Of a stretch of DNA of 64,000 bases, positions 1 through 64,000 are shown in pieces. A program made the position numbers and the translations under genes. Origin of the DNA: Lautropia sp. SCN 69-89 (GTDB lineage: Bacteria; Pseudomonadota; Gammaproteobacteria; Burkholderiales; Burkholderiaceae_E); NCBI GenBank assembly GCA_001724855.1, contig MEED01000012.1:124001-188000 (forward strand). Reading direction: 5' to 3'. The notes beneath the pieces are model-generated. The model worked only from the letters and a program-made list of their open reading frames with translations. It made no database searches and was not told where the DNA came from. Every line of letters begins with the position of its first letter. The stretch's first letter is position 1.

Positions 1-1809
1 GAGCGCGTCGCGCTGCGGCACAAGTCGCGCGGGCTTTGGCGTCCGATCACCTGGGCCGAATACGGTCAACAGGTGCGGCGTATCGCGCTGGCGCTGATGG
101 CCTCGGGCCTGGCACCCGGCGACCGCGCCTGCATTCTCGGCGAGACCTGCCCCGAGTGGTTCTTCGTCGATCACGCCATCATCACCTCGGGAGCGATCTC
201 GGTCGGCATCTACGCCACCAATGCCCCCGAGCAGGTGGCCCACGTGCTCGACGACTGCGGCGCACGCGTGCTGTTCGTCGAGAACGAGGAGCAGCTCGAC
301 AAAGTCCTGCAGGTGCGCGAAAGGGTGCCGGCACTCGGGCGCATCGTGGTCTTCGACATGGAGGGGCTGCGCGGCTTCGACGATCCGATGGTGACGAGCC
401 TGGCCGCCTTTGCCGAACAGGGCGCGGCCGCGTCTGCGGTGCAGGCCGAGCAATGGCGCGCACGCGCCGCGGCAGTGGCGCCCGGGGATACCGCGATCCT
501 GATCTACACCTCGGGCACTACCGGGCCGCCCAAGGGCGCGATGATCAGCCACGCCAACCTGGTGTTCCAGGCCGCTGCGCTGCACGCGGTCATGCCGTTC
601 GGGCCGGCCGACGAGATCCTGTCCTTCCTGCCGCTCAGCCACATCGCCGAGCGGCTGCTCAGCGCGCTGCGTCCGGTCTTCCACGGCGCTATCGTCAACA
701 TCGTCGAGAATCGGGATACCGCGCCGCAGAACATCCGCGAGATCTCGCCCACCGTGTTTTTCGCCGTGCCGCGGCTGTGGGAGAAGTTCCATTCGCGGGC
801 CGTGATCGCCGCGCGCGACGGCACGGCGTTCGAGCGGCTGGCCTTCGGGCTTGCGTTCGACGCGGCCAACCGGGTGCTCGCGCTGCGCGCGGCGGGCGAG
901 CGCGTGCCGTTGTGGCTCGAGCTCGCGTGGCGGCTCGCCGACCGCACCGTCCTGCACCGCACGCGCAAGCTCATCGGCATGGAGCGCGCACGCTACGTCA
1001 CCACGGGCGCCGCGCCGATCGCCCCCGAACTGATCAGATGGTACCTGGCGCTCGGCCTGGACATGATGCAGGCCTACGGCATGACCGAGACCGCAGGTGT
1101 CGCCTCGCTGCCGCCGCCGGGCGTACGCCGGCACGGCAGCGTCGGCGTGGCGCTGCCGGGCACCGAGATCCGGCTGTCGGAGGCCGGCGAGATCCTCGTG
1201 CGCGGTCCGCATGTCTTTGGTGGCTACTGGAACAACCCGGCCAGGACCGCCGAGGTAATGGTCGACGGCTGGCTGCACACCGGCGACATCGGCACGATGG
1301 ACGAGGACGGGTTCATCCGCGTCGTCGACCGCCTCAAGGACATCATCATCACCTCGGGCGGCAAGAACGTGGCGCCGTCCGAGATCGAGAACGAGCTCAA
1401 GTTCAGTCCCTACATCGCCGACGCGGTAGTGATCGGCGAAGCGCAGCCGTACCTTACGGCATTGGTGATGATCGACTACGAGAACGTCGCCCGCTACGCG
1501 CAGGACCACGCAATTCCGTTCACCGACTACGCGAGCCTGTGCGCTCACGAGGGCATCCAGGCCCTCGTCGCCGCCGAGGTCGAAGCGGTCAATGACCGCT
1601 TCGCGCGCGTCGAGCAGATCAAGGCCTTTCGCGTGATCGACGTGCAGTTGACCACCGAGGACGAGGAATTCACACCCACGCTGAAGCTCAAGCGCAATGT
1701 CGTCGCGCGCCGCCACAAGGCGCTGATCGACGCCATGTACCGGAGCGGGCGGGAAGCGGGTGCGATGGGCGGCGCGCGTGCACCTGGCGCCTTGGTGGAG
1801 GAGCGATGA
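1..1809 (+). CDS. Long-chain acyl-CoA synthetase / AMP-binding ligase (5'-truncated by window edge)
   Basis: Frame is open from base 1 (ERVALRHKSRGLWRPITWAEYG...). AMP-binding motif YTSGTTGPPKGAM, then YGMTETAG and GWLHTGD. Confidence 0.92.
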   Translation, partial: ERVALRHKSRGLWRPITWAEYGQQVRRIALALMASGLAPGDRACILGETCPEWFFVDHAIITSGAISVGIYATNAPEQVAHVLDDCGARVLFVENEEQLDKVLQVRERVPALGRIVVFDMEGLRGFDDPMVTSLAAFAEQGAAASAVQAEQWRARAAAVAPGDTAILIYTSGTTGPPKGAMISHANLVFQAAALHAVMPFGPADEILSFLPLSHIAERLLSALRPVFHGAIVNIVENRDTAPQNIREISPTVFFAVPRLWEKFHSRAVIAARDGTAFERLAFGLAFDAANRVLALRAAGERVPLWLELAWRLADRTVLHRTRKLIGMERARYVTTGAAPIAPELIRWYLALGLDMMQAYGMTETAGVASLPPPGVRRHGSVGVALPGTEIRLSEAGEILVRGPHVFGGYWNNPARTAEVMVDGWLHTGDIGTMDEDGFIRVVDRLKDIIITSGGKNVAPSEIENELKFSPYIADAVVIGEAQPYLTALVMIDYENVARYAQDHAIPFTDYASLCAHEGIQALVAAEVEAVNDRFARVEQIKAFRVIDVQLTTEDEEFTPTLKLKRNVVARRHKALIDAMYRSGREAGAMGGARAPGALVEER

Positions 1810-3008
1810 GCAAGAAGGAGCGATCGATGAAACTGGCGGAATTCGTGACGGCGGCGTGCGGCGCCTTGATGGCACTGTTGTCGCTGGGGGCCGCGCAGGC
1901 CCAGACCCAGGGCGTAAGCGATACCGAGATCGTGCTCGGTACCGACCTCGACCTCAGCGGTCCGATCAACTTCTGGGGTCTGCCGGCGAAGAACGGCATG
2001 GAACTGGCCGTCGACGAGATCAACGCCGCCGGCGGCATCCACGGCCGCAAGCTTCGCCTGGTGGTCGAGGACATGGGCTACGACCCGAAGAAGGCGGTGC
2101 TCGTCACCGAGAAGCTGCTGACCCGCGACCGCGTCTTCGCCATCGTCGGCGCGATGGGGACGGTGACGACTGCGGCCACGATGCCGCTCGTGCTCAAGCG
2201 CGGCGTGCCGCACCTGTTCCCGATCTCGCCGGCCGAGATGTTCGCGGTGCCGTTCAACCGGCTCAAGTTCGCGTATTTCGTTCCCTATTACGACGACGTG
2301 CGCACGAGTCTCGGGTACCTCATCGCGACCAAGCGCCTGAGTCGCGTCGGCGTGCTCTACCAGGACGACGACTTCGGCGCCGAGATCCTCCGCGCCGTGC
2401 AGGACCAGTTGAAAGAAACCGGCCTCGAGCCGGTATCGGCGCAGAGCTTCAAACGGGGCGCTACCGACTTCTCGAGCCAGATCGCGCGACTCAAGGCCGA
2501 TGGGGCCGAGCTCGTGGTAATGGGAACCGTGGTGCGCGAGACCGTCGGTGCGATGACCGCGGCGCGCAATCTCGGCTGGAACCCGGGTTTCCTGGTCAGC
2601 CAGGCCGGTTACTCGCTGGCGGTGGCGGCGCTGGGCAAGGACGTCGTCGAGGGGCTCTATGCCGGCGTGATGACGCCGCTGCCCTATGCGGACACCGCGT
2701 CGCCCCAGGTCCTGGACTGGATGAAGCGCTACAAGGTCAAGTTCAACCAGGAGCCGACGATCGAGGCCGTGGTGGGCTATCTCGTGCTCACGACCGCCGC
2801 GATGGGGATCACCAACGCTGGCCGAGAGCTGACAGTCGACTCGCTCGTCGCCGGGCTCGAGCGCATCCGCGACTTCCGCAACATCTTCGGTACGGCGCCG
2901 ATCTCGTTCTCGTCCACGGATCACCTGGCCTCGCGGCGCACTTCACTGGCGCAGATCCAGAAGGGACGGTGGGTGATGCAGGCCGAGTCCATGCATTACA
3001 AGGACTGA
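1806..3008 (+). CDS. ABC transporter substrate-binding protein, branched-chain amino acid (LivK) type
   Basis: Signal peptide, then GVSDTEIVLGTDLDLSGPINFWG...GMELAVDEINAAGGIHGRKLRLVVEDMGYDPKKAV. Overlaps the upstream gene by 4 nt. Confidence 0.9.
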   Translation: MSKKERSMKLAEFVTAACGALMALLSLGAAQAQTQGVSDTEIVLGTDLDLSGPINFWGLPAKNGMELAVDEINAAGGIHGRKLRLVVEDMGYDPKKAVLVTEKLLTRDRVFAIVGAMGTVTTAATMPLVLKRGVPHLFPISPAEMFAVPFNRLKFAYFVPYYDDVRTSLGYLIATKRLSRVGVLYQDDDFGAEILRAVQDQLKETGLEPVSAQSFKRGATDFSSQIARLKADGAELVVMGTVVRETVGAMTAARNLGWNPGFLVSQAGYSLAVAALGKDVVEGLYAGVMTPLPYADTASPQVLDWMKRYKVKFNQEPTIEAVVGYLVLTTAAMGITNAGRELTVDSLVAGLERIRDFRNIFGTAPISFSSTDHLASRRTSLAQIQKGRWVMQAESMHYKD

Positions 3009-3022
3009 ACCGGAGGCGAATC

Positions 3023-4072
3023 ATGCGATCGAAGTCGATTCTTTGCATCGTCGCGCAGGCCCTGTTCGCAACGATTGCGGCCGTGAGCGCTCCCGCGTCG
3101 GCGCAGACGCAAACCAAGCCGATCACGCTGAAGATCGCCGACTTCATGCCCTTCGCCAACTCACGTGCACAGGCGACGCGTGGTTGGGCCGAAGACGTCG
3201 AGAAGCGGACAAAGGGTCGGGTCAAGTTCGAGTATTTCCCGGGCGAGTCACTGCTCAAGGCGACCGAGATCTTCGAGGGAACCCGCTCCGGCGTGGCCGA
3301 CATCGGAATCTGGGTGCAGGCCTACAACCCCGCGATCTCGCCGATCTCTGCGCTGTTCAACCTGCCCGGAATCAGTCCGGCGTTCCGCCCCGCCATTCGC
3401 GCGGCGAACGAATTGGTCCTGACCGGCGACTTCGCCTTCTTCCGCGATGAACTCAGACGTCTTGGCGTCGAGCCTCTCTTCGCCTGGGGTGTATCGGATC
3501 AGGAGATGATCTCGACCAGGCCGATTCCCGATCTGCGCGCGCTCAAGGGAATGAAGATCCGCGTGATCGGCCGCGAGTGGCCGCAGCTCATCAGCGGGTT
3601 CGGGGCCACTCCGGTGGCCGTGCCTTGGCCGGAGGTTTACGAGGCGCTTTCGCGGGGCACGCTCGACGCCAACGTGGGCTTCGTCTCGGCCAATCGCGAC
3701 AGCAAGCTGTACGAGGTCGCCAAGCATCACACGCGCATCAAACTCGGTGCGCCGGCCGGCCCGCTGGTCATCATGAACAGGCGGGCCTGGGACCGCCTGC
3801 CGGAGGACGTCCAGCTCGCGATGCGTGAAGAGGGTCTGGCCTTTGCCGAGCGACTGTCGGACGTCTACGAGAAGGAAGTGCAGGATGCGATCAAGGAGAT
3901 GGAGGGCAAGGGCGTGCGCTTCCACACCTGGGATGCCGCAAACCGCGAGCGGCTCCAATCGGCGATGGTCGCGCTGTGGGGGACCTGGGCCAGGTCGATG
4001 GACAGCAACGGCGTTCCCGCCAGCGAAGCGCTGCGCCGCTACCTCGAACTGCAGAAGAAGCACGGCCGCTGA
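3023..4072 (+). CDS. TRAP transporter substrate-binding protein (DctP family)
   Basis: MRSKSILCIVAQALFATIAAV signal peptide; KIADFMPFANSRAQATRGWAEDVEKRTKGRVKFEYFPGESLLKATE; followed by DctQ and DctM genes. Confidence 0.88.
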   Translation: MRSKSILCIVAQALFATIAAVSAPASAQTQTKPITLKIADFMPFANSRAQATRGWAEDVEKRTKGRVKFEYFPGESLLKATEIFEGTRSGVADIGIWVQAYNPAISPISALFNLPGISPAFRPAIRAANELVLTGDFAFFRDELRRLGVEPLFAWGVSDQEMISTRPIPDLRALKGMKIRVIGREWPQLISGFGATPVAVPWPEVYEALSRGTLDANVGFVSANRDSKLYEVAKHHTRIKLGAPAGPLVIMNRRAWDRLPEDVQLAMREEGLAFAERLSDVYEKEVQDAIKEMEGKGVRFHTWDAANRERLQSAMVALWGTWARSMDSNGVPASEALRRYLELQKKHGR

Positions 4073-4084
4073 CGCTGCGCGGCG

Positions 4085-4633
4085 ATGAACGCGTTTCTCG
4101 GGCGGATCGATCGTGCTCTGAGCGCCTGCTGGCGCTGGCTGGGCATCGGCGCAAATCTGTCGCTTCTGGCAATCATGTTCGGGGTCAGTGCCGATGCCAT
4201 CCTGCGTTACGCGCTGGGCCACCCGATCGCAGGGATGCTCGAAGGCGTCGAACTCCTCCTGGTGTTCAGCGTCTTTCTGAGCCTTGCGGGGACCCAGGCT
4301 GCAGGCGGGCACATCGCGGTGGACATCGTGAGCGGCCGCCTCGGCGGCAAGCCTCGCGCCGCGCTCCAGACGTTCACCTCCGCGCTCGGCCTGCTGCTGT
4401 TCGTCACCGTTGGATGGGCAACCGGCGGCATGGCGCTCAGAAGCTGGGAAATGGGCGAGTACTCGCCAGGCCTGATCGCCTTTCCGATCTATCCGTCGAG
4501 GATGCTGGTGGCGCTTGGTAGCTTCCTGCTGGCCGTTCAGCTTCTGCTCGAATTTGCACGCTCGCTCGTACAACTGTGCTGTGACTCCCGAGCACGCACC
4601 GACACGGCGGCACCCGGGGGAACGGCGTCATGA
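4085..4633 (+). CDS. TRAP transporter small permease (DctQ family)
   Basis: About 180 aa with four hydrophobic segments; between the DctP and DctM genes; 4-nt overlap with the next gene. Confidence 0.88.
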   Translation: MNAFLGRIDRALSACWRWLGIGANLSLLAIMFGVSADAILRYALGHPIAGMLEGVELLLVFSVFLSLAGTQAAGGHIAVDIVSGRLGGKPRAALQTFTSALGLLLFVTVGWATGGMALRSWEMGEYSPGLIAFPIYPSRMLVALGSFLLAVQLLLEFARSLVQLCCDSRARTDTAAPGGTAS

Positions 4634-5937
4634 GCGTCGAGGCGATCGGGATCGCGTCCGGGGCAGTGCTGCTGGTACTGCTGATGCTGGGGGTTCCGGT
4701 GGCATTCAGCATGGCGCTGGTCGGGGCCGGCAGCCTGCTGTTGACTGGCGGCACGGACCCCGCGTTGGGGCTGCTCTCCACGGTTCCTTATGCGACCGTG
4801 GCGAGCTTCTCGCTCGTCGTCATTCCGATGTTCGTCCTGATGGGAGAACTCGTCGCCAGCGCGGGCTTCGCCCAGCAGGCTTATTTGGCGGCTCGATTGT
4901 GGTTCGGCCGCTTGCCGGGCGGGCTCGCGATGTCCGCGATCGGCGCCAGCGCCTTCTTCGCTGCTGTATCCGGTTCTAGCGTCGCCGCTACCGCCACCAT
5001 GGGACGGCTGTCGATTGCCGAGATGCGGCGCCATGGGTACGAGGGCGGGTTCGCGGCGGGCACCGTCGTTGTCGCCGGAACCTTGGCGGCGCTCATTCCC
5101 CCGAGTGCGATGGCGGTGTTCTATGCGTTGGTGACCGATCAGTCCGTGAGCCGGATGCTCTTTGCCGGGGTCGGCCCAGGTCTCGTCAGCGCAGCGTTGT
5201 TCATGATCACGGCCTGGGCGGTTGCGCGGCGCAACCCGGCGATGACGTCGGCCGTCGGAAAGACGGTACCGTGGCCGGCGCGGATCGCGTCACTGCGGGC
5301 GATCGGTCCCTTCGGTGTACTGATCGTGGTGGTGCTGGGCGGGATCTATTCGGGGCTCGTCACGGTCATCGAGGCATCTGCTCTCGGTGCGCTGTGCGCG
5401 CTTCTCCTGCTGGCGGTGCACCGGCAACTGAGCTGGCGCGTACTGAACGAGGCACTGAGTTCATCGGTCAGGCTTAGCTGCATGGTGTACCTGGTCATCA
5501 TCGGCGGGCTGCTCTACAGCCGTTTCCTCGCGTTTGCCGGCATACCGTTCGCCATGGTCGATGCGCTGCAGGGGCTCGGCGCCTCTCCGCTGCTGGTCGT
5601 AATCGTGATGCTGCTGATCATGACGGTGCTCGGCATGTTCATGGATCCGGTCGGAATGGTCATGCTGACGCTGCCCTTCTTCTTTCCCATCGTCAAGGCG
5701 CTGGGGGTGGATCCGATCTGGTTCGGTGTGCTGGTGATTCTGCAGGCGGAACTGGCCGTCATCACGCCCCCAGTCGGAGTGCATCTGTTCGTGGCGCGTC
5801 AGATCGCTCCGGACGTTTCGCTCAATGCGATCATCCGTGGAGCGCTGCCGTACATGTTCTGTCAGTTCCTGATCATGGCGCTGGTGATCGTATTTCCCCA
5901 GATCGCCCTGTGGCTGCCCGGCAGACTGGTGTCTTGA
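4630..5937 (+). CDS. TRAP transporter large permease (DctM family)
   Basis: 435 aa polytopic protein; GVPVAFSMALVGAGSLLL and PPSAMAVFYALVTDQSVSRMLFAGVGPGL are DctM-like. Confidence 0.92.
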   Translation: MSVEAIGIASGAVLLVLLMLGVPVAFSMALVGAGSLLLTGGTDPALGLLSTVPYATVASFSLVVIPMFVLMGELVASAGFAQQAYLAARLWFGRLPGGLAMSAIGASAFFAAVSGSSVAATATMGRLSIAEMRRHGYEGGFAAGTVVVAGTLAALIPPSAMAVFYALVTDQSVSRMLFAGVGPGLVSAALFMITAWAVARRNPAMTSAVGKTVPWPARIASLRAIGPFGVLIVVVLGGIYSGLVTVIEASALGALCALLLLAVHRQLSWRVLNEALSSSVRLSCMVYLVIIGGLLYSRFLAFAGIPFAMVDALQGLGASPLLVVIVMLLIMTVLGMFMDPVGMVMLTLPFFFPIVKALGVDPIWFGVLVILQAELAVITPPVGVHLFVARQIAPDVSLNAIIRGALPYMFCQFLIMALVIVFPQIALWLPGRLVS

Positions 5938-6010
5938 TGTCTGTTACCAGCTGTCGGACCGCGGACCATTCCTGCCGCAGGCAAACAACGAACGAAGCAC
6001 GGGCAATGCG

Positions 6011-7558
6011 ATGAGCGAGGCGCTAACGGTGATCGCGGCGCTGGAGAGAACGGCCCGTAAATTTCCCCACAAGAGGGCGGTCGTCGTGAACGACCGGACA
6101 TGCACGTACGCCGGGCTTCTCGATCGGGCCGACCGCTTGGCCGCCGGCCTGCGAAACGTCGGCGTCCGCAAGGGGAGCAAGGTCGCGCTGTTGATGGGCA
6201 ACCGCGTCGAGTTCGCCGAGACCTACTTCGGCGCGCTGAAGACGGGGGCGACGCTGGTGGTCCTCAATGCCAGGCTGAAGGGCACCGAGTTGACGGCTCT
6301 CATGCGCAAGAGCAAGGCTCGCTGGCTGATCTTTGCCGATACGTTGGTGGGTGCGGTCGACGCCATCGATCTAAACCTGCGCCAGGAGCTGACGCTGGTT
6401 ACAGTCGGAGAATCCGGGGCGCCCGGAGCACTCGCTTACGAGAGTCTGCTGTCGGTCATGCCAGGGCAAGGCGTGCGAGTGGACGTCAGCGAGGCCGACG
6501 ACGCCTGCATCCTGTTCACATCCGGGACGACCGGGCTTCCGAAGGGTGCAGTACTTGCGCATAGGAACATCTTCTTCCAGGCCATCAACCACATCGTCGA
6601 GTGGGATGTCAGGTTCGACGATGTGGAGATCTATCCCGCCCCGCTCTACCACGGCGGAGGACTGGCGACGCTTGCGCGCACGGTCCTCGCCGGCAGTACG
6701 CTGGTGCTGATGGAATCGTTCGAAGCGCAGGACTTCGTGACGACGCTTGAACGCGTGCAGGCTACTCGTGCAGTGCTGGTTCCCACGATGTGCTCGATGA
6801 TCCTTGATCTGCCGCAGCCACTTTGCACCTCGGCGACCTCATTACGCCTGATCGTGACCGGCGGCGCAATCATGCCCGTCGACCTGAAGAGGCGGCACCT
6901 CGAGCGATTACCGGGCGTCGGCCTCTGCGACAGCTACGGACAGACCGAATCCACCGGTAGTGTCGCCTGTCTGAAGCCGGCCGACGCCCTGCGCAAGCCG
7001 GGCAGCGTCGGGCGCGCGTTCTTCCTCAACGACATTCGGCTCGTCGACGACGCCGATGTAGAAGTGGCTGCCGGCGAAATCGGGGAAATCGTCGTCAGGG
7101 GTCCAACCGTGATGCGAGGCTACCTTGGCGAGCCCGAGGCCACTGCCGAAACCCTCAGGGCCGGCTGGCTGCATACCGGCGATCTCGCACGGCAGGACGA
7201 AGACGGCTTCCTGTACATAATCGGCAGGAAGAAGGACATGATCATCAGCGGCGGCGTCAACATCTATCCGCTGGAGATCGAGGACGTGCTCTGTGCGCAC
7301 CCGGCTGTCCTCGAAGCTGCCGTGATCGGGGTACCAGATCCAGTGTGGGGAGAGTCGGTCAAGGCCGTGGTCGTTCCCAAGCCCGGGATCAAGCCGAGTG
7401 CGGGCGAACTGATCGCCTTCTGTAGAAAACGGCTGGCTGGCTTCAAGAAGCCGCGCTCAGTCGAGATCGTCGATGCGCTGCCGAAGAATTCGCTCGGGAA
7501 GATCGCGAAGTCCGAACTGCGGCGGCAATTCGGCTCCATGCTCGTGCGCGACGCGTGA
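6011..7558 (+). CDS. AMP-dependent acyl-CoA synthetase
   Basis: LFTSGTTGLPKGAVLAH, YGQTESTG, GWLHTGDLARQDEDGFLYIIGRKKDMIISGGVNIYP and the C-terminal Lys region (PKNSLGKIAK). Confidence 0.93.
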   Translation: MSEALTVIAALERTARKFPHKRAVVVNDRTCTYAGLLDRADRLAAGLRNVGVRKGSKVALLMGNRVEFAETYFGALKTGATLVVLNARLKGTELTALMRKSKARWLIFADTLVGAVDAIDLNLRQELTLVTVGESGAPGALAYESLLSVMPGQGVRVDVSEADDACILFTSGTTGLPKGAVLAHRNIFFQAINHIVEWDVRFDDVEIYPAPLYHGGGLATLARTVLAGSTLVLMESFEAQDFVTTLERVQATRAVLVPTMCSMILDLPQPLCTSATSLRLIVTGGAIMPVDLKRRHLERLPGVGLCDSYGQTESTGSVACLKPADALRKPGSVGRAFFLNDIRLVDDADVEVAAGEIGEIVVRGPTVMRGYLGEPEATAETLRAGWLHTGDLARQDEDGFLYIIGRKKDMIISGGVNIYPLEIEDVLCAHPAVLEAAVIGVPDPVWGESVKAVVVPKPGIKPSAGELIAFCRKRLAGFKKPRSVEIVDALPKNSLGKIAKSELRRQFGSMLVRDA

Positions 7559-7561
7559 TCC

Positions 7562-9115
7562 TCAACCAGCGCCGTGAACCTGCCGCTCGTGCCCGGCCCA
7601 GTAGGGCTCGCGCAGCACCCGGCGGATGGTCTTGCCCACCGGCGTCTTGGGCAGCGAATCGACGAAGTGCACCGCCTTGGGTACCTTGAAGTACGTGATG
7701 CGTTCCTTGACGAAGGCGATCAGCTCGGCCTCGCTGACCTTGGCGTCGGGGCGCAGCACGACCGAGGCGTGCACCGCCTCGCCCCACTTGTCGTCGGGAA
7801 CGGCGAAGACGCCGCTTTCGGCCACCGCGGGGTGAGCGGCGAGCGCGTGCTCGACTTCGGCCGGATAGACGTTGTAGCCGCCCGAGATGATCATGTCCTC
7901 CTTGCGGTCGGCCAGGTACATGTAGCCGTCGCTTTCCATACGCCCGAGGTCGCCGGTGAGAAGCCACCCGCTCTTCAGACGCCGCGCGTCGAGTTCCGGG
8001 TTCTTCCAGAAGCCCGGCGTCATCCACGGAGCGCAGATGCAAATCTCGCCCACCTTGCCCGGCGCGCAGGGCTCGCCGTCCTCGTCGCGGATCATCACTT
8101 GCGCGCTGCCGAACTCGCGCCCGACCGAGGTCAGCCGCGAGGGGTTGTCGGCGAGCGCCTGCGCGTGCTCGGCCGGTCCCATGTGTGTGCACAGGCCGTA
8201 GGCCTCGGTCTGGCCGAAGCCGGTGTTGAGCACCGGGCCGAAGCGCTTGATCGCGCGCTCGACGAGCGTCGGCGACGCGGGGGCGGCGGCGTAGACGATA
8301 TTGCGCAGGCTGGAAAGGTCGGCGTTCTCGATCGCCGGGTCGTCGAGCAGCATGCGCAGGAAGGTCGGCACACCAAGCATGAAGGCGATGCGGTGGCGCG
8401 CGATCGCCTCGATCACCGGTTTCGGTGACGGGTCGCGCAGGATAACCAACGCCGCACCGCCGAGCCAGGCGCTGTCCATCGCGCGGGCGCAGAAGTGGCT
8501 GAGCGGCAGCTGACCGAGCACGCGGTCCTCGGGGCGGTGCGCGAAGGTCGTGGCCCAGAAGTTCATCGCCGCCGATACCGATGCGAAGCTGTGCGTGACG
8601 CCCTTGGGCTGCCCGGTGGTGCCCGAGGTATAGAGGATTTGCGCCAGCGTCTCGGGCGGCCGGTCGAATGCAGGCAGCGTGACAGACGCGTCGGCCCTGG
8701 CCAGCAGGTCGGCGGCGCCGGCGAAGGCGCCGAGGCCGAGCGCTTCCCGCGGGCTCGGCGCGATGGCGCGCGCGCGCTCGAGGTGCTCGGGCGCGAGCGC
8801 GAGCACGAAGTGCGCGTCGCTGTCGGCGGCGATGTATCGGTGCTCGCCCTCGGTCAGCGCACCCAGCATCGGGCACAGTACGCCGCCAGCGCGCGCGACG
8901 GCGATGACCGCGATCACGAACTCGAGGCTGTTGTACTGGATGACAGCTACCCGTTCACCCACTTGCAGACCGCGCGCGATCAGTGCCGCGGCGACGCCGC
9001 TTGCCCTCGCGTCGAGCTCGGCGAAGCTCAGCTGCCGTTCGCCGTCGATGGCGGCGACGAGGTTCGGCCAGTGCCGTGCGGCACGCGCGGGGTAATGGGA
9101 ATAGGGATGCTTCAT
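7562..9115 (-). CDS. AMP-dependent acyl-CoA synthetase
   Basis: LYTSGTTGQPKGVTHSF, GFGQTEAYG, GWLLTGDLGRMESDGYMYLADRKEDMIISGGYNVYP. Confidence 0.93.
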   Translation of the reverse strand: MKHPYSHYPARAARHWPNLVAAIDGERQLSFAELDARASGVAAALIARGLQVGERVAVIQYNSLEFVIAVIAVARAGGVLCPMLGALTEGEHRYIAADSDAHFVLALAPEHLERARAIAPSPREALGLGAFAGAADLLARADASVTLPAFDRPPETLAQILYTSGTTGQPKGVTHSFASVSAAMNFWATTFAHRPEDRVLGQLPLSHFCARAMDSAWLGGAALVILRDPSPKPVIEAIARHRIAFMLGVPTFLRMLLDDPAIENADLSSLRNIVYAAAPASPTLVERAIKRFGPVLNTGFGQTEAYGLCTHMGPAEHAQALADNPSRLTSVGREFGSAQVMIRDEDGEPCAPGKVGEICICAPWMTPGFWKNPELDARRLKSGWLLTGDLGRMESDGYMYLADRKEDMIISGGYNVYPAEVEHALAAHPAVAESGVFAVPDDKWGEAVHASVVLRPDAKVSEAELIAFVKERITYFKVPKAVHFVDSLPKTPVGKTIRRVLREPYWAGHERQVHGAG

Positions 9116-9966
9116 GATCCGTTCCTCCGATCGGGGATATGGCGTTCCTCGGGTCCGTCGTAGTTGGCGCCGAGCGCGTCGGGAATGATCCTGAGCGGCA
9201 CGCCGTCGCGGATCTCCTCGGTGATGTGGGCGAGCAGCGCCATGCCGTAGCCGAGCGCACCGAGCCCGCCGATGACCAGCGGATCAAAACCGAGATCGGC
9301 CAGCACGGCGCCGAGCGCGCCGGCCAGGTTGATCGGGATCTTACGTCCCTTGACCGCGGCTAGATGCTCCTCGATGGCATCGAGCATGCGCCCGTGCTCG
9401 CGCCAGCCGTCGAGCCCCTGCGCCAGGCGCCGCACCGCCACCGCACGCGGCTCGGCCGACTTATGCATCGGATGACCGAGCCCCGGCACGCGGCCGCGCC
9501 GCTCGGCCCAAACCTGCATGATCCGTATGCAGGTCTCGGCTTCCGGCAGCTGCCAGCCGATCGCCTCGACCAGCATCTCGGCCGGCTCCTGCGGCGATCC
9601 GGTCACGGAGCCGGATGCCAGCATGCCACTTGCCAGCGCCGGCACCGGCGAGTCCGGGAACGCCGACGCAGTGAAGCGCGCGGCGCCGACGGCGGCGCTG
9701 ATGAACTGCTGGTCAACACCGCTGCGCAGCACGAGGTCGAACAGAGCGGTCTGGTGCTCGTCGGGCAACTCCCCCGCCAGCACAAGATAGGCGACCTCGG
9801 TGTAGTTGAGTCGCTCGATGATCTCCTCGACGGGGTAGCCGCGCACGAGAATGCGCCCGTGGCCGGCGCGGCTGATCGCGGTGGTCCAATAGTCGCTCCA
9901 GTCGCCCGAGGCGACAAATTCGCCGATGTTGTGGCGCCGTGGGCGCGGCGCTCGGGATTTGCTCAT
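9112..9966 (-). CDS. Citryl-CoA lyase-like protein (citrate synthase fold)
   Basis: WTTAISRAGHGRILVRGYPVEEIIERLNYTEVAYLVLAGELP and GLGHPMHKSAEPRAVAVRRLAQ; about 284 aa, short citrate-synthase family. 4-nt overlap with the next gene in the operon. Confidence 0.75.
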   Translation of the reverse strand: MSKSRAPRPRRHNIGEFVASGDWSDYWTTAISRAGHGRILVRGYPVEEIIERLNYTEVAYLVLAGELPDEHQTALFDLVLRSGVDQQFISAAVGAARFTASAFPDSPVPALASGMLASGSVTGSPQEPAEMLVEAIGWQLPEAETCIRIMQVWAERRGRVPGLGHPMHKSAEPRAVAVRRLAQGLDGWREHGRMLDAIEEHLAAVKGRKIPINLAGALGAVLADLGFDPLVIGGLGALGYGMALLAHITEEIRDGVPLRIIPDALGANYDGPEERHIPDRRNGS

Positions 9967-10376
9967 TCTTTCAGTCCCCGGTGGGCAGTGGCGGGGCAGG
10001 CGGCATCCGCCGCCGGCACGAACAAGGGCAACCAGCGCTCGCAGCGCGGCTTGAAGCGGACGCGTACCGCCATCCCGACGCGCACAGCCTCGGGCGGACA
10101 GTCGACGATGCTGGATATCATTCGCGGCCCTTCACGCAACGCGACGAGTGCGATGACGTAAGGTGTGGGGAAGTCGGGGTGATACTGCTGGCGATAGACG
10201 GTGAAGGTCGCCACTTCGCCCAGGCCCGTCAGCGCCCGCTTGCCCAGCCTGTCGGACCAGCAGCGCGGGCACACCGGGCCGAAGGGCAGGAAGACGTGAC
10301 CGCAGGCATGGCACTGCGCCGCTTCGAGATGTCGCGCGGCTGCCGCACGGGTGTCGGATTCGCGGCTCATCGTCAA
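9963..10376 (-). CDS. DUF35 Zn-ribbon/OB-fold protein (thiolase/aldolase partner type)
   Basis: CHACGHVFLPFGPVCPRC zinc ribbon, then an OB-like C-terminus; overlaps the thiolase-fold gene. Confidence 0.85.
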   Translation of the reverse strand: MTMSRESDTRAAAARHLEAAQCHACGHVFLPFGPVCPRCWSDRLGKRALTGLGEVATFTVYRQQYHPDFPTPYVIALVALREGPRMISSIVDCPPEAVRVGMAVRVRFKPRCERWLPLFVPAADAACPATAHRGLKE

Positions 10377-11503
10377 CGCCCCAGGATCAGCGTCGTGTGG
10401 CTGTTCATGCCCAACCCATGGCCGGTAACCAGCGCCACTTCGGCGTCTTTCACCTGGCGCTCGCCCGCATCGCCGCGCAGCTGGCGTACCGCCTCGATGA
10501 CGTGCAGCATCCCGCCGCCATAGCCTTCGGCGAGCAGACCGCCGCTGGGGTTCACTGGCAGCGCACCGCCCGGCGCGATTCTCCCGCCAGCGACGAAATC
10601 GCCCGCTTCGCCTGGCGCGCAGAACCCGTAGGCCTCGAGCTGCATAAGCACTACGATGGTGAAGCAGTCGTAGAGCATTGCGACATCGACATCCGCTGCA
10701 CTCAGCCCAGCGCGTTCGAGCGCGCGCGGGCCGCAGCGCGCGGCGGGAAGGGTGTCGAAATGCGTCGAGTTCGAGTAGGTGCCGAGGCTATGTGCCTGGC
10801 CCATGCCCAGGATGCGCACCGTCCGGTGGCGAGCGTCCTTCGCCCGCTCCCCCGCGCAGACGACGACCGCAGCCGCACCGTCGGAGACCAGGCAGCAATC
10901 GGCGCGACGCAACGGCTCCACCAGCATGCGTGACGCGAAATAGCCGGCCATGTCTAGCGGCGATTTCAATTGCGCGTGCGAGGTGCGGGCCGCGTGCGCG
11001 CGCGCCGCGATGGCGACCTCGGCCAGGGCCTCGGGGCGTGTGCGGTGCAGCGCCATGTGCCGTTGCGCGGCCAGCGCGTGCAAGCCCGCTGCGCCGAAGA
11101 AACCGAAGGCCGCTTCGTCGCCGCGCCCGTAGGCATACGATCCGGCGGTCGACAGCGCCGTGTCGCCATAGACGCACAGACACACCGAGCACAGCCCGGC
11201 CTCGATTGCCATTGCGGCACGCTGGATGCTCCCCGCGCTGGACGCGCCGCCGAGGATCTCGGTGCCGGCGAAGTCCGGGTCGAGTCCGAGCGCACGGCCC
11301 AGCCGCAGGTAATGCGGCTCGATGCCCTGCAGCACGCCCTGTGCAGCGCCGGGGTCGGTGATCAGGCCGTCTACGTTCTGCGGTGCGAAGCCGGCGTCTA
11401 CCACCGCCAGCCGCGCCGCCTGTGCTTCCAGGTCGAGCGCGCTGCGGCCTTCGAGGCGGCCGAAGGCCGTGTGTCCGATGCCTGCGATGACGGCTCGATT
11501 CAC
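10373..11503 (-). CDS. Thiolase-superfamily protein (lipid-transfer / Ltp2-like)
   Basis: VNRAVIAGIGHTAFGRLEGRSALDLEAQAA; YDCFTIVVLMQLEAYGFCAPGEAGDF; NPSGGLLAEGYGGGM. GTG start inferred within ORF 10373..11617. The usual Cys-SSG nucleophile is replaced (GGASSAG). Confidence 0.82.
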   Translation of the reverse strand: MNRAVIAGIGHTAFGRLEGRSALDLEAQAARLAVVDAGFAPQNVDGLITDPGAAQGVLQGIEPHYLRLGRALGLDPDFAGTEILGGASSAGSIQRAAMAIEAGLCSVCLCVYGDTALSTAGSYAYGRGDEAAFGFFGAAGLHALAAQRHMALHRTRPEALAEVAIAARAHAARTSHAQLKSPLDMAGYFASRMLVEPLRRADCCLVSDGAAAVVVCAGERAKDARHRTVRILGMGQAHSLGTYSNSTHFDTLPAARCGPRALERAGLSAADVDVAMLYDCFTIVVLMQLEAYGFCAPGEAGDFVAGGRIAPGGALPVNPSGGLLAEGYGGGMLHVIEAVRQLRGDAGERQVKDAEVALVTGHGLGMNSHTTLILGR

Positions 11504-11619
11504 GGGTGCTCTCCGGCTCCATGCGATGACCCGGACGGGCGGATCATACGCAGCAGAGCAGCTTGTCTTGATTATTGCACGAAAACTGAGTATCGTTCGA
11601 TGAACGCCCGATTGCAAGC

Positions 11620-12786
11620 GTGTCGATGCGGGAGACGGCCGTGGACTGGGACTGGAGCGAGGAACAGGAGCTGATGCGGCAGTCGCTGCGCGACTACGTG
11701 CGCGACAAGGTGACGCCCAACGTGCTGGCCTGGGAGGCTGCTGGCGAGGTGCCGCGCAGTCTGTTCGCCGATCTCGCCGAGTTGGGGGTGCTCGGGCTGA
11801 GGCTTTCGCCCGAATACGGCGGTGGCGGCCAGGACTTCTGGTTCACCGTCGTTCTGCTCGAGGAGCTGGTGCGTTGCGGCTCGATCGGTGTGCCGGTGAC
11901 CGTGATGGCGCACGCCGAGTTCGCTACCATGCTGATCGACCGTTACGGCTCGCCCGCGCTGCGGGAGACATACGTGCGTGGCGCGGCCGAGGGGCGGCTG
12001 ATCGGCGCGCTTGGCGTTTCCGAACCCGACGCCGGCAGCGACGTCGCCGCGCTGCGCACGCGCGCCGTGCGTGACGGCGACGAGTACGTCATCGACGGCT
12101 CCAAGCTTTACATCAGCAACGGCACGATTGCCGACTACATCACCCTGGCCGTGCGCACCGGCGGCGCCGGTGCGCACGGCGTGTCGATGATCGTCGTGCC
12201 CGGCGACTCCAGGGGCCTGCAGCGCCGCCGGCTGCGCAAGCTCGGCACCCACGCGTCGGACACCGCGGAGCTGTTCTTCGAGAACTGCCGGGTGCCCGCC
12301 GCGAACCTGCTCGGCACCGGCAACGACGGCTTTGGCATGATCATGTCGGGCTTCGAGGGCGAGCGCCTCGTGCTTTCGGTCATGGCGTGCTCACATGCGC
12401 GACTGATGTTCGACGAGGCGCGCGAATGGGGCCACAGCCGGCGCGCCTTCGGGCAGGCGCTCCTCGGCTTCCAGGTCTGGCAGCACCGACTGGCCGACGT
12501 GCTCACGCGCATCGAGGCAGCCGAAGCCCTGACGCGGCGCGGCGTCGACTTGTACGTGCGCGGCCGCCCGGCCCAGTCCGAGATCTCGATGGCCAAGCTG
12601 TTCGCTACCGAGACTGCGCGCTACACGGCCACCGAGTGTGCCCAGATCCAGGGCGGTCTGGGCTACATGGAGGAATGCCTGATGGGTCGGCTGCATCGCG
12701 ACGCGCTGGCGATGACGATCGGTGCCGGCTCGAGCGAGATCATGCGCGGACTAATCGCCCGCGCCAACAACCTGGTGGCACGATGA
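11620..12786 (+). CDS. Acyl-CoA dehydrogenase
   Basis: GALGVSEPDAGSDVAALRTRA, DGSKLYISNG, AQIQGGLGYMEE. Confidence 0.92.
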   Translation: MSMRETAVDWDWSEEQELMRQSLRDYVRDKVTPNVLAWEAAGEVPRSLFADLAELGVLGLRLSPEYGGGGQDFWFTVVLLEELVRCGSIGVPVTVMAHAEFATMLIDRYGSPALRETYVRGAAEGRLIGALGVSEPDAGSDVAALRTRAVRDGDEYVIDGSKLYISNGTIADYITLAVRTGGAGAHGVSMIVVPGDSRGLQRRRLRKLGTHASDTAELFFENCRVPAANLLGTGNDGFGMIMSGFEGERLVLSVMACSHARLMFDEAREWGHSRRAFGQALLGFQVWQHRLADVLTRIEAAEALTRRGVDLYVRGRPAQSEISMAKLFATETARYTATECAQIQGGLGYMEECLMGRLHRDALAMTIGAGSSEIMRGLIARANNLVAR

Positions 12787-13574
12787 CCCTGACGCGAGAG
12801 GCGCGCGACGGCGTGCTGATCCTGACGATAGCCCGCCCGGCCGCACGCAACGCCCTCAACGCCGAGACCCAGCAGGCGCTCGTCGAGGAGTGGTTGCACT
12901 TTCGCGACGACGACACGCTGCGCGTTGCGGTGCTCACCGGCGCCGGCGACGAGGCCTTCTGCGCTGGCGCCGACCTGAAGGAACTCGGTGCCTTTTACCG
13001 GTCGATGACGCCGTTCGAGCGTCGCGAGCGCGGCGAGCGCGAGCCTGGTTTGGGCGCGATCACGCGCAACTTCGATCCGCGCAAGCCGACCATCGCCGCC
13101 ATCAACGGTGCCTGTCTTGCGGGCGGACTCGAGCTCGCGCTGGCCTGCGACATCCGCGTCGCCGCCGAACACGCGCGCTTCGGTCTGCCCGAGGTCCGCC
13201 GCGGCATCCTGCCCGGTGCTGGCGGCACGCAGCGGCTGCCGCGTGCGTTGCCGGTCGGTGTGGCACTGGAGATGATCCTGACTGGCACGCCGATCGACGC
13301 AGCGTCTGCCCTGCGCTGGGGTCTGGTGAGCCGCGTCGTGCCGGCAGCCGCGCTGCTCGACTGTGCGCTCGAGATCGCCGCACTGATTGCCGCCAACGGG
13401 CCGCTCGCGGTTCGCGCCGCACGCGAAGCGGTCTACGAGGGGCTGGCGCTGCCGATGGATGCCGCATTGCGGCTGGAGCAGTTTCTCGCGGAGCCCCTGC
13501 GACAGAGCGACGACGCCGCCGAGGGCGTACGGGCCTTCATCGAGAAACGGCGAGCCAACTTCGCCGGACACTGA
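12783..13574 (+). CDS. Enoyl-CoA hydratase/isomerase
   Basis: MTLTREARDGVLILTIARPAARNALN, FCAGADLKELG, AINGACLAGGLELALACDIRVA. The start overlaps the ACAD stop (ATGA). Confidence 0.92.
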   Translation: MTLTREARDGVLILTIARPAARNALNAETQQALVEEWLHFRDDDTLRVAVLTGAGDEAFCAGADLKELGAFYRSMTPFERRERGEREPGLGAITRNFDPRKPTIAAINGACLAGGLELALACDIRVAAEHARFGLPEVRRGILPGAGGTQRLPRALPVGVALEMILTGTPIDAASALRWGLVSRVVPAAALLDCALEIAALIAANGPLAVRAAREAVYEGLALPMDAALRLEQFLAEPLRQSDDAAEGVRAFIEKRRANFAGH

Positions 13575-13589
13575 AAAGGAGCAGACCGT

Positions 13590-14444
13590 ATGGCAAGGCC
13601 GAAGATCGCGATCGACGCATGGGCGACCTACATCTCGCCGCAGGGAGCGAAGAAATGGCCACCCGAGTTCCTGCACATCTTCCGCAAGTACAAGTGCCCG
13701 CCCAACATGTTCGAGGGCGGTACGGTCGAGGCGATGCTGGCGGAAATGGACGCTGCAGGCGTTGACCGCATCGTGCTCTCCGCCTTCTTCTACGGCGGGC
13801 AATGGGTACTGAGCAACGAGGAGGTGGCGCAGATGGTACGGGAGCGCCCCGACCGCTTCATCGGTGCGGGTACCGTCAACATCATGCAGAAGCCCATGCA
13901 GGTGGTGCGCGAGGTCGACTACCTGGTGCAGGAACTCGGACTGCGCTGTCTGCGCCTGGAACCATACATGTACGGCGACGGCATGACCGGGCTGCCGCCC
14001 AACGACAAGCATTACTGGCCCGTATACATGCGCTGTAGCGAGCTGGGCGTCGCGGTGGCGATTCAGGTCGGCCACACCGGGCCGCTGCTGCCCTCCGAGT
14101 GCGGTCGTCCGATCTACCTCGACGAGGTGGCCCTGTCGTTTCCCGACCTTGCCGTCCTCGGCTGCCATGTCGGCCAGCCCTGGCACGAGGAGATGATGGT
14201 GCTTGCCTGGAAGCACCCCAATGTCTATCTTGAGACCTCGGCGCGTGGGCCGCGCCAGTGGCCGCAGTCGCTGGTCGACTTCGCCAAGGGTTGGGGCCAG
14301 GACAAGGTGATCTGGGCCACCGACTACCCGCTGCTCGGCTTCGACCGCACGCTGAGCGAACTCGAGGGGTTGGGTGTCGACGACAAGGTCTACCGCAAGA
14401 TCGTGCGCGACAACCTGCTGCGGGCGCTGAGGCTCGAGCTGTGA
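13590..14444 (+). CDS. Amidohydrolase-family protein
   Basis: IDAWATYISPQGAKKWPPEF, AGTVNIMQKPMQVVREVDYL, HVGQPWHEEMMVLAWKHPNVYLETSA, WATDYPLL. Confidence 0.85.
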   Translation: MARPKIAIDAWATYISPQGAKKWPPEFLHIFRKYKCPPNMFEGGTVEAMLAEMDAAGVDRIVLSAFFYGGQWVLSNEEVAQMVRERPDRFIGAGTVNIMQKPMQVVREVDYLVQELGLRCLRLEPYMYGDGMTGLPPNDKHYWPVYMRCSELGVAVAIQVGHTGPLLPSECGRPIYLDEVALSFPDLAVLGCHVGQPWHEEMMVLAWKHPNVYLETSARGPRQWPQSLVDFAKGWGQDKVIWATDYPLLGFDRTLSELEGLGVDDKVYRKIVRDNLLRALRLEL

Positions 14445-14881
14445 GGGACACGCAGAGCGTCCTCGACGCGATCGCCTACGTCGCCTGGCACGGCCACAGG
14501 ATTCGCATCGAGGAGCCGGGCCGCGTGGTGGTGGCGCAGCCTGACCAGGCGGAACTGCGCAACTACGCCGGCACGACGCACGCCGGGGCGCTGTACACGC
14601 TGGCCGAGACCGCGGCCGGCGTCGTCGCCGACGGTATTGCCGCACCGCTGGGAGGCTTCATCCTTCTCGCGACGGCGACGGTGCATTACACGCGCCGCGC
14701 CGAAGGCGCGCTCGAGGCCGAGGCGCGGTTCGGTCCAGCCGCCGACGCCCCGGCACCGGCCGCGGAATTCTCCGCCAGCGGCCGTGGCACTGTGATTGTG
14801 GACGTAGTGATCCGCGATGCGGGCGGGCAGTCCGTCTTCGAAGGCAGCTTTCAATATGCAATGCGCAGGAGAACCCGATGA
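14441..14881 (+). CDS. Hotdog-fold thioesterase (PaaI/DUF4442-like)
   Basis: NYAGTTHAGALYTLAETAAGVVADGIAAPLGGFILLATATVHYTRRA. GTG start inferred (4-nt overlap upstream). Confidence 0.72.
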   Translation: MRDTQSVLDAIAYVAWHGHRIRIEEPGRVVVAQPDQAELRNYAGTTHAGALYTLAETAAGVVADGIAAPLGGFILLATATVHYTRRAEGALEAEARFGPAADAPAPAAEFSASGRGTVIVDVVIRDAGGQSVFEGSFQYAMRRRTR

Positions 14882-15657
14882 TCGACTCGCTGCTGACCGA
14901 GCGCCGCGGTGCCGTGCTGCGTCTTGCGCTGAACCGGCCCGACAAGCTCAACGCCATCGACCTGCCGCTGCTCGATGCGCTTACCGAGGCGCTCGAGGCG
15001 GCTGGCCGCGATCCCACGGTGCGCGCCGTCGTCATCGCCGGCGCGGGTGCGTCGTTCTGCGCCGGCGCAGACATTGGCCAGATGATCGACCGTACCGCCG
15101 ACGACTGGGAGCGCACTGTCGACCACTACCTCGACCCAATCCGCGTCATTGCACGCATCGGCAAGCCGGTGATCGCGCGGCTGCACGGCAACGTATTCGG
15201 CGGCGGGTTGGGCCTCGCCATCGCCTGCGACTTCCGCGTCGCCGCCGAGTCGGCGCGCCTGTGCGCGCCCTTCGTCAAGCTGGCGCTGGCCGGCTGCGAC
15301 ATGTCGGCCGGCTACTTTCTGCCACGTTTGATCGGCCTGGGGCGTGCCATCGACATGATGATGACGGCGCGCGTCGTCGATGCGCCCGAGGCGCAGGCGA
15401 TCGGGCTGGTCAGCCAGACGGTGCCCGATGCCGAGCTCGACGCTGCAGTCGACGCGCTCGCGGACAAGCTCGCGACCCTCGCGCCGCGCACCACGGCCTT
15501 CACCAAGGCGGCAATCCGCCGATCTCTCGACCGGGACATGGAAGGCGAGTTCGACTACGAGATCTTCGCGCAGGTACAGTGTCTGCAGAGTGCCGACCAC
15601 CGCGAAGGGGTGGCGGCGTTTCGCGAGCGCAGGGCGCCAGTCTTTCGCGGTGCCTGA
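14878..15657 (+). CDS. Enoyl-CoA hydratase/isomerase
   Basis: LALNRPDKLNAIDLPL, AGAGASFCAGADIGQM, LHGNVFGGGLGLAIACDFRVAAESARLCAPF. Confidence 0.92.
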   Translation: MIDSLLTERRGAVLRLALNRPDKLNAIDLPLLDALTEALEAAGRDPTVRAVVIAGAGASFCAGADIGQMIDRTADDWERTVDHYLDPIRVIARIGKPVIARLHGNVFGGGLGLAIACDFRVAAESARLCAPFVKLALAGCDMSAGYFLPRLIGLGRAIDMMMTARVVDAPEAQAIGLVSQTVPDAELDAAVDALADKLATLAPRTTAFTKAAIRRSLDRDMEGEFDYEIFAQVQCLQSADHREGVAAFRERRAPVFRGA

Positions 15658-15710
15658 GCAGCCGACACGCCAATCTCCGACACACGCCCCGTAGGCGAGG
15701 AACGCCGACC

Positions 15711-16871
15711 ATGACCGATGCCGGCCTGAGCGAGGAGGAAGTCACTTTCCGCGACAGCGTGCGCGCCTTTGTCGACAAACGCATCGTGCCCGACGCTACG
15801 CGCTGGGACATGGCGGAGCGCTATCCGCGCGAGCTGTTCCTGGAGACGGCCGCGCTCGGCTGGCTCGGCATCGGATTCCCGGAGGATGTCGGGGGCAGCG
15901 GCGGCGGCAGCGTGATGTACGCGATCCTGTGTGCCGAACTTTCGCGCGGCTCGGCGGCGATCGCGCTCGGCCTGTACGTGCACACTGCGCTGGCGGCCTC
16001 GGCGATCCTGCATCTGGGAAGCGCAGAGCAGAAGGCGCGCTATCTTCCCGAGGCGCTAGCCGGAAAACGCATCGGCTGCTGGGGCTACGCCGAGCCTGGT
16101 GCCGGGGCCGACATTGCGTGCGTGCGCACGCGTGCGCGTCGCGAAGGCGAGTACTACGTGCTCGATGGCTCCAAGCTGTACATCACCAATTCCCCATTCG
16201 CGGACTTCATGGTGATCGTCGCGCAGACCGATCCGGCACGCGGTCTCAAGGGTATGTCGGTCTTCGTCGTCGATCGCGACACGCCGGGTGTGCGCGTCAG
16301 TGCCCCGTTCAAGAAGCTCGGCATGGGTGCCTCGGAAATGGCCGAGATCGTCTTCGACGGCGCACGCGTGCCCGTCGGCAACCGCCTGGGCATCGAGCAT
16401 CTTGGCTTCATCGAGGCGCTCAAGGTACTCACGCTCGGGCGTATCGCGTCGGCGGGCTTTGGCGTCGGTCTGGGCCGCGCGGCGCTCGAGGAAGCACTGC
16501 GTTATACTTCCACCCGCATGCAGGGGGAGGCGCCGATCACGCGCCATCAATTCGTGCGTTTCACGCTCGCCGACATGGCGACGCGGCTCGACGCCGCTTG
16601 GCAGCTCACGCTGCACGCGGCGCGCCTCGTAGAGGCCGGCGGCGACTACGACTGCGCCGCCTCGATGGCCAAGCTGTTTGCCACCGAGACCTGCACGCAT
16701 GTCTGCGAACGTGCATTACATTTGTGCGGCGCTCAGGGCTACATGCGCGAGAGCGCGGCACAGCGCTTCTATCGCGACTGCAAGGTGCTCGAGATCGGCG
16801 AGGGCACCAGCGAGATCCAGCGCGAGACGATCTTCAGGCATCTGGCACGGCAGGGCAGCAGATGGGTGTGA
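15711..16871 (+). CDS. Acyl-CoA dehydrogenase
   Basis: GCWGYAEPGAGADIACVRTRA, DGSKLYITNSPFADFMVIVAQTDP, LCGAQGYMRESAAQRFYRDCKVLEIGEGTSEIQ. Confidence 0.93.
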   Translation: MTDAGLSEEEVTFRDSVRAFVDKRIVPDATRWDMAERYPRELFLETAALGWLGIGFPEDVGGSGGGSVMYAILCAELSRGSAAIALGLYVHTALAASAILHLGSAEQKARYLPEALAGKRIGCWGYAEPGAGADIACVRTRARREGEYYVLDGSKLYITNSPFADFMVIVAQTDPARGLKGMSVFVVDRDTPGVRVSAPFKKLGMGASEMAEIVFDGARVPVGNRLGIEHLGFIEALKVLTLGRIASAGFGVGLGRAALEEALRYTSTRMQGEAPITRHQFVRFTLADMATRLDAAWQLTLHAARLVEAGGDYDCAASMAKLFATETCTHVCERALHLCGAQGYMRESAAQRFYRDCKVLEIGEGTSEIQRETIFRHLARQGSRWV

Positions 16872-17569
16872 CGGAACGACGCCAGCGCGAACGCGCGGCA
16901 CGGCGCGAGGAGATTCTCGACGCGGCCCGCGACGTGCTGCTCAGCCAGGGTCTGCGAGGCACGACAACAAAGGAGATCGCCGAGCGCTGCGAGCTCTCGG
17001 AAGCGACGCTGTTCTTCTACTTCCGCAACAAGGACGAGATCCTGCTGTCGCTGATCTTCGAGAGTATCGCGTTCTGGGCTCAGGGGCTGGACGCGCTGGC
17101 CGCGAACTCGATGCCGCCCGAGGCACTGCTGCAGGCCATCTGGCAGTTCCACGAGGAGGTCTACCGCGAGCATCCGGACTACTTCGTCATCTCGGCCTAC
17201 CTGGCGCAGCCGCAGGTGCTCGACAATGTCTCGCCCGAGGTCAAGGACGAGATCGCGCGCCGATCGGGCGAGAACTTCCGGCGCTTGCGCGAACTGCTCG
17301 CGCGCGTCGATCCGTCCACGCCGGGCGTCGTGCTCGCGAATCTGCTGTGGTCGCTGTTCCTGGGTCTGACGATCGCCGGGGCATCGCGGGCCAACCTCGG
17401 CCACGGCACACGCGGCGAGCAGCGTGAGACCCGCGCCCAGGTCTTCGACGTCGTCAAGCGTGCGTTCGGATTCGGAGCCCGCAATGGGTCCTCCAGGGTT
17501 GGCAAACCGAAGGGTGCCGGCACGCGCGGCCGGGCGCCTCGACAGACGGCAGGGAGCAACAAGCCATGA
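16862..17569 (+). CDS. TetR-family transcriptional regulator
   Basis: RREEILDAARDVLLSQGLRGTTTKEIAERCELSEATLFFYFRNKDEIL helix-turn-helix. Confidence 0.9.
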   Translation: MGVTERRQRERAARREEILDAARDVLLSQGLRGTTTKEIAERCELSEATLFFYFRNKDEILLSLIFESIAFWAQGLDALAANSMPPEALLQAIWQFHEEVYREHPDYFVISAYLAQPQVLDNVSPEVKDEIARRSGENFRRLRELLARVDPSTPGVVLANLLWSLFLGLTIAGASRANLGHGTRGEQRETRAQVFDVVKRAFGFGARNGSSRVGKPKGAGTRGRAPRQTAGSNKP

Positions 17570-18621
17570 TCGCGACCACCATGCTGGCTGCGCGGCTGCA
17601 CGAAGCCGGCGCGCCGCTCAGGATCGAGAGCGTCCCGGTTCCGCAAGCGGGGTCCGGTCAGTTGCTGCTCGAAGTCGCCGCCTGCGGGCTGTGCGGCACC
17701 GATATCCACCTGGCGGTGGACGGCGACATCCCGGTCGCGCGCAGCCCGATCACGCTCGGCCATGAGGCCGCGGGCACGATCGTTGCACTCGGCGAGGGGG
17801 TGAGCGGCTTCACGCTCGGCCAGCGCGTGGCACTCTTTCCTTCGCCGATCTGCGGTCAATGCCGCTTCTGCAGGGCGGGACGCGAATCCCTGTGCGAGGC
17901 GACGCAGGCCTACGGCATGTCTCAGGACGGGGCGCTCGCGCGCTACATCGTGGCGCCGGTCGCGGGCGCGATCGCGATCCCCGACGCCGTGGACTTCGCC
18001 ACCGCGGCCATTATCACCGACGGTGTCTCGACGCCGCTGCACGCCCTGCGTTCGCGTGGCGCCCTGCGTGCCGGTGAGGCGGTGGCGGTGGTGGGCTGCG
18101 GCGGCCTGGGCGCGCATGCGATCCTGCTGGCGCGCATGATGGGGGCGGGTTTCATCGCAGCGATCGACACGCAGGCGCAGGCGCGCGAGCGCGCCATCGA
18201 GTTTGGCGCCGACCTGGCTATCGACCCCGCCGAGCAACCCCATCCGGGCCGCGCCATCCGCGCCCAGCTCGGCCGCGGCGTCGATCTCGCGCTCGAATTC
18301 GTCGGCCGCCCGGAGACGGTGGAGACGACGCTGCGCTGCCTTGACACCGGTGGGCGGGCGGTCTTGGTGGGTGTCGGGCCGGGCCGCCCGGCGTTGCCGC
18401 CGCTTCTGAGCTTCGTCGGCCGCGAGCACTCTGTGATCGGCTCCTTCGGCATGGACAAGCGCGACATCGCCGACCTCTTGCAGCTCGTCGCGCGCGGCAG
18501 GCTCGATCTGTCTCGCTCGGTGAGCCGGATCTTTCCGCTCGAGGGCGTGAACGAGGCACTCGGCCTGCTGGCGAAGAAGGGCACCGGCGTCGTCAGGCTC
18601 GTCGTCGAGCCCGGACGCTGA
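17566..18621 (+). CDS. Zinc-dependent alcohol dehydrogenase (MDR family)
   Basis: CGLCGTDIHLAVDGD, GHEAAGTIVALGEGV, CGQCRFCRAGRESLC, VVGCGGLGAHAILLARMMGA. Confidence 0.92.
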   Translation: MIATTMLAARLHEAGAPLRIESVPVPQAGSGQLLLEVAACGLCGTDIHLAVDGDIPVARSPITLGHEAAGTIVALGEGVSGFTLGQRVALFPSPICGQCRFCRAGRESLCEATQAYGMSQDGALARYIVAPVAGAIAIPDAVDFATAAIITDGVSTPLHALRSRGALRAGEAVAVVGCGGLGAHAILLARMMGAGFIAAIDTQAQARERAIEFGADLAIDPAEQPHPGRAIRAQLGRGVDLALEFVGRPETVETTLRCLDTGGRAVLVGVGPGRPALPPLLSFVGREHSVIGSFGMDKRDIADLLQLVARGRLDLSRSVSRIFPLEGVNEALGLLAKKGTGVVRLVVEPGR

Positions 18622-18644
18622 GCGGCGGCGTATCACGCCCCCGG

Positions 18645-18678
18645 GGCACCTTCAGACCCGACACCGGGTCACGGTGCC
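18645..18678. repeat. Hairpin/cruciform-prone inverted repeat downstream of the ADH gene
   Basis: GGCACC-ttca-GACCCG-acac-CGGGTC-ac-GGTGCC: two nested perfect 6-bp arms. No T-tract. Confidence 0.5.
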
Positions 18679-18758
18679 CGGCGCGTCGGAGGTGGCCTGG
18701 GCTCACGATAGCGGCCGCGATCCAACGCAGGCGCAAGGCACGCGACGAGCCGGTGCGG

Positions 18759-18890
18759 ATGGCCCGCTTGCTCATCGCGTTGCTCGACGTGCAGTCGACC
18801 GTCTGGCGCGCCGTGCTGGTTCCAGCAGTGATCCCGCTGGACAAGCTGCACGACGCGATCCAGGCCGTGATGGGGTGGACCGACATTCGT
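18759..18890 (+). pseudogene. 5' fragment of a plasmid pRiA4b ORF-3-like gene (PF07929-type)
   Basis: MRMARLLIALLDVQSTVWRAVLVPAVIPLDKLHDAIQAVMGWTD matches the family N-terminal consensus, then similarity stops. Confidence 0.65.
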
Positions 18891-18953
18891 CATGCAAAGG
18901 TCGATTGGTTCACGGATGGATTCTCACCCCTCGGCAGAGGGGTGGCGTCCATA

Positions 18954-19065
18954 CTATCTTGGTCGGCGATCGCGACACGCCGGACGTGCGCATCAGCGCC
19001 TCGTTCAGGAAGCTCGGCATGGGTGCCTCGGAGATGGCCCGGATCGTCTTCGGCGGCACGCGCTG
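18954..19065 (+). pseudogene. Internal fragment of an acyl-CoA dehydrogenase gene
   Basis: gatcgcgacacgccgg..gtgcgc.tcag..cctcgttcaggaagctcggcatgggtgcctcgga closely matches ~16270-16375 of the intact ACAD in this window. Confidence 0.85.
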
Positions 19066-19170
19066 CCGCGCTCGGTGAGCCGGATCTTCCCGCTTGCCGG
19101 CGTGAACGAAGCACCTGGCTTGCTGGCGAAGAAGGACACCAGCCGGCATCGTCGGGTTTGTCGCCGAGCC
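19066..19170 (+). pseudogene. 3' fragment of an alcohol dehydrogenase gene, fused to the ACAD fragment
   Basis: cgctcggtgagccggatcttcccgcttgccggcgtgaacgaagcacctggcttgctggcgaagaaggacacc closely matches ~18515-18616 of the intact ADH in this window. Confidence 0.85.
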
Positions 19171-19416
19171 AGCAGCCTGGACCGCGGCGCCAGACGTATT
19201 CGCGTCTCCTGGACTCGCTCGGGCCGAGTGCGTCGATGGCCAGACCCGTGAGCTGGTACCACGCGCGACCTCCGGTGCGGTCGTAACCGGCCCCATTGGC
19301 CCCATCGAACCTTCCCGCGGCGGTACTTACTTCATGGCGGTGCCGACCCGATAATGGATCCGGGCAAGCAGCGGATGCGCCGGTTCTCCCGGTGTCGACA
19401 AGACAAGGAGATCCCC

Positions 19417-21126
19417 ATGATGATCCCGCAGTGGTGCAGGTTCGCGATGGCTGCGCTGATGTGCGGCCTGATGCTGGCGGCCGGCGCACGCGCCGACATC
19501 CCCAGGGAAACCTACGATGCACTGAAGCTCGACAAATCGGCCACGCCGAAGCAGTTGTACGAGGCGCTGGTCAAACGCTACAAGGATCCGGCACAGGGTG
19601 CAGGACGTGGTTCCCATGCCAAGTACTGGGAGCCGATTCCCTTCAGCAAGTACCTCGATCCTGAGTCCTTCTACAAGCCGCCGGATTCCGTGAAGGAGGT
19701 CGCGACGCGTGAGCAATGCGTCAAGTGCCACGCCGACGAGTCGCCGGTGTGGGTGAGCGCCTGGAAGAAGAGCGCGCACGCCAATCTCGACAGGATCCGC
19801 AAGCTGACCTCGAACGACGCCACGTTTTACAAGAAGGCCAAGCTCGAGGAGGTCGAGTCCAACCTGCGCTCGCTCGGCAAACTGGGAGCCAACGAGCCGT
19901 TGAAGGAGGTCGGCTGCATCGACTGCCACGTCGACGTGAACGCGAAGAAGAAGGCCGATCACCGCACCGACCTGCGCATGCCCACGGCCGACGTCTGCGC
20001 CACCTGTCACCTGCAGGAATTCGCCGAGCGCGAGTCCGAACGCGACACGCTGACCTGGCCGAAGGATCAGTGGCCCAAGGGTCGCCCGTCGCACGCGCTC
20101 GACTACCAGGCCAACGTGGAAACCACGACCTGGGCCGGCATGCAGCAGCGCGAGATCGCCGAGGGCTGCACGATGTGCCACCAGAACCAGACCAAGTGCG
20201 ACGGCTGCCATACCCGGCACGAGTTCTCGGTGGTCGAGTCGCGCCAACCGCAGGCCTGCGCGATGTGCCACAGCGGGATCGACCACAACAACTGGGAGAA
20301 CTATCAGCTCTCCAAGCACGGCACGAACGTCGCAACCAGAGGCAGCTCCTGGAACTGGAACGTGCCGCTCAAGGACGCGTTCTCCAAAGGCGGGCAGACC
20401 GCGCCGACCTGCCAGACCTGCCACATGGAGTACCAGGGCAAGTACAGCCACAACATGGTGCGCAAGGTGCGCTGGGCGAACTATCCCCGGAATCCCGGCA
20501 TCGCCGAGAACATCGGCAGCGAGTGGTCGGAGAAGCGCCTCGAAGCCTGGGTCAGGACCTGCACCAACTGCCACAGCGAAACCCTGACCCGTTCCTATCT
20601 GGACCTGATGGACAAGGGCACGTTCCAGTCGCTGGCCCTGTACCAGGAAGCGAACAAGGTGGTGCAGAAGCTCTACGACGACAAGCTGCTGCCGGGGCAG
20701 ATCACCAACCGCCCGGCACCGCCGCCGCCCGACGTGGAAGGCCTGGGGCAGTTCTACTCGTTCTTCCTGGCCAAGGGCAACAACCCGGCGCTGGTCGAAG
20801 TCGTGGAGCTCAACATGGGCGAGAACCAGTTGCCCAAGACACACGTTGCGCTGGCGCATGTCAATCCCGGGAACTGGAGTTATTCGGACGGCTACGAGCA
20901 GTTGAACTACATGTACACCAAGATCATGGACGAGGACCTCAAGATCCGGGAGATGGTCGCGTTGAAGGAGCGCGTGGCCAGGCTCGAAACCAGCAAGCGC
21001 ACCAGCCTGCTCGACATCGACAGTTCGGAAACGCTCGCTTCTCTCGGTGGCCTGGGTGGTGCGATGCTGGCCGCCGGTGGCGTCACGCTCGTCGGCTGGC
21101 GACGCCGCGAGAAGGCACGGCGCTGA
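19417..21126 (+). CDS. haoA: Hydroxylamine oxidoreductase, octaheme cytochrome c with C-terminal TM segment
   Basis: Eight CxxCH motifs (CVKCH, CIDCH, CATCH, CTMCH, CDGCH, CAMCH, CQTCH, CTNCH). [45 protein letters not shown] and AERESERDT resemble the Nitrosomonas HAO as I recall it. AAGGAG RBS before ATG 19417. Confidence 0.96.
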
Positions 21127-21141
21127 GGCTGCCGCGATCAC

Positions 21142-22167
21142 ATGGATGCGGTTTTCGCGCGGTGCTCTGTCGGCAGGCTCGTCCTGCCGTCGATGGGCAT
21201 GTCGTTGGTGGCCGCGGGGTTGATCCTGCTCGGGTTGGTGGTGCGCTCGTTCTGGCAACCCGGCGCGGCGCCGTATCGCTACCAGTGGGTGGAGCAGGCT
21301 GGTGTCGAGCGCATCGCCGAGTCCGATCTCCAGGCCTGGCCGGATCTCGCGATCACGAAGGTCGAGATCCGCGCCAGTGGCCTCGACCAGCCGCTCGCCG
21401 TGGGGCAGGTTGCGCGTCGCGGGCAGGGTGCGCCGGTGATGCTCGATTGGGACAACCGAAGCGGCGAACCACTGGTGTTCACCGACACCCGGCTGGGCGA
21501 GTTGAAGACACTGGCGCAGGCGGTCTCGAAACACGCACCGAAAGACGCGCTGTTGCTGGCCTGGTGGGACACCGCACGCCAGTTGCACCTGCTCACCGGG
21601 CTCGACGTTGCCTACGACACGCATCTGCGCGAGCCCTTGATCGCGCCCGCGCCCTGGAGGACGCACGACCGCAGCATCGCGCGCTACGAGCGCGAATTCT
21701 GGGGCGCGCCGCCGAGCAGGGACGATATGCAGCGCTTCGGCCAGTTCGCCGAGGCGCTCGCCAGCGAAGCCGGCCGCGGTGCGGCGATGCTGCGCGCAAT
21801 GGCGGGCGAGCGCGAAGCCTATGTCGTGGTGCACGTCTCCGACCTGTACAAACTGGGCGTGCAGTTCCCGGATCGGTTCGGCGTGGCCTACAAGGACCTG
21901 ACGCTCAGGGGCGACGTCCACGGACAGATCGCGTTCGTCAAGCGCTGGGTGGTGGAACACGACTACGCAGGCTATACGGTGCACGAGCTCTCGCCACAGC
22001 AGGCACGTGCCTACGCCGTGGGCAACGCGCGAACCGCCGCAACGCTGCTCGCGCGGATGCTGCCGCTGAGCACGTCGCAGCCGGCCCAGCTGCAGGTGCT
22101 GGAACTCGTCTACCAGCACGGGGGCTACTGGGTCTACAGGCTCCCCGCCCGGCTGCCTGCGGGCTGA
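21142..22167 (+). CDS. haoB: HaoB, hydroxylamine oxidation-associated membrane-anchored protein
   Basis: Follows haoA; N-terminal TM segment; ALLLAWWDTARQLHLLTGLD..., HLREPLIAPAPW, YEREFWGAP; syntenic position. Confidence 0.88.
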   Translation: MDAVFARCSVGRLVLPSMGMSLVAAGLILLGLVVRSFWQPGAAPYRYQWVEQAGVERIAESDLQAWPDLAITKVEIRASGLDQPLAVGQVARRGQGAPVMLDWDNRSGEPLVFTDTRLGELKTLAQAVSKHAPKDALLLAWWDTARQLHLLTGLDVAYDTHLREPLIAPAPWRTHDRSIARYEREFWGAPPSRDDMQRFGQFAEALASEAGRGAAMLRAMAGEREAYVVVHVSDLYKLGVQFPDRFGVAYKDLTLRGDVHGQIAFVKRWVVEHDYAGYTVHELSPQQARAYAVGNARTAATLLARMLPLSTSQPAQLQVLELVYQHGGYWVYRLPARLPAG

Positions 22168-22263
22168 CGGCGTTGCAGTTCGCCGCCCGCACGCCGCACC
22201 CGACTCATGTCGCTGTCCGACGCCTGCGTAGCGACCGCACCGACCGCCGAGGAGTGGTGATTC

Positions 22264-22968
22264 ATGAAGGTCCGTGTCTCAGCGATGTTGCTTGGCGCTG
22301 CGCTGCTGTGCATGACAGCGGCAGTGGCGCAGCCGAGCTACGAAGGACGCAGGAAATGCAGTTCCTGCCATCGCAGCGAATTCGAGTCGTGGGAGAAATC
22401 GGGTCACGCCAGGGCTCTCGAGACGCTGGCACCGAAGGTGAAGTCCGAGGCGAAGAAGAAGGCCGGGCTGAATCCGGACAAGGATTACCGGCAAGACGGT
22501 GACTGTGTTGGCTGCCACACGACCGGTTGGGGCCGCGAAGGCGGCTACGACCCGAAGGATCCGGGCAAGTATCTGGTGGGCGTCGGCTGCGAGAGCTGCC
22601 ACGGTCCCGGCTCGGAATATCGTCTGCTCCACCGCAAGGCGGGTCAGGCCTTCGAGAAGAAGAAGCAGACCACGGCGCGCGAACGACTCGTCGAGGCAGG
22701 CCAGGAGTTCCAGTTCGAAGAGCGCTGCGCGTCCTGCCATCTGAACTACGAAGGCTCGCCCTGGAAGGGGGCGAAGAAACCCTACACGCCTTTCACGCCC
22801 AGGCTCGACAGGAAGTACACCTTCGACTTCGCCAGGGCCGTGCGCGACGACAAGGCCATCCACGAGCACTTCAAGCTAGAGGGCGTGTTCACCGGGCCGC
22901 CCGTGCCGTCTTTCCACGAGGAGTTCCAGTCCAGGGCCAAACCGGCCGCGAAAGGATCGGAGGAGTGA
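22264..22968 (+). CDS. cycA: Cytochrome c554 (tetraheme)
   Basis: Signal peptide; CSSCH, CVGCH, CESCH, CASCH; YEGRRKCSSCH, GVGCESCHGPGSE and FEERCASCHLNYEGSPWKGAKKPYTPFTP are c554-like. Confidence 0.95.
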   Translation: MKVRVSAMLLGAALLCMTAAVAQPSYEGRRKCSSCHRSEFESWEKSGHARALETLAPKVKSEAKKKAGLNPDKDYRQDGDCVGCHTTGWGREGGYDPKDPGKYLVGVGCESCHGPGSEYRLLHRKAGQAFEKKKQTTARERLVEAGQEFQFEERCASCHLNYEGSPWKGAKKPYTPFTPRLDRKYTFDFARAVRDDKAIHEHFKLEGVFTGPPVPSFHEEFQSRAKPAAKGSEE

Positions 22969-23552
22969 CGCCAGGCGGGTATTCGGGTTGTCCGAAGCGG
23001 GCTGGCGGCGCGCTCGCCCTCGGTGCGGCGGGCATGCTCGGGTTGCTCGTTGCCGTCTTCGGGGGCGAGGCTGCGCTGTCGAGCACCGGGTTCTGCGTGA
23101 GCTGCCACTCGATGAGCTACCCGGCCGAGGAACTGAAGAAGTCCACTCACTACGGTGCGCTGGGCATCAACCCCGGCTGCAAGGACTGCCACATCCCTCA
23201 GGGTCTGGAGAACTTCCATCTCGCCGTGGCCACGCACGTCGTCGACGGGGTGCGCGAACTGGTGCTCGAATTCAGGAACGACTACTCGGACCTCGCGAAG
23301 TTCAACGCCCGGCGCGCGCGGATGGCGTATCACGCGCGCATGAACCTCAAGCGCTGGGACAGCGTCACCTGTCGTACCTGCCACAACGATCCGCAACCGC
23401 CCGGCGCAGACGCCAGGGCCGCGCACGACAAGATGCGCACCGCGAAGGCCACCTGCATCGATTGCCACCAGAACTTGGTGCACAAGGAGGTGCCCGAAAC
23501 CGACCTCGATGCCAGTCTGGCGCAAGGGCGAGAGGTCGCGAAAGCGCAGTGA
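22965..23552 (+). CDS. cycB: Cytochrome cM552, NapC/NirT-family tetraheme quinone reductase
   Basis: GTG start overlapping the cycA stop (GTGA); N-terminal TM segment; CVSCH, CKDCH, CRTCH, CIDCH; FCVSCHSMSYPAEELKKSTHYGALGINPGCKDCHIP. Confidence 0.93.
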   Translation: MTPGGYSGCPKRAGGALALGAAGMLGLLVAVFGGEAALSSTGFCVSCHSMSYPAEELKKSTHYGALGINPGCKDCHIPQGLENFHLAVATHVVDGVRELVLEFRNDYSDLAKFNARRARMAYHARMNLKRWDSVTCRTCHNDPQPPGADARAAHDKMRTAKATCIDCHQNLVHKEVPETDLDASLAQGREVAKAQ

Positions 23553-23575
23553 GCACCCGCGAGGAGCGGGGGTGC
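23553..23575 (+). terminator. Possible terminator hairpin after cycB
   Basis: GCACCCGC-gaggagc-GGGGGTGC immediately after the cycB stop. Imperfect arms, no T-run. Confidence 0.35.
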
Positions 23576-23676
23576 CATCGGGTCACGACACCTTCGGGCA
23601 CCCCGGCGCGGGGACGGTGCAGGCTTTCACGGATTTCGGGTGGTACCAGCCGCAGGGTCGCTACCGGCTCTATGGG

Positions 23677-23688
23677 CAATCGCGATTG
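23677..23688. promoter_or_regulatory. Palindromic candidate operator upstream of the MocR gene
   Basis: Perfect palindrome CAATCGCGATTG, framed by GGG..TGCCC, just upstream of a TATCAT -10-like element (23695-23700). Confidence 0.5.
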
Positions 23689-23752
23689 TGCCCGTATCAT
23701 GGAGCCAGTCCGTTCGGATCGTCGGCGCGAGCCGAAAGAGGAGGGCTGGTTC

Positions 23753-25285
23753 ATGGACATCCCGATCCTGCTCGACCCCCGGAGCCGACATCCCCTGCAA
23801 GGCCAACTCTACGAGCAGGTGCGCCATCTGATCCTCGGTGGGCGCCTGAAGCCCGGCACGTCGCTCGCGTCGAGCCGTGCGCTGGCAACCCTACTCGGCG
23901 TCTCGCGCAACACGGTCATGCTGGCCTACGAGCGGCTGGCGGCCGAGGGCTATCTGCAGATGCGCGAGGGCATCGGCACCTATGTGAGCTTCGAGTTGCC
24001 CGAGGACTGTCTCGCAACCGAGCGCCTCACACCCGCCTGCAGTGACGAGCGTCCGTGCGTGGTGTCGCGCCGTCCGATCGCCTTCGAAGGCCGCGCCCAC
24101 GGGGTCGTGAACGACGGACAGCTGACCTGTGACTTCTGGCTCGGCAGGCCGGATCCGCATTCGTTTCCGATCAGGGCCTGGCGCCGTCTCGTCAATCGCC
24201 GGTTGCTCGGCGCCGGCGCGCGGCTCACGGAGTACGGTGAACCTGCCGGGTTGATCGAACTGCGTCGGGAAATCGCCGAGCGCATCGGCCCGGCGCGTGG
24301 CATCGATGCTGATCCCGAACAGATCATCGTCGTGGGCGGCTGCCAGGAAGGGCTGAACCTGACGGCCCGGCTGCTGCTGCGCGAAGGCGCCGTCGTGGCG
24401 ATCGAGAACCCCGCCTACCAGGGAGCGGCGAATCTGTACGAGAGTTACCGCGCGCGGCTCGTCCCGGTGCGCGTGGACGACAACGGCCTGCGCGTGGCCG
24501 ATCTGCCGGAAGACGGCGTTGTGCTCGCTTACGTGACGCCGTCGCATCAGTATCCGATGGGCTTCACCATGCCGCTCGAGCGGCGCCTGCGTCTGCTCGA
24601 CTGGGCCAGGCGTTTGGGCGCCTACGTCGTCGAGGACGATTACGACAGCGACTTCCGCTACCGCGGCGCGCCATTCCCGGCGCTGATGGGGCTCGATCGC
24701 CACGACAGCGTGATCTACATGGGATCCTTCTCCAAGTCCCTCGGCGCCGGCCTGCGCCTGGGGTATCTGATCGTGCCCAGGCACCTCGTCGGCGCGGCGC
24801 GCACGGCCAAGACCTTGCTCAACAATGGCCACCCCTGGCTCGAGCAGGCAGTGCTGGCGGAGTTCCTCGCCAGCGGCGGGTACGACAACCACCTGCGGCG
24901 CATCCGCAAAAGCTATGCCGAGCGCCGTGACTGCCTCCTCGACTCCCTGAGGTGGTATTTCGGCGAGATCGTCGTCTCCGGGTCGGAGTGCGGCACGCAC
25001 ATCGCCTGGCACTTGGGCGCGAGCCTGCCGCGCGCAACACTCATGCGGTCGCTGGCGGCCGAGCGCGGCGTCGGTCTCCATGACCTGCCCTCCAGTGCAG
25101 CCTGCGACTTCGGCGGTTGCACCTACTCGGAGCGCACGCTTCTCCTCGGCTTCTCGTCGCTGGACGAGCGGCAGATCCGCGGCGGCATCGAGCGCGTTGC
25201 CGCGGCGCTCGACCCGGCACACGGTTCGTTGCGGGGCCTGACGAGGCCGCGTCACCCGCGCCCGACGACGTACGTCGCGCCGTAG
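23753..25285 (+). CDS. MocR/PdxR-type regulator: GntR HTH fused to class I aminotransferase-like PLP domain
   Basis: RHPLQGQLYEQVRHLILGGRLKPGTSLASSRALATLLGVSRNTVMLAYERLAAEGYL; VVEDDYDSDFRY; GSFSKSLGAGLRLGY retains the PLP Lys. Confidence 0.93.
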   Translation: MDIPILLDPRSRHPLQGQLYEQVRHLILGGRLKPGTSLASSRALATLLGVSRNTVMLAYERLAAEGYLQMREGIGTYVSFELPEDCLATERLTPACSDERPCVVSRRPIAFEGRAHGVVNDGQLTCDFWLGRPDPHSFPIRAWRRLVNRRLLGAGARLTEYGEPAGLIELRREIAERIGPARGIDADPEQIIVVGGCQEGLNLTARLLLREGAVVAIENPAYQGAANLYESYRARLVPVRVDDNGLRVADLPEDGVVLAYVTPSHQYPMGFTMPLERRLRLLDWARRLGAYVVEDDYDSDFRYRGAPFPALMGLDRHDSVIYMGSFSKSLGAGLRLGYLIVPRHLVGAARTAKTLLNNGHPWLEQAVLAEFLASGGYDNHLRRIRKSYAERRDCLLDSLRWYFGEIVVSGSECGTHIAWHLGASLPRATLMRSLAAERGVGLHDLPSSAACDFGGCTYSERTLLLGFSSLDERQIRGGIERVAAALDPAHGSLRGLTRPRHPRPTTYVAP

Positions 25286-25544
25286 CGGTCGGCGAAATCC
25301 CGTGATGGCTGGTCGTTGGCCCACCGTAATAGAACTTCGGTTTCGCGCCACTGCCGCAGGTGCACGGCGAGCAGGGCCCGGCGCGCGCATCGCGTACCGC
25401 CACCGTTGCCATGATCGCCGCGGGCGGCTGCCGTTGTATCAGCAGAGTCACCATCTGCCGCATCAGCGGCGTCACGTGGGTGAAGAATGTGTGCACTCCG
25501 GCGCAGAGGGATCTGTGGCCCGGCTGGCGGTCCTTCGACGTCAT
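25257..25544 (-). pseudogene. Degenerate SEC-C-motif-like fragment
   Basis: Minus-strand CSPCTCGSGAKPKFYYGG resembles a damaged SEC-C motif (CPCGSGKKYKKCCG). No coherent full-length frame. Confidence 0.3.
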
Positions 25545-25686
25545 GAAGCGTTCTTTCGGGCAGTCGCCGCGACAGAGGCTGTCCGTCGTCCTGAAACATC
25601 AGACGCACACGGCGTTGGCGCGCTGCTTGGCGCGCCCGCTCGCGTTCAGGGACTCGGGGCAGTTCTTTATTGAACGCGAACTGGTA

Positions 25687-26672
25687 TCAGGCCCGGCCTG
25701 CGGCCGCGACGTCGACGCTTCGTCGAAACGATTTCGTCTTTTGCTCCCCGAGCAGCGCCGCCCGCGTGACCGGCCGCTGCAACTGCGCCAGCCACCACTG
25801 CAGCGCGCGCCCTCTCTCGGGGCGGTCGCTCTTGCGCCAGGCGTAGCTGAGCGGGATCCGGTGTTCCGGCCGCGCCACGCGCTTGACGACCAGCCGGCCC
25901 GTGTCGATGTACGGCTGCGCCAGGCAGGTGGGCAGGAAGCCGACGCCCAGTCCCCGGATCTGTGCATCGACCTTGGCGGGCATGCCCGCCACGGTGAATA
26001 CGTCCTGGCCCGGCAGTAGCCCGAAGGTGAGGCCGCCGCCGCGTCGAATCGAGTCGGCCACTGCCACCGCCCGATGAGCGCGTATCGCCTCGTCGCTCAG
26101 CGGTTCGGGGGCGCGTGCCAGCGGATGATGCGGTGCCACGGCGAAGACGAAATCGAGGCTGCCCATGGGTTCGCGATGCAGCCCCACCGCGGTGCCGGCG
26201 GCGATCACCACGCCGAGGGCCAGGTCGGCCTGCCCCGAGGCGAGGGCCTCCAGCGTTCCCGACAGAACTTCGGCGCGCAATCGCAGCCGGGTCGGCGGCC
26301 GTAGGCGAAAGAACGCGTCGCACAGCTCCATCAGCGCCGTGTTGTCGATGACGCTGTCGACCGCGATCGTGAATTGCGGCTCCCAACCCGTCGCAACGCG
26401 CTTGACGCGGTTGGCAACGGCATCGATGTCCGCCAGCAGGCGCGTGCCTTCGCGCAGCAGCTCGGCCCCAGCCTCCGTGAGTCGCGCCTGGCGCGAACTG
26501 CGGTCGAACAGCAGCACGTCGAGAGCGTCTTCCAGCTGTCGCACCCGGTAGGTGAGGGCGCTCGGTGCGAGCCCGCTCTTGCGCGGGCCGCCGCGGCGAA
26601 GCTGCCGGCGCCGGCGATCGCCTGCAGCATCGCCAGCGCGTCGGGAGTCAATACGTCTCGGGCGGTGGGCAT
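25687..26672 (-). pseudogene. LysR-family regulator, apparently frameshifted in the HTH
   Basis: MPTARDVLTPDALAMLQAIAGAGSFAAAARA in one frame; SGLAPSALTYRVRQLEDALDVLLFDRSSRQARLTEAG... to the stop in another. Switch at ~26571-26592. Confidence 0.82.
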
Positions 26673-26778
26673 CGGAGCCTCGGACGTTCGAAAAATTCGA
26701 ATGATGCCATCGAATCGGCAGGCCCTCGAAGCCGGGCGACGCTCCCACAATCGATGTCATCGACAAGGAGGCGCGACC

Positions 26779-27402
26779 ATGCTCACCCTTCGCAAATCGC
26801 AGGACCGCGGCTACGCGGATCACGGCTGGCTCGAGAGCTGGGGCAACCTGCGCGTGATCAACGAGGACCGTGTGGCGCCCGGCACCGGATTCGGCAAGCA
26901 CGGGCACCGCGACATGGAGATCGTCAGCTACGTGCTGTCGGGCGAACTCGCGCATCGCGACAGCATGGGCAACGTCGTGGCGATTCCGCCCGGCGACGTG
27001 CAGCGGATGAGCGCAGGCACCGGCGTGCAGCACAGCGAGTTCAATCACGCCGAGGGGCAGGTCACCCACTTCCTGCAGATCTGGATCGAACCGGACACGA
27101 CCGGGATTGCGCCGGGCTACGAGCAGAAGACGATTCCGGCTGCCGAGAAGCGCGGCGCACTGCGCCTGGTGGCGTCTCGCGACGACGCGAAGCTCTACGC
27201 CGGCCTCTTCGACGGCAGCGAGCGCGCCGAACTCGCGCTCGACCCGACTCGCAAGGGCTACGTACACCTCGTGCGCGGGTCGCTCGAGGTGAACCGCCAG
27301 TCCCTGGGCGCCGGCGATGCCTTGTTGCTGGACGGCGAAAGTCGTATCACGCTGGCCAACGGTGCCGATGCCGAGGTGCTGGTGTTCGATCTCGCTCCCT
27401 GA
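26779..27402 (+). CDS. Pirin-family protein
   Basis: GTGFGKHGHRDMEIVSYVLSGELAHRDSMGN, MSAGTGVQHSEFNH, FLQIWIEP. Confidence 0.94.
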   Translation: MLTLRKSQDRGYADHGWLESWGNLRVINEDRVAPGTGFGKHGHRDMEIVSYVLSGELAHRDSMGNVVAIPPGDVQRMSAGTGVQHSEFNHAEGQVTHFLQIWIEPDTTGIAPGYEQKTIPAAEKRGALRLVASRDDAKLYAGLFDGSERAELALDPTRKGYVHLVRGSLEVNRQSLGAGDALLLDGESRITLANGADAEVLVFDLAP

Positions 27403-27441
27403 TTCCCTTTGTCCCTCGTTCAACTCCCTGGAGGATTCGAC

Positions 27442-27859
27442 ATGTTCGCCAAACTGCAAGACCCCCTCGCGCTGGCCGGCCGCCTGCTGATGGCCGTGCT
27501 GTTCCTGCCTGCCTGCCGGCATCGGCAAGCTGACCGGCTTCGCCGGGACGGTGGGCTACATCTCGTCGGTGGGCCTGCCGATGCCGCAACTCGCCGCGGT
27601 GGTGGCGCTGCTCGTCGAGATCGTGGGCGGTGCGGCGCTGGTCGTGGGCTTCGGCACCCGTATCGCTGCCGTGGTGCTGGCAGTGTTCACGCTGGTCGCC
27701 TCGGTCTTCTTCCACGCCTTCTGGGCGGTGCCGGCCGATCAGCAGATGATCGCGCAATTGCTCTTCTACAAGAACGTCGCAGTGATCGGCGGATTGCTGA
27801 CGATCGCCGCGTGGGGCGCCGGCGCCTGGAGCGTCGACGCACGTCGCGGCAGGGCATGA
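27442..27859 (+). pseudogene. DoxX-family membrane protein, frameshifted at a tetranucleotide repeat
   Basis: MFAKLQDPLALAGRLLMAVLFLPA in frame 1, then GIGKLTGFAGTVGYISSVGLPMPQLAAVVALLVEIVGG... in a shifted frame. Break at CCTGCCTGCCTGCC (27504-27517). Confidence 0.85.
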
Positions 27860-27926
27860 CGCCGACCGGCGTGGCCGAGCGGCGCGAAGGGGCCCAGTGG
27901 CGGGAAGGGGCCCCTTCGCTGGCTGA

Positions 27927-28955
27927 TTACCGCACTTCCTTCGCCGACTCCGCCTCCCGTTTCTTTGCCCCGAAGGGGTACGCGCTGCCGGCCTCGCCCG
28001 GCCGCGCCGGTATCCGCAGTGACAGCAGCATCGTCAGCGCCAGCACCGTCACGGTGAAGCCCAGCGACCACGCGATCGGGATCTTGTAGACGTCGATCAG
28101 CAGCATCTTCGCGCCGATGAACGCCAGCACCACGGCCAGGCCGTACGACAGCAGGTGGAAGCGCTCGTGCATGCCGGCGAGCAGGAAGTACATCGCGCGC
28201 AGGCCCAGGATCGCGAACACGTTCGAGGTGAGCACGATGAACGGATCGGTGGTGATCGCGAAGATCGCGGGAATCGAGTCGACCGCGAACACCACGTCGA
28301 CGATGCCGATCAGCGCGATCACCACGAACAGCGGCGTGGCCATCCGCACGCCGTTTTCCATCGTGAAGAAGCGCTCGCCGTCGTAGCGCGGCGAGATCTT
28401 CATGTGCCGGTTGATCCAGCGCAGTGCGGGGTTCGCGTCGAGGTCGGGTTCCTGCCCGGCCGCCCACCACATCTTGATGCCGGTGAAGACCAGGAAGGCG
28501 CCGAACAGGTACATGATCCAGTGGAATCGCGCGATGAGCCATGCACCGACCAGGATCATCGCCGCGCGCAGCACCAGCGCGCCGACGATGCCGATCATCA
28601 ACGCGCGCTTCTGGAATTGCGCGGGCACCGCGAAGTAGGTGAACAGCATCAGGAAGACGAAGACGTTGTCGACCGCCAGCGCCTTCTCGACCAGATAGCC
28701 GGTGACGAACTCGAGTGCCTTGGCGCCGGCCAGTGCGCGCGCGGCTTCGTCGGCCGATGCGCCGCCCAGGTGCCACCAGAGCCAGCCGACGAAGACGAGC
28801 GAGACTGCGACCCAGACGAGCGACCAGACCGCGGCTTCGCGGATCGTGACCGCGTGCGCGCCCTGGCGGCTCATGGCGAGAAAGTCGACCGCGAGGGCGA
28901 CGAGGACGAAGGCCGCGAACAGCGACCACAGCAGCGGCGTACCGATGGAGATCAT
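27927..28955 (-). CDS. TerC/Alx-family integral membrane protein
   Basis: [101 protein letters not shown]. Confidence 0.94.
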   Translation of the reverse strand: [342 protein letters not shown]

Positions 28956-28961
28956 CGAGGA

Positions 28962-29160
28962 GACCTTGTTACTCCGACCTGGCAGGGGCCGGATGACGGG
29001 TTTGTCGAAGGTTCTCGCTGGTCTCGCCGTCCGCGGGCGCGTGCACGCCCGGGATCGCGGCACCGGGCAGGCGGTCGATTGCCGGGTCGACCGATGCCGT
29101 CTTGACGATGCCGCGGCGCTGGAATCAGGGATCCGCGCAGGCTACTCCCCTGGAGAGGAG
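28962..29160 (-). ncRNA. yybP-ykoY (Mn2+-sensing) riboswitch candidate in the TerC-gene leader
   Basis: Minus-strand leader contains ...CCAGGGGAGTAGCC... near its 5' end and ...GGCGAGACCAGCGAGAACCTT... near the 3' end. TerC/Alx is a classic target class. Confidence 0.72.
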
Positions 29161-29165
29161 CGCGG

Positions 29166-29171
29166 ATTATA
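29166..29171 (-). promoter_or_regulatory. -10 element (TATAAT) for the riboswitch/TerC transcript
   Basis: Minus strand reads gcgaTATAATccgc, ~7 nt before the predicted riboswitch 5' end. No strong -35. Confidence 0.55.
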
Positions 29172-29246
29172 TCGCCTGCGCCGGGGGCCCGCTCGCCGCA
29201 TGAGCGCGGCCACGCTGCGGCGCCGCCGGCGCCTACAATCGGCGGG

Positions 29247-29801
29247 ATGCTGCGGAACACCGAGCGGTCGTGGGGCGCGGCGGCCAGGTTGCTTCACTGG
29301 CTGGTCGCAGTGCTGGTCTTTGCGCAATTCGGGCTCGGCTGGGCGGCGGTGGTCTGGCCGCTCTCGCCGACCAAGCTCGATCTCTTCGTCTGGCACAAGT
29401 CCGTCGGCATGCTGGTTCTCGCGCTGATGGGCGTGCGCATCGCGTGGCGCCTGGCCAATCCCGCACCGGTATTCCCCGAGCAGATGACGCAGCTGGAACG
29501 CGGTGCGGCGTGGGTCGGCCACGTGCTTCTCTACCTGCTGCTGATCGTGCTTCCGGCGACGGGGTGGATCCTGAACTCGGCCGCCGGCATTCCGTTCCGG
29601 ATCTTCTGGCTCGTCGAGTTACCCGCAGTCGTGGCGCCGGACGAGGCGCTGGCCGACGTCTTGAAGCTCGTCCACCTGACGCTGGGGATGGCGCTCGGCA
29701 CGCTGCTGGTCGCGCACATCGGCGCAGCATTGCGTCATCACTTTGTCCTGCGCGACGACGTGCTCGTGCGCATGCTGACCGGCATGAGGAGATCGGGATG
29801 A
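29247..29801 (+). CDS. Cytochrome b561-family protein
   Basis: AARLLHWLVAVLVFAQFGLGW; HKSVGMLVLALMGVRIAWR; HIGAALRHHFVLRDDVLVRM. Confidence 0.92.
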   Translation: MLRNTERSWGAAARLLHWLVAVLVFAQFGLGWAAVVWPLSPTKLDLFVWHKSVGMLVLALMGVRIAWRLANPAPVFPEQMTQLERGAAWVGHVLLYLLLIVLPATGWILNSAAGIPFRIFWLVELPAVVAPDEALADVLKLVHLTLGMALGTLLVAHIGAALRHHFVLRDDVLVRMLTGMRRSG

Positions 29802-30358
29802 TCCGTTCGATCCTGCTCGGAGGCGCCTTGCTGTGCGCGACGCTCATGCCGGCCCGCGCTGCGGAGTGGAAGATGGACCAGGCGGCGAGCCGACTCGAGT
29901 TCGTCGCGAGTTACGAACGCACCGCGGCGCCGGGTGTGTTCCGGAAGTTCGACACCCGGCTGCGCTTCGACCCGGACCAGCCCGAGTCGGGAAGTCTCGA
30001 GGTGACGGTTGCGGTGGCGAGTGCCGACATGCGCAATGCCGACATCAACGAGGCGATCGCCGGTGTGCAATGGTTCGACTTCGCGCGGTATCCCCAGGCG
30101 ACGTTCCGCGCGACGGAGATCCGCCGCGCCGATCCCGATCGTTACCTCGCGCGCGGCACGTTGACGCTGAAGGGCGTGCAGCAGGCGATCGAAGTGCCGT
30201 TCAGCTGGTCGCAGGACGCCGGCGCCGCGAGGATGCGGGGCGAACTCGTCGTCGGGCGCGCCGCGTTCGGCATCGGCACAGGGGAATGGGCGACGGCGAA
30301 CGTGATCGGTCCGGACGTGACGATCCGCTTCGACGTGCGGTTCCGCAAGAATGACTGA
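29798..30358 (+). CDS. YceI-family periplasmic protein
   Basis: Signal peptide; WKMDQAASRLEFVASYERTAAPGVFRKFDTRLRFDPDQP; GTLTLKGVQQAIEVPFSW; FGIGTGEWA. Confidence 0.92.
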   Translation: MIRSILLGGALLCATLMPARAAEWKMDQAASRLEFVASYERTAAPGVFRKFDTRLRFDPDQPESGSLEVTVAVASADMRNADINEAIAGVQWFDFARYPQATFRATEIRRADPDRYLARGTLTLKGVQQAIEVPFSWSQDAGAARMRGELVVGRAAFGIGTGEWATANVIGPDVTIRFDVRFRKND

Positions 30359-31079
30359 ATGGCCTGTCCGCTTCGGGATCGTCGCCGCCCTCGTCGCGGC
30401 GCTGGCAGCGTGCGCCGGGAAACCGGCTGGCCCGCTGCCGGGCGAAGCGCCCGTTGCGGTTGGGCACGCGGATGTCGACGATCGCGCACGCCTTGCGCGG
30501 GGCGCGTCCGTGTTCAGTGTCGACACCGGGCGCTCGCTGGCCATCGTCGAGGTGCGGCGCGCGGGCGTGCTCGCGCGATTCGGGCACGACCATGTCGTCT
30601 CGACTCGCGACATCTCGGGCTTCGTGGCGCCCGACGAAGGGCGGGCAGACCTGAGCGTGCCGATCGGTGCGCTGGTGGTGGACGACCCGGCGCTGCGCGC
30701 GGAGGCGGGGTTCGAGACCACGCCGTCCGCGGAGGACGTTGCCGGCACGCGCCGGAACATGCTCGACAAGGTTCTGGAAGCAGACCGGTATCCCGTGGTG
30801 CTGGTCGCGGTGCGCGGCCTCGGCGTCGGGGGCGACGCACGACCGCTGCGGGCCGAGATCACCCTGCATGGAACGACAGCGCCCGTGGATGTCGACGCGG
30901 AGGTCGACCGGAGCGCCGACGAGATCGCGGTGCACGGATCGTTCCCGCTGGATCAATCCCGCTTCGGGATTGTCCCGTTCTCGATTCTCGGGGGCGCGCT
31001 CGCGGTGCAGGACCGCCTGGCGGTCAGGTTCCGGATTCACGCACGTCGGATGCGGGCCGGCGACACTCGCTCCCGATGA
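30351..31079 (+). CDS. YceI-like lipoprotein
   Basis: Lipobox-like LAACAG; FSVDTGRSLAIVEVRRAGVLARFGHDHVVSTRDISGFV; FPLDQSRFGIVPFSILGGALAVQDRLAVRFRI. Confidence 0.85.
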   Translation: MTEWPVRFGIVAALVAALAACAGKPAGPLPGEAPVAVGHADVDDRARLARGASVFSVDTGRSLAIVEVRRAGVLARFGHDHVVSTRDISGFVAPDEGRADLSVPIGALVVDDPALRAEAGFETTPSAEDVAGTRRNMLDKVLEADRYPVVLVAVRGLGVGGDARPLRAEITLHGTTAPVDVDAEVDRSADEIAVHGSFPLDQSRFGIVPFSILGGALAVQDRLAVRFRIHARRMRAGDTRSR

Positions 31080-31086
31080 CGGTCGC

Positions 31087-31181
31087 GTTGACCATTCTCG
31101 AGATGACCGGGTTCGTCCTCCGTTGGCGACAAGATCGCCGTCTACCGGGTCGACCTGAAGGTCACTTTCGTCCTGGATTGA
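31087..31181 (+). pseudogene. 3' remnant of a dodecin-like gene
   Basis: ILEMTGFV then (frame shift) VGDKIAVYRVDLKVTFVLD*, resembling the dodecin C-terminus. Confidence 0.5.
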
Positions 31182-31196
31182 TCCGGCCGCGCCGGG

Positions 31197-31304
31197 GCGA
31201 AGCTCGGGCCGAATGCGCGCGCCGGCACGCCGCGCGAAGCCGCCGCGTTCGGCGACGTCGTGATGATCCCGGTGCACGATCAGATTGGCGCGGCGCTCGA
31301 TTGA
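31197..31304 (+). pseudogene. Internal fragment of a Rossmann NAD(P)-binding (F420-reductase-like) gene
   Basis: AKLGPNARAGTPREAAAFGDVVMIPVHDQIGAALD*; the ARAGTPREAAAFGDVV core is typical of that domain. Confidence 0.4.
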
Positions 31305-31319
31305 GCGCCCGCGGGGCAG

Positions 31320-31412
31320 CTACCTGATCCGGGCCAGTTCCTTGTCGAACCGGTCCTTGTTGAAGACGAAACCCGACGACTCGCTGGCCGCCGCCTTCTT
31401 CGCCTGCTCCAT
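31320..31412 (-). CDS. Small ORF (30 aa) translationally coupled to the VOC gene, or a gene-tail remnant
   Basis: MEQAKKAAASESSGFVFNKDRFDKELARIR*; its ATG overlaps the VOC stop (TGATG). Confidence 0.35.
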   Translation of the reverse strand: MEQAKKAAASESSGFVFNKDRFDKELARIR

Positions 31413-31798
31413 CAGACCTTTACCTGCCACCTCTCCGGTTCCAGGCTCTGGAAGAGTTCGATCAGCAGGTCGTCGGGCCCGCTGACCATCACGTACCGGA
31501 ACTTCGGATCGTCGTGGATCGGGTTCCGGAACTCGAATCCGTTCGCCTTCATCTTCGCAACCAGCGCGTCGAGGTCGTCGGTCGCGATACCGAGATGGTG
31601 AACGGCGCCTCCCCGCGGCGCCTTCGGCGGCTGGTCGTAGATCACGATGAACGCGCTACCCAATGCAAGGCGCACCACCCGGACTCCCGCCGCTGCTTCG
31701 TCCCAGATCACGGTGGCGCCGAACATCGTGCGGAAGAACCCGACGGTGGCCGAGAGGTTCGAAGCGAAGAGGTGCGCGTGATCGAGGGAGACGTTCAT
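31412..31798 (-). CDS. VOC (glyoxalase/bleomycin-resistance) family protein
   Basis: MNVSLDHAHLFASNLSATVGFFRTMFGATVIWDE; HHLGIATDDLDALVAKMKANGFEFRN. Confidence 0.9.
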   Translation of the reverse strand: MNVSLDHAHLFASNLSATVGFFRTMFGATVIWDEAAAGVRVVRLALGSAFIVIYDQPPKAPRGGAVHHLGIATDDLDALVAKMKANGFEFRNPIHDDPKFRYVMVSGPDDLLIELFQSLEPERWQVKV

Positions 31799-31809
31799 GA
31801 CGATCCGAC

Positions 31810-33345
31810 CTATATCTTCCGGTCCCGGCCGGCCCAGTAGGGATCACGCAGCTCTCGCTTGAGCGTCTTGCCGGCCGCGCTGCGCGGGAAGTCCTCCATG
31901 ATCACGACCTCCGAGACGCGATGGTAGCGGGCCGCGACGCGCTCGTTGATCCAGTCGCGCAACTCGCCCGCGGTGGCCTGCGCGCCTTCCTCGAGGATCA
32001 CCGCCGCCACCGGTGTCTCGCCCCACCTGTCGTGCGGCACGCCGAACACCGCCACCTCGCGGATCGCGGGGTGGCGCGCGGCGATCTCCTCGACGTCCTT
32101 CGGGTACACCTTCATCCCGCCCGAATCGATCATGTCCTTCTTGCGGTCGACCAGGTGCAGATAGCCCTCGCCGTCCACGAAGCCCATGTCGCCGGAGTAG
32201 AGCCAGCCGTCGCGGATCGCCTGCGCGGTGAGATCGGGGCGCTTGTAGTAGCCCTGCATCAGGATCGGGCCACGGCCGACGATCTCGCCGACCTGTCCGG
32301 CGGGCAGGTCGCGCCCGTCGTCGCCGACGATCCGCATCTCGAAATACTGCGTCGGCCGCCCGACCGATCCGGACTTGCGCACCGCGTCGTCGCGGTCGAG
32401 GATGGTGACAAAGCCCTCGGTGAGGCCGTACAGCTCGTAGAACCGGTTCGGCAATTCCGCGTTCAGGCGGTCCTTGTGCTGCTGAAGCAGCGGCGCGCCG
32501 AGCGAGACGATGCATTCGAGCGACGCGAGCCGCTCGGGGCGGTACTGCTTCGAGCCGAGGATTGCGATGATCTGCGCCGGCACGAGCATGATGTGGGTGA
32601 TGCGCTCGCGCTCGATCGTCGCGATCGTCTCCTCGGCGTCGAACTGCTTCAGCAGGACATAGGCGCCGCCCAGGTAGAAGGTGGGCATCAGCGTCACGTA
32701 GGCGCCGTTGAAGACGATTGCCCCGGCGTGGAGCGTGCGCGATTCGGGCGTGAATCGGTAGGCGCAGGCCATCAGCAGGCAGTACATCGAGCGCACGTAG
32801 TGGCTGTGCATGATGCCCTTGGGCAGGCCGGTGGTGCCGCTCGTGTACATGATGTTGAAGAGATCGTCGGGGCCGCAGCGCTCGGCGACGAACTCGGCTG
32901 CCTGCGCCGCGGCGAGCGCGCCGTAGTCGCCGAATTTGTCTGCGGCACCGTCGACCAGCAGCACGCGGCCCGGGAGCCGCGGCGCGAGGTCGGCGCGGAT
33001 CGCCTCGAGCGTGCCCATCATCGAGCACTGGCTCACCAGGCACTTCGCGTCCGAGTCGCGCAGCAGGCTCGCCAGGCCGGCGGGCATCAGCAGCGGTGAC
33101 AGCGGCACGAGCGCCGCGCCTACCGCCGGCACGGCCCAGATCAGTTCGAGCGCCGCGATCGAGTTGCCGAGCAGCGTGGCGACCTTGTCGCCGCGGCCGA
33201 TGCCGAGCGAGCGCAGCAGGTTCGCTGCGCGCGCCACGCGCGCGCCGAACTGCGCGTAGGTCAGGCGCTCGTCGCCGCAGACGACGGCGGTGGCGTCTGC
33301 GCGGAAGTGCGCGTGGTGCCCGATCAGTGTGGCGAGTTGCAGCAT
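31810..33345 (-). CDS. AMP-dependent fatty-acyl-CoA ligase
   Basis: MYTSGTTGLPKGIMHSHY, ELYGLTEGFV, GWLYSGDMGFVDGEGYLHLVDRKKDMIDSGGMKVYPKDVEE. Confidence 0.93.
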   Translation of the reverse strand: MLQLATLIGHHAHFRADATAVVCGDERLTYAQFGARVARAANLLRSLGIGRGDKVATLLGNSIAALELIWAVPAVGAALVPLSPLLMPAGLASLLRDSDAKCLVSQCSMMGTLEAIRADLAPRLPGRVLLVDGAADKFGDYGALAAAQAAEFVAERCGPDDLFNIMYTSGTTGLPKGIMHSHYVRSMYCLLMACAYRFTPESRTLHAGAIVFNGAYVTLMPTFYLGGAYVLLKQFDAEETIATIERERITHIMLVPAQIIAILGSKQYRPERLASLECIVSLGAPLLQQHKDRLNAELPNRFYELYGLTEGFVTILDRDDAVRKSGSVGRPTQYFEMRIVGDDGRDLPAGQVGEIVGRGPILMQGYYKRPDLTAQAIRDGWLYSGDMGFVDGEGYLHLVDRKKDMIDSGGMKVYPKDVEEIAARHPAIREVAVFGVPHDRWGETPVAAVILEEGAQATAGELRDWINERVAARYHRVSEVVIMEDFPRSAAGKTLKRELRDPYWAGRDRKI

Positions 33346-33560
33346 GTCTTCCCCCTCGCCCGGAATCCTCGGCGGTCCGGCGCACCGAGGATTCTTCCGG
33401 CGTGGCCACGACCCCGATGCGCCGCAGCCCGTCGGTTGCGCGATGGGCGACGCAGTCCCTGCGCCGTTGGAACTGTACCGAGACGGTCTGCGCGGCCCGC
33501 CGTGCCGCGCGGGCCGCCGGAACCCCGATACGATACGCGCTCACCGGCCGATCGTCGCCC

Positions 33561-34754
33561 ATGCCCCACGCCGAATCCGACCTCTCTCGCCCGCTGCGCC
33601 TGCTGGGCCTCGCCGCCTTCGCCAGCGCCGCGTCGATGCGCTGGTGCGATGCGTTGCTGCCCGTGCTGTCGGACGAGTTCTCGGTCACCGCGGGCGCGAT
33701 CGCCTATGGCGTGATGCAGCTGGTCTACGGGCCGCTGGGCGACCGGCTCGGCAAGTACACGGTGGTGTCGTTCGCCGTGCTGGCGTGCACCGTGGGCGCG
33801 ATGGGTTCGGCACTGGCGCCCGGTCTGGGCTGGCTGACGCTGGCGCGCGTGGTGAACGGCGCCGCGGCGGCCGGCGTGATTCCGCTCGCGATGGCCTGGG
33901 TCGGCGACAACGTGCCGTACGAGCGTCGCCAGCCGGTGCTCGCGCGCCTGATGGGCTCGATGGTGCTCGGGGTCATCGCCGGGCAGTGGCTGTCGGGCCT
34001 CTTCGCGGACACGCTGGGTTGGCGCTACGGCTTCGTCGGCGTCGCGCTGCTGTTCGCCGCGACCGCCGTCGCGATGCGCGTGGCCGCGCGCGCCGGCGAC
34101 TCGACGCCCGCGGATCCGGCCGACGCGCCGCCCGACGCCGCCGCCGCGGGCGTCTCCAACCTCGAGCGGATGCGCCGCGTCGTTCGCGATCGGCGTGCCC
34201 GGTTGATCCTGGCGACCACGGCGGTCGAGGGCGGGTGCGCGTTCAGTGCGATGGCCTTTGCGCCGAGCCATTTGCACGCGCGCTTCGGGATCGCGGTCTC
34301 GTCGGCCGGCGCCATTCTGGCGCTCTACGGCGCCGGCGGATACCTGTACAGCCGCAGCGTGCACTGGCTGCTCGCACGGATGGGCCCGCTCGCGATGGCG
34401 CGCGCGGGCGGCCTGCTCGCCGGCCTGTCGTGGCTGCTGTTCGCGCTGGCGCCTGGATGGGTCTGGACGCTGCCGCTGTGCCTGGGCTCGGGGATGGGCT
34501 TTTACATGATCCACAACACGCTGCAGACGCAGGCCACGCAGATGTCGCCCGGGCAGCGCGGCACGGCGGTCTCGCTGTTCGCGTTTGCGCTGTTCTCCGG
34601 GCAATCGGCGGGGACGGGCATCGCGTCGCTCTTCGTCGACGCGCTGTCGACCGGCGCGGTGCTGGCCGCTTGCGGCATGGGGCTGGTGCTGCTTGGATTC
34701 GTCGTCGCGAAGATCGACGTCGTGGCGGATCCGGCGGCGCGGCCTGCGCCGTGA
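33561..34754 (+). CDS. MFS transporter
   Basis: YGVMQLVYGPLGDRLGKYTVVSFAVLACTVGAMGSALAPGLGWLTLARVVNGAAAAGVIPLAMAWVGDNVPYERRQ. Confidence 0.9.
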   Translation: MPHAESDLSRPLRLLGLAAFASAASMRWCDALLPVLSDEFSVTAGAIAYGVMQLVYGPLGDRLGKYTVVSFAVLACTVGAMGSALAPGLGWLTLARVVNGAAAAGVIPLAMAWVGDNVPYERRQPVLARLMGSMVLGVIAGQWLSGLFADTLGWRYGFVGVALLFAATAVAMRVAARAGDSTPADPADAPPDAAAAGVSNLERMRRVVRDRRARLILATTAVEGGCAFSAMAFAPSHLHARFGIAVSSAGAILALYGAGGYLYSRSVHWLLARMGPLAMARAGGLLAGLSWLLFALAPGWVWTLPLCLGSGMGFYMIHNTLQTQATQMSPGQRGTAVSLFAFALFSGQSAGTGIASLFVDALSTGAVLAACGMGLVLLGFVVAKIDVVADPAARPAP

Positions 34755-34799
34755 GATCACGGGCCGGCGTCCGGCTTGCGGGGCCGGTGGCAGATCGAG

Positions 34800-34934
34800 G
34801 GGCGCCTCGACACGCCGGTTACGAGTCTCCCCGAGAACACGGCGGACAACATGGGTGCCGCGATTGGCGCTCTGCCCGACGAGGCGATGCGCAAGCGCAT
34901 GATCACGCTGGTCGAGGGGCTCCCGGCGGCATGA
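34800..34934 (+). pseudogene. Short unassigned coding remnant after the MFS gene
   Basis: PVTSLPENTADNMGAAIGALPDEAMRKRMITLVEGLPAA* without start or body. Confidence 0.3.
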
Positions 34935-35394
34935 AGCGGATCCGGTGCCTGCTGCCGATCCCGGGCACCTTGGCGAGGTCGCGCGGCATCTCGCGCACTT
35001 CGCGCTCGGCGTCCCTGAAGAAGCCTTCGGCATGCGCCGGTGCGTCGAAGATCAGCATGCGCGCCGGACGCTCCGATGCGCCGCAAAAGCCGTGCAGCGT
35101 GCCGGCTGGCACGTACAGGAAGTCGCCTGCCCCGACCACCAGAGTGCGGTCATCCAACCCGAAACTCACCTCGCCGTCGACGACGTAATAGGCTTCGTCC
35201 CACGGATGATCGTGCGGCGGTGGCCCTGCGTCCTTCGGCACCTTCGTTTCCATCAACGACCAGGCCTGGCCGGTCTGGGCAGCGTGGCACAGGAAGCGCA
35301 CGCCGACGCCCAGCACGCTCATCTGCTCTCCGTCGTTGCTGCGCACGATTTCGGCCGTGCCGCTTTTCGTCATCGATGCAGTCGCTTCGCTCAT
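34903..35394 (-). CDS. Cupin-domain protein
   Basis: PPPHDHPWDEAYYVVDGEVSFGLDDRTLVVGAGDFLYVPAGTLHGF. Confidence 0.9.
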   Translation of the reverse strand: MSEATASMTKSGTAEIVRSNDGEQMSVLGVGVRFLCHAAQTGQAWSLMETKVPKDAGPPPHDHPWDEAYYVVDGEVSFGLDDRTLVVGAGDFLYVPAGTLHGFCGASERPARMLIFDAPAHAEGFFRDAEREVREMPRDLAKVPGIGSRHRIRFMPPGAPRPA

Positions 35395-35472
35395 GACCGT
35401 CTCCTCGTGAGGAAGGTCCTCGCCCGGTAACCGCGTTGCCGGGCGGACGCGTTGAAAGGGGTGCGTTGAAAG

Positions 35473-35485
35473 TCAGGATTCCTGA
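35473..35485. promoter_or_regulatory. Palindromic candidate operator between the divergent cupin and MarR genes
   Basis: TCAGGA-T-TCCTGA, perfect 6-bp arms in the 132-bp divergent intergenic region. Confidence 0.45.
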
Positions 35486-35526
35486 TCATAATAGACAGGG
35501 CGCCTGACCAGTGTCAAGATGCCGGA

Positions 35527-36054
35527 ATGGCGACCCGCAAGAGCATCACGGAAGAAGTCCAGACGCTGGGGGCCCTTCTCCGGGCGCCGTTCGAGGCCAT
35601 GCTGCAGTACAACTACACCGGCCTTGCGAACGAAGGCTTCGGCGACATCCGCCTTGCGCACGGTGCCGTGTTTCGCAATATCTCTCGCGAGGGCTCGCGC
35701 CTGACCGAACTTGCGGAGCGTGCGCGGATGACGAAACAGAGCATGGCCGAGCTGGTCGATTACCTGCGCAAGCGTGGCTATGTCGAGTTGTCCCCCGACC
35801 CGAACGACGGCAGGGCCAAGCTCGTGATGCTCACCGATCGGGGGGCGGGCGTCGTCGAAGCGCTGATCCGGATCAGTCGCCGCTACGAGCGGGGCTGTGC
35901 GCGCGCGATCGGGGAAGACAAGTGGCTGCAGTTCAGGCGCCTGCTCGCCGAGGTCGGCGGGGCGATGCGCGAGGTGGCCGAACGCGACCGGGCGGCCGGT
36001 TCGAAAAGGAGAACTCCCGATGGATCCCGAGGCAATGCTCGAACAGCTGCCTGA
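35527..36054 (+). CDS. MarR-family transcriptional regulator
   Basis: ISREGSRLTELAERARMTKQSMAELVDYLRKRGYVELSPDPNDGRAKLVMLTDRG. Confidence 0.9.
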   Translation: MATRKSITEEVQTLGALLRAPFEAMLQYNYTGLANEGFGDIRLAHGAVFRNISREGSRLTELAERARMTKQSMAELVDYLRKRGYVELSPDPNDGRAKLVMLTDRGAGVVEALIRISRRYERGCARAIGEDKWLQFRRLLAEVGGAMREVAERDRAAGSKRRTPDGSRGNARTAA

Positions 36055-36385
36055 TGCGGTCGTCGCGTCCGATCGCGAAGGCATCATCCGGGTCTGGAAC
36101 GCCGCCGCCGCGAAGCTGTTCGGATACGCGGCCGACGAGGCGATCGGCCAGTCGCTCGACCTCATCATTCCGGAGCGCTTGCGCGAGGCGCACTGGAAGG
36201 GCTACTACGCGGCGCTTGCGGCCGGTGCGACAAGGCACTCCGGCAAGCCGCTGGCCACGCGCGCGGTGCCCAAGAGCGGCGAGCGACTGTACGTGGCGAT
36301 GCAATTCGGCGTGTTGCACGATGCCGCGGGGCGGCCGTGGGGAGCGGTGGCGGTCGCGCGTGAAACGGAGCGGCCGGTTCGCTGA
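36020..36385 (+). CDS. Single PAS-domain protein
   Basis: MDPEAMLEQLPDAVVASDREGIIRVWNAAAAKLFGYAADEAIGQSLDLIIPERLREAHWKGY; overlaps the MarR 3' end, with an AAGGAG RBS. Confidence 0.87.
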   Translation: MDPEAMLEQLPDAVVASDREGIIRVWNAAAAKLFGYAADEAIGQSLDLIIPERLREAHWKGYYAALAAGATRHSGKPLATRAVPKSGERLYVAMQFGVLHDAAGRPWGAVAVARETERPVR

Positions 36386-36449
36386 CCTGCTCCCGCCATC
36401 CCGCGATGGGGGCGTGTGCGAGGACGGCGACTGAATCCCGCGGCGTCGA

Positions 36450-37040
36450 TCACGACATGGCCTGCCCGATCTCCGCAAGGTCGAGCGCCGGGCCCGACGC
36501 CTCGATCACGGTGTCCAGTTGCCGCTCGACCTGCGCGCGCGAGATCACGCCGCGCACGCGCTCCGGTTCTCCGCCTGAAGCGGCCTCGATGACGAGCAGG
36601 TGGTTTCGGCCGTGCTTGCGCAGCGTCGCGACCACGTTGCTCACGCGCGCGGCCTTCAGCCGTGCGTAGTCGATCGCATCGAGCATCGACAGCGGCGTCA
36701 TCGCGTCGGCCACGCACAGATCCTCGTAGTGCACGTTGCGCTCCTGGACGGCGCGCATCACGCGATCTCCGCGCAGGTCGGTGGTCGTGATGAGCCCCAG
36801 CAGCTCCGGCATCTCGCTGACGACGAAGAGCATGTGCACGCGCTGGTGGATCATGAACTGCTCGGCCTGTCGCAGCGCGGTCGTCGGATTCACCGTGACT
36901 GCACGCACTTGCGTGAGGTCGGTCATGACGGCCGATGCCGGCGAGGCGGGCGTCACCGCCGCGGTCGGTGCGAGCAAGGTCCGTGCCACCGAGACCCCGG
37001 GACGCAGGCTGCGCGCAGGCAATGCGGAATCCGGCAGCAT
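36450..37040 (-). CDS. CBS-domain protein
   Basis: VRAVTVNPTTALRQAEQFMIHQRVHMLFVVSEMPELLGLITTTDLRGDRVMRAVQ; ARVSNVVATLRKHGRNHLLVIEA. Confidence 0.85.
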   Translation of the reverse strand: MLPDSALPARSLRPGVSVARTLLAPTAAVTPASPASAVMTDLTQVRAVTVNPTTALRQAEQFMIHQRVHMLFVVSEMPELLGLITTTDLRGDRVMRAVQERNVHYEDLCVADAMTPLSMLDAIDYARLKAARVSNVVATLRKHGRNHLLVIEAASGGEPERVRGVISRAQVERQLDTVIEASGPALDLAEIGQAMS

Positions 37041-37109
37041 GATGGCCTCCTCGACCACGAACCGATGTAGAGTCGCCCCGGGCGCTACGGCCTTACGGAT
37101 CGGGCTTGC

Positions 37110-37964
37110 ATGGATACCGGCGCATCGGGAAACCCTCCATTGGAACGCGACGAGATCCGCGAAACGGTGCGGGCGACGATCGAATCGATCGCCCCGGGGG
37201 TGGACCTCGGGCGCATCCGGGCCGACCGGCCGCTGCGCGAGCAGGTCGGGCTCGATTCGATGGACTGGCTGAACCTGCTCGACGCGTTCGCCGAGCGGCT
37301 GTCGATCGAGGTGCCCGAGTCGGATTACGATTGCCTCGAGACCCTGGATGCGATCGTCGATTACCTCGCCGCGCGCCGGGCAACGCCATCCGCGCATCCG
37401 GCGCGCGCGAGCGTGCAGCCGCCCGCGCAGCCGGGCATCGTGCGACGCCTGGTCGGTTCGACCTGGATCACCGTCCGGCCGATCGGTCCGGACGACGTTG
37501 CACTCGAGGCCGAATTCATTCGCAGCCTCTCCGACGAAACACGCTACCAGCGATTCATGGCGACCCTGCGCGAGGCGCCGTCGGCGAAGCTGCGTGCGCT
37601 CACGCAGGTCGACCAGCAGCGCGATCTCGCGCTGGCTGCGACGGTGATCCGCGACGGGCGCGAGCAGATCGTCGGCGCCGCGCGCTACGGCGTCGATGCA
37701 GCGGGCACCAGTTGCGAGTTCGCGATCGCGCTGGCCGACGCCTGGCACGGCAGCGGACTGGCGGGGATCCTGATGCGCATGCTGATCGACGTCGCGCGGC
37801 ACCGTGGCCTTGCCACGATGGAAGGGATCGTGCTGGCCACCAACCGGAAGATGCTCGAACTGGCGCGCCAGCTCGGCTTTTGCGTCATGCCCGATGCGCA
37901 GGGCCGCGATACGGTGCGCGTCGTCCGCTCGCTTCAGGCGCAGTCCGGTGCAACCGGCGTCTGA
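37110..37964 (+). CDS. Acyl carrier protein domain fused to GNAT acetyltransferase (Pat-like GNAT)
   Basis: N-terminal ACP with GLDSMDWLNLLDAF (phosphopantetheine Ser); C-terminal ITVRPIGPDDVALEAEFIRSLSDETRYQRFM...WHGSGLAGILMRMLIDVARHRGLATMEGIVLATNRKMLELARQLGF. Confidence 0.87.
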   Translation: MDTGASGNPPLERDEIRETVRATIESIAPGVDLGRIRADRPLREQVGLDSMDWLNLLDAFAERLSIEVPESDYDCLETLDAIVDYLAARRATPSAHPARASVQPPAQPGIVRRLVGSTWITVRPIGPDDVALEAEFIRSLSDETRYQRFMATLREAPSAKLRALTQVDQQRDLALAATVIRDGREQIVGAARYGVDAAGTSCEFAIALADAWHGSGLAGILMRMLIDVARHRGLATMEGIVLATNRKMLELARQLGFCVMPDAQGRDTVRVVRSLQAQSGATGV

Positions 37965-37973
37965 AGCGCCGGT

Positions 37974-38483
37974 TCACGACCTCGCGTGCCGCGCGCGCGG
38001 CTCCTGCTTCACCGTGGCCCATTCGGCGCCGGTCAGTTCGCGCAACTGGGCAGGGGTGAGTCGAAACACCGAGAACGGCGTTCCCGCTGCGGCCCAGATC
38101 GTTTCGAAGCGACGAAGGTCTTCGTCGAGCACGAGCTTCACCGGCCCCGAGTGGCCGATCGGCGCGACGCCACCGATCGCATAACCGGTGGCCGAGCGGA
38201 CGAAATCCGCGTCGGCGCGCGCGAGCGGCTCGCCGACGCTCGCGGCCACCCTCGACTCGTCGACGCGGTTTTCGCCGCTGGCCACCACGACGATCGCGAT
38301 TCCACTCTCCCGACCGCGGAACACGACCGACTTCGCGATCTCGGCGACGGTGCAGCCGATCGCTGCGGCGGCCTCGGCGCTGGTGCGGGTGGGTTGTTCG
38401 AACTCGACGACCGCGGTGTCGATGCCGGCGTCGCGCAGGAGTTGCACGGTACGCAATGCGGTGGGGTGCTGGGCGGGTTTCAT
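37974..38483 (-). CDS. YbaK/EbsC-family (aminoacyl-tRNA deacylase-like) protein
   Basis: TSAEAAAAIGCTVAEIAKSVVFRG; FVRSATGYAIGGVAPIGHSGPVKLVLDEDL. Confidence 0.92.
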   Translation of the reverse strand: MKPAQHPTALRTVQLLRDAGIDTAVVEFEQPTRTSAEAAAAIGCTVAEIAKSVVFRGRESGIAIVVVASGENRVDESRVAASVGEPLARADADFVRSATGYAIGGVAPIGHSGPVKLVLDEDLRRFETIWAAAGTPFSVFRLTPAQLRELTGAEWATVKQEPRARHARS

Positions 38484-38526
38484 CGGAGTCGGGAACGGAT
38501 GCGGCCCCGATCATAGGGCAAGCGGC

Positions 38527-39534
38527 TCAACAGGAGGCATGCCAGACCGCGAGCCAGCCCAGGCTCTCGTCGGCTGCGGCCCACTGGAAGTGCTCGAGCA
38601 GCACGCGCACGCCGCCGCGGAAATCCCAGGCCCTCATCGACAGCCGGTCGTCGTCGAGCGAGGTCTGCGCATGGGGGGTGCCGTACCAACTGGCAAGCGT
38701 CCGCAACAGCGCGAGGTGATTGCTGCGCCCCTCGAACTCCATCCAGACCGCACACAGCCCGTCACGCTGCGTCAGCGACTGATAGACGATCCGCTTGACC
38801 GCCGCGCCGCCGAACTGCGTCGAATCGCCGCGTCGCACGTAAAAGGCGTATTGGGGCCGACCGCTCAGCAGGCGTTGCAGCGACATCGAGCGCTCGAGCA
38901 TGGCCGGCGGCTGGGTGGGGGCGAAGCCGGGGCGCTTTGCCAGCGGAGTGCCCCATTCGAGTCCCTGCCAGCCGATCAGCAGGTCGACCCGATTGGCCGC
39001 GCGGATCGCGTCGTCGCCAGGCGCCTTGCCGTACCAGGCGCGCGCCTCGCGATAGTCGACGTCGACGCCGAGCCCGAGCTCGTACATCGCGCCGAGGTTG
39101 CGCGGCGCGTCGGCGTCGCCCCGCTTCGCCGCTTCGCGGAACCAGCGCAGCCCCTGCTGCGGATCGGCGTCGATGCCCGTGCCTTGCGCAAGCAGCGTGC
39201 CGAGCAGGTTTTGCGCGGCCGCATTGCCGCCTTCCGCAGCCGCGGTGAACCAGCGCACGGCAGCCTGCGGATCGCGCTTCACCCCCCAGCCGTACAGAAG
39301 CATCCGTCCGAGCGCGAACTGGGCTTCGTGGTCGCCCTGTTCGGCCATCGGTGCGAGCTCGCGCTGCGCGCTCGCATAGTCGCTACGCTCCAGCGCGGCC
39401 AGGCCCTCGGGGGTTCCCGCGGCGCAGGTTCCGATCGACAGTGCCAGCAGTGCCGCCGCCGCCCCGAACCTGGCACGGTGCGCCGCCCTGGCCGTCGAGC
39501 GCGCGTCGCCCACCGACGCGCCGGCGTGCTTCAT
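38527..39534 (-). CDS. Sel1-repeat protein (paralogue 1)
   Basis: AALERSDYASAQRELAPMAEQGDHEAQFALGRMLLYGWGVKRDPQAAVRWFTAAAEGGNAAAQNLLG Sel1 repeats. Confidence 0.85.
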   Translation of the reverse strand: MKHAGASVGDARSTARAAHRARFGAAAALLALSIGTCAAGTPEGLAALERSDYASAQRELAPMAEQGDHEAQFALGRMLLYGWGVKRDPQAAVRWFTAAAEGGNAAAQNLLGTLLAQGTGIDADPQQGLRWFREAAKRGDADAPRNLGAMYELGLGVDVDYREARAWYGKAPGDDAIRAANRVDLLIGWQGLEWGTPLAKRPGFAPTQPPAMLERSMSLQRLLSGRPQYAFYVRRGDSTQFGGAAVKRIVYQSLTQRDGLCAVWMEFEGRSNHLALLRTLASWYGTPHAQTSLDDDRLSMRAWDFRGGVRVLLEHFQWAAADESLGWLAVWHASC

Positions 39535-40460
39535 TCGGTCGCTCCGCGTTCGACGAGCAGGCGGATGATCGCGTTGCGATCCGGGCATCGCTCGTAGATG
39601 TTCCTTGCGCGTCGCAACACCGACTCGCCGGCGTTGTTTCGCGCATTCACATCGGCGCCTGCCGCGACGAGACTTCGCACCGTCGCCAGGCGCGGGCAGT
39701 CGTCTGGCGATCGGGCATTCCATCCCGTTTCGAGCAGGATCGAAAGGGGCTGGTCGCCGGATCCGCTGCGGCCCCGGGGATCGGCGCCGTGGGCGAGCAG
39801 TACCTCGACAACGGCGGGGAAGTAGATGACGGCGATCGTCAATGCGGTGTGGTCGCCCGCCGTCGCGTTCACGTCGGCACCGAGCCCGAGCAGGGCGAGC
39901 ACGGCCTCGCGATCGCCACGCTTGATCGCCCGCATCAGGGCCGTCTCCTGCGGGTAGACCTTGCCGTCGATGACGAGGTTGCGATCCTCGTAGTCCTTGT
40001 AGCGTACCGGTGGCCGGGGTGCGGCCTTCGACGCGGCGGCGGCGCTCGCCTGCCGCCAGCGCTCGGCCTGCGCGACATCCTTCGGCACGCCGGTGCCGCT
40101 CTCGTAGAGGTGCGCAAGCAGTCTTTGCGAGCCCGCGTGGCCGGATTCGGCGGCCCGCTGCAGCCAGCGTGCCGCGACCGCGGGCTCCTTCGCCACGCCC
40201 CAGCCGTACAGGTACATCCGGCCCAGCGCGGCCTGCGCGGCGGCGTCGCCCTGTTCGGCCGCCGGAACGAGCTCGCGGAGCGCGTCCGGATAGTCGCTGC
40301 GTTCCAGCGCGGCGAGCCCCTCGCGAGTGCCGGCCGTCGCCGCGCCGGCGAACCAGCCGGTTGCGAGGCTGGCGACCGACACCGCGACCGCATATGCCAC
40401 CCTGACCGCAAGCGCCACCGCCTGGCGCCGCTGGCTCCGTGCCGGGCTCGATTCGTGCAT
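39531..40460 (-). CDS. Sel1-repeat plus ankyrin-repeat protein (paralogue 2)
   Basis: AALERSDYPDALRELVPAAEQGDAAAQAALGRMYLYGWGV Sel1 region, then ETALMRAIKRGDREAVLALLGLGADVNATAGDHTAL ankyrins. Start inferred at MHESS. Confidence 0.83.
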   Translation of the reverse strand: MHESSPARSQRRQAVALAVRVAYAVAVSVASLATGWFAGAATAGTREGLAALERSDYPDALRELVPAAEQGDAAAQAALGRMYLYGWGVAKEPAVAARWLQRAAESGHAGSQRLLAHLYESGTGVPKDVAQAERWRQASAAAASKAAPRPPVRYKDYEDRNLVIDGKVYPQETALMRAIKRGDREAVLALLGLGADVNATAGDHTALTIAVIYFPAVVEVLLAHGADPRGRSGSGDQPLSILLETGWNARSPDDCPRLATVRSLVAAGADVNARNNAGESVLRRARNIYERCPDRNAIIRLLVERGATE

Positions 40461-40630
40461 GCACCGGAAGCTACGCCGGATCGGCCGTCGCCGATTGATG
40501 GCCGTCAACCGTGGACATCCGCGTGTCGTCTCGCTGGCCGGGCGAGTGGCGCGCGAGCCGTCGTGAGCTGTCGCCACACGTGAGCTGTCGCGAGCTTGAC
40601 TCCGGGCTGCCCCGAGCGTAGCGTGACGAA

Positions 40631-40646
40631 TAGACCGATCGGTCTA
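40631..40646. promoter_or_regulatory. NemR-type TetR operator palindrome
   Basis: TAGACCGATCGGTCTA, perfect 16-bp palindrome, 64 bp upstream of the cupin-TetR operon. Fits TAGACC-N4-GGTCTA. Confidence 0.78.
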
Positions 40647-40709
40647 ATTTGTCACTCCGGACGGTATCGCTCGATCCTTCACGACGAACTTCGACGAGGA
40701 GACACCACC

Positions 40710-41102
40710 ATGCGGATAGCGAAAGACAAGGTCGACGTGCGTCTGGCCATACCCGGCGCGGTGCTGCGGCAGCGCCAGGACTTCGGAGACGCGGGTGCGT
40801 TCGGCAAGATCAGCGGCGAGTACTTCACGCTCGCCGCAGGCGTCGACACCACCGAGTTGTTCCGCGGCCTCGAGGGCGACAGTTGCCAGTGTCCCCATTG
40901 GGGATTCGTGCTGAGCGGCAGGGTCACCACGATCGACGCGAACGGCGCACACGAGACGGTGGATGCGAACGACCTGTTCTACTGGCCGCCGGGGCACAAT
41001 GTGCGGGTCGATGCCGATGCCGAACTCGTCATGTTCAGTCCCCAACACGAGCACAGCCGCGTGATCGGCCACATGGCCGAGCGGGTGGCCGGCGCGAAAT
41101 AG
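40710..41102 (+). CDS. Small cupin-domain protein in an operon with a TetR regulator
   Basis: CPHWGFVLSGRVTTIDANGAHETVDANDLFYWPPGHNVRVDADAELVMFSP; TetR gene starts 3 nt downstream. Confidence 0.78.
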   Translation: MRIAKDKVDVRLAIPGAVLRQRQDFGDAGAFGKISGEYFTLAAGVDTTELFRGLEGDSCQCPHWGFVLSGRVTTIDANGAHETVDANDLFYWPPGHNVRVDADAELVMFSPQHEHSRVIGHMAERVAGAK

Positions 41103-41105
41103 ACG

Positions 41106-41690
41106 ATGCACGCGACCAGGCAGCGCCTGCTCGATGCCGGGCTGCCGATGCTGCTGAAGCACGGCTACAACGACCTCGGCATCCAGGCGCTGCTGGAGGC
41201 GACCGGCACGCCGAAGGGCTCCTTCTATCATCACTTCCGTGACAAGGAGGCCTTCGCGCTGGAGGTCATCGACCAGTACATGCGCATGGTGCACGAGGGG
41301 CTCGACGCCTGCCTGGGGGACGAGTCGCTCGCGCCGCTCGACCGGGTGCGGCGCTTCTTCGAGACGACGCAGGAGAAGTACCGCACCGAGGGCTACATGG
41401 GTTGCCTGCTGGGCGGACTCGGCCAGGAGCTGTCGGGCGTCAGCGACGTGTTCCGCCGCAAGATCGACTGGTGCTTCGCCGAGATTGCCGACCGCATCGC
41501 CAGATGCCTCGAGGCGGCGCGGCAGCGCGGAGACCTGCCGGCGGACTCGGACGTGAGAAAGCTGGCGACGCTGCTGATCGATTGCTGGGAGGGCGCGGCG
41601 CTGCGAAGCCGGCTCAGGCGGGACCCGGCGCCGCTGGGCGCGATGCTCGATTTCTACTTCCGCTCGGCGGTCGGCGCGTCCGCCGCATAG
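41106..41690 (+). CDS. TetR-family regulator, NemR-like
   Basis: TRQRLLDAGLPMLLKHGYNDLGIQALLEATGTPKGSFYHHFRDKEAFALEVI; Cys in MGCLLGGLGQELSGVSD at the position of NemR's regulatory Cys region. Confidence 0.87.
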   Translation: MHATRQRLLDAGLPMLLKHGYNDLGIQALLEATGTPKGSFYHHFRDKEAFALEVIDQYMRMVHEGLDACLGDESLAPLDRVRRFFETTQEKYRTEGYMGCLLGGLGQELSGVSDVFRRKIDWCFAEIADRIARCLEAARQRGDLPADSDVRKLATLLIDCWEGAALRSRLRRDPAPLGAMLDFYFRSAVGASAA

Positions 41691-41789
41691 CGGGCCTCGG
41701 GAGTGCCGGACGACTCGGCGCTTCAGGCGGCTAAACTTTCAGCTCGCGGCCGGTGCTCGCGCCCGGCGCCTCGATCGGAGATTGCCAGC

Positions 41790-42671
41790 ATGCCCGGATG
41801 CCAACCCGCCATCCTGATGCCGATACCGTCATCGGCCCGTTACCTCAGCTTCGTTGCCACGCCGGGCGCCGACTTGCGCGGCGCGTTGCAGGCGCTCTCG
41901 GCATTCGTCGACGGCAGGCAATCCGTGGCCGGGCTCGGCGCTTCGCTGGTTGCACTGATGGGCGCGAGCGTGCCTGGCCTGCGCAGCTTCCCCGCATTGC
42001 AGTCCACGCGCCTCACGATTCCGTCGACGCCGGCGGATCTCTGGCTGTGGCTGCGCGGCGAAGACGCGGGCGAACTGTTCCATCGATCGCGCCGCATCGA
42101 GGCTGCACTGGCGCCGGCGTTCGAGCCGGTCGAACTCGTGTCCGCGTTCAGGCACGGCGACGGCAACGACCTGAGCGGCTACGAGGACGGCACCGAGAAC
42201 CCCAGGGACGACGAAGCCGTCGCCGCCGCGATCGCCGGCGAAGCCGGCGGCGCGCCGCAGGGCTCGAGCTTCGTCGCGGTACAGCGCTGGGTGCACCGCT
42301 TCGACCTGTTCGACGCGATGAGCCGCAACGAGCAGGACGCGGCCATTGGCCGTCGGCGCGACGACAACGAGGAGATCGACGACGCACCTCCGTCGGCGCA
42401 CGTCAAGCGCACCGCGCAGGAGAGCTTCGATCCTGAGGCCTTCGTCGTGCGCCGCTCGATGCCGTGGTCGGACGGCCGGCGCGCCGGACTGATGTTCGTG
42501 GCCTTCGGAAGGAGCTTCGACGCGTTCGAGGCGCAACTCGGGCGGATGGCGGGCCTCGAAGACGGTGTCGAGGACGCGCTGTTCCGCTTCACGCGTCCCG
42601 AGACCGGCGCCTACTACTGGTGTCCGCCGGTGCGCGACGGCCGCCTCGACCTGTCGGCGCTGGTGCGATAA
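41790..42671 (+). CDS. Dyp-type peroxidase
   Basis: GYEDGTENP (GxxDG), FVAVQRWVHRFDLFDAMSRNEQDAAIGRRRDDNEE, AGLMFVAFGRSFDAFEAQLGRMAG. Confidence 0.94.
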   Translation: MPGCQPAILMPIPSSARYLSFVATPGADLRGALQALSAFVDGRQSVAGLGASLVALMGASVPGLRSFPALQSTRLTIPSTPADLWLWLRGEDAGELFHRSRRIEAALAPAFEPVELVSAFRHGDGNDLSGYEDGTENPRDDEAVAAAIAGEAGGAPQGSSFVAVQRWVHRFDLFDAMSRNEQDAAIGRRRDDNEEIDDAPPSAHVKRTAQESFDPEAFVVRRSMPWSDGRRAGLMFVAFGRSFDAFEAQLGRMAGLEDGVEDALFRFTRPETGAYYWCPPVRDGRLDLSALVR

Positions 42672-42742
42672 GACCGCGCCGTCGCGGGGAATTCCGCGAT
42701 TTAGTCACCGGGCACCGCGGGTCGGCCGCGACGCCGTTCCGC

Positions 42743-43261
42743 TCACTTCCCGGGACAGGCCGCCGTGTCGCCGGGCACCGAGCCCACCAGCTTCAGGAAG
42801 TTCTCGAACGGGCCCATGTTGCCCATCGCTTCCATCGTCGGGCCGTCGAAGCCCAGGCGCCCGAGCATCATGGCCTTCATCGGCCCGTATTCGCCCCGGC
42901 CCATCTCCAGCCAGCGGCCGGTGTGCGCGTTCATCACGTAATCGGATCCGGTGTCGACCTTCTCGGCATTCGGGCTGCCGCCGTAGACGCACAGGGCCTT
43001 GCCGTCCTGCAGCGAGACACGCAATTCCGCGGTGGGCGTCCCGCCGCAGTCGGCGCGCGCGATCTGCAGGATCTTGAAACCCCGCCCCTTGTCGTTCGTC
43101 ACCCAGCCGCTTTCGACCAGCTTGCCGACCAGTACCGGGTCCTTGTTCCACGCGTCGCAGGCGGTCTTCGCCCATTCGCCGGACATCATCGTGGGTGCGC
43201 CCCACGCGGGGGCGACGATGCCGATCGCGATCAGCGAGGCGGCGAGGGTGATACGACTCAT
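42743..43261 (-). CDS. Secreted hypothetical protein (possibly SCP2-like)
   Basis: Signal peptide; SGEWAKTACDAWNKDPVLVGKLVESGWVTNDKGRGFKILQIARADCG. Confidence 0.6.
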   Translation of the reverse strand: MSRITLAASLIAIGIVAPAWGAPTMMSGEWAKTACDAWNKDPVLVGKLVESGWVTNDKGRGFKILQIARADCGGTPTAELRVSLQDGKALCVYGGSPNAEKVDTGSDYVMNAHTGRWLEMGRGEYGPMKAMMLGRLGFDGPTMEAMGNMGPFENFLKLVGSVPGDTAACPGK

Positions 43262-43280
43262 CGAGCTCCTCCTTCGGTGG

Positions 43281-44138
43281 TCAAAGCGTTCTTGCGGAGA
43301 ACGTGTCGCATTGCGACGCGCTTCCGCTCTTGTATCCGGTCTGGAACCAGCGCACGCGCTGCGCCGACGTTCCGTGCGTGAAGGTTTCCGGGCTCACGGT
43401 CCCTTGCGACTGTCGCTGCAGCCGGTCGTCGCCGACCGCCGAGGCGGCGCCGATCCCTTCCTCGATGTCGCCGTCCTCGAGCCAGTTGCGTGCCTGCTGC
43501 GAGCGGTTCGCCCAGACGCCGGCAAAGCAGTCGGCCTGCAGTTCGAGCCGCACCGACAGCGCGTTGTACTGTTGCTCGGACGCACGCCGGCGCGCGCGGT
43601 CCATCTGCTCCATCGTGCCGAGCAGGTTCTGCACGTGGTGCCCGACCTCGTGCGCGACCACGTAGGCCTGTGCGAAGTCGCCGGGTGCTCCCAGCCGCTC
43701 GCGCATCAGCTGGAAGAAGCTCAGGTCGATGTACAGCCGGTGGTCGCCGGGACAGTAGAACGGGCCCGTCGCCGCGGCGCCCAGTCCGCAGGCGGTGTCG
43801 ATGCGACCGCTGTACAGCACGAGTTTCGGCGGCTGGTACGTGCGGCCCGCCTGCTGGAAGGCCCGCGACCAGACGTCTTCGGTGCTGGCCAGCACCACCG
43901 ACACGAAGCGGCCGGTTTCGTCGGTCGGCGCAGGTGCGGGGCCCTGCTGCTGCGTCGACGTGCCGGTCATCGTGTCGACGCCTTCGAGCACTCCCATGAT
44001 CATTCGCGGATCGACGCCGAGCAGCCAGGAGGCGACGAGCGCGATCGCGATCGTGCCCAGTCCCAGGCCGGCACGACGGCTGCCCATGCCGCGGCGATCT
44101 TCGACGTTGGAGCTTTCCCGTTCTCCCTGCCAGCGCAT
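43281..44138 (-). CDS. Neutral zinc metallopeptidase (YpfJ family)
   Basis: DLSFFQLMRERLGAPGDFAQAYVVAHEVGHHVQNLLG; LELQADCFAGVWA. Confidence 0.93.
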   Translation of the reverse strand: MRWQGERESSNVEDRRGMGSRRAGLGLGTIAIALVASWLLGVDPRMIMGVLEGVDTMTGTSTQQQGPAPAPTDETGRFVSVVLASTEDVWSRAFQQAGRTYQPPKLVLYSGRIDTACGLGAAATGPFYCPGDHRLYIDLSFFQLMRERLGAPGDFAQAYVVAHEVGHHVQNLLGTMEQMDRARRRASEQQYNALSVRLELQADCFAGVWANRSQQARNWLEDGDIEEGIGAASAVGDDRLQRQSQGTVSPETFTHGTSAQRVRWFQTGYKSGSASQCDTFSARTL

Positions 44139-44194
44139 CGCGGCCCCCGTTCATCGGTCGGAGGCACATCTTAGAGGCTCACGCGCGGGAGCGC

Positions 44195-45216
44195 TCAGCG
44201 ATAACGCTGGATCATCGCTTCCAGCGGCACCGGCTTGATTCTCGCGGCCTGGCCGGCGCAGCCGAAGGCCTCGAAGCGCGCCTCGACGATTTCGCGCGCG
44301 GCGTTCTTCGCGGCGGCAAGTGCCTTGCGCGGATCGAACTCCGAAGGCTGCTCGGCGAACACGCGGCGCATCGCGCCGGTCATCGCGAGGCGAATGTCGG
44401 TGTCGATGTTGACCTTGCGAACGCCGTTGTCGATGCCGCGCCGGATCTCCTCGACCGGTACGCCGTAGGTCTCGCGGATCTCGCCGCCATATTTGCGGAT
44501 GATCCCGAGCCACTCCTGCGGCACGCTCGAACTGCCGTGCATGACCAGGTGCGTGTTCGGCACCGCGGCGTGGATCTTCGCGATGCGATCGATCGCCAGG
44601 ATGTCGCCGGTGGGCTTGCGGGTGAACTTGTAGGCGCCATGGCTGGTGCCGATCGCGATCGCCAGCGCGTCCACGCCGGTGCGCGCGACGAAGTCGCGCG
44701 CCTGTTCGGGGTCGGTGAGCAGCATCTCGTGGCTGAGCTTGCCGGCCGCGCCCACGCCGTCTTCCTCGCCGGCCTCGCCGGTCTCGAGCGAACCCAGGCA
44801 GCCCAGTTCGCCCTCGACCGACACGCCGACGGCGTGCGCGAACTCGCAGACCTTGCGCGTGACCTCTACGTTGTAGTCGTAGCTGGCCGGGGTCCTGGCG
44901 TCTTCGAGCAGCGAGCCGTCCATCATCACGCTGGTGAAGCCCGAGCGGATCGCCCGCTGGCATACCGCCGGCGACGCGCCGTGATCCTGGTGCAGCACCA
45001 CCGGGATCTCGGGGTGCGCCTCGACCGCAGCGAGCACCATGTGGCGCAGGTACGGCTCGCCGGCGTACTTGCGCGCGCCCGCCGAGGCCTGCAGGATCAC
45101 CGGGCTTTGCGTGTGATCGCGTGGATCTGCTCGAGGTTGTTGACGTTGAAGGCCGGTACGCCGTAGCCGTGCTCGGCGGCGTGATCCAGCAGCTGGCGAA
45201 GCGAAACGAGTGCCAT
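44195..45216 (-). pseudogene. fba: Class II fructose-1,6-bisphosphate aldolase with N-terminal frameshift
   Basis: [34 protein letters not shown] in one frame; [26 protein letters not shown]...[11 protein letters not shown]... in another. Break at ~45113. The 1022-nt span is not a multiple of 3. Confidence 0.87.
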
Positions 45217-45220
45217 CGGC

Positions 45221-47302
<2,082 letters not shown>

Positions 47303-47385
47303 GGGGCCTACCCGGAGACTCTAGGAGCCGCGCCGGCTCATTTGAAGTCAGGAATTCTTAGGGGCCAGTTCAGGAAAATCTGAAC

Positions 47386-48993
47386 TCAGGAATGCGGCTG
47401 CAGTGCAAAGCGGGTGCCCCCGCGTTCGCGCATGACGCTGAAACGCAGCTGCGGCCAGCGTTCCTGCGCCACCGTGATTTCGTGCGGCGTGCGCACCAGG
47501 TAGGTGGGGGCGTCGGCGGCGTCGAGCGCGACGCGTGCCGCGTTCTGTTCGAGGAAGCGCTCCACCATCGCTTCGTCGTCGCCGTCGATCCAGCGTGCCG
47601 CGACATAGGGCGCCGGCGCGATCCGCGCTTCCACGTTGTACTCGACGCGCAGCCGGTGGGCGACCACCTCGAACTGCAGTTCGCCCACCGCCCCGAGCAG
47701 CAGCCGGCTGCCGCCGTCCTGCCGGAAGACCTGGATCGCGCCCTCGTCGCCGAGCTGCGCGAGCGCCGCGCGCAGCTGCTTCATCTTCATCGGATCGACC
47801 ACCTCGATCGTCCGGAACGTCTCCGGCGCGAAGAACGGCAGTCCGCTGAAGTGCAGCATCTCGCCCTCGGTGAGCGTGTCGCCGAGGCTCAGCGTGCCGT
47901 GGTTGGGGATGCCGATGATGTCGCCCGGATACGCCTCGTCGACCAGGTCGCGACGCTGCGACAGGAAGGTGACCACGTTCTGCGGGCGCAGCTGGCGCTT
48001 CGTGCGCGTGTCGAGCAGCGCCATTCCGCGCTCGAAGCGGCCCGAGCACACGCGAACGAAGGCGACGCGGTCGCGGTGCTGCGGGTCCATGTTGGCCTGC
48101 ACCTTGAACACGACGCCGCTGAATTTCGGTTCGTCGGGGGCCACCATGCGCTCGTCGGCGTGCCTGGGGCCCGGCATCGGCACCAGGTCGACGATCGCGT
48201 CGAGCACCTCGCGGACCCCGAAGTTGTTGATCGCCGAGCCGAAGAAGACCGGCGTCTGGCGCGCGGCGAGGAACAGCTCGCGGTCGAATTCGGGCGAAGC
48301 CCCGCGCACCAGTTCGAGCTCGGGGGCCGCGTCGACCCACTCCTGTCCGAGCGAGGCGGCCTGCTGGGGAACGGCGACGTCGACCAGCTCGGTCTCCCCG
48401 ACGTCGCGGTCCATGCCCGCACGGAAACGCCGCACCCGGTCGATGCGCAGGTCGTAGACGCCGCGGAAGCGGTTGCCCATGCCGACGGGCCAGGTGAACG
48501 GGATCGGCGCCATGCCCAGTTCGCGCTCGATTTCGTCGAGCAGGTCGAGCGGGCCGCGCACCTCGCGGTCGAGCTTGTTGACGAACGTGACGATCGGGAT
48601 GTTGCGACTGCGGCAGATCTTGAGCAGCCGCAGCGTCTGCGACTCGATGCCGTTGGCCGCGTCGATCACCATCAGTGCCGCGTCGACCGCGGTGAGCACC
48701 CGGTAGGTGTCCTCGGAGAAGTCCTGGTGGCCCGGCGTGTCGAGCAGGTTGATCACGCAGTCGCGGTGCACGAACTGCATCACCGAGCTCGCCACCGAGA
48801 TGCCGCGCTGCTTCTCGATCTCCATCCAGTCGGAGGTCGCGTGCCGGCTCGCCTTGCGCGCCTTGACGCTGCCGGCGATCTGGATCGCGCCCGAGAACAG
48901 CAGCAGCTTCTCGGTCAGCGTGGTCTTGCCGGCGTCGGGGTGCGAAATGATGGCGAAGGTTCTTCGCCGGGCGTACTCGGGAGGGGATTGCAT
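47386..48993 (-). CDS. prfC: Peptide chain release factor 3
   Basis: RRTFAIISHPDAGKTTLTEKLLLFSGAIQIAGSVKARKASRHATSDWMEIEKQRGISVASSVMQF; DTPGHQDFSEDTYR. Confidence 0.96.
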   Translation of the reverse strand: MQSPPEYARRRTFAIISHPDAGKTTLTEKLLLFSGAIQIAGSVKARKASRHATSDWMEIEKQRGISVASSVMQFVHRDCVINLLDTPGHQDFSEDTYRVLTAVDAALMVIDAANGIESQTLRLLKICRSRNIPIVTFVNKLDREVRGPLDLLDEIERELGMAPIPFTWPVGMGNRFRGVYDLRIDRVRRFRAGMDRDVGETELVDVAVPQQAASLGQEWVDAAPELELVRGASPEFDRELFLAARQTPVFFGSAINNFGVREVLDAIVDLVPMPGPRHADERMVAPDEPKFSGVVFKVQANMDPQHRDRVAFVRVCSGRFERGMALLDTRTKRQLRPQNVVTFLSQRRDLVDEAYPGDIIGIPNHGTLSLGDTLTEGEMLHFSGLPFFAPETFRTIEVVDPMKMKQLRAALAQLGDEGAIQVFRQDGGSRLLLGAVGELQFEVVAHRLRVEYNVEARIAPAPYVAARWIDGDDEAMVERFLEQNAARVALDAADAPTYLVRTPHEITVAQERWPQLRFSVMRERGGTRFALQPHS

Positions 48994-49050
48994 CGGGGAT
49001 CGCTCGGGGCCCCGAAGTATATGCGAAGGCGCCCCGGCAGCCGGCCGGAA

Positions 49051-49665
49051 TCAGCGCGGCCGCAGCGCCTCGCCCCATCCCTGCAGCGGACCTAGCGGAT
49101 TGCGGGTGACCTGCAGTTCGTGCAGGTTGGGCTGGCCGCCGAACACGGTGTAGACCACCAGGTCGTCGACGAACAGGATCAGGCCGTTGAATGTCCAGCC
49201 GGTGATGTTGGTCTCGCGGCGGAACGCGAACGAGTCGAGCCAGAAGTTGCCGATGCGGTCGCGCTTGATCTTGCGCACCGCGATCGCGTAGCCCGAGCAC
49301 TCCTTGCCGGCGGCCAGGCAGGTGCGGATGCCGGGCTCGTATTCGTCGGGCCGCAGCGCGCTGCCGGCGGAGAAACGCTGCACGATCTCGGGGTAGGTGA
49401 GGATCGTCACCGCGGGGTTGCGCTTCGGGTCGAAGCCGTTTTCGACCAGTGTCGACTTGCGGGTGTGGAACGGTTCGATCGCCTCGATCGCCTCGCGGGC
49501 CTGGTCGAAGCTGTGCCATTCGACCTGCGTCGCGTCCGAGGCGTCGGGCAGCAGCGCCTGGCAGCCGGCGAGGGCGGCCGCGGCCAGCGTCGCGAGAAGC
49601 ATCCGCAGGCGCAAAGTGCCCGGGCGCAAGGAGTTCGGCATCGGACGGGGGTGAATCGATCGCAT
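49051..49665 (-). CDS. Conserved hypothetical lipoprotein
   Basis: Lipobox LAGC; otherwise unassigned (EWHSFDQAREAIEAIEPFHTRKSTLVENGFDPKRNPAVTILTYPEIVQRF). Confidence 0.6.
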   Translation of the reverse strand: MRSIHPRPMPNSLRPGTLRLRMLLATLAAAALAGCQALLPDASDATQVEWHSFDQAREAIEAIEPFHTRKSTLVENGFDPKRNPAVTILTYPEIVQRFSAGSALRPDEYEPGIRTCLAAGKECSGYAIAVRKIKRDRIGNFWLDSFAFRRETNITGWTFNGLILFVDDLVVYTVFGGQPNLHELQVTRNPLGPLQGWGEALRPR

Positions 49666-49832
49666 GACTCAGTATCGGGCAGGCCGCCGCGATCGCCATT
49701 GCGCCGCGTCAACGCGCGCGTGCCTGGTGCAGGCCCGTCGCGTCGGCGTCGGGGTCCGCGGCATCCGAGGGCGCGCTCCAGCCGCGCGGTTGCATCCGCC
49801 CCCGAAAGGCGGACAATAGCGGTTTTTACCCG

Positions 49833-51320
49833 ATGCCCCGCTCCGACCGGCCTGCGGCGGCACACCCCAAACGGCCCCATTTGAGCACCACCTTCGATTC
49901 CTTCGGCTTCGCCGAACCCATCCTGCGGGCAGTCACCGAACTCGGCTACAGGGAACCCACTCCGATCCAGGCGCAGGCGATCCCCGTGGTCATGCAGGGG
50001 CGCGACGTGATGGGCGCGGCCCAGACGGGCACCGGCAAGACCGCCGGTTTCGCGCTGCCGATCCTCCAGCGGCTGATGCCGCTGGCCAACACCAGCGCGT
50101 CGCCGGCACGCCATCCGGTGCGTGCGCTGATCCTCGCGCCCACCCGCGAGCTGGCCGACCAGATCTACGAGAACGTCCGCGAGTACGCGAAGTACACCGG
50201 CCTGAAGTCGGCGGTCGTGTTCGGCGGCGTCGACATCAAGCCGCAGATCGCCGCGCTGCGCCAGGGCTGCGAGGTGCTGATCGCCACGCCCGGACGGCTG
50301 CTCGATCACATGGGCCAGAAGACGGTCTCTCTGGCACAGGCCGAGCTGCTGGTGCTCGACGAAGCCGACCGGATGCTCGACATGGGCTTCCTGCCCGACA
50401 TCCAGCGGATCATTCACGCGCTGCCGGCGCGGCGCCAGAACCTGATGTTCTCGGCCACTTTCTCCACCGAGATCCGCAAGCTGGCCGAGACCTTCCTGAA
50501 CGACCCGGTGCTGATCGAAGTGGCCCGGCGCAACGCGACTGCCGAGAATGTCGAGCAGCTGGTGTTCCGCGTGGCCGACATCGACGCCAAGCGCGCGGCG
50601 GTCGCGAAACTGGTGCGCGAGCGGCAGCTGCAGCAGGTGATCGTCTTCACCAACACCAAGATCGGCGCGGGCCGGCTCGCGCGCCTGCTCGAACGCGACG
50701 GCCTGAACGCCGCGGCGATCCACGGCGACAAGAGCCAGCAGGAGCGGCTGGCCACGCTCGAAGCCTTCAAGAAGGGTGAAATCGTCGTGCTGGTGGCCAC
50801 CGACGTCGCCGCGCGCGGACTCGACATCGTCGAACTGCCGGCGGTCATCAACTACGACCTGCCGTACAGCGCCGAAGACTACGTGCACCGGATCGGCCGC
50901 ACCGGTCGCGCCGGCGCCAGCGGCGTGGCGCTGTCGCTGATGACCGGCAACGACGAACGCCTGCTCGTCGAGATCGAAAAACTGATCAAGCGCAAGCTGC
51001 CGGTCGAGTCGCTCGACCTCGGGCCGGCCGAGGCGCGGCCGCGCCGCGAGCGGCGCGAAGCGCCCGATGCACGCCGCGAGCGCGCTGCCGGCGCGCCGAA
51101 GCGCCGCCGCCCGGAGGGCGAATCGCGCATGCCGCGCGCAAGCGGCTACTCCACCGACCCTTTCTTCTCGCAGCCCTACGAGCCGAGTCAGGCCGAGCCG
51201 GCGGAAGCGGCCGCGCAGGCAGGCGCGGCACCCGAAGTGCCGGCACGCGGATCGGTCACCGGCCCGCGCAAGTCGGCCCGCCCGCTGGCAGCGCTGCTGG
51301 GCGGCGGCCGCAAGGGATAG
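49833..51320 (+). CDS. rhlE: DEAD-box ATP-dependent RNA helicase
   Basis: [57 protein letters not shown]; basic C-terminal tail. Confidence 0.94.
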
Positions 51321-51324
51321 CGCC

Positions 51325-52215
51325 TCAGGCGTCCATCCAGTGCGAGCGCGCCCACCGCGCGATCGCCTCGGGCCAGAAGCCCGCCGGGTCGACGGCGGCG
51401 ATTCCCCCCAGCCCCAGGAAGCCCAGCGCCGCATTCAGCGCCTGCACGCCGCGCCGTGGATCGATCGGCGCGGCGCCGGTCTGCTTCGAAAGCTTGTTTC
51501 CTTCGGCGTCGACCACCACCGGCAGGTGCAGGTAGCGCGGTGTCGGCAGGCCGAGCAATCGCTGCAGGTAGACCTGGCGCGCAGTCGAGTCGCGCAGGTC
51601 GGCGCCGCGCACGACGTCGGTGACGCCCTGCCAGGCATCGTCGACCACCACCGCGAGCTGGTACGCCCAGAGGCCGTCGGCGCGCCGCAGGACGAAGTCG
51701 CCGACCGACTCGTCGAGCCGCTCGATCGATTCACCGGCGCGCCGGTCGCGCCAGGCGATCGGCGTCGCGTCGACGCGCACGCGCCAGGCGCGCGCCTCGC
51801 GGCCCGCCGGCATGCCGTTGCGGCAGGTGCCGGGATAGACGAGTTCGGTGCTGCGCGGCTGCTCGCGCCCGCTGCGCAGCATCGAATCGGCGACCTCCCG
51901 GCGCGTGCACGCGCAGGGGTAGACCAGGCCCATCGCCGTCAGCCGTTCGAACGCCGCACGGTACGCCGCATCGCGCGTGCTCTGGTAGACGATCTGGCCG
52001 TCGTGCGCGAATCCGAGCCGCACCAGCGTATCGACGATCGCCGCACTGGCACCGCGCGCCTCGCGCGGCGGATCGAGATCCTCGATCCGCAGCTGCCAGC
52101 GACCATGATGCGCGCGCGCATCGAGATGACTCGCCATCGCCGCAACCAGCGACCCCGCGTGCAGCGGCCCCGTGGGCGAAGGCGCAAAGCGCCCGACGTA
52201 AGGCGATCCGCTCAC
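51325..52215 (-). CDS. gluQ: Glutamyl-Q tRNA(Asp) synthetase
   Basis: SPYVGRFAPSPTGPLHAGSLVAAMASHLDARAHHGRWQLRIEDLDPPR; LPVVVDAEGNKLSKQTGA; short GluRS-like. GTG start inferred. Confidence 0.92.
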   Translation of the reverse strand: MSGSPYVGRFAPSPTGPLHAGSLVAAMASHLDARAHHGRWQLRIEDLDPPREARGASAAIVDTLVRLGFAHDGQIVYQSTRDAAYRAAFERLTAMGLVYPCACTRREVADSMLRSGREQPRSTELVYPGTCRNGMPAGREARAWRVRVDATPIAWRDRRAGESIERLDESVGDFVLRRADGLWAYQLAVVVDDAWQGVTDVVRGADLRDSTARQVYLQRLLGLPTPRYLHLPVVVDAEGNKLSKQTGAAPIDPRRGVQALNAALGFLGLGGIAAVDPAGFWPEAIARWARSHWMDA

Positions 52216-52241
52216 TCGGCAACCCTTCTCCCTTCCCCCTT

Positions 52242-53090
52242 CTATTCCCTTCGCCCCAGCCACTCTTCCAGATCGGCAAGCACCGCGTCGCGCTCGCCAG
52301 GCGTCTCGTTCAGGATCTCGTGCCACAGCTCCGGGTATTCGCGCGCGACCAGCAGCGAGGCTGGCGCGCGCCGCGCGAACTCGCGACTGCCCTCGGGGTC
52401 GACCAGCCGGTCGTCGCCGGCATAGATGAGCAGCGTGGGCACCGCCAGCGCCGGGGCGGCGTCGAGCGCCTCGCGCGCGCCGTCGACGATGAAGCGGGCG
52501 AGCCGCGCCGAGATGCGGTCATGCACCAGCGGGTCGTCGAGATAGGCGCGCACGACCGCCGCGTCGTGCGACAGTTTCGACGGGTCGAGGCCGTTGTTCA
52601 CTGCGACGTCGGGTGCGAGTCGCGACATCACCGCGAGCAGCGCCTTCTGGAACAGGCCGAGCCCCGGCGCGAGCGCGGGCGAAGACAGCACCAGGCCGGC
52701 AATCCGGTCGGGATGCTGCAAGGCATAGGTAAGCGCGACCAGGCCGCCCAGGCTGTGGCCGATCAGAAGCGGTGGCGACGACGCGGGTGCGCCCAGCGCG
52801 TCGATCGCGGCGGACAGGTCGTCGACGAGATCGTGCGACGAGGCGAGCGTGCCGCGCGCGCCCTGCGAACGCCCGTGGCCGCGGTGATCGTGGCCGCGCA
52901 GCGTCCATCCGCGCGCCGCGAGCCATTGGCCGAGCGCCGCATGGCGTCCGACGTGTTCCCCCAGCCCGTGCACGATCACGATCGTGCGCGCGCTCGCGGC
53001 GTTCGCCGGGCGCCAGCACAGTCCGCGCAGCTCGACGCCGCCGGGCCGCACGAGGGTGAAGGTTTCCGGAGCGGTCGTCATGGTGCGCAC
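52242..53090 (-). CDS. Alpha/beta hydrolase (monoacylglycerol lipase-like)
   Basis: IVHGLGEHVGRHAALGQWLAARGW; LLIGHSLGGLVALTYALQHPDRIAGLVLSSPAL. Confidence 0.92.
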   Translation of the reverse strand: MRTMTTAPETFTLVRPGGVELRGLCWRPANAASARTIVIVHGLGEHVGRHAALGQWLAARGWTLRGHDHRGHGRSQGARGTLASSHDLVDDLSAAIDALGAPASSPPLLIGHSLGGLVALTYALQHPDRIAGLVLSSPALAPGLGLFQKALLAVMSRLAPDVAVNNGLDPSKLSHDAAVVRAYLDDPLVHDRISARLARFIVDGAREALDAAPALAVPTLLIYAGDDRLVDPEGSREFARRAPASLLVAREYPELWHEILNETPGERDAVLADLEEWLGRRE

Positions 53091-53091
53091 C

Positions 53092-54003
53092 TCAGTGAAG
53101 TCCGGCAGGTTGCGCCGCCGCCGGCGCGGCCTGCAGCGCGCGGCGTGCGAGCAGCGTGTCGCCGATCAGTGCGACGAGCACCACCAGCCCGCCCTGGATC
53201 GTTGCCGCCGGCATCGCTTCGCCGGCACCCAGCCAGGCCCAGATCGGGCCGAGCACGACCTCCAGCAGCGCGATCAGCGCGACTTCGTGGGGGGCGAGCT
53301 GGCGAACCGCGCGAATCATCAGGAAGCAGGGAATCGCCAGCTGGACCGCGCCGAGCAGCGCAAGGAGGGCGATGTCGCCCGCACTGGCCTCGAACGGCCA
53401 GGCCAGCGGCGCAGTGGCGATGCAGCACAGCACCGCGCCGACCAGCACCGCCGGCGCGAGGTCGACTTCGGCATGCAGGCGCTTGAGCGTGACGATGTTG
53501 ATCGCCGATGCCACCGGCACCGCCAGCGCGATCGCCATGCCGGCGACACCGTCGGCGCTCACGCCTTCGCGCACCATCCACCAGATTCCGGCGCCGGCCA
53601 TCAGGATCGCGAGCGCGGTCGCGCCCGACACCCGCGTGCCGAGCACGATGCGACCGAGCACCGCGGCGAACAGCGGCGCCACGCTCATCACCAGCAGCGT
53701 GTTGGCCACGCTGGTGCGGGTGAGCGCGAGCATGAAGCAGGTGAACATCACGCCCCACATCGCGCCGGAGAACAGTCCGGGCCAGCCCATTTCGCGCACC
53801 GGCGCGAACGGATTGCCGCGCCGCTGCCAGCCGAGGATGGCCAGCATGGTCAGCGCGCAGAAAAGACCGCGCCAGAACGTGATCTCGAAGCCGTCGGCCG
53901 CCTCGAGATGGCGCGTGATGACCCCTGCGATGCTCCAGAGAATCGCGCAGAAGGCGAGCAATAGTGCGGCGCGCCGGTGCGCGGCCTGTGGGGTCGGGAA
54001 CAT
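53092..54003 (-). CDS. DMT-superfamily (EamA) transporter
   Basis: LLLAFCAILWSIAGVITRHLEAADGFEITFWRGLF; LIALLEVVLGPIWAWLGAGEAM. Confidence 0.92.
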   Translation of the reverse strand: MFPTPQAAHRRAALLLAFCAILWSIAGVITRHLEAADGFEITFWRGLFCALTMLAILGWQRRGNPFAPVREMGWPGLFSGAMWGVMFTCFMLALTRTSVANTLLVMSVAPLFAAVLGRIVLGTRVSGATALAILMAGAGIWWMVREGVSADGVAGMAIALAVPVASAINIVTLKRLHAEVDLAPAVLVGAVLCCIATAPLAWPFEASAGDIALLALLGAVQLAIPCFLMIRAVRQLAPHEVALIALLEVVLGPIWAWLGAGEAMPAATIQGGLVVLVALIGDTLLARRALQAAPAAAQPAGLH

Positions 54004-54035
54004 GGGTAGAATTTGCCGGTGAGATTCTACCCATG
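54001..54035. repeat. Perfect 12-bp inverted repeat spanning both divergent start codons (DMT transporter / dnaE)
   Basis: CATGGGTAGAAT-ttgccggtgag-ATTCTACCCATG. Arms at 54001-54012 and 54024-54035 include the minus-strand ATG and the dnaE ATG. Confidence 0.9.
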
Positions 54036-57000
54036 AGCGCGCTCCGCTTCGTCCACCTTCGGGTTCACTCCGAATATTCGGTCAGCGACTCGATCGTGCG
54101 CCTCGATGCCCTGATCGGTGCGGCGCTCGCCGACGAGCAGCCCGCGGTCGCGCTCACCGACCTGGCCAACCTGTTCGGCTGGGTCAAGTTCTACAAGGCG
54201 GCACGCGCGCGCGGCCTCAAGCCCATTTGCGGCGTCGATGCGTGGATCACCAACGACAGCGACCGCGATCGTCCGTCGCGGATGCTGCTGCTCGCGCGCA
54301 GTCGCGCAGGCTACCTGCGGCTGTGCGAGCTCGTCAGCCGCGCCTGGCTCGAGAACGAGCACCGCGGGCGCGGCGAGATGCGCGCCGAGTGGTTCGACGC
54401 GGTGCACGCCGACGGCGCGCCGATCGGCGAGGGGCTGATCGCGCTGTCGGGTGCGCAGCACGGCGACGTCGGGCAGGCGCTGCTCGCCGGCAACGTCGAT
54501 GCGGCGCGCGAGCTGGCACGGGCCTGGGCGCGGCGCTTTCCCGACGCCTGGTTCCTCGAAGTGCAGCGCGCCGGCCGCGACGAAGACGAGGTGCAGACGC
54601 GCGCGGCCGCGCAGCTCGCCTCGGAGCTGGGCCTGCCGGTCGTCGCCACGCATCCGGTGCAGTTCGTCGCCCGCGACGACTTCCGCGCGCACGAGGCCAG
54701 GGTGTGCATCGCCGAAGGCGAGATCCTTGCAAATCCGCGGCGGGTGCGGCGCTTCACCGAAGAGCAGTATTTCAGGTCCCAGGCGGAGATGGCCGAAATC
54801 TTCGCCGACCTGCCCGAGGCGCTTGCCAACAGCGTCGAGATCGCGCGGCGCTGCAACCTCGCGATGGAGCTCGGCAAGCCACAGTTGCCGAAGTTCCCGA
54901 CCCCGCCCGGAGTCACGCTCGACGACTACATGCGCCAGCTCGCGCGCGAGGGCCTGGCCGGGCGGATGGCCAAGCTGTTTCCGGAGGGAGGCGATTCTCC
55001 CGAGGCGAACCACGCGCGCCGCGAGCAGTACGGCCGGCGACTCGAATACGAGTGCGACACGATCGTGCAGATGGGCTTCGCCGGGTACTTCCTGATCGTT
55101 GCCGATTTCATCAACTGGGCGAAGAAAAACGGCGTGCCGGTGGGGCCGGGCCGCGGCTCGGGCGCGGGGTCGCTGGTCGCGTTCGCGCTCGGCATCACCG
55201 ACCTCGACCCGATCCCGTACGCGCTGCTGTTCGAGCGCTTCCTGAATCCCGAGCGCGTGTCGATGCCCGACTTCGACATCGACTTCTGCCAGGACCAGCG
55301 CTACCGCGTCATCGAGTACGTGCGCGGCCGCTATGGCGAGCACGCGGTGTCGCAGATCGCCACCTTCGGCACGATGGCCTCGAAGGCAGTGATCCGCGAC
55401 GTCGGTCGCGTGCTCGACATGGGCTACAACTTCTGCGACCAGCTCTCCAAGCTCGTGCCGGTGGTGCAGAACAAGCCGCTGTCGCTGGCGAAGGCGCGCG
55501 AGGCCGAGCCGCTGCTGGCCGAACGCGAACAGAAGGAAGACGAGGTGCGCGAGCTGCTCGCACTGGCCGAGCCGCTCGAAGACCTGACCCGCAACGTCGG
55601 GATGCACGCCGGCGGCGTGCTGATCGCGCCGGGCAGGCTCACCGAGTTCTGCCCGCTGTACAAGCAGCCCGGCGCCGAGGCCGGCGTGGTAAGCCAGTTC
55701 GACAAGGACGACGTCGAGGCAGTGGGCCTGGTGAAGTTCGACTTCCTCGGCCTGCGCAACCTCACGATCATCGATCTTGCGGTCGCCTACATCAACCGCC
55801 GGCATCCGCAACTTCACCTCGACCTGCACAAGCTGGGCTTCGACGACCCGAAGGCCTACCAGGTGCTGAAGGACGCGAACACCACCGCGGTGTTCCAGCT
55901 GGAAAGCGAGGGCATGAAGAAGCTGCTGAAGAAGCTCCAGCCCGACCGTTTCGAGGACATCATCGCGGTGCTGGCGCTGTACCGGCCCGGTCCGCTCGGT
56001 TCGGGCATGGTCGACGACTTCATCCTGCGCAAGAAGGGCCAGCAGAGGATCGACTACTTCCATCCCGACCTTCAGGCCTGCCTGGAGCCCACCTACGGCG
56101 TGATCGTCTACCAGGAACAGGTGATGCAGATCGCGCAGATCATCGGCGGCTACACGCTGGGTGGAGCCGACCTGCTGCGCCGCGCGATGGGCAAGAAGAA
56201 ACCCGAGGAGATGGCGCAGCACCGCGGCACCTTCGTCGACGGGGCGAAGGCGAAGGGCTATGCGGTCGAACTGGCCAACAAGCTGTTCGACCTCATGGCG
56301 ATGTTCGCCGAATACGGCTTCAACAAGTCGCACACGGCGGCCTATGCGGTGGTCACCTACCATACCGCGTGGCTGAAGGCCTGCTTCCCGGCCGAATTCA
56401 TGGCCGCGACGCTGTCCTCCGACATGGACGACACCGACAAGGTGAAGCTGTTCGTCGACGACGCGCGCGCCAACCGCGTCGAGGTGCTGCCGCCCGACAT
56501 CAACGCGTCGGCCCTGCGTTTCGAGCCGGTGGGCGATCGCGCGATCCGCTACGGACTGGGCGCAGTGAAGGGCACCGGCGAGTCGGCAGTGGCCGACATC
56601 CTGCGCGCGCGCGCCGAGCGACCGTTCACCGACCTGTTCGACTTCTGCTCGCGCATCGACCGCAAGCTCGTGAACCGGCGCGCCATCGAGGCGCTGGTGC
56701 GGGCCGGCGCCTTCGACTCGCTCGACGCCGATCGCGCCAGGCTGCTGGCCAACGTCGGCCGTGCGATCGACGCGGCCGACGCCGCCGGCGCGGCGATCGA
56801 CCAGGCCAGCCTGTTCGGCGACGAGGTGGGCGGCCTGCCGAGCGCGCCCGAATGGATTCCCGCGCCGGCCTGGGGCGAACGGCAGCGCCTGCAGGAAGAG
56901 AAGGCCGCGCTCGGGCTGTTTCTCAGCGGCCACCTGTTCGACGCGCATGCGGCCGAGGTGCGCAGCTTCGCGCGCCTGCCGCTGGCCGACCTCCAGCCCG

Positions 57001-57515
57001 GTCCGCAACCGGTGTGGATCGCCGGCATCGTCGCCGCGCAGCGCCCGCAGATGACCCGCCGCGGCAAGATGGTCTTCGTCACGCTCGACGATGGCAGCGC
57101 GGCGGTCGACGTCGCGGTCTACAACGAGCTGTTCGAGGCGCAGCGCCGGCTGATCCGCGACGACGAGCTGCTGGTCGTGCTCGGCAAGGTGAGTCGCGAC
57201 GACTACACCGGCGGCCAGCGCATCGTTGCCGAACGGCTGCTCGACCTGGTCGGCGCGCGCCAGGAGTTCGGCAAGCGGCTGCGCATCCGCCTGAACGGCA
57301 TCGCCGACGGCGTCGCGCTGCGCGGCGCGATCGCGCCGTTCGCGGTGGGCGATCGCGAGGCGGCGCAGGCAATTCCCGTGGTGGTCGAATACGGCAACCG
57401 CGAAGCCGCCTGCGCGATCGAGCTGGGGCCGCGCTGGCGCGTGCAGCCGCACGACGACCTGATCGGCGCGATCTGCTCGGCGCTGCATCCGCTGGCTGCG
57501 GAGGTCGAGTATTGA
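54033..57515 (+). CDS. dnaE: DNA polymerase III subunit alpha
   Basis: RFVHLRVHSEYSVSDSIVRLDALI; GPGRGSGAGSLVAFALGITDLDPIPYALLFERFLNPERVSMPDFDIDFCQ; QEQVMQIAQIIGGYTLGGADLLRRAMGKK. Confidence 0.97.
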   Translation: MSALRFVHLRVHSEYSVSDSIVRLDALIGAALADEQPAVALTDLANLFGWVKFYKAARARGLKPICGVDAWITNDSDRDRPSRMLLLARSRAGYLRLCELVSRAWLENEHRGRGEMRAEWFDAVHADGAPIGEGLIALSGAQHGDVGQALLAGNVDAARELARAWARRFPDAWFLEVQRAGRDEDEVQTRAAAQLASELGLPVVATHPVQFVARDDFRAHEARVCIAEGEILANPRRVRRFTEEQYFRSQAEMAEIFADLPEALANSVEIARRCNLAMELGKPQLPKFPTPPGVTLDDYMRQLAREGLAGRMAKLFPEGGDSPEANHARREQYGRRLEYECDTIVQMGFAGYFLIVADFINWAKKNGVPVGPGRGSGAGSLVAFALGITDLDPIPYALLFERFLNPERVSMPDFDIDFCQDQRYRVIEYVRGRYGEHAVSQIATFGTMASKAVIRDVGRVLDMGYNFCDQLSKLVPVVQNKPLSLAKAREAEPLLAEREQKEDEVRELLALAEPLEDLTRNVGMHAGGVLIAPGRLTEFCPLYKQPGAEAGVVSQFDKDDVEAVGLVKFDFLGLRNLTIIDLAVAYINRRHPQLHLDLHKLGFDDPKAYQVLKDANTTAVFQLESEGMKKLLKKLQPDRFEDIIAVLALYRPGPLGSGMVDDFILRKKGQQRIDYFHPDLQACLEPTYGVIVYQEQVMQIAQIIGGYTLGGADLLRRAMGKKKPEEMAQHRGTFVDGAKAKGYAVELANKLFDLMAMFAEYGFNKSHTAAYAVVTYHTAWLKACFPAEFMAATLSSDMDDTDKVKLFVDDARANRVEVLPPDINASALRFEPVGDRAIRYGLGAVKGTGESAVADILRARAERPFTDLFDFCSRIDRKLVNRRAIEALVRAGAFDSLDADRARLLANVGRAIDAADAAGAAIDQASLFGDEVGGLPSAPEWIPAPAWGERQRLQEEKAALGLFLSGHLFDAHAAEVRSFARLPLADLQPGPQPVWIAGIVAAQRPQMTRRGKMVFVTLDDGSAAVDVAVYNELFEAQRRLIRDDELLVVLGKVSRDDYTGGQRIVAERLLDLVGARQEFGKRLRIRLNGIADGVALRGAIAPFAVGDREAAQAIPVVVEYGNREAACAIELGPRWRVQPHDDLIGAICSALHPLAAEVEY

Positions 57516-59284
57516 GCCCGCCTGAACCGGGTGTGAAGGCCTCGGGGTCGAGCTGGACGGTGTATCGCCGCCTGTTCGCCTACACGCATCCCTACAGGCT
57601 CGGGTTCGCGGTCGCACTGCTGGCGATGGTGGTCGCGGCGGCCACCGAGCCCTTGTTCCCGGCGCTGATGAAGCCGCTGCTCGACCAGGGCTTCGTCGCG
57701 CGCTCCGATTTTCCGCTGTGGTTCGTGCCGGTTGCCCTGGTGGGCATCTTCGTCGTGCGCGGCGTGGCCACGTTCAGCAGCAGCTATGCGCTGGCGTGGG
57801 TCGCCAACCGCGTGCTCGTCGACCTCAGGAGCGAAATGTTCGCGCGCATGATGCGGCTGCCTTCGGCCGAGTTCGAGCGCGAAGCCTCGGGCATGCTGAT
57901 CTCGCGAATCGTCTTCGAGGTCACCAACGTCACCGCGGCGGTCACGCGCGCGCTCACGGTGCTGGTGCGCGACTCGCTGGTCATCGTCGGCCTGCTGGGC
58001 TGGCTGGTCTACCTGAACTGGAAGCTCACGCTGATCGCGCTCGCGCTGATCCCGGTGGTGGCGCTGGTGGTGGCGCTGTACAGCCGGCGCATGCGCCAGC
58101 TCAGCCGGCGCAGCCTCGAATACACCGGCGAGCTCACGCGCGTGGTCGAGGAGGCGGTGCACGGTTACAAGGTCATCAAGATCTTCGGCGGCTACGGCGA
58201 GCAGGGGCGGCTGTTCGAGCGCACCAGCGAGAAACTGCGCGGCTTCGCGATGCGCATGACGGTGGCCGGCAGCGCCACCGTGCCGATCACGCAGTTGTGC
58301 GCCGCGGTCGCGGTGGCGATCGTCGTCACGATCGCGCTGGTGCAGTCGATGGACAACCAGACCACGGTCGGCGGCTTCGTGTCGTTCATCACCGCGATGC
58401 TGATGCTGCTCGCGCCGCTCAAGCACCTGGCCGACGTCAACGCGCAGCTGCAGCGCGGGCTGGCCGCGGCCGAGTCGGTCTTCGAGCTGCTCGACAAGGG
58501 CGAAGAGGACGACCGTGGCACGCAGCGGCTCGACCGTGCTCGCGGCGAGCTCGCCTTCGAGCAGGTGTCGTTTCGCTATCCGGGCGCGGCGTCCGATGCG
58601 CTGCGCGGCATCGACGTTCGGGTGCGCGCCGGCGAAGTGGTCGCGCTGGTGGGCGCGTCCGGCGCCGGCAAGACCACGCTGCTGAACCTGCTGCCGCGTT
58701 TCATCGAGCCCGCTTCGGGCCGTATTGCCATCGACGGCGTGCCGCTGCCCGAGCTGCGCCTCGCCGACCTGCGACGGCAATTCGCGCTGGTGAGCCAGGA
58801 GGTGGTGCTGTTCAACGACAGCATTCGCGCCAACGTCGCGTTCGGTTCGGAAAACGAGGTCGACGACGCCCGCATCTGGGCGGCGCTCGAGGCGGCGATG
58901 CTCGATGCGGCGGTGCGCGCGCTGCCCGAGGGGCTCGATGCGTCGGTGGGCGAGCGTGGCACACGGCTGTCGGGCGGCCAGCGCCAGCGGCTGGCGCTTG
59001 CGCGCGCGATCGTGAAGGACGCGCCGATCCTGCTGCTCGACGAGGCGACCTCGGCGCTCGATTCCGAAACCGAGCGCGAGGTGCAGCTCGCGCTCGAGCG
59101 CACGATGCGCGGCCGCACCACGCTGGTCATCGCGCATCGGCTCTCGACGATAGAGCGCGCCGACCGCATCCTGGTGTTCGAACAGGGGCGCATCGTCGAG
59201 CAGGGCACCCATGCCGGGTTGCTCGCAGCCGACTCGCTCTACGCGCGCCTGTACCGGATCCAGTACGGCAACCCGCAATCCTGA
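57512..59284 (+). CDS. msbA: MsbA-like lipid A/phospholipid ABC transporter
   Basis: Fused TMD-NBD; VALVGASGAGKTTLLNLLPRF, LSGGQRQRLALARAIVKDAPILLLDEATSALD. TTG start overlapping the dnaE stop inferred; GTG 57533 is an alternative. Confidence 0.92.
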   Translation: MSPPEPGVKASGSSWTVYRRLFAYTHPYRLGFAVALLAMVVAAATEPLFPALMKPLLDQGFVARSDFPLWFVPVALVGIFVVRGVATFSSSYALAWVANRVLVDLRSEMFARMMRLPSAEFEREASGMLISRIVFEVTNVTAAVTRALTVLVRDSLVIVGLLGWLVYLNWKLTLIALALIPVVALVVALYSRRMRQLSRRSLEYTGELTRVVEEAVHGYKVIKIFGGYGEQGRLFERTSEKLRGFAMRMTVAGSATVPITQLCAAVAVAIVVTIALVQSMDNQTTVGGFVSFITAMLMLLAPLKHLADVNAQLQRGLAAAESVFELLDKGEEDDRGTQRLDRARGELAFEQVSFRYPGAASDALRGIDVRVRAGEVVALVGASGAGKTTLLNLLPRFIEPASGRIAIDGVPLPELRLADLRRQFALVSQEVVLFNDSIRANVAFGSENEVDDARIWAALEAAMLDAAVRALPEGLDASVGERGTRLSGGQRQRLALARAIVKDAPILLLDEATSALDSETEREVQLALERTMRGRTTLVIAHRLSTIERADRILVFEQGRIVEQGTHAGLLAADSLYARLYRIQYGNPQS

Positions 59285-59298
59285 AGGAGATCCCGGAC

Positions 59299-59883
59299 AT
59301 GGCACAGACTGCCGATCGCTACCCGGTGGCCACGCTGGCCGAGGTGCCCGACGACATTCGCGCGCGCATCGTCGCAGTGCAGGAGAAGTCGGGGTTCGTG
59401 CCGACCGTGTTCCTGAAGCTCGCCCGACGGCCCGACGAGTTCCGCGCCTTCTTCGCCTACCACGACGCGCTGATGCTGCGCGAGAACAGCCTGTCGAAGG
59501 GCGAGAAGGAGATGATCGTCGTGGCCACCAGCGGCGCCAACGGCTGCCTGTATTGCGTGGTCGCTCACGGGGCGATCCTGCGCATCTACGAGAAGAACCC
59601 GCTGATCGCCGACCAGCTCGCCACCAACTGGCGCAAGGCCGACCTCACGCCGCGCCAGCGTGCGATGATCGCGTTCGCGATGAAGGTGTCGCTGCAATCG
59701 AACGAGATCGACGAGGCCGACTTCGCCGAGCTGCACCGGCACGGCTTCAGCGACGAGGACGCCTGGGACATCGGCGCGATCGCAGCGTTCTTCGCGCTGT
59801 CGAACCGCATGGCGAACCTGTCGCACATGATGCCGAACCCCGAGTTCTACCTGCTCGGGCGCGTGCCGAGGTCGAAGTCCTGA
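59299..59883 (+). CDS. Peroxidase-related / AhpD-like carboxymuconolactone decarboxylase-family protein
   Basis: LSKGEKEMIVVATSGANGCLYCVVAHGAILR (CxxC-x3-H); DLTPRQRAMIAFAMKV. Confidence 0.9.
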   Translation: MAQTADRYPVATLAEVPDDIRARIVAVQEKSGFVPTVFLKLARRPDEFRAFFAYHDALMLRENSLSKGEKEMIVVATSGANGCLYCVVAHGAILRIYEKNPLIADQLATNWRKADLTPRQRAMIAFAMKVSLQSNEIDEADFAELHRHGFSDEDAWDIGAIAAFFALSNRMANLSHMMPNPEFYLLGRVPRSKS

Positions 59884-59901
59884 ACGAAGAGGAGGCCGAC
59901 G

Positions 59902-60258
59902 ATGGAACCGACCGTGACCGACGATGCACGAATCGCCGACGCGAAACGCCTTGCGACCATCTGCTACGCGCTGTATGCGGCGTCCTGCCTGGTCGGCATG
60001 ACGGCGATCGCCGCGATCATCGTCAACTACCTGAAGCGCGACGACGTCGCCGGCACCTGGGTGGCCAGCCACTTCGAGTGGCAGATCAAGACGTTCTGGT
60101 ACGGTCTGGCCGGCGCCGTCGTTTCGTGGCTGCTGATGTTCGTGCTGATCGGCTTTCCGCTGCTGCTGGCAGTGCTCGTCTGGGTCATCTACCGGATCGT
60201 CAAGGGCTGGCTCGCGCTGGCCGACGGCAAGACGGTCGACGCGTCGAAGCTCCTGTGA
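59902..60258 (+). CDS. DUF4870-like small membrane protein
   Basis: Three hydrophobic segments; MTAIAAIIVNYLKRDDVAGTWVASHFEWQIKTFW; LVWVIYRIVKGWLALADGK. Confidence 0.82.
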   Translation: MEPTVTDDARIADAKRLATICYALYAASCLVGMTAIAAIIVNYLKRDDVAGTWVASHFEWQIKTFWYGLAGAVVSWLLMFVLIGFPLLLAVLVWVIYRIVKGWLALADGKTVDASKLL

Positions 60259-60271
60259 GGCCTGCCGGGCG

Positions 60272-61738
60272 CTACATCAGCACGATGTCGTACTGCTCCT
60301 GCAGGTACAGCGTCTCGACCTGCAGCGCGATGCGCTTGCCGATCAGGTCGCCGAGCGCCGCCAGAGGCTGCGCTTCCTCCTCGAGGAACAGGTCGATCAC
60401 CTGCTGCGACGCGACGATGCGGAATTCGCGCGGATTGAATTGCCGCGCCTCGCGCTGGATCTCGCGCAGGATCTCGTAGCAGACGGTACGTGCGGTCTTC
60501 ACCTGGCCCTTGCCTTCGCAGGTGGGGCAGGGTTCGAGCAGCAGGTGCGCGAGCGACTCGCGGGTGCGCTTGCGCGTCATCTCGACCAGGCCGAGCGAGG
60601 TGAAGCCGTTCACGCTCGAGCGGGTGCGGTCGCGCGCCAGCGCCTTGCGCAGCTCCTGCAGCACCTGGTCACGGTGCTCGCTGCTGGCCATGTCGATGAA
60701 GTCGACGATGATGATGCCGCCGAGGTTGCGCACGCGCAGCTGGCGCGCGATCGCGTGCGCCGCCTCGAGGTTGGTGCGGAAGATCGTGTCGTCGAAATTG
60801 CGCCCGCCGATGTAGCCGCCGGTGTTGACGTCGATCGTGGTCATCGCCTCGGTCTGGTCGATGATCAGGTAGCCGCCCGACTTCAGGTCGACGCGGCGCG
60901 ACAGCGCCTTGGCGATCTCGCCCTCGACGCCGTGCAGCTCGAACAGCGGGCGTTCGCCCGTGTACTGGCGAAGGCGGCCCGCCATCGCCGGCATGTAGGT
61001 GCGCGCGAACTCCGACAGCTCGGCCAGCGCCTCGGGCGAGTCGACCAGGATCGCCGCGGTGGACTCGCCGGCGATGTCGCGCAGTACCCGCTGACCGAGG
61101 CTGAGCTCCTGGTAGAGCAATGCGGGCGCGGATTCGCCGCGGCTGCCGTCGAGGATCTGCCGCCAGCGCCGTCTCAGGTACGCGATGTCGGCTTCGAGCT
61201 CGGGTTCGCCGGCTTCCTCGGCCGACGTGCGGATGATGAAGCCGCCCTTCTCGTCGGCGGGCAGCAGCTTCTGCAGCCGGCTGCGCAACTGTTGCCGTTC
61301 GGTTTCGTCTTCGATGCGCTGCGACACGCCGATGTGCGGGTCTTGCGGCAGGTAGACCAGCAGCCGGCCCGCGATGCTGATCTGCGTGGACAATCGCGCG
61401 CCCTTGGTGCCGAGCGGATCCTTGATCACCTGCACCAGCAGCGGCTGGCCTTCGAACAGCAGCTTCTCGATCGGTGCGGGATGGCTGCCGGAGGTCGCCG
61501 TATTGCTTCGCGATTGCCAGAGGTCGGCCACGTGCAGGAATGCGGCGCGCTCCAGTCCGATGTCGATGAACGCCGACTGCATGCCCGGCAGCACGCGCGA
61601 GACCTTGCCGAGGCAGACGTTGCCGACCAGACCGCGAGTGGCCGCGCGTTCGATGTGGAGTTCCTGGGTGGCGCCCTGCTGGACGACGGCCACGCGCGTC
61701 TCGTGCGTGGTGTGGTTGACGAGGATCTCTTCGGTCAT
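60272..61738 (-). CDS. rng: Ribonuclease G
   Basis: [113 protein letters not shown]. Confidence 0.96.
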
Positions 61739-62373
61739 CGCTGCGACTGGCCGGCCCCGCGCAGCAGCCGGGACGTCTCGTACAGGGGGAGGCCCATGAT
61801 ACCGGAGTGGCTGCCGTCGATGCGGCGCACGTGGCGCGCGGCGTCGCCCTGGATCGCATACGCGCCGGCCTTGTCCATCGGCTCGCCGCTGGCCACGTAG
61901 GCGTCGATCCAGGCAGCCGGCAGGCGGGCGAAGACCACCCGCGAGACGTTCAGCGCCGATTCGATTCGTCTGCCGCGCACCACGGCCACCGCGCTGAGCA
62001 CGCGGTGCGTGCGCCCGGACAGCATTCGCAGCATCCGCGCGGCGTCGGCCGCGTCGACCGGCTTGCCGAGGATCTGCCCGCCGATCGCGACCGTGGTGTC
62101 GCTGACCACGATCGGTGCCGCGGTCAGCACGCGGCGCGCCAGCCGCTCGCGCGCGGCCTGCGCCTTGGCGAGCGTGACGCGCCGCACGTAGACGGCCGGC
62201 GACTCGCCGGCGCGCACGCGCTCCAGCGCTTCGGCGTCTTCGTCGTCGTCGGGCAGCAGTGGCTCGAAATGCACGCCGATCTGGCGCAGCAGCTCCTGGC
62301 GGCGCGGGCTCTTCGATGCGAGGTAGACGAAGGATTCGGTCACGGGCTCGGGTGGCTGTGGCAACGGCGTCAT
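61735..62373 (-). CDS. maf: Maf-family nucleoside triphosphate pyrophosphatase
   Basis: [73 protein letters not shown]. Confidence 0.94.
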
Positions 62374-62840
62374 TCGCGATGATAGGGATGGCCGGCGAGG
62401 ATCGACCAGGCGCGGAACAGCTGTTCGGCCAGCAGCACGCGCACCAGGGGGTGCGGCAGCGTCAGGCTGGACAGGCGCAGCGTCTCCTGCGCGCCGCGCG
62501 CAAGCTCCGGGTCGAGCCCGTCGGGGCCGCCGATGACGATCGCCACCGGACGCGCGTCGTCGCGCCACGCAGCCACGCGCTGCGCGAACTGCCGGGTGTC
62601 GAGATCGCGGCCGCGCTCGTCGAGGACGACCAGTCGCGCCTCGTCGGGCAGTGCCGCGCGGATGCGCGCGGCTTCGCGCTGTATCCATGCGCCGGCGTGG
62701 CCCGAGGCACCGCGCGGCTCGGCGCGCACCTCGCGCCAGTCGATCCGCCAGTCGCCCGGCAGGCGTCGTGTGTAGTCGTCGACCGCCGCACCGACCCAGG
62801 CCGGCATCTTCGTGCCGACCGCGACGATGCGGATCAGCAT
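62370..62840 (-). CDS. rlmH: 23S rRNA pseudouridine-1915 N3-methyltransferase
   Basis: [101 protein letters not shown]. Confidence 0.96.
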
Positions 62841-62852
62841 GCCCGGACGTTC

Positions 62853-63383
62853 TTACCCTGCGGCCGCGCGGGAGCTGCGCTTGCGTGCCGGGGCGCCGGC
62901 TGGCGCAGCGGGCTTGCCGGCCGCGGATCTCTTGGCGGCGGGTTTCCTGGGGGTGCTTGCCTGGGCAGCGGACTTCTTCGTGGCGGGCGCCTTCGCGGCA
63001 GGCTTCTTCGCGGCAGGCTTCTTCGCGGCGGGCGCCGCCGCCTCGATGCGCATGCGCACGGGTTTGGCGCCCCACAGCTCTTCGAGGTTGTAGTAGACGC
63101 GGATCGCCGGCTGCATGATGTGCACGACCGCGTCGCCGAGGTCGACGAGCACCCACTCGCCGGTGTCGGTGCCTTCCATCGAAACGACCTTGCCGCCGGC
63201 TTCCTTGACCTTGTCGCGCACGTGCGCCGCGAGCGCCCGGGTCTGGCGGTTCGAGGTGCCGGTGGCGATGATCACCCGGTCGAAGAGTTCGGTCAGGCTG
63301 GTGGTGTCGAAGACCCGGATGTCCTGGGCCTTGATGTCGTCGAGGGCGTCGACGACGATGCGCTGCAGCTTTCTGAGATCCAT
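62853..63383 (-). CDS. rsfS: Ribosomal silencing factor with Ala/Lys/Pro-rich C-terminal tail
   Basis: [97 protein letters not shown]; tail [26 protein letters not shown]. Confidence 0.95.
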
Positions 63384-63411
63384 CCGGTTCCTTCGGATTC
63401 GCGCGCGGCGT

Positions 63412-64000
63412 TCACGGCGAGGCAGCGCCGGCGCGATACAGTCGATGTCGCTCAATATAGTCGAGAACGGCGGGCGGCAACAATTCGGCCGGCCGCTCGC
63501 CGCGGGCGAGCCGCTCGCGCAGCGCCGTGCCCGAGACCGGCACCGGCGGCATGGTGAAATAGACGATCGCACCCGACGGAGCGTCGGGCAGCGCGTCGCG
63601 GCCGTGCGCGGCAAGCAGCGCCTCGACCGGCGGGTCGAGGTCCGCCAGCGGGTGCGTACCGCGCCGAGTGGCCGCGATGTGCGCGTGCAGCAGCAACTCG
63701 CGATAGCGATGCCAGGTGGCGAGGTTGCGCAACTGGTCGCTGCCGAGCACCAGCACCAGCGCAGGCTCGGGCCCGAGCTCGGCGCGCAGCTCGATCAGCG
63801 TGTCGATCGTGTAGCTGGGTCCTGCGCGCCGCACCTCGCGATCGTCGACCGCGAAGCCGGGCGTCGAGCCGACCGCGAGCCGCACCATGTCGAGGCGCGC
63901 CGCCGCGTCGACTTCCGATCCGTGCTTCTGCCATGACTGCCCGGTGGGAACGAAGCGCAGCTCGTCGAGCCGCAGCGCTTCACGCGCCGCGCGCGCCAGC
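63412..64000 (-). CDS. nadD: Nicotinate-nucleotide adenylyltransferase (5' end beyond the window)
   Basis: Open frame to the edge: LARAAREALRLDELRFVPTGQSWQKHGSEVDAAARLDMVRLAV...YTIDTLIELRAELGPEPALVLVLGSDQLRNLATWHRY. Confidence 0.92.
   Translation of the reverse strand, partial: LARAAREALRLDELRFVPTGQSWQKHGSEVDAAARLDMVRLAVGSTPGFAVDDREVRRAGPSYTIDTLIELRAELGPEPALVLVLGSDQLRNLATWHRYRELLLHAHIAATRRGTHPLADLDPPVEALLAAHGRDALPDAPSGAIVYFTMPPVPVSGTALRERLARGERPAELLPPAVLDYIERHRLYRAGAASP

Follow-up and report, generated by a model that had tools for sequence, protein, structure and literature searches.

A horizontally moving hydroxylamine-oxidation module, probably under a dedicated MocR regulator, in a bacterium without detectable ammonia monooxygenase

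The window, a 64-kb stretch of DNA, carries what is probably an inducible and horizontally moving module for hydroxylamine oxidation, controlled by a dedicated regulator of the MocR class in a host without ammonia monooxygenase. This reading draws on the genes and their key residues, the absence of amo, the linkage to mocR, the operator sites and the retention of the pyridoxal phosphate (PLP) pocket, all established at the level of sequence. In the mechanism that we propose, periplasmic HaoA would oxidise hydroxylamine to NO and then to nitrite, CycA (cytochrome c554) would take the electrons on, and CycB, which resembles cM552, would hand them to quinone. The hydroxylamine would be supplied externally, with ammonia oxidisers or anammox bacteria living nearby as possible sources, or would be a side product of nitrogen metabolism in the cell itself. 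MocR would bind TGGYRCCA ahead of both haoA and its own gene and so activate the operon, and would most likely sense hydroxylamine through its PLP cofactor, because hydroxylamine converts the PLP aldehyde to an oxime. HAO in genomes lacking amo is usually ascribed to detoxification or heterotrophic nitrification, with no means of testing either, and having a dedicated regulator whose operator is defined makes its role testable.

The module comprises four consecutive plus-strand genes in the order haoA-haoB-cycA-cycB (19417-23552), with 8, 0, 4 and 4 CxxCH motifs, which is the layout of a hydroxylamine:ubiquinone redox module and agrees with what a sequence-only reading of the window had described. 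That reading had set the module's limits at 19354 and 23552; the end stands, and the start of haoA moves to 19417, behind an AAGGAG. The haoA gene (19417-21126, plus strand) encodes an octahaem hydroxylamine oxidoreductase of 569 aa that matches N. europaea HAO over its full length (PDB 6m0p, 1.8e-259), and its Y489, D289 and H290 correspond to N. europaea Y467 (the P460 haem cross-link), Asp267 and His268; with eight CxxCH motifs besides, it is by sequence of the oxidative, N. europaea type. Downstream on the same strand, haoB (21142-22167) scores 351 bits against TIGR04392 (cut-off 200), cycA (22264-22968) encodes a tetrahaem cytochrome c554 (PDB 1bvb, 5.5e-88), and cycB (22965-23552), whose GTG start at 22965 overlaps the cycA stop, encodes a NapC/NirT-type tetrahaem cytochrome (PF03264) predicted to be a cM552-like quinone reductase. 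These matches support the earlier assignment of the module to the HAO/HaoB/c554/cM552 type. It had also been called complete, which is true of the four genes but overlooked the adjacent mocR (23753-25285, plus strand, 510 aa), its proposed dedicated regulator, and the operators. A search for RNA structure between cycB and mocR gave no signal (z -0.53).

The tyrosine of the P460 cross-link is typical of oxidative HAO and, like the Asp and His, is retained in all 20 aligned HaoA proteins that are linked to mocR. Its retention, together with the presence of the N. europaea-type partners c554 and cM552, argues against the idea that HAO runs in reverse here, reducing NO to hydroxylamine or ammonium beside denitrification. 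Such a reaction was proposed, among other options, by the authors of Ca. Desulfobacillus denitrificans (available text of PMC8402940), and the same-genus MAG PRO3 is described with a full denitrification set (available text of PMC9306079); even so, we judge reversal to be quite improbable.

Profile searches for AmoA, AmoB and AmoC (PF02461, PF04744, PF04896) detected none of them in the 3.81-Mb, 95.6% complete host genome, whereas the same profiles returned 3-5 matches in the AOB-like genome G050, which served as positive control. The absence of amo first remarked on for the window thus holds genome-wide, and the host, having no detectable amoCAB, does not classify as an ammonia-oxidising bacterium. 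AmoA was missing from all 18 mocR-linked genomes tested, which span many families, as were AmoB and AmoC from those checked for them. This recurrence, with positive controls, makes it highly improbable that the host nitrifies with an ammonia monooxygenase that assembly failed to recover or whose type is unknown, although the MAG is 95.6% complete and amo and hao operons are reported to bin poorly (available text of PMC9306079).

The genomic setting had been taken for that of a heterotroph, a view that does not survive inspection of the whole genome: because it encodes a full-length RuBisCO (442.7 bits) with phosphoribulokinase close by, the betaproteobacterial host is not a plain heterotroph. 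RuBisCO is likewise present in eight further genomes tested. These genes, along with the complete route to quinone and the origin of MAG PRO3, with its CBB genes, in a partial nitritation-anammox reactor (available text of PMC9306079), would fit an energy module that supports lithoautotrophic growth on hydroxylamine from neighbours. We consider this rather unlikely, since hydroxylamine is toxic and scarce, the RuBisCO comparison did not reach hao-free relatives, and a dedicated regulator suits occasional use more than a sole energy source.

Linkage to the regulator largely separates the amo-free loci from the others. Of 19 amo-free genomes, 18 have mocR adjoining hao, as does a Ruegeria megaplasmid, whereas none of six genomes with amo or pmo does; in the amo-free genome G651, the short contig that bears hao has no mocR. 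The gene occurs in four arrangements: it may follow cycB, diverge from haoA, lie upstream in the same orientation or, in Ruegeria, follow haoB. Among 61 related genomes, a MocR of at least 46% identity was present in all eight amo-free HAO carriers and in one of the 53 others, where it is broken. The hao-linked MocRs form a single clade (support 100/99); a Jannaschia plasmid MocR falls within it, yet without hao nearby.

The palindrome TGGYRCCA lies upstream of haoA at 19 of 20 mocR-linked loci and at none of 25 loci without mocR, against a background rate of 0.05 per 350 bp, counts made on loci that overlap those used for operator discovery. Only two copies occur in the whole window, the first ahead of haoA (TGGTACCA, 19254-19261, at -163; putative operator box 1) and the other ahead of mocR (again TGGTACCA, 23641-23648, at -112; putative mocR operator). 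A second putative haoA box, TGGCCCCA, with one mismatch, is found at 19297-19304 (-120), 43 bp from box 1. A sigma-54 promoter is an unlikely origin of the TGGCAC element, as the sites form palindromes, often TGGTACCA, and the expected -12 GC is not conserved. The Ruegeria pomeroyi megaplasmid locus, haoA-haoB-MocR-ccmF, shares HAO, HaoB and an adjoining MocR of the hao clade; unlike the window, it lacks cycA and cycB, its MocR, SPO_RS20830 of strain DSS-3, is only 42% identical, and no operator match stands upstream of its haoA.

The MocR protein fuses a GntR winged helix-turn-helix (PF00392) to a fold-type-I PLP domain of aminotransferase fold (PF00155), an architecture shared with GabR, PdxR and MpaR, and its best Foldseek matches are GabR and PdxR. 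The lysine that forms the Schiff base with PLP is K328 in the window and is present in 19 of 20 hao-linked MocRs, Arg replacing it in that of the same-genus genome G014, and the remaining PLP contacts are kept in all 20. All 20 lack R207 and R430, the carboxylate arginines of GabR, and this suits an effector other than an amino acid. NCBIfam assigns the protein to PdxR (424.5 bits, above the equivalog cut-off of 320), so that PLP supply, and not hydroxylamine, may be what MocR responds to; hao would then respond to PLP shortage, and hydroxylamine would matter only by depleting PLP. The structural resemblance to PdxR besides GabR and the loss of both arginines, as in aligned PdxR, point the same way. 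However, the genes adjoining mocR are hao genes, with no PLP-synthesis genes seen beside it, and both linkage and operator are tied to hao across many lineages; a PdxR-type role is therefore doubtful. The hao-linked MocRs form a clade apart from GabR, PdxR and MpaR.

We infer instead that PLP bound to MocR would sense hydroxylamine directly. A related case is the Alcaligenes cluster that converts hydroxylamine to N2 (dnf, Dirammox), which is likewise controlled by a MocR, DnfR (PMC12575085, PMC9136411), although its DnfABC enzymes are unrelated and it has no HAO. Another MocR, MpaR, responds to cyanide and has been proposed to sense cyanide-modified PLP (PMC10790758). Should direct sensing hold, MocR could serve as a hydroxylamine biosensor, and the trapping of small nucleophiles by PLP would be a chemical principle that it shares with DnfR and MpaR.

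Amo-free hao modules have been published before, in Ca. Desulfobacillus denitrificans (PMC8402940) and MAG PRO3 (PMC9306079). According to the available text of PMC8402940, the former is a betaproteobacterial denitrifier from an anammox reactor, with a Calvin-cycle route and a HaoA that clusters with those of AOB; its haoA-haoB-c554-cyt c cluster (DSYM_27790-27820) has the gene order seen here, with expression seen for haoA and haoB only, not for the cytochromes. That text mentions no adjacent MocR or operator for the cluster. The available text of PMC9306079 notes hao without amoA, and haoA paralogues of MAG PRO3 and Lautropia SCN 69-89, with no mention of regulator, operator or module synteny for either. 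MAG PRO3, which has two hao loci, appears to be G014, whose HaoA is 90% identical to that of the window.

This second occurrence within the genus, and the position of the module deep inside a 262-kb contig, make a chimeric contig, about which the first reading had worried, unlikely. Its suggestion of horizontal acquisition fared better: the insertion site differs from that in G014, and the distribution of HaoA types across the genus is patchy, both of which support horizontal movement of the module. GC content (about 63-68% in the module, 66-72% in the flanks) deviates too weakly to prove transfer, and broad plasmid mobility was discarded, as Ruegeria alone in PLSDB has HaoB on a plasmid.

The modules of Nitrosomonas/Nitrosospira and comammox Nitrospira share gene order, haem counts and P460 residues with the window; unlike the host here, the genomes tested contain amo, and their loci, where tested, lack an intact mocR and any TGGYRCCA upstream of haoA. 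In the tree, the modules of AOB and comammox branch from within the mocR-linked ones, a placement that is well supported but not final, monophyly of all full mocR modules being not strictly rejected (p-AU 0.084). We tentatively raise the possibility, itself somewhat improbable as a whole, that MocR is a direct hydroxylamine sensor acting through the PLP oxime and that the MocR-controlled inducible modules of non-ammonia-oxidisers were the ancestral source of AOB and comammox hao, the regulator being lost once hydroxylamine became a constant internal intermediate. One Nitrospira retains a mocR pseudogene after cycB, and this remnant together with the tree suggests that hydroxylamine oxidation may have been a separate, inducible trait before it joined ammonia oxidation in these lineages.

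The four consecutive forward-strand genes that the sequence-only reading took for a hydroxylamine-oxidation module are indeed present, with 8, 0, 4 and 4 CxxCH motifs: haoA (19417-21126), haoB (21142-22167), cycA (22264-22968; assigned to c554) and cycB (22965-23552; assigned to NapC/NirT). The gaps of 15 bp (haoA-haoB) and 96 bp (haoB-cycA), together with the overlap of cycA and cycB, suggest a single operon. N. europaea HAO aligns end to end with the window HaoA, which retains the P460 tyrosine and the Asp-His pair.

The reported lack of ammonia monooxygenase holds genome-wide. AmoA, AmoB and AmoC profiles had no match in the window's genome (G000, 3.81 Mb, 70 contigs, 95.6% complete, 1.1% contamination; the window is C12:124001-188000) or in the tested same-genus and same-family HAO carriers, nor was AmoA found by profile in the nearest named relatives; the same profiles matched three to five times in the control, G050, another member of the order, which carries three clusters each of hao and amo and which we infer to be a Nitrosospira-like ammonia oxidiser (AOB). 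HaoB itself is uncommon: of the order's 399 genomes, 13 have it, and ten of these belong to the AOB family. The organism is not a plain heterotroph: RuBisCO (442.7 bits) and a nearby phosphoribulokinase are encoded (large subunit and kinase at G000:C20:40475-41395 and L166 12102-12977), RuBisCO was also found in all eight other genomes tested, and transketolase and fructose-bisphosphate aldolase lie inside the window amid acyl-CoA and TRAP genes. Carriage of hao without amo is not new in this group, because two examples are published. One report describes haoA-haoB-c554-cyt c in Ca. Desulfobacillus denitrificans, whose HaoA groups with AOB (PMC8402940); another describes MAG PRO3 from a partial nitritation-anammox reactor, with two haoA paralogues whose nearest relative is in Lautropia SCN 69-89, CBB genes and full denitrification, and assigns no amoA to such MAGs (PMC9306079). 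PRO3 appears to be G014, a genome of the window's genus, judging in part from its two hao loci.

What the earlier reading missed is the gene 3' of cycB, mocR (23753-25285, forward strand), which encodes a MocR protein combining GntR with an aminotransferase fold; its AlphaFold model (pLDDT 74) best matched GabR and PdxR in Foldseek. Across neighbourhoods, mocR is the sole non-module gene recurring beside nearly every amo-free hao locus. In the window and nine related loci it lies 3' of cycB; L111, L112, L113 and L115 have it divergent from haoA, L086-L089 and L091 have it upstream in the same orientation, and on the Ruegeria pomeroyi megaplasmid it comes after haoB. In the set of genomes searched for AmoA, leaving out two Nitrospira-clade MAGs with no amoA detected (G065, G801), it adjoins hao in 18 of 19 amo-free genomes and in 0 of 6 that carry amo or pmo; the exception, G651, has just 1.2 kb of sequence past haoB. 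Among 61 relatives, MocR at ≥46% identity occurs in 8/8 amo-free HAO carriers and 1/53 others, that copy being broken. A frameshifted hao-clade mocR lies in G060 (L153 9167-10626), a genome without a HaoA match. The hao-linked MocRs separate from paralogues as a single clade (100/99), which also holds a Jannaschia plasmid gene away from hao and two relics, and small HaoA subclades are mirrored by MocR subclades. MocR is very probably a dedicated hao regulator.

A candidate operator accompanies it. Counting k-mers in the haoA upstream regions picked out TGGCACCA, which occurs in 13 of 16 loci (0.2 expected), and as the palindrome TGGYRCCA it precedes haoA by ≤350 bp in 19/20 mocR-linked loci and 0/25 loci without mocR; the collapsed count is 15/16 versus 0/8 (p ~1e-5), with related sequences not independent and discovery and counting sets overlapping. 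Seven linked loci have two boxes, spaced by 43-44 bp or roughly four helical turns. The 64-kb window holds exactly two exact copies, at haoA -163 and mocR -112; under a Markov model about four would be expected, at any position.

Through TGGYRCCA, MocR would control haoA and its own gene. Hydroxylamine would be oxidised by HaoA and the electrons passed via c554 and CycB to quinone, the route established for AOB. The PLP lysine is retained in 19 of the 20 hao-linked MocRs and the other PLP contacts in all 20, while the carboxylate-binding R207 and R430 of GabR are replaced throughout. G014 carries a hao-linked MocR with Arg (FSRS) where the PLP lysine is expected (L020 14187-15653), besides a second locus, of the haoAB type, that has a mocR of its own. 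Since hydroxylamine readily forms an oxime with the PLP aldehyde, a PLP-bearing MocR that lacks amino-acid-binding arginines could plausibly act as a sensor; the chances that it senses hydroxylamine directly are about even. Precedents for MocR control of a hydroxylamine cluster and for small-molecule response are DnfR of Alcaligenes (PMC12575085) and MpaR, which answers cyanide, as proposed via PLP-CN (PMC10790758). The open-access literature pairing MocR with hydroxylamine or haoA yielded only the Alcaligenes system or unrelated work, and the main text of a MocR regulon survey does not mention hydroxylamine (PMC5320631).

The HaoA tree places AOB and comammox sequences nested among mocR-linked ones. 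The concatenated HaoA-HaoB-CycA-CycB tree unites AOB and comammox (99/98), their sister group being the window's clade (100/100), and other mocR-linked modules branch outside, although the test did not strictly reject a constraint joining all full mocR modules (p-AU 0.084). The nesting is independently supported by Nitrospira sp. palsa_1310, a MAG in which amoA was not found, where a mocR pseudogene with stop codons lies directly 3' of cycB (L028 14192-14461). The simplest reading is that ammonia oxidisers lost a regulator that had once been there, and that the two methanotrophs examined lost it in separate events.

Upstream of the module, the flank matches G014 at 90% as far as 18633, just beyond an alcohol dehydrogenase (ADH) gene; G014's own module sits on another contig among other neighbours. 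At the homologous site G009 has no hao, and an inverted, truncated mocR closest to the window's own follows the ADH gene (G009:C1, L152 9608-10696), the apparent remains of a lost module; a different hao module lies elsewhere in that genome. These site differences, together with the four separate places that HaoA of the genus occupies in the tree, indicate repeated gain and loss of modules. Between ADH and haoA, 18634-19189 is a mosaic of gene fragments that looks like a recombination scar: a PRiA4_ORF3-like piece (18753-18956), 107 nt of acyl-CoA dehydrogenase (87% to 16261-16367) and a duplicated 3' end of ADH (19055-19143). CcmF, CcmH, CcmB and other cytochrome c maturation genes recur near amo-free hao loci and the Ruegeria hao locus (L021, L022, L025, L086, L087, L102), and one groundwater betaproteobacterial MAG carries an insertion of ~4.4 kb between haoB and cycA (L023 12744-17140).
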